A stretch of DNA of 20,298 bases from Asterionellopsis glacialis (Eukaryota; Bacillariophyta; Plagiogrammaphyceae; Rhaphoneidales; Asterionellopsidaceae), in assembly GCA_014885115.2 (NCBI GenBank), contig WKLE02006686.1:1-20298 (forward strand). The letters run 5' to 3'. Each line of letters begins with the position of its first letter. The first letter of the stretch is position 1. The notes under the pieces were generated by a model that was not told where the DNA came from, searched no databases, and saw nothing but the letters and a program-made list of their open reading frames with translations. Below, one piece after another: positions 1-20,298 of the stretch. A program made the translations under genes and the position numbers.

Positions 1-373
1 TTTTTTTCCCTCGTTGGTGACGACAGTTCATAGTCGTCGCCAAAGATCGTGTATCGTGTCTGAGAGACTCATGTTAGGAGAAGACACAACTCAGACATCA
101 CTGGACTCCATTCCATTTTCACTTTCTCAAATTTTTTTTTGTTTCTTATTAACAACAAGAAGAAGAATAAAAATTGACCGTAACGATAAAGTGTAAAGAA
201 CAACGCACAAAAAAATCATATAGTTCTACATTAATTCTTCTATCCGTCGAGTTCTCATTTAAAAAAAAACTCTCTAGCAAACCAACAGCAGCAATAACAG
301 CGAACGAGCTATAGAACGATAGAACCATACGTGCAGTACAGTATAGTACAGACAGTTGTCTTGATCTACCGAC
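1..373. other. Upstream region of the F-box/LON gene
   Basis: This stretch holds no convincing coding sequence. It is T- and A-rich and leads into the ATG at 374, so it probably contains the promoter and 5' untranslated region of that gene. Just before the start, around 330-353, there is a small cluster with two GTAC cores (CAGTACAG and TAGTACAG), echoing the GTAC clusters elsewhere in the window. No TATA box or RNA gene could be recognised. Confidence 0.5.
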
Positions 374-3301
374 ATGATGATGGACGATGGCAACAATAAT
401 AGCCATAATGATAGCAATGACAATGACAATGTCAATCATGTAGAATCATCATTAAACATTTTGAATTTGTCAAATGTAGATACAGCCTCCGAGGAATTTG
501 AAGACGAACATAGTTCCAATCACAGTCATTTTTTATCTCTTTCTGAAATTGATGAAAATGAGAGTCATCAAGATGACAACGACAGCGACCAAGGAGAAGA
601 AGAGCAAGACCAACCGCAACGACCGCAACAACCCCAAATACTGGCACGTATGGTAACCGCGTCTGAATCTGATTTAGGAAACAGCATCAATGGCAACAAT
701 GAAGATCACAATGAGGACGCATCCAATGAAAATCATCAAGAGAGTTCTATAGATGACGATAACGACGATAATGATGCTAGCATGCCACCCTTGATTGATA
801 ATGACGTTGTGAACGGACAATTACAAGAAACAGATAACAACAATACCGGTGTTGTATCAGATGAACAAGATAGCGATAATGACAGTTTGCCACTTTTGAT
901 GCAACAAGTGCAACGAGAATATGCTTCATCTGATGAGGAGGAGAATAGCAATGATGGCAGTTTGCCACGTTTGGAACAACGAAACCATGTTTCTGATGAT
1001 GACAATGACAATGACAATGATGATAGTGATTACTTTACAGGTAATTCCGTCCTTTCCAATACCACTAATGGTGATAATGGTGATAACAGTAGCAGCAATG
1101 ACGACGACGACTCTGATTCTAAATCTGATTCGGATATGAGTATGCCACCCTTAGAAAATCGTCCAGATTCAGAATCAGAATCTGATTCCGATTCCGATTC
1201 CAGTTCCGATTATTCTTATTACAATGGACGTTGGATCAAAAAATGGAAATTATCGATACAAACCTTTCCACAATTTCAACAATTATCAGAGGATTTAATG
1301 ATTCATGTATTGAGTTTTATTGCCGATGGACCTTTTGAATGTGATTTTGATGCACCTTTGGACTCCCGTCGCAAGACTGCTCACAAGGCGCATGGCGATT
1401 TGTTTCGTGAAAATGGTATTTTACCCACAAGTACTCTTACTACTACATTACCCTACGTGTCAAATCAATTTTATTCTCTGGTCCACACATCTGCATCCAA
1501 CTATTTTTGGAAATTAGTCTTGCAGCGACTTGTCACTCAAGAATCGACAAGTTCCTTATGGAAACAAGGTGTACTGCAACACATTATGGGTCATGATCAT
1601 TACAATAAACAACAACAACGACGACAACGACAACATTCCAACAATCATGATCTAGACGAGAATGATGGTGCTGATGAGAATGACAAATTATCCATAAAAT
1701 CATGTTTGCAACTTTTGGAACAATTTTCATTTCATGACAACGACAACTACAACAGTGGCAACACCGATAACAACAATGACAATGATAACGATAGAGATCC
1801 TCAAGAGACATCATCAACAACAAACGGCAAGGATGACAAGATACCAACATGTCAGCCACAACACACTACCGCGACCACTGGCAACCACCACCAGCACAAC
1901 CACGACAGCGACATTATCATCAATCCCAATAAGTATCATCAACTATTTCAATCAATTGTGACAAATCATATTACATTTACAGCACCATGTTTTTATATGC
2001 CAAGTGAAATTAGAATGAATGAACCATTTGGATTACATTTCTTTGAACCAAGATATAGATTATTAATACAACGTGTCATGGAAGGTTTTCCACCCGAAGC
2101 TAAAAGGGGGGAGGAAATACATCCAATTCTTGTCAATAATGATAATGATGATACTGCTAATAATAATGATCTAGTCAATGACGACAATGATAATGATCCA
2201 CCATCACCACGATCCACCCAACAAGGACAACAACGACGACAAGAAGAAAAGCAACTACGATACCCTGAATTTGTCTATGCCTATACTTCACCCTTGGCAA
2301 AAGATAGTCCTGCGTGTATCGTCCGTGTCGAAACATGCATTGTTCATCCAGATGGGTCCGCCGATGTATCCTTGGTACCCAAATCGTATGTACGATTGGT
2401 AAACATTACAAGATTACCAAATACCCAAGGATTACGACAAGTAACATGTGTCCGTATGAATGACCATGAATCACAAACAGAAGAAGAATTAGCTCTAAGT
2501 CGACGAATCCAACGTCCACCTGAATTGGATTTATTGGAATTATTTGCGGAACGTGAATTACTACAACGTCATCCTCCTCATGACGGCGATGATGATGATG
2601 ATTTTCATCATCCTTTAGGAGGAGGGGGTGGCGGTGCTATGGATGTACCTGATTTGGGTGTTCGTGGTACTATACGAGCTATATTAGCCTATTTGGCAGA
2701 ACGCGCCGAACATGATGATGATGATGAAGAAGATGATGATGACGACGACGACGATGAAAGGGTCAATGAAGAAGAAGGAAATAGACGTAATAACGGAAAC
2801 GACGATGACGACGATGACGACGACGACGATGATGAAGAAGATGTAATGGAAACATTTATACGCGAAGATGCTCATCGTATGTTTGAAGGTTTACATAATG
2901 TATTTCAGGAAGAAGAAAATGATGAGGACTACGACGATGGCGACTTTCATGACGAGGATGATGAAATAGTCTTTGATGATGAAGAAGACGACGACGATAT
3001 GCCTCTTTTAGGAACAAGGAGTGCTAGAAGTCACGATGGTAATGGTAACAACAACAATCAGGAGGAGGACGAAGAAGAACCACGAGATGACAATAATGTT
3101 GCTGGTACTGGACACCGACACCAGCAAGGCACAATACATGTAGAAATTCGATCTATGAATGGTCATCTTCAAGCTAGACACGAATTGAATAATTTGAATG
3201 ATTTAGGTAATTTACGACATTTGATCCTTCGTCGCGGTGATAATGACGTCGATGATGATGACGGCGACGAATCGTCTCAGGAACCAACTCCGGTGGATTG
3301 A
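374..3301 (+). CDS. F-box-like and LON-N-like domain protein with long acidic disordered regions
   Basis: This single-exon gene encodes 975 residues and starts at three consecutive ATG codons. Residues 1-290 are disordered and rich in Asp, Asn, Ser and Glu. Around 302-320 is an F-box-like helix (LSEDLMIHVLSFIADG), followed near 360-387 by a Trp/Tyr-rich helix. At about 537-572 comes a segment resembling the start of a LON substrate-binding domain (PSEIRMNEPFGLHFFEPRYRLL). The second half of that domain lies at about 630-697, after an acidic insert (VETCIVHPDGSADVSLVPKSYVRL). The C-terminal third again has long Asp/Glu runs, and the tail is weakly hydrophobic (HELNNLNDLGNLRHLI). F-box proteins recruit substrates to SCF ubiquitin ligases, and LON-N domains bind substrates in several ligase adaptors, so a ubiquitin adaptor role is inferred. 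The acidic repeats are coding GAY/AAY trinucleotide expansions and may vary in length between alleles. Confidence 0.75.
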   Translation: MMMDDGNNNSHNDSNDNDNVNHVESSLNILNLSNVDTASEEFEDEHSSNHSHFLSLSEIDENESHQDDNDSDQGEEEQDQPQRPQQPQILARMVTASESDLGNSINGNNEDHNEDASNENHQESSIDDDNDDNDASMPPLIDNDVVNGQLQETDNNNTGVVSDEQDSDNDSLPLLMQQVQREYASSDEEENSNDGSLPRLEQRNHVSDDDNDNDNDDSDYFTGNSVLSNTTNGDNGDNSSSNDDDDSDSKSDSDMSMPPLENRPDSESESDSDSDSSSDYSYYNGRWIKKWKLSIQTFPQFQQLSEDLMIHVLSFIADGPFECDFDAPLDSRRKTAHKAHGDLFRENGILPTSTLTTTLPYVSNQFYSLVHTSASNYFWKLVLQRLVTQESTSSLWKQGVLQHIMGHDHYNKQQQRRQRQHSNNHDLDENDGADENDKLSIKSCLQLLEQFSFHDNDNYNSGNTDNNNDNDNDRDPQETSSTTNGKDDKIPTCQPQHTTATTGNHHQHNHDSDIIINPNKYHQLFQSIVTNHITFTAPCFYMPSEIRMNEPFGLHFFEPRYRLLIQRVMEGFPPEAKRGEEIHPILVNNDNDDTANNNDLVNDDNDNDPPSPRSTQQGQQRRQEEKQLRYPEFVYAYTSPLAKDSPACIVRVETCIVHPDGSADVSLVPKSYVRLVNITRLPNTQGLRQVTCVRMNDHESQTEEELALSRRIQRPPELDLLELFAERELLQRHPPHDGDDDDDFHHPLGGGGGGAMDVPDLGVRGTIRAILAYLAERAEHDDDDEEDDDDDDDDERVNEEEGNRRNNGNDDDDDDDDDDDEEDVMETFIREDAHRMFEGLHNVFQEEENDEDYDDGDFHDEDDEIVFDDEEDDDDMPLLGTRSARSHDGNGNNNNQEEDEEEPRDDNNVAGTGHRHQQGTIHVEIRSMNGHLQARHELNNLNDLGNLRHLILRRGDNDVDDDDGDESSQEPTPVD

Positions 3302-3675
3302 TCGGCATCTGATCATATCTCACCCTATCGACGACTTTGAATTTGTATATATACCAACAAATCATACTTACTCTCATGTTCCGCATGTATAATATATTAT
3401 AACACGAATATCACCTTTTAGACTATCAATTTACCTATAACTATTTATTTTCTTCCCTTCTTTGGGTTTTCAGAGTTGTACATAAACTTCAAGACGTTCT
3501 AGAGACAAAAATGACAAGGTGAGTTTTTGAAAAAGGAGTTTGTCGCAAAACGCTGTCTTAATGAGACTTTGGAATGTACGAATCTATTAGAATCAGAGAA
3601 TTGTTTTATTAAATACCACGTTACTGGTCTGAGATATTTTTATTGGTATATCCATTGGGTGAATATGAACTCTTT
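3302..3675. other. Convergent intergenic region
   Basis: This gap separates the 3' ends of two convergent genes. It is AT-rich and must hold both 3' untranslated regions and transcript ends. A short open frame beginning at 3527 runs into the antisense of the next gene and has no coding character. I see no hairpin, RNA gene or repeat that stands out. Confidence 0.5.
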
Positions 3676-4164
3676 TTACTCTTCTTCTTCTTCGTCATCA
3701 AAATCATCATCATCGTCGTCGTCGTCATCATCTGCAATAACCATTTGTCCTGTTTGCATAGCTCTCCAATATTCATATGAATCATTTTTATTATTCATAT
3801 AGATATACACTGATGTACCTAAAAATAATGTAATTGCAAAAATTGGTGCAAATTTTCTTGCACCTGTACGAGGTGGTGGTGGTGGAGGTGATTTCGCAAT
3901 CGGTGGTAATGGACCATTCGCATTGTAATCGACACGTCGTAATCCACCAAATTCTGCAGAGGCGTTGGTTGATTTTTTAGATGATTGGATAGCACTGCTT
4001 TTCACAACTCTTCTTCGACGTCTACTAGTGCCACCAGCTGCTGATACTCCATGTTTTCCTCTCGTAGTAGATGAAATCATATTCCGTGCTTGTTGTGCAT
4101 TTTGTTCTGCGAAAAGTAAAAATTTTGTTGCCGTTTCACGGCCTAATTGAACAAATCTATTCAT
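3676..4164 (-). CDS. Small single-span membrane protein with acidic C-terminal tail, function unknown
   Basis: The gene encodes 162 residues in one exon. The N-terminal ~30 residues are an amphipathic helix (MNRFVQLGRETATKFLLFAE), which could be a mitochondrial presequence. A basic patch of Arg residues follows (about 48-52), then a proline run (about 93-98) and one transmembrane helix at about 104-123 (KFAPIFAITLFLGTSVYIYM). After it comes the short motif YEYWRAMQTGQ at 130-140 and a tail of almost pure Asp and Glu (145-162). The arrangement suggests a tail facing away from a basic membrane-proximal side, possibly in an organelle membrane. I do not recognise the family. It converges on the F-box/LON gene and diverges from the hemoglobin gene. 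Coding is supported by the clear amino-acid architecture rather than by homology. Confidence 0.65.
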   Translation of the reverse strand: MNRFVQLGRETATKFLLFAEQNAQQARNMISSTTRGKHGVSAAGGTSRRRRRVVKSSAIQSSKKSTNASAEFGGLRRVDYNANGPLPPIAKSPPPPPPRTGARKFAPIFAITLFLGTSVYIYMNNKNDSYEYWRAMQTGQMVIADDDDDDDDDDFDDEEEEE

Positions 4165-4893
4165 TTTTTTAAAAAAAGTAATGTGTGTATAAAATGTGTG
4201 GATTCTTCCTCAAAGATTCAATTTGTTTTTCAAGACACCCCTTGTTTTAGAGTCTCTTTCAGAAGAAAGATTCGAACCGAGAAGTTCCTCTTCCGATCTT
4301 TTTCAATTAGTTGTAACTTCTTTACCGGAATACGGAAGAAATATCTATAGTGCTTTGTCTTACAAATACAGATAGATAAAATGCCGCAACTGATACACAC
4401 AAGAGTTGACACACACCGACGACTGCAAAAATGCGATAAACTGTGGTCGGGAAGATTATTATTTGATATATTGTATGAGTCACGATGTTGCTGTAGAAGA
4501 AAGGAAAGAGAAAGATTCCCGGCTCGTCGCCTTCTTTTTCCATGCAATTATCTCTCGAAACCTCGGACCCAAAAAATGAGGGATGATTGGTTGGTGCAAA
4601 GTCTGGTCTTCGCTCGCCAACTGTAATGTATTTAACGTCTATTTACCGGATACCGCAACAACATTTTGGTGGGCACCTCCGGGCGTTTTTCTTAGATTCT
4701 GTCTTGACTCTTTCTTCTGTGTTGTTTGCGGAAACAAAGTAACTTTTTCCGGAAGAAACAGAGAAATGGCGATAGAAATTATATGATTCTCGTTGACGAC
4801 AGTTTGAGAGAAGTCCTCCTGCTGCACCCTCATCGGACATCATTTATATCGGACCTTTCAAGATTATCTATATATGGTAGTATATGTTGAATC
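4165..4893. promoter_or_regulatory. Divergent intergenic region between the small membrane protein and hemoglobin genes
   Basis: This 729-bp gap lies between two divergent starts, at 4164 (-) and 4894 (+), and should contain both promoters. Short open frames occur on both strands (for example 4230-4547 on the minus strand), but they lack recognisable domains or consistent codon use. A string resembling a tRNA T-loop near 4270 does not pair into an arm. An AT-rich run (TATATATGG) lies about 20 nt before the hemoglobin ATG. No specific regulatory motif is claimed. Confidence 0.45.
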
Positions 4894-5860
4894 ATGTCAA
4901 AACAAGAATTACAAGCTGCAGCATTGAAGCATGGTGGTGTCAGTTATGAAGAATCTCTCCTGGCTGCAAAATTGCAACCATCCATTTACGAACGAATTGG
5001 AAAGGAAGATGGATTTTTAAAGCTTTCACAATTATTTTATAATAGAGTATATGACGATACCGAAAATCCATGGTTTGTCAATATATTTTCTAGTAGTACC
5101 AAATCAGGTGCTATTGATAATCAGGTAAGTAATGTAGGCAAATCAAAATGTACAGGTAGTCTACTATAATATTGATACACACAACATAATAAAGTGAAAG
5201 ATTGCGCTTGACAAATACGTCAAAGTAAAAATCGGAACCTGCATTTTGCTCACATTATTCATCGATGTTTGTTTCTCTTTCCCCAAAAATATTGTGACTA
5301 TCTTTCAGTATCGTTTTCTTGTACAAACATTTGGTGGACCAGCTTTATACAGGTAAACAAGATGAATGAATTGACATGAACGTTTTCAAAAAGTTTTGCA
5401 CACCCTCTACTATTTTATCTAACTCAATCTCATCCTTTATACACACGTTCTTGGTTTCTCAAGGGAAAAGAAGGGTAAATACACAAGATTAGCAGGTAAG
5501 ATGCAAAATTTCAAAAGTTTCCTTTCTTCCTCACAATGTCTCCAAACATACCTTACTAACAAAGCTTCATTTCTTCCATTTATCATTTGACTTTGGGTTG
5601 TTCTGCACATGATGATGACATGCGTACGTGTAGGGAGACATGCTAACTTCAATATTGGTCATAGATCTGCATCACATTGGGTAGAACATATGAAACAAGC
5701 CATAGAAGACCACGACGTGCTTTGTAAGGATGAAGAAGCTAAAAAACATCTGACACATTACTTTACCTATACAGCTCATTATATTGTTGCAGCACGGGAA
5801 TATATGAGAGATGATCAACTTAGTGGAGGTACACAATTAGATCCAGGACAAAATTGGTAG
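4894..5860 (+). CDS. Group 2 (plant GLB3-type) truncated hemoglobin
   Basis: Four exons (4894-5124, 5309-5352, 5464-5495, 5634-5860) join in frame across GT-AG introns to give 177 residues. The two middle exons are only 44 and 32 nt. The product has the 2-on-2 globin signature of group 2: Tyr at helix B10 in FYNRVYDD (Tyr49), the stretch AIDNQYRFLVQTFGGPALY (74-91), proximal His F8 in GRHANF (His105) and Trp G8 in SASHW (Trp118). The run from FYNRVYDD through GRHANF closely follows plant GLB3 proteins. Such proteins bind O2 and NO and are linked to NO detoxification or redox signalling. No targeting signal is visible, so it is probably cytosolic. The stop TAG overlaps a GTAGGT string that could be a splice donor, so a longer C-terminus is possible but less likely. 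Confidence 0.9.
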
Positions 5861-6827
5861 GTAGTTTTATAGTTTCTTAAAGGGTGGCGTGACATGGATT
5901 AACTGACAATAGGAGACTGAGCAGTTCTTTGGAACGGCATTGACATTTTAGCGATAATACGTGTAGCATCAAACACATTTTAGTGCATTCAAGATAAAGT
6001 TCAAGAAGGATTAGAATCAAGTTGTCATATTACAACACAAGTGTGCGGGCAGTTATAGTCGTTGTTGCTCTGGCACTTTCCTGGGCCAGAACATGCGAGG
6101 TAACCATTTCACTTGTAACAAGTTTTGTGCAAGCGGCTGTGTTTTTTAATATTTCAGAAAATTTCAACTTAATGATTGTGATGCATTTGTGAAACTTTAA
6201 ACTTCAAAGAGCCCCATGACCATGAAAAGTCAAACGATCGTCATCGCGAAGTGATGTTTTGCCTTCTCTCCAAAATATCTCTAGAAATTTCGACTATGTC
6301 TTTTTCCCTGCCTTCATGTATTTGGTACCTGCCTTCATGTATTTGGTATTGTGACAATGCTTTCATTTTTTCTGCTCTTATTAAGTGTGAAGAGTGTGAA
6401 GCGAAGAAGAGAAATAGAAGACTCTTTACGGAGAGCTGCCACAGTGTCAACACAATCAAAACACTACCTTCACTTGTTGATTTTCTGAGTCGTGAGTTTG
6501 TCTCAGACATGCTGTGGGTTTGACTTTGTGATTTGCTCCTCGAACCACTCGACCTCCGTCTGTCATTCAATGCGGCGCGACTTCAAGTACGTGGCGATCC
6601 GGGGTCGTGCTGGCTTTTCTGTCTTCGATGATTTTCTGGGCTGTCGAACTTGATAAACGCGCGTCTTGTCGGCTTGTTGGTGATGATAACAATCTGACCT
6701 CCAACCTGGTCCAGTTTCAAAACTTTGTTTTTGTTGGGTTGTGTCGACTGAAGAGCTTTTGAGCACCTTCATTCATCTCTAACAGAGCACCACAGTCGCT
6801 ATCGTTGTAGCGATAACCAAACCAGCA
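5861..6827. other. Intergenic region between hemoglobin and the FNR fusion gene
   Basis: No gene is well supported here. The first part is presumably the hemoglobin 3' untranslated region and the last part the promoter and 5' leader of the FNR fusion. Two minus-strand open frames (6241-6570, 109 codons; 6563-6772, 69 codons) exist. The first contains one hydrophobic stretch and a duplicated YQIHEGR encoded by a 21-bp tandem repeat. Neither resembles a known family, so they are treated as unproven. The segment from about 6570 to 6720 is locally GC-richer than its surroundings. Confidence 0.4.
6307..6348. repeat. Perfect 21-bp tandem duplication
   Basis: Two identical, directly adjacent 21-bp copies occupy 6307-6327 and 6328-6348 (unit begins CCTGCCTTCATG and ends TTTGGTA). 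The unit length is a multiple of three and duplicates seven codons of an unproven minus-strand open frame. It looks like a recent slippage or duplication event. Confidence 0.9.
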
Positions 6828-8915
6828 ATGGTCCGGTTACTTTCAGTTTTTGCCATCTTGGCAAGCTTACAGTTTTCCTCTGCATTTTCACCCACACGAT
6901 CCTTCACGTACGTCTTTTTTACAAATTGAAAAATTATGATGTTCCTTGTTCATTTGAGTTTGTCAATTTATGCTAACAACAATCCATGATTGTCATTACT
7001 TGTACTACCACAGAGCCAGGCCTCATGTGGCTGTCACTCCCGCCCAGGTTTCTGTTCCTAGCAAGCCCAGTGTTAAATCTTCTGGTCTTTACATGAAAAG
7101 TGCAAATGCTGTAGAATCAAATAAGCAGTTTTCAAAGAAAAGAATGGCCGTCAAGGTAGGTGTAACAAAAAAATGACGATAAAAAAGATATCGTTTTTTA
7201 CTCTTTGATAAGGTGAAAACTTATTTCTTGTAATTCATTTCCATTTTTTTTATTCAAATCCAAAGATCTTTGGTCGTGCATGTGCAGCTTTTGCTGCTTT
7301 GGCCATGGTTACTACTGCACCAGCATTTGCAGCCAAATCATCGGCAGCTGTTGTCCCTGTCGAAGAACATTTGCACGTGGGACAAAAGGTGGCTAAATTC
7401 TTTCAAAAATTTGGACTTCCTGATGTTGCTGTTTTGGGACTCATTTCAGCCATGCCTGTTATTGAACTTCGTGGAGCCGTTCCAGTTGGATTTTGGATGG
7501 GATTACCTATTACTACTGTCCTTCCTGCCTGTGTGCTGGGGAATATGCTCCCCATTGTCCCACTTCTCTTTTTGCTTCGCAATGAGAAACTGAAAAAGCT
7601 TATGAAACCCATTCTTGATCGCGCTGAAAAGAAAACTGCCGAACTTGGAATGAGCTCCGAAGATAAACAATGGGCTTCCTTGGCTGCATTTGTTGGTATT
7701 CCTCTCCCCGGAACTGGAGCTTGGACTGGTGCTATGGGTGCCTTTTTGTTGGGAATGCCCATCAATGTGGCTCTTTCCTCTATTTTCACTGGTGTCGTTT
7801 CTGCTGGAGTTATCATGTCAGCAATTACCCTTGCCGGCAAGAAGGGTGGAATCGCGGCCTTGGCACTACTTGCTATCATTACTGGACAGGAGTTTTTGAA
7901 GGGAGAGAAAGATGTCGAGACCGAAGCGACGGTCGAGATTGAAGCTAAGGTTGAGACTGAAGCAAAGGTTGAGACCAAGAGTGATGAAAAGAAGGCTCAA
8001 GACTTCCTTGAGGCTGAACCCTACTGGGACCAATCTGCTGTTCCTGTCAATGTTTACAAGAACAAAGCCCCCTTCACTGGAAAGGTTGTTTCCACTAAGC
8101 GTATTGTGGGACCCAAGGCTACTGGTGAGACATGCCACATCGTTATTGACCACAAGGGCGATTTTCCGTACTGGGAGGGTCAATCTTGGGGTGTCATCCC
8201 CCCTGGTATTAACGAAAAGAACGGAAAGCCCCATTCTGTTCGTCTTTACTCGATTGCCTCTTCCCGTTACGGCGATGATATGACTGGAAACACTGGATCT
8301 CTCTGTGTTCGTCGTGCCACCTACTGGTGTCCCGAACTCAAGGCTGATGACCCAGCCAAGAAGGGTATCTGCTCCAACTTCCTTTGTGATACCCAACCTG
8401 GTGATGAAGTTCAAATGACTGGACCCGCCGGTAAGGTTATGCTCATGCCTGAGGAGGACCCTGCTACTGATTACATTATGGTTGCTACTGGTACTGGTAT
8501 TGCCCCCTACCGTGGCTTCATTCGTCGTCTTTTTGCTGAAGACACCCCCGCCGCTCGTGCTTACAAGGGCCAAGCTTGGTTGTTCCTTGGTGTTGCCAAC
8601 AGTGATGCTCTTCTTTATGATGATGAATTCCAAGAGGCCGCTGAGAAGGGTCTCCGTATTGACTACGCTCTTTCTCGTGAACAAGAAAACAAGAAGGGTG
8701 GTAAGATGTACATCCAAGATAAGGTGGAGGAATACGCCGATGAAGTCTTCGAGAAGCTGGAGAATGGTGCACACATTTACTTCTGTGGTTTGAAGGGAAT
8801 GATGCCTGGTATCCAAGATATGCTTAAGGAAGTTGCTGCCGGTAAGGGACTTGATTATGACGAATGGATCAAGGCTCTCAAGAAGAAGGGACAGTGGCAC
8901 GTTGAGGTGTACTAA
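6828..8915 (+). CDS. Plastid-targeted fusion: Sm_multidrug_ex (COG2426) membrane domain plus ferredoxin-NADP+ reductase
   Basis: Three exons (6828-6907, 7014-7155, 7266-8915) give 623 residues. Residues 1-20 are a signal peptide ending SSA|FSP, the diatom-type plastid signal, followed by a basic Ser-rich transit region to about 74. Residues 79-96 are a hydrophobic Ala-rich segment ending APAFA|AK, like a thylakoid transfer signal. Residues 125-285 match the Sm_multidrug_ex family, with ELRGAVPVG (141-148) and [11 protein letters not shown] (220-230) and several membrane helices. A charged 6-residue repeat linker (291-314) leads into a full plant-type FNR. It has RLYSIAS (FAD, 400-406), CSNFLC (443-448), [10 protein letters not shown] (NADP, 483-492), Ser544/Arg545 and Tyr556 for the 2'-phosphate, CGLKGM (581-586) and the C-terminal Tyr623 of WHVEVY. 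FNR transfers electrons from ferredoxin to NADP+. No Met lies between residue 258 and the FAD domain, so FNR cannot start separately. The fusion architecture is seen directly; transport by the membrane domain is only inferred from its family. Confidence 0.92.
7914..7985 (+). repeat. Coding 18-bp tandem repeat in the linker of the FNR fusion
   Basis: Four consecutive 18-bp units (starting at 7914, 7932, 7950 and 7968) encode [18 protein letters not shown] and VETKSD. Units two and three are closest to each other. The repeat forms a highly charged, probably helical or extended spacer between the last membrane helix and the FNR domain. The decay is mainly at silent sites and at the outer units. 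Confidence 0.85.
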
Positions 8916-9068
8916 GATAGGGATACAAAATCTTAGCACACATTGAAAACTTTTCATGTACTTCACGAACTCGAGATTGGCAATAGCTATAGTGTTTTCT
9001 TTCAAATGCGAACAACGAATGCCTTTCAAGCTTATTTATTAGATTTACTTTGGTCAGGGATTAACTAT

Positions 9069-12000
9069 CTAGAAATCAACTGTAGCGGCTCTTGATCTAG
9101 GTTCTGAAATAATAGTATCATTATCATGTGTATAATTGTCATCCATCACCCTATTATCATCGCTGACCTTATTTAATCTTTTTCTATTTTTCTTGCGTAA
9201 TAAACTTTTAAATAATGGCTTCTTTTCCTTCTTAACATCGTCACTAGTACTCTTGGGAAATCGATTTGCATAAGAAGGAGGCGAAAATAATGGTCCAGTA
9301 CTGTCATGTTTTCGTTCTCCTTCTTCCGCCTCTTCATCGTCGCCTTCTACGATTGTTTCATTCTCTCTGAAGAAGTGATCTCGAGAGGTTGTTGTGGCTG
9401 CAGTTGTACTTTCTACACCACTAATACCTAATGGTGACACCATAAAGCCAGAAGTTAGAACTTCACCATCAGATACAGTTCTCCCTCTTGGCATTTCAAA
9501 TGATCTTGTTTTTCTTGTCGGGTCCTCTACTGAGGTCTTTGTCTTATTACTGGCTTTCTTGGCGGAAGCATTAAACAAAAACAATGTAGTCAACAAAAAT
9601 ATAGCGGTATGCACCAATGCAAATTTGGATGTTTCAATTGCATTGAAACGCCATGATACAAATTCAACTCTACCCTCTCCATGAGCAATAGCATCTTGTA
9701 CAAAAGATTTCCATGTATTTTGATAGGTTGATACAATCCAAAGAATGATAGCTTCAATTGTTCTTCCTAGCCAGTGTGAACGGATAGCTATTGAGGATAA
9801 CATGTCTATGATTGCTGTTGTCAATGCTGTTGCCTTATCTACGGAAAACATTAATGTATGGAAACCCCAGTACACTGTATTTTCCGCGAGTGATACTGCA
9901 GGTGAAACGAATGGAACCATATCGACAATTTTCGCCATAACTGTAGTATACAATCCAACGATCATATCTTTGGTAACATGTGTTGTATGTAACGTATACC
10001 AAAGCATAAATCTTGACCAATAACTTGCCAAGGCTTTTGCGATACTAAAAAGTACAATCCCAATTGAGAATAAGGCTACAGGTATCTGAAGTTGATTACT
10101 GTAATACTTTTTCGACTTCCCGCCTGTCTTGCCACCCAATTCCAATGATTCAAAGGCATACACAAGTGCAACTTTGCAACATACAAAATGTACAGCAGCG
10201 CAACTTGATAAATATAGGATGGTACCGACATCTCGTAACATGGATACCCACCATTTGTTAGATGGTGATGTCAAGATCGGTGGTGATATCTTAACGATAG
10301 ATGTAAAGTATAATAGGATCACCATGAAACCGAACGAACCAATCATAATTTGATATCGTCGTGCAGGACTATAACAATGCAACGAAAATAGAAATCTCGA
10401 TAAGTTCTCTGTTCCTTTTTTCATGGCTGACTCTGTATCATCATCATCCATAATATCACAACCTAATTCACGATATTGTATTTCCTTCTTTCGTTTCCGT
10501 TTGATGTCTTTTAATCTATGTAATCGTTCCTTTTGTTGCGGTGTTAATGATTTGCGTTTTAAACGATTTGCGGCTCTCATACGTGCTGCCATAATCTTTT
10601 GATTCTTACGGCGTTGTGTTCTAGCTTCAATTTCATGTAAATAACTTGATATAGGATTTTTACTCCACGTTGACATGGAAGATAAATCACTCACTTGAGA
10701 TGCAGTATCATGATTATTGGTGAGATCATTATCATTCAAATAAGGATATTCAGAGATGTTTGATGGCGTTCTGGCAGAAATGATACGATCATCACTTGAA
10801 GAAGGAAGTTCAGTATCACTTCGTGAAAGTCTTTGTCCTCTTCCTTCATCACTAATACTCATGTATCCACCTTCATCAGATCCATACAATAAAAAGTCTT
10901 GTTCCTGTTGTTCATCTGTCAAATCCAAGGCGGGAACAGGTAACATTTCCCATCCATTTTCTTTACAAAAGGATTCAAATTTGGGATATAACCAATTTTT
11001 ATAAAATTGATGCTCTTGTCTCATCCGTCTCGCATGTACATTTTGCACGGGATGTTTTTGTACCTTACGAGCTGCACCTTGAAGTTTGTTCAACAGTATA
11101 CCAACCATTTTTTTCATGATGAATTCTAATAAGGACTGTGGTACAAAATCTAAATTTGGATTGACATTGGAAATCAGTTTCGTATGCGCCTCCGTAGGTG
11201 ACAATACTTCAACCATGGCATCAAAATTTTTGATGGTCATCCGTCCAGCACCTAACCGTGTAGGTACGGGTGGTATATCTTCCATGGGTAATGCCGGATC
11301 TTCTGATAAGAATGTATCCTGTGGTGGCAGCAGTCCATTCGTAGTATCATTATCATCATCAGTAGTAGCATTACTACTCCCAGGTTTACGATCTGCCACA
11401 CCTTGTCCTACCAATAAAATTGTACCATTTTCATTCATACAATCACATCCAATCGCACGGAATACACCATCTCTCATTAAACCAAAGTTGGGTAGCCCCA
11501 CTACCATCCAACCCAGAACATCTAATTTGTCCAATTGCTTGATACTGAGGGAGGATGTACAAAAGGGTGCCCATTTGTAATACAAATCTACTTCCTTCAA
11601 TACAGCTATTTGTTCAAAGAGTGGTACATTGCTGACTTTGCCTTCCAGTTTAATACTCAAGGAGGAGTCAGGTTCACGACGATAATAAGTTGTAATACCA
11701 AATAATGTTTGAGACAAGGTCCAATTATCATTTTCAGATAAATTATGTTTTGCTCGTTCAAACAAACGCACACGATTTCGTAATTTATCAATTTCATTTT
11801 GTTTGGACATCCACAGAGTTTGAGCAGCTTGATAATCGCGTTCCTTTGCTGCATTTGCCGCCGCCGCAGCGGGGGATATGGGTAGTGGTGTTGCTTTCGA
11901 AGGACGGCGATTACTACGCCTATGGAATAAACCTCCTTTCTTTTGACTTTGATTTGACACATTTGTTCGTGGGGGTGTGGATGGTGCGGTTGGTGATGAT

Positions 12001-12341
12001 GCCTCAGTAGTAGATTGATGTGATGCTATTCTTGCTTGTACAGATAAGGATAGTTCATGTGCAACCATATGACGTTCATCTTGTATAAGAGCCAAGACAC
12101 GATCAACATCCTTTTTTAATGAAGAACTTGGTTGTCCACTATCACCTTGTGTCATGGGTGGGTGTATCACAAATGAAGCATTATTGCTAGTCGTTCCTGT
12201 TGACGATGATACCACTGATCCATTTGAACTTGACTTTTCACAGTCTGATGTCGGTGTTAACATAACACCTGGAGACTTGCCATTATAAGGCGACAACGGT
12301 GAGGTTTCATCCCTTAATTTGGTCGTTATGGCAGGTGTCAT
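9069..12341 (-). CDS. START-like domain, multi-span membrane protein of unknown function
   Basis: This uninterrupted gene encodes 1090 residues. Residues 1-165 are disordered and Ser/Thr-rich. A short helix (166-200) precedes a region (about 206-420) that looks like a START/SRPBCC lipid-binding fold: KVSNVPLFEQIAVLKEVDLYYKWAP, then a hydrophobic strand pattern and a C-terminal helix (LLEFIMKKMVGILLNKLQ). An acidic and serine-rich stretch follows, then a very basic helix at 576-622. Hydrophobic spans lie at about 663-683, 704-729, 752-773 and 904-924, with weaker ones near 792-808 and 862-874. The tail is charged and disordered with a Lys/Arg patch. START domains move or sense lipids and sterols, so a role at a membrane contact site is possible but unproven. 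It converges on the FNR fusion gene with 153 bp between stop codons. The START call is by fold-like pattern only and needs profile comparison. Confidence 0.7.
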   Translation of the reverse strand: MTPAITTKLRDETSPLSPYNGKSPGVMLTPTSDCEKSSSNGSVVSSSTGTTSNNASFVIHPPMTQGDSGQPSSSLKKDVDRVLALIQDERHMVAHELSLSVQARIASHQSTTEASSPTAPSTPPRTNVSNQSQKKGGLFHRRSNRRPSKATPLPISPAAAAANAAKERDYQAAQTLWMSKQNEIDKLRNRVRLFERAKHNLSENDNWTLSQTLFGITTYYRREPDSSLSIKLEGKVSNVPLFEQIAVLKEVDLYYKWAPFCTSSLSIKQLDKLDVLGWMVVGLPNFGLMRDGVFRAIGCDCMNENGTILLVGQGVADRKPGSSNATTDDDNDTTNGLLPPQDTFLSEDPALPMEDIPPVPTRLGAGRMTIKNFDAMVEVLSPTEAHTKLISNVNPNLDFVPQSLLEFIMKKMVGILLNKLQGAARKVQKHPVQNVHARRMRQEHQFYKNWLYPKFESFCKENGWEMLPVPALDLTDEQQEQDFLLYGSDEGGYMSISDEGRGQRLSRSDTELPSSSDDRIISARTPSNISEYPYLNDNDLTNNHDTASQVSDLSSMSTWSKNPISSYLHEIEARTQRRKNQKIMAARMRAANRLKRKSLTPQQKERLHRLKDIKRKRKKEIQYRELGCDIMDDDDTESAMKKGTENLSRFLFSLHCYSPARRYQIMIGSFGFMVILLYFTSIVKISPPILTSPSNKWWVSMLRDVGTILYLSSCAAVHFVCCKVALVYAFESLELGGKTGGKSKKYYSNQLQIPVALFSIGIVLFSIAKALASYWSRFMLWYTLHTTHVTKDMIVGLYTTVMAKIVDMVPFVSPAVSLAENTVYWGFHTLMFSVDKATALTTAIIDMLSSIAIRSHWLGRTIEAIILWIVSTYQNTWKSFVQDAIAHGEGRVEFVSWRFNAIETSKFALVHTAIFLLTTLFLFNASAKKASNKTKTSVEDPTRKTRSFEMPRGRTVSDGEVLTSGFMVSPLGISGVESTTAATTTSRDHFFRENETIVEGDDEEAEEGERKHDSTGPLFSPPSYANRFPKSTSDDVKKEKKPLFKSLLRKKNRKRLNKVSDDNRVMDDNYTHDNDTIISEPRSRAATVDF

Positions 12342-14470
12342 GTTGATCTTTTTGTCACCTGTCGCGTGTGTTGTGTATTATTTTCAGTCTGGCTTTTTCT
12401 TTCTTTGTCAGCTTTATTCTCTTTACAGACTCTAGGAGGAACAGCTTTTAGAAGACTAGAGCTAGAGCCAGTATGTGGGATACAGTGCGGTGTGTCTAGT
12501 GATGTTTGATGTGGTAAACGGTTCTACAGCATATACATGCGAAACAGGTAATGTCAGAGCCACAATCTCAAGATCCGCGCAACAAACAGGTCGTATGTAG
12601 GATGTCAACGGTTGAGAGATGAGAGAACTTCAATCTTGTCTGGGAATTGATCCTTGCAGTTCCCCAGCAGTTTGAGAGATACGTTTGTCGCGTCGTTTGT
12701 ATGTGATGCGATATCGGACTCCACACAAAATTTCTCTTTCATTTATAGTCCCCAGCAAGGTGTTCTTGTTGCCTGCTGGAACTCGGGTGGTGGTTGATTG
12801 AGATAAAAAATCTCAGACACCCATATACAAGAAAGAAAATTTCGCGAACTCCCGCAGATCGCACATCTGTGCAGCTGCTCTGAACCAGTCAGAACGAAAT
12901 GGTCCTATGTGACATCACCACCCCATATATATGAAATCGTTCCTATGAATCCTTCATAATACAATATTCTTTCGAAATTTGGTGCAATAGATGAACGAAC
13001 AATCAATGAAAGGATTCTGAGTACCGGTTCGTTAATACATCGTATAAAATGAATATAGACTAACTGCAACAAAGTAAATTAAGTTGATTCATTACCTGGG
13101 TACCATTTATTCAAAGTTGGTACTAAAAATCAATTATGTACCTTGTATTGAACTTTTAATTATAATCATGAAGCGTGCGGCCTGGCAGAACTTTCCGAAA
13201 TTACAGTATTTTTTTGTAGATGAGTCCCGCAAGAAAATGGATTTGCTAGTGCAGATAGTCCAGCCAAGTGCTGGGTTTCTGGGCACATCCGTTGAAAACA
13301 AAATATCTCTAGAGAGAGAGAACATACACTTATCACAGAATTTTTAGTGAGAGACAAGTCTACACTTTTTAGGGAGAGAAACGTTTACACTTCATTCAAA
13401 ATTAGAATGATATACACACCCGGTTGTTTCCAGATACACATATCGTTTAAAAAAAACGCATATCTCTTGGTAGTAGTGTAGGACTGCTAATTAGGTGGAA
13501 CAACTCATCTCACTTTTCCTCGCTTTGTTTTCCTCGAAATAATGAAGTACAGGGAGTGTACTCGTACATTAGAATGAATTACTGTACTTGTGCTGTAAAG
13601 AAAAAAGTGTCACTAAAAATTCATGACATCACATCGGCAAACGATGTTATTCAAAAACAAAAATGATCATGATCTCAATTCGAAAATATGGCAAAGCAGG
13701 ATTCTTTATTCTTCAGAATCTCTCTCTAGAAACAAAAAGGCTTATGGCGGTTGACGAATGATTCTTTGAATGACCCAGTTGGCCTGTAGGTTTAAAGAAG
13801 CAACATTTGAAACATTAGACCCATTAAAAGATTATTTTTCTGCTGTGCTTAAGCAATTTGCCAGATACTAGGGCAAAAAAGGAACAGTGTTTCGTTACAG
13901 GTACTATGGTGTAGACTACGACAGAAGTTTGTCCACCATACGAAGCACGGATCATTCTTTGCAGCAACATGCTATTTACACATATATAAATAGAACAATA
14001 AATGTACCATACGCATCAAGTTTTATAGTCTAGAGATGACACAGTAAAGTATGGATTTTGGATTGTGATCATTTATTGATAATTCTTACACGTTCCATGA
14101 GAGATTTCTTTCTTGGTGAAGTATTCATAATAATTCATTCAAGTCATATTTGTATTCCCAAAGAGTATGGTTCTTCAGTTTAAAACATGCATCTACAAAA
14201 AAAAATTGGATGTAAACCACGATGGCCAGACTGTTTTTCACCAAAAGAGAGACTTCAAACGTATCAAAATCAAAAACTTAGCTTTTATAGACTCCACAGC
14301 ACTTCTTCATCGGGTTTCAGTAAAGTTCTAGTTTTTCATCTCACACGCAGTTGTCAAGTCTTCTATTTTTTTCAGAGAGAGATGAGAGATTCTCGAGAAA
14401 GATTCGGAATGTTTAATTTGTGGAACGCGCCACAAGTTGATGAATTTCGTGCGGCGGTAACTGTTGTGCA
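12342..14470. other. Long intergenic region without a supported gene
   Basis: Scanning both strands shows only short open frames (for example 13084-13347 and 14187-14498 on the plus strand) without domains or steady codon use. The first few hundred bases should contain the promoter of the START-like gene. Around 13316-13391 three degenerate units of the form GAGAGA...ACACT follow one another. At 13548-13587 four GTAC cores lie within 40 bp. No tRNA, rRNA or transposase remnant was recognised. Noncoding RNA or decayed sequence cannot be excluded. Confidence 0.45.
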
Positions 14471-14473
14471 GAC

Positions 14474-14855
14474 GTACCAGTACCTGTACATTGCGTAGTA
14501 CCGTACCGCGGACTACCGCCCGGTACGAACGGGCGTGCTCTAGAAGTGGAATAACGGTATCGCTGGTACCTCTCTATGTATTCCCCAGTACATTTAGCGG
14601 GATGAGAGTCGAGTCATATCAGAGGTAGTCCGACTTTATCATATACTGGCTCTAATGCTGCTCATTTTGCCGCACTTTCGGTCATAAGTAAGTGATACAG
14701 CTCCTGTACGACGTTACACTCCCTCGTGCGTATGCGTGGGAGCCACGTCTGCTCAGTACCGGGCCATCTCTTGGATTGGGACGTGCGTGTGGACTGTTGA
14801 TACAGGAACGGTACCGTATCTTCCAGTATACCTGTACATACGTCACCTCTTGTAC
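14474..14855. promoter_or_regulatory. GTAC-dense cluster upstream of the ATP synthase gamma gene
   Basis: Thirteen GTAC tetranucleotides occur in 382 bp, at 14474, 14480, 14486, 14498, 14503, 14523, 14566, 14588, 14706, 14756, 14811, 14834 and 14852. About one or two would be expected by chance. The segment is also locally GC-rich, and the 11-mer GTACCGTACCG at 14498-14508 recurs at 20020-20030. A TGACGT-type (CRE/bZIP) site lies at 14840-14845 in reverse orientation. The cluster ends 184 bp before the ATG at 15039, so it is a promoter candidate. No binding factor is known to me in diatoms. Confidence 0.5.
14517..14535. repeat. GC-rich hairpin with GTAC in the loop
   Basis: CGCCCG at 14517-14522 pairs perfectly with CGGGCG at 14530-14535 around the seven-base loop GTACGAA. 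It sits inside the GTAC cluster. It may be a regulatory or structural element, or simply a by-product of local GC richness. Confidence 0.5.
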
Positions 14856-15038
14856 GAATCGACACCGGACGAATCGTTGTTGAAGCTCTGTAGCGATCAT
14901 GAAAAGGGTTCCGAGCCCACACGTTTTTGGTTTCTTCTCTCCCCATCAAGGACTTTCTCGCGATCGAGAAAAATCTAAATCTCAACATCGTCGGACCACA
15001 CTCTGTAACTTCGACAAGGTCGACCCAGTAATTCCACA

Positions 15039-16676
15039 ATGAAGTTCCTTTGCGTCGCCTCTCTTCTTGCCACTGCTGCTGCATTCACTAACTCTGGTGG
15101 TGCTTTCACTGCCTACTCTCCATCTGTTGGAGAGAGGTCCGTCAACAATGTTTTCGCCGATTCGTCCGCTCACCGCACCCGTAAGGCCACCATTGTCATG
15201 GACGGAAAGGCTAACGGTAAGTTCTACGTTGATTTAGTACTGATGTTCGTCAACTGAGATCTCTTACGTACCAAAAAAAAACAGCAACCCGGAAAACACG
15301 TACTCAAGACCTACACGTTTGATGTACTGGAGAAAGTATGGTAGTTGCCAGATCTGAATCTTGCATGCGCACGTAGACCCTTGATGGGTTGCAATGGAAG
15401 GCCGAGAATTTGACGGTAAACGCAATCTCATAGTGAACACAAAGATTATGTTATGAAAGCAAATGGTTTGAGTTCAATCAGCGGTTCGAAAGGAATATAA
15501 TTTGATTAGGAACAAATTTTTGGCAGGACAACATTGGAACGAGAAAGCACGGTTGACCTGGAGGGTACAGTAACGGGACAAACATAGAGGAAACATTCCT
15601 CGAACACAATCTGCAATATAAAGAGATCCAGTGGAGCCTGAACATTTGTTGTTCGATTTTATTGTCATCAGACTATCACGCTAAAAAACGAAAATGTATA
15701 TCACTCTGTTCTAATTTTTCACCCTTTTTTTCTCTGCAATTTAGCCATCCGTGACCGCATCGTTACCGTTAAGAACACAAAGAAGATCACCATGGCCATG
15801 AAGCTTGTCGCTGCCGCCAAGGTCCGTCGTGCCCAGGATGCTGTCCTTGCCACCCGTCCCTTCTCTGAGACTCTTCAATCCGTCTTCGGAGGCCTCATCA
15901 ACCGTCTTGGTTCCGAGGCCATGGACCTTCCCCTCCTCACCCAACGTGAGGTCAAGAAGGCCACCCTTCTTGTTATCACCGGTGACCGTGGTCTTTGCGG
16001 TGGTTACAACTCCTTCATGATCAAGAAGGCAGAAGCCCGTTTCAAGGAGCTCGAGGGCCAAGGAATTGATGTTGATATGATCCTTGTCGGAAAGAAGGGT
16101 ATCGCTTACTTTGAACGTCGTGACTACCCTATCCGCAAGACCTTCGAGTGTGGACAGAACCCCGATGCCAAGCAAGGACTTGCCATCTCCGAGGAAGTCT
16201 TGAACACCTTCCTTGGTGGAGAAACTGATGCTGTCGAACTTTTCTACACCAAGTTTGTTTCTCTCATTGCCTCCACTCCTTCTGTCCGTACTTTGGTTCC
16301 TTTCTCTGCTTCCGAGATCACCAACAAGGGTGATGAAGTTTTCCAACTCACCTCTGATAACGGTGACTTCGGTGTTGAACGTACCGAACTTGATGTTGCT
16401 GAACCCCAAGAATTCCCCAATGACATGATCTTCGAACAAGACCCCGTCCAAATCGTCAACTCTATCCTTCCCCTTTACCTCAATGGACAAATCCTCCGTA
16501 CCCTCCAAGAATCTGTTGCCTCCGAACTTGCCGCCCGTATGCAGTCCATGCAATCTGCCAGTGATAACGCCGGTGCTCTTGCCAAGGATCTTTCCTTGCA
16601 GTACAATCGTGCCCGTCAGGCCGCTGTCACCCAAGAAATTCTTGAGATTGTTGCTGGTGCCCAGGCACTTGAGTAA
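15039..16676 (+). CDS. atpC: Plastid ATP synthase CF1 gamma subunit precursor
   Basis: Two exons (15039-15216 and 15745-16676) join in phase to give 369 residues; the 528-nt intron shows no gene of its own. Residues 1-15 form a signal peptide ending AAA|FTN, the diatom plastid motif, followed by a Ser-rich transit region. The mature protein begins with the gamma N-terminal helix (AIRDRIVTVKNTKKITMAMKL) and ends with the conserved C-terminal helix (TQEILEIVAGAQALE). GDRGLCGGYN and FEQDPVQIVNSILPLYLN are also typical. Gamma is the rotating shaft that couples thylakoid proton flow to ATP synthesis. Around residues 247-262 the sequence reads SASEITNKGDEVFQL, so the plant redox insert with its two regulatory cysteines is absent and no thioredoxin switch of that kind is possible. 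Codon use is strongly biased, suggesting high expression. A long antisense open frame over exon 2 is a by-product of that bias. Confidence 0.97.
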
Positions 16677-17429
16677 ACAAAACAAAAATATTAAGAGGTT
16701 TTTTGCTACTTTTTTGGCGTATGTCGAAGCAGCAGAGTGTACTGATCATTTTTTGTTAGTCTGGGTATAATAGAGAATGGTTTATTATTATTCTAAATAG
16801 ATGCGAATCCATTGACACAAACACAAACGTTTTCTCCCCTCAAACCGCATTTACTATTTTCTTTTATTAGGTGCAACAGCGTCAATGATGGAAGAAACAG
16901 AGCATGTCACCCACATAGTATTTTTACTACTATTTGCCGAAATTTCATTTTCTTCTTTCTTGAAGGCAAGAGTTTAGGAGAAAAAAAAGCGGCATCACTT
17001 GAAAGAACTTCGCAAGTGCGTGCGTGGTTCGACGTTTTGAGTTTCTTGGCACGAACTCAAACCAGGAAGTCATCCGCGCACCCGTGCGATGAATTTAATT
17101 GATTTTGACTCTTGTGCTTCTTGGTTACACCGTCTTGCCTTGCCACGGTTTGCAGTTCCTCTTGACAGAAACCCTTCCGGAATTTTTGAAAACTTCGAAA
17201 AGAAGCGAACCACTTCCAGAACCACGAAAAATCTGGAAGACACCTGTTTTCGGCGTCTGCTCCTTGGTCTGCTGCTGCTGGCAAGAAAGAACAAAGAACG
17301 CATGAGGGGAGGCGAAAAACACACAAATTAAGTACAGTATCCATATTCTTGTCACAAAATTTGCCGACACAAGAGTATCTATCACCGACAATAGTTCTTA
17401 TATCTAGCAAGATTCATCGTTAGAAGAAA
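16677..17429. other. Intergenic region between ATP synthase gamma and methyltransferase genes
   Basis: Here I place the 3' untranslated region of the gamma gene (AT-rich to about 16800) and the upstream region of the methyltransferase gene. Overlapping short open frames at 17057-17410 on both strands show no domain or consistent codon use. One GTAC lies near 17332. No RNA gene or repeat stands out. Confidence 0.45.
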
Positions 17430-18818
17430 ATGAACCATCAAGTAGTAACTGAAGGAAAAACCTCAAGCCGACGTTGTGTGCGATGTGCACTGCACTTATT
17501 ACTTCTCGCAGCATCCACCAATGCAGCTATCCATCGACCCCAAAGTACTGCTTCTGCAGCCTTTGTCGGCCACAATCGTCAGCACCGATACTCCGTACCT
17601 AAATCCTTCACTACTGTCTTTGCATCGCCGGATGGCAATGATATTAGTAATGGAGAAATCTACCGAAAAGACGACAATGACCTCATCAAGAAGAATGGAT
17701 CTAACGGGGTATCCTCTAATGGTTCGTCAACAAACGGTGCAACATCAAACAATAATGGCGCAAGTGCCAATGGGAAAACGAATGAATGGGGAATTCCTGA
17801 TAGTGATTCGTTAAAACCATTATTCACAGGAAAACCTCAAGACGCTTTACCGAATGGTGGCCGTATTACCTTGGTCGGATCGGGACCAGGTGATCCAGAC
17901 CTACTTACTATGAAGGCTCACAAACTCTTGACGGATCCTGATTGCCTTATCATTGCTGATCGACTTGTATCACAAGAGATTTTAGATATTATTCCTGGTG
18001 AAATTAAAGTTGCAAGAAAATTACCAGGATGTCAAGCCTTAGCTCAAGAAGAAATTTATTGGTGGGCTTATCAAGGATTGGCAGAAGGAAAACATGTTAT
18101 TCGTCTTAAAATTGGCGACCCATTTGTATTTGGTCGAGGTGGAGAAGAAGTTTTGAAATTTCGACGATTTGGTGTAGAAGCCGCAGTCACACCGGTAAGT
18201 CTTTAGGAACGGTGCGAGAATAGAAGTACGAGCACTGAAAAAAAAACTCACAATTTCTTTTAATTTTTCAAATGAAATCAGGGTGTTTCTGCTGCATTTT
18301 CTGCCCCATTGCTTGGGTCGATTCCAGTTACACATCGCGGTATTTCCAATCAGGTTGTTATGTGCACAGGTTATGGACGGTAAGTAGCGAATGAAATCGA
18401 GAAGGATGTTTTTGCTTGGCGAAAGGAGCTTTTCCTCATTCCTTCCTCGTTTGATATCTCCTGTTCAATCTATTGCAGGGAAAATACATCGCCGGACTTA
18501 ATTCAATATCACAAGGAGCAAACAATTGTATTCTTGATGGCAGTTGGACGACTTCGAGAATTGTGCGAAAGACTCATCACATTGGCTGGATACCCCTCAA
18601 AGACACCCGTGGGGATTGTTGAACGAGCTGGTTGTCCCGATCAACGGACTGTCGTTGGGAATATGGAAACTATTGCTGACCTTGCTGAAAAGCATGATAT
18701 CAAACCACCCAGTACCATTGTTGTTGGTGAGGTTGTAAACGTCCTCTTAGAAGAGGACAACGAGACTGGAAACCATGTCACAGGATTGATTCAAAATATG
18801 ACAGTATCACATGCTTAA
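17430..18818 (+). CDS. Uroporphyrinogen-III C-methyltransferase (SUMT), probably plastid-targeted
   Basis: Three exons (17430-18194, 18282-18379, 18479-18818) splice in frame to 400 residues. Residues about 20-31 are hydrophobic (ALHLLLLAASTNAA), followed by STASAAFVG near 39-47, which resembles the ASAF plastid motif but lies unusually far from the hydrophobic core. A Ser/Asn/Gly-rich linker (about 77-112) precedes the catalytic domain, which starts near 145. Motifs are VGSGPGDPDLLT (SAM-binding loop), RLKIGDPFVFGRGGEE, PGVSAAFSAPLLGSIPVTHRG and TGYGRE. The enzyme uses SAM to methylate uroporphyrinogen III twice, giving precorrin-2, the entry to siroheme for nitrite and sulfite reductase. 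It is a single-domain SUMT without fused dehydrogenase or synthase parts. RLKIGDP differs from the commoner RLKGGDP of bacteria. Confidence 0.93.
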
Positions 18819-19222
18819 CTCTGCTGGGAGGGTAAAAGAAATTAGAGTAGGGAGCGTACATATTAACAACCATGTATGATCGATTCAAAGTGCGAAGTAA
18901 AAGAAGTTGTCGCAATTTTAGACGAAGCCACAGAAACAGTACACCTTCATCACAGAATCTCAAAAAGTGCATTAACATGAAGAGGCCAGATTTATGAAAT
19001 AACCGTATGCACTTTTAAAATAGACTCGGATCGTCGCTATTTTTTCTTACACACGAGTTCAGCAAACACGCTTTAACGAGCAACTATAGTGCGTACATGT
19101 ATTGATCGAAAAAACTGTTTAATTATTGTCCATATTCCATACATCTTTTTCTATTCTGTTGTAGCCGATAACTTCGAAGGAAGATACTCTGGTTCTGATC
19201 TACATCATAAACGAGTGCGAGT
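18819..19222. other. Convergent intergenic region
   Basis: This gap lies between the stop of the methyltransferase gene and the stop of the ferredoxin-like gene on the other strand. It should carry both 3' untranslated regions. It is AT-rich and contains only a shadow open frame near 18778-18978. No hairpin, RNA gene or repeat was recognised. Confidence 0.5.
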
Positions 19223-19682
19223 TTAACCCTTGATTTCAAGACCCTTTTCTTGGAGACTTTTTAGCCTAGGCTCAGGAGGAACCTTTCCGACGCATGCCTT
19301 AACCCGAGTCCCACCAACAGAAATCGTGCAAGAAGCGCAGTCGCCTCTGTCATGGTAATTATAAGATATTCAACAAAAAATATTTCTTGTTAGACATGAT
19401 CGACAGGCATACCATAATGGAATAATTTACTCTATCAGAGCACTACCGGATGCGAACTTACTTTTTGCAACTATATTTTGGCTTTACTCCAAGATTAGCA
19501 CAAGCATTCTTTAGAGGGGAACCTGCTTTGAAGTCCTTTTTCTTGCCGTTGTACGATAAAACAGTGAAAAGTTCAGTGCTTGAGGTTTTGGTCAAGAAAG
19601 AAGAATGTTGGTTTGGAACAAATGCGTTGGTACCACAGATCGCAGCAACAATCACTAGGATAAATGTGAATACGGTCTTCAT
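19223..19682 (-). CDS. Small plastid-targeted 2Fe-2S ferredoxin-like protein
   Basis: Two exons on the minus strand (19682-19462 and 19346-19223) are separated by a 115-nt intron with a GTAAGT donor, and together encode 114 residues. Residues 1-20 are a signal peptide ending TNA|FVP, the diatom plastid motif, followed by a Ser/Thr transit stretch. The mature part begins near VLSYNGKKKDFKAG and has the cluster-binding loop KYSCKKGDCASCTI, that is Cys72-x4-Cys77-x2-Cys80. The fourth ligand candidate is Cys92 in VKACVGKVPPEP. Plant ferredoxins have about 29 residues between the third and fourth cysteines, here only 11, so the fold is shortened. It ends with EKGLEIKG. It could carry electrons in the plastid or be an accessory subunit of a larger complex, as 2Fe-2S-like proteins are in plants. 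The exact role is not known. Confidence 0.85.
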
Positions 19683-19750
19683 GGTTGCAATGTATATTAG
19701 TTGCTTCGTGCTTTTGTACCTCTTCTGTTTTGTGATGTAGGTCCTAATCT

Positions 19751-19769
19751 ATCTGTACCTGGTACAGAT
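19751..19769. repeat. Perfect 9-bp inverted repeat with GTAC cores
   Basis: ATCTGTACC (19751-19759) and GGTACAGAT (19761-19769) are perfect inverted copies around a single central T at 19760. The site lies 69 bp upstream of the start of the ferredoxin-like gene and each arm holds one GTAC. A dimeric transcription factor site is the simplest reading. Confidence 0.75.
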
Positions 19770-20100
19770 TGTTGTCACCCCGTTTTCTCCAGTCTAGAAA
19801 TTCGAGCTTGATTGATGTGTTCCGCCTGCTTAACACTGACGCAGACGATATGGGACCTCACAAATCTCCACTCTCGCCTGCTTTCTCGTTATTTTTTGTT
19901 CGGGTTGGGTCCTACAGTGGTCGGTATACCTGGTATGGTGGTAGCTGTACTTTCATCTAATATGACAAAACATACCGTAGGTCCTACCTACCGTTATTAA
20001 CACAAGATACCACGTACAGGTACCGTACCGTTTGACCGTCGTTTCAAAGTGTACAAGCACTACTGCAGATGCGTTTATTAACCCTTTAACCACCAAAAAT

Positions 20101-20128
20101 TCTCAGATGAGATATATCTCATCTGAGA
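20101..20128. repeat. Perfect 28-bp palindrome
   Basis: The arm TCTCAGATGAGATA (20101-20114) is followed directly by its exact reverse complement (20115-20128) with no spacer. Partial pairing of flanking A and T bases extends it slightly after one mismatch. It lies about 420 bp upstream of the ferredoxin-like gene, in a region without coding sequence. Confidence 0.95.
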
Positions 20129-20298
20129 TTTTGTACATAATCCCCAACCTTTAGCTGTTTTAGAGTTTCGTTTCAGCCACTCAAATTGCTTCGCGCGAAA
20201 ATCTCGCCCAATGACACGAGATATTTTTATACCTGGTTTTGGAACCCCCCCATCGCCAAAAATGCAAACAAAACTGGCTTGCGCTGAATTACCTGACA

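Follow-up and report, generated by a model that had tools for sequence, protein, structure and literature searches.

Where ferredoxin-NADP+ reductase (FNR) resides is a long-standing question in photosynthesis. In plants, the enzyme is placed at plastid membranes by separate anchors, TROL and Tic62, and in the phycobilisome-linked CpcD-PetH proteins of cyanobacteria (NF058510, NF045929), a natural N-terminal addition fixes FNR to a photosynthetic structure. An engineered counterpart has been built in Chlamydomonas, where PsaF-FNR carries the enzyme covalently on a membrane protein, on the stromal side, through a 9-aa linker; according to the section headings of that study, it shows slower NADPH formation and more cyclic activity under anoxia (PMC11912148), so the position of FNR can matter.

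Here we analyze a window of 20,298 nucleotides (the whole stretch of DNA under study) from the diatom Asterionellopsis glacialis, which encodes an FNR fused to a COG2426 membrane domain and would thus hold permanently at the membrane, in a natural protein, an enzyme usually deemed soluble or loosely docked. Databases already label such proteins "ferredoxin--NADP(+) reductase", and two petH genes are listed for T. oceanica (PMC5570362), so the genes themselves are known; among the open-access papers listed in literature searches, no title or abstract opening describes a COG2426-FNR fusion or discusses its architecture.

Gene structure and distribution of the fusion

The gene comprises three exons joined by GT-AG introns (Table 1). 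The frame runs unbroken from exon 1 into exon 2, and the introns following exons 1 and 2 lie in phases 2 and 0, as in a paralogue on contig C1486 described below. The spliced product has 623 aa, ordered as a plastid-type leader, a COG2426/PF06695 membrane domain, a linker and a complete plant-type FNR. The first-pass annotation had read the protein from one uninterrupted exon; this stretch is indeed a single open frame (7266-8915, 549 codons plus stop), but it is the third exon, with two more upstream. The sole leader does sit at the front of the membrane domain, as had been proposed, its signal peptide and transit region being supplied by those two exons.

Table 1. Coordinates of features in the window
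Feature	Position	Strand	Description
Asp/Glu/Asn-rich frame	374-3301	+	975 aa with a very high content of Asp, Glu and Asn; nothing matched in Pfam at E 0.001
Exon 1	6828..6907	+	Start codon, ER-type signal peptide (22 protein letters not shown), AF motif (SSAFSP); donor GTACGT
Exon 2	7014..7155	+	Transit-peptide-like region, end ...KKRMAVK; acceptor CCACAG, donor GTAGGT
Exon 3	7266..8915	+	Membrane domain, linker, FNR and stop codon; acceptor ends AAAG
Third leader part	7266..7331	+	Ala-rich and hydrophobic up to its final AFA-A; similar to a thylakoid transfer signal
COG2426/PF06695 membrane domain	7377..7901	+	Matched by Pfam over 7464-7814; two helix pairs of re-entrant-like form, plus two to three membrane spans
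Charged linker	7896..8003	+	36 aa
Near-identical DNA stretch	7992..8919	+	97.1% identity to the C1486 FNR gene; breaks off abruptly within the linker and immediately after the stop codon
Plant-type ferredoxin-NADP+ reductase	8004..8912	+	FAD and NADP domains, C-terminal Tyr
ATP synthase gamma subunit frame	15792-16676	+	Downstream of the fusion
Uroporphyrinogen-III C-methyltransferase-like gene	17430-18206	+	Part of the gene; downstream of the fusion

Within the 549-aa frame, Pfam places PF06695 (Sm_multidrug_ex) at residues 67-183 (E 1.6e-31, profile positions 1-121 of 121), and its 109.9 bits against a curated cut-off of 30.7 make the domain a member of COG2426/PF06695. PF00175 (NAD_binding_1) follows at residues 405-517 (E 3.2e-23). 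Residues 258-549 match maize root FNR 1jb9 in a PDB sequence search (E 7.8e-131); the FNR part spans the FAD and NADP domains at full length and ends in ...HVEVY, with the aromatic C-terminal residue of plant-type FNR. The cyanobacterial PetH model NF045929 (NCBIfam) matches with E 1.2e-106 and 357 bits, under its cut-off of 600. These Pfam and PDB matches, the unbroken frame and the relatives bear out the original reading of a COG2426 membrane domain fused to a complete FNR with a C-terminal Tyr. A profile search of the genome (40.3 Mb, 1503 contigs) returned a single PF06695 match, in the fusion.

Searching with the exon 3 protein yielded 2129 relatives, and a check for joint PF06695 and FNR architectures, as suggested in the first-pass annotation, found both PF06695 and PF00175 in all of the best 120 of these. 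The names that appear among the best 120 include Chaetoceros, Ditylum, Leptocylindrus, Dactyliosolen, Seminavis, Nitzschia, Pseudo-nitzschia, Fistulifera, Epithemia, Corethron and Triparma; all named ones are diatoms except the parmalean Triparma. The fused relatives include MMETSP records (for example P0015, P0025, P0048, P0059 and P0095), and MMETSP is a transcriptome project, so mature mRNAs would span the linker. Linker parsing was attempted on 121 proteins (the 120 relatives and the window protein), four of which remained unparsed. In the 117 used, the linker has a median length of 10 aa (range 6-49), and a Met falls in the linker region of four (P0056, P0078, P0079, P0085); as first remarked on at this locus, the stretch from the last helix to the FNR core contains no Met, both here and in 113 of the 117 parsed fused proteins.

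The recurrence of both domains in 120 of the 120 listed relatives (of 2129) rules out a sequence artefact or a chance joining. We likewise consider an error of assembly or gene modelling extremely improbable: an assembler might be misled by the near-identical second FNR gene, the one point found in favor of this explanation, but the listed relatives come from many sources and species, the frame is unbroken and the splice-site phases match those of the paralogue.

The second FNR gene and exchange of the catalytic module

It was initially claimed that FNR can reach the plastid only as a tethered protein. The second gene that the first-pass annotation recommended looking for is present on contig C1486 (11027-11905, minus strand), and encodes an FNR protein 99% identical to that of the fusion, without COG2426. 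Its 419-aa product has its own leader, similar to that of the fusion, followed by a single marginal hydrophobic segment, and would constitute a soluble or single-pass-anchored form. The gene has two introns in the same order, in phases 2 and 0, with first exons of 89 and 55 bases versus 80 and 142 in the fusion gene. Tethering is therefore not the sole way into the plastid, and the fusion is not the sole FNR isoform. The other four protein matches in the genome, 30-31% identical over partial length, were taken as other reductases rather than as additional plant-type FNRs. A PsbU-family exon (10355-10543, plus strand) lies approximately 0.5 kb downstream of the short-form gene, in convergent orientation.

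The short-form search returned 4435 proteins, the best 120 of which all carry PF00175 only. In these and the paralogue, the leader opens with a signal peptide, continues through KRKxALK and a hydrophobic stretch, and closes with AxA-K; the AxA is found in 116 of the 121, three could not be parsed and the remaining two read AFAASK and AFAAGK. An acidic stretch and then a second hydrophobic segment follow the AxA. The 15-residue Kyte-Doolittle value of this segment is 1.6 or more in 105 of the 108 scoreable short forms, and the best such value inside the FNR domain of the C1486 paralogue is 1.15. On the biological hydrophobicity scale, the segment of the paralogue scores about +0.5, against a median of 1.2 (range 0.1-4.6), marginal values that make a real membrane span in the short form uncertain. 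The AlphaFold model of one short form (P0121) is poor (mean pLDDT 49.9), with low-confidence helices at 41-63 and 87-107. Many diatoms appear to hold a covalent tether beside a near-identical untethered or weakly anchored FNR.

The two genes of A. glacialis also resemble each other at the DNA level, the near-identical stretch of Table 1 being the sole BLASTN match between the window and the 10 kb around the C1486 gene. Over 305 codons, the long and short FNR differ at 24, of which 22 are synonymous and two replacement differences (dS 0.12, dN 0.003), and only one of the 24 lies past the 193rd codon. We read this stretch as a gene-conversion tract, with differences clustered as patchy conversion would give.

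To place the two modules among their relatives, 242 FNR proteins (240 matches and the two of the genome) were considered; seven unparsed proteins and nine outside 295-320 aa were removed, and the resulting 226 rows were reduced to 146 by identity, with two restored, and 82 were used in IQ-TREE. The FastTree phylogeny of the 226 rows requires 33 changes between long and short labels, and the IQ-TREE phylogeny (41 long, 41 short) requires 16, at least four of them forced by starred branches. None of 500 label shuffles gave as few as 16 (mean 27.7): long and short forms are partly clustered, yet do not make up two clades. The long and short FNR of the window genome form a group with two short relatives (100/100), and those of Seminavis with one more long protein (96/93); in Nitzschia inconspicua, the long form is nearest to long forms and the short form to short ones (FastTree). 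Forcing all long forms into one clade costs 206 log-likelihood units (AU p 1.6e-7), and this rejection weakens to an AU p of 0.034 on the 76 rows that exclude the window pair, the Seminavis pair, P0121 and P0122. These patterns indicate that the FNR module has been homogenized between two N-terminal "addresses" in at least some lineages, those in which conversion is clear.

Unfused relatives and origin of the anchor

The membrane domain was traced with a Triparma query in a length-limited search, which favors unfused or partial proteins, and the best 120 of 6688 matches were analyzed. Taxonomy was looked up for Triparma, Fibrocapsa, Detonula, Chrysophaeum, Cyclostephanos, Corethron, Leptocylindrus, T. 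pseudonana, Tribonema, Skeletonema and C. atomus. Among these best 120, unfused COG2426 proteins occur in the named non-diatoms Ectocarpus, Discosporangium, Tribonema, Chrysophaeum, Chrysoparadoxa (partial) and Fibrocapsa, and so in brown (Ectocarpus and Discosporangium), xanthophyte, pelagophyte and raphidophyte algae; the proteins of these named ochrophytes end soon after the third hydrophobic segment. Unfused diatom forms were found in Thalassiosira exigua, of the Thalassiosirales, in two species of Skeletonema, and in Detonula, Cyclotella, Cyclostephanos and Nitzschia sp. Nitz4, amounting to five Thalassiosirales genera and one Nitzschia among the matches listed. Some other entries, such as P0241, P0250, P0259 and Chaetoceros neogracile P0285, are cut fusions that run on into FNR. 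Given its unfused COG2426 proteins, the tether seems dispensable in several Thalassiosirales, which appear to have lost it; diatoms would thus offer a ready comparison of the same module at different addresses, with and without the fusion, in tractable algae.

A membrane-domain tree of 57 sequences, 35 of them fused and 22 unfused, requires seven label changes, at least three of them forced by starred branches. The non-diatom unfused proteins fall outside and the diatom unfused proteins among the fused ones, the Nitz4 form joining a set of five fused pennate proteins (96/79). Among the environmental sequences, the fused P0112 branches outside the remaining fused forms, on a very long branch, and two unfused environmental proteins within fused groups (P0244, P0245) may be cut gene models. 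The simplest account would be one fusion before the split of diatoms and Parmales with fissions later, on a backbone of weak support; the unfused COG2426 of Thalassiosirales and Nitzschia perhaps arose by fission. Before the fusion, the anchor probably existed as a plastid membrane protein of its own, and it became independent again in some diatoms.

Among prokaryotes, the listed relatives of the ochrophyte COG2426 protein (at least 80 loci, L023-L102) are mostly from Clostridia, with no cyanobacterium named among the matches listed. In nine, the two motifs were not seen together in one frame, and these were left out; the remaining 71 provide no precedent for a C-terminal fusion (0/71), all stopping 45-82 residues (median 52) past the PGTGAW-type motif. 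Most of these 71 proteins seem to be without the third hydrophobic segment of the plastid ones.

Leader, topology and comparison with described systems

The AF motif in the first exon of the fusion gene is one that complex plastids use. The hydrophobic stretch that opens exon 3 has a hydropathy of 1.74 over 19 residues, and an AxA precedes the membrane domain in 82 of 82 testable fused proteins, in a test that is permissive and was run on Ala-rich sequence. In the same genome, the leader of PsbO contains SAFAP and, further on, a hydrophobic stretch ending AQA, and that of PsbU a hydrophobic stretch ending ANA; in contrast, two phosphoribulokinase (PRK)-family leaders pass from an AF-type motif straight to the enzyme, without a hydrophobic AxA stretch. 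The fusion leader thus resembles in style those of the lumenal PsbO and PsbU, and is unlike the stromal PRK-family leaders. The two PRK-family matches lie approximately 1.5 kb apart on contig C573 (26592-27194 and 28700-29302, minus strand), both with AF-type leaders, and are perhaps a tandem duplication.

The AlphaFold model of the fusion is modest overall (pLDDT 73.2, pTM 0.46), with block means of 74-96 over residues 41-210 in the membrane domain and values below 50 at residues 216-260, in the linker region. Helices are modelled at 53-62/67-77, 82-104, 132-144/152-161 and 166-212, the last as a single 47-residue helix, and their predicted order would fit the VTT/DedA pattern of two repeats of amphipathic helix, re-entrant loop and span. 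PF06695 and PF09335 are described as kin (PMC7818093), and PF06695 is related to DedA proteins tied to transport or lipid movement (PMC7818093 and a preprint, PMC13174344). An alignment of 15 unfused COG2426 proteins found no PDB sequence match at E 1, and fold searches of the whole fusion returned FNR matches only, which filled the lists. The third hydrophobic segment reaches a 15-residue Kyte-Doolittle value of at least 1.6 in 96 of the 117 fused proteins and stays below it in 21. With three spans, an N-terminus in the lumen would leave FNR in the stroma; should the final hydrophobic stretch not cross the membrane by itself, FNR and the N-terminus would share one side, contrary to the lumenal-signal reading.

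On these sequence features, we consider it reasonably likely that the fusion is a natural membrane-tethered FNR, part of a two-gene catalytic module, at the stromal face of what is probably the thylakoid. The precursor would enter the plastid through its three-part leader, the VTT/DedA-related COG2426 domain would insert into one of the inner membranes of the plastid, in all likelihood that of the thylakoid, and FNR would be held at the stromal side, separated from the last span by between a few and a few tens of residues, where it would take ferredoxin electrons and make NADPH at the membrane. Two genes carry the one catalytic module, with a multi-span anchor in the long form, and a short leader plus one weak hydrophobic segment in the short form. 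Since conversion keeps the modules near-identical here, the forms should differ in place, not in chemistry. A covalent anchor might also, as first proposed, alter how electrons are divided between linear and cyclic flow.

The anchored enzyme could instead reside in the inner envelope, providing reducing power for envelope lipid or pigment enzymes or for import rather than serving thylakoid electron flow. The kinship with DedA proteins of transport or lipid movement would suit such a role, as would the precedent of Tic62, an envelope-linked FNR partner. The Arabidopsis homologue At2g02590 also appears in a plastid transporter table (PMC2246286). We nonetheless deem an envelope location quite unlikely in view of the thylakoid-like leader end, which is shared with PsbO and PsbU of the same genome and missing in the two PRK-family leaders.

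Some diatom FNR behaves as soluble. For T. pseudonana, a member of Thalassiosirales, FNR activity was measured in soluble extracts and FNR was detected on 2D gels (PMC5299434), and a reported interaction in Asterionella links GAPDH with FNR and a CP12 (cited in PMC7992989). In a T. pseudonana cryo-tomography study, FNR was placed as a hypothetical model in density on photosystem I (PMC8331139). These soluble extracts would also be expected if the fusion were a precursor cut after import, releasing a COG2426 membrane protein and, separately, a soluble FNR, with their joining serving only to couple expression. The junction QDFLEAxPYWDQ, common to long and short forms, points the same way, as does the apparent sufficiency of unfused COG2426 and short-form FNR in Thalassiosirales. 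Gene conversion, however, explains the junction identity too, linker length varies widely, and no cleavage motif was recognized on inspection of the sequences; we regard cleavage as unlikely. Returning to the tethered enzyme, a more speculative extension, which we think improbable, is that diatoms make no freely soluble FNR: both genes would insert the enzyme through thylakoid-type leaders, by a multi-span VTT/DedA-like anchor or a single weak span, and with conversion keeping the module identical, only membrane position, together with any transport or lipid activity of the anchor, would set electron fate.

Compared with described systems, At2g02590 and the unfused ochrophyte COG2426 proteins share the membrane domain and, in ochrophytes with complete leaders, a similar leader style, but they end after a short tail, with no FNR; through the fusion, the poorly understood COG2426 family gains a redox partner as a functional clue. 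The anchor of CpcD-PetH is a soluble linker domain that docks to phycobilisomes, whereas that of the fusion is an integral membrane domain of another family: NF058510 matches the fusion (E 5.4e-103) only from model position 81 on, with 344.8 bits against a cut-off of 635, and exon 3 has no Pfam match to the CpcD linker domain. PF06695 and PF00175 are its only Pfam matches at E 0.001, with neither a rhodanese domain, as in TROL, nor a Tic62-type NAD-binding domain among them. TROL and Tic62 likewise place FNR at plastid membranes, but as separate, non-covalent binders, while the anchor of the fusion is covalent and belongs to a different Pfam family. We know of no photosystem partner of the diatom anchor. 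The engineered PsaF-FNR is artificial and sits on photosystem I; the diatom fusion is natural.
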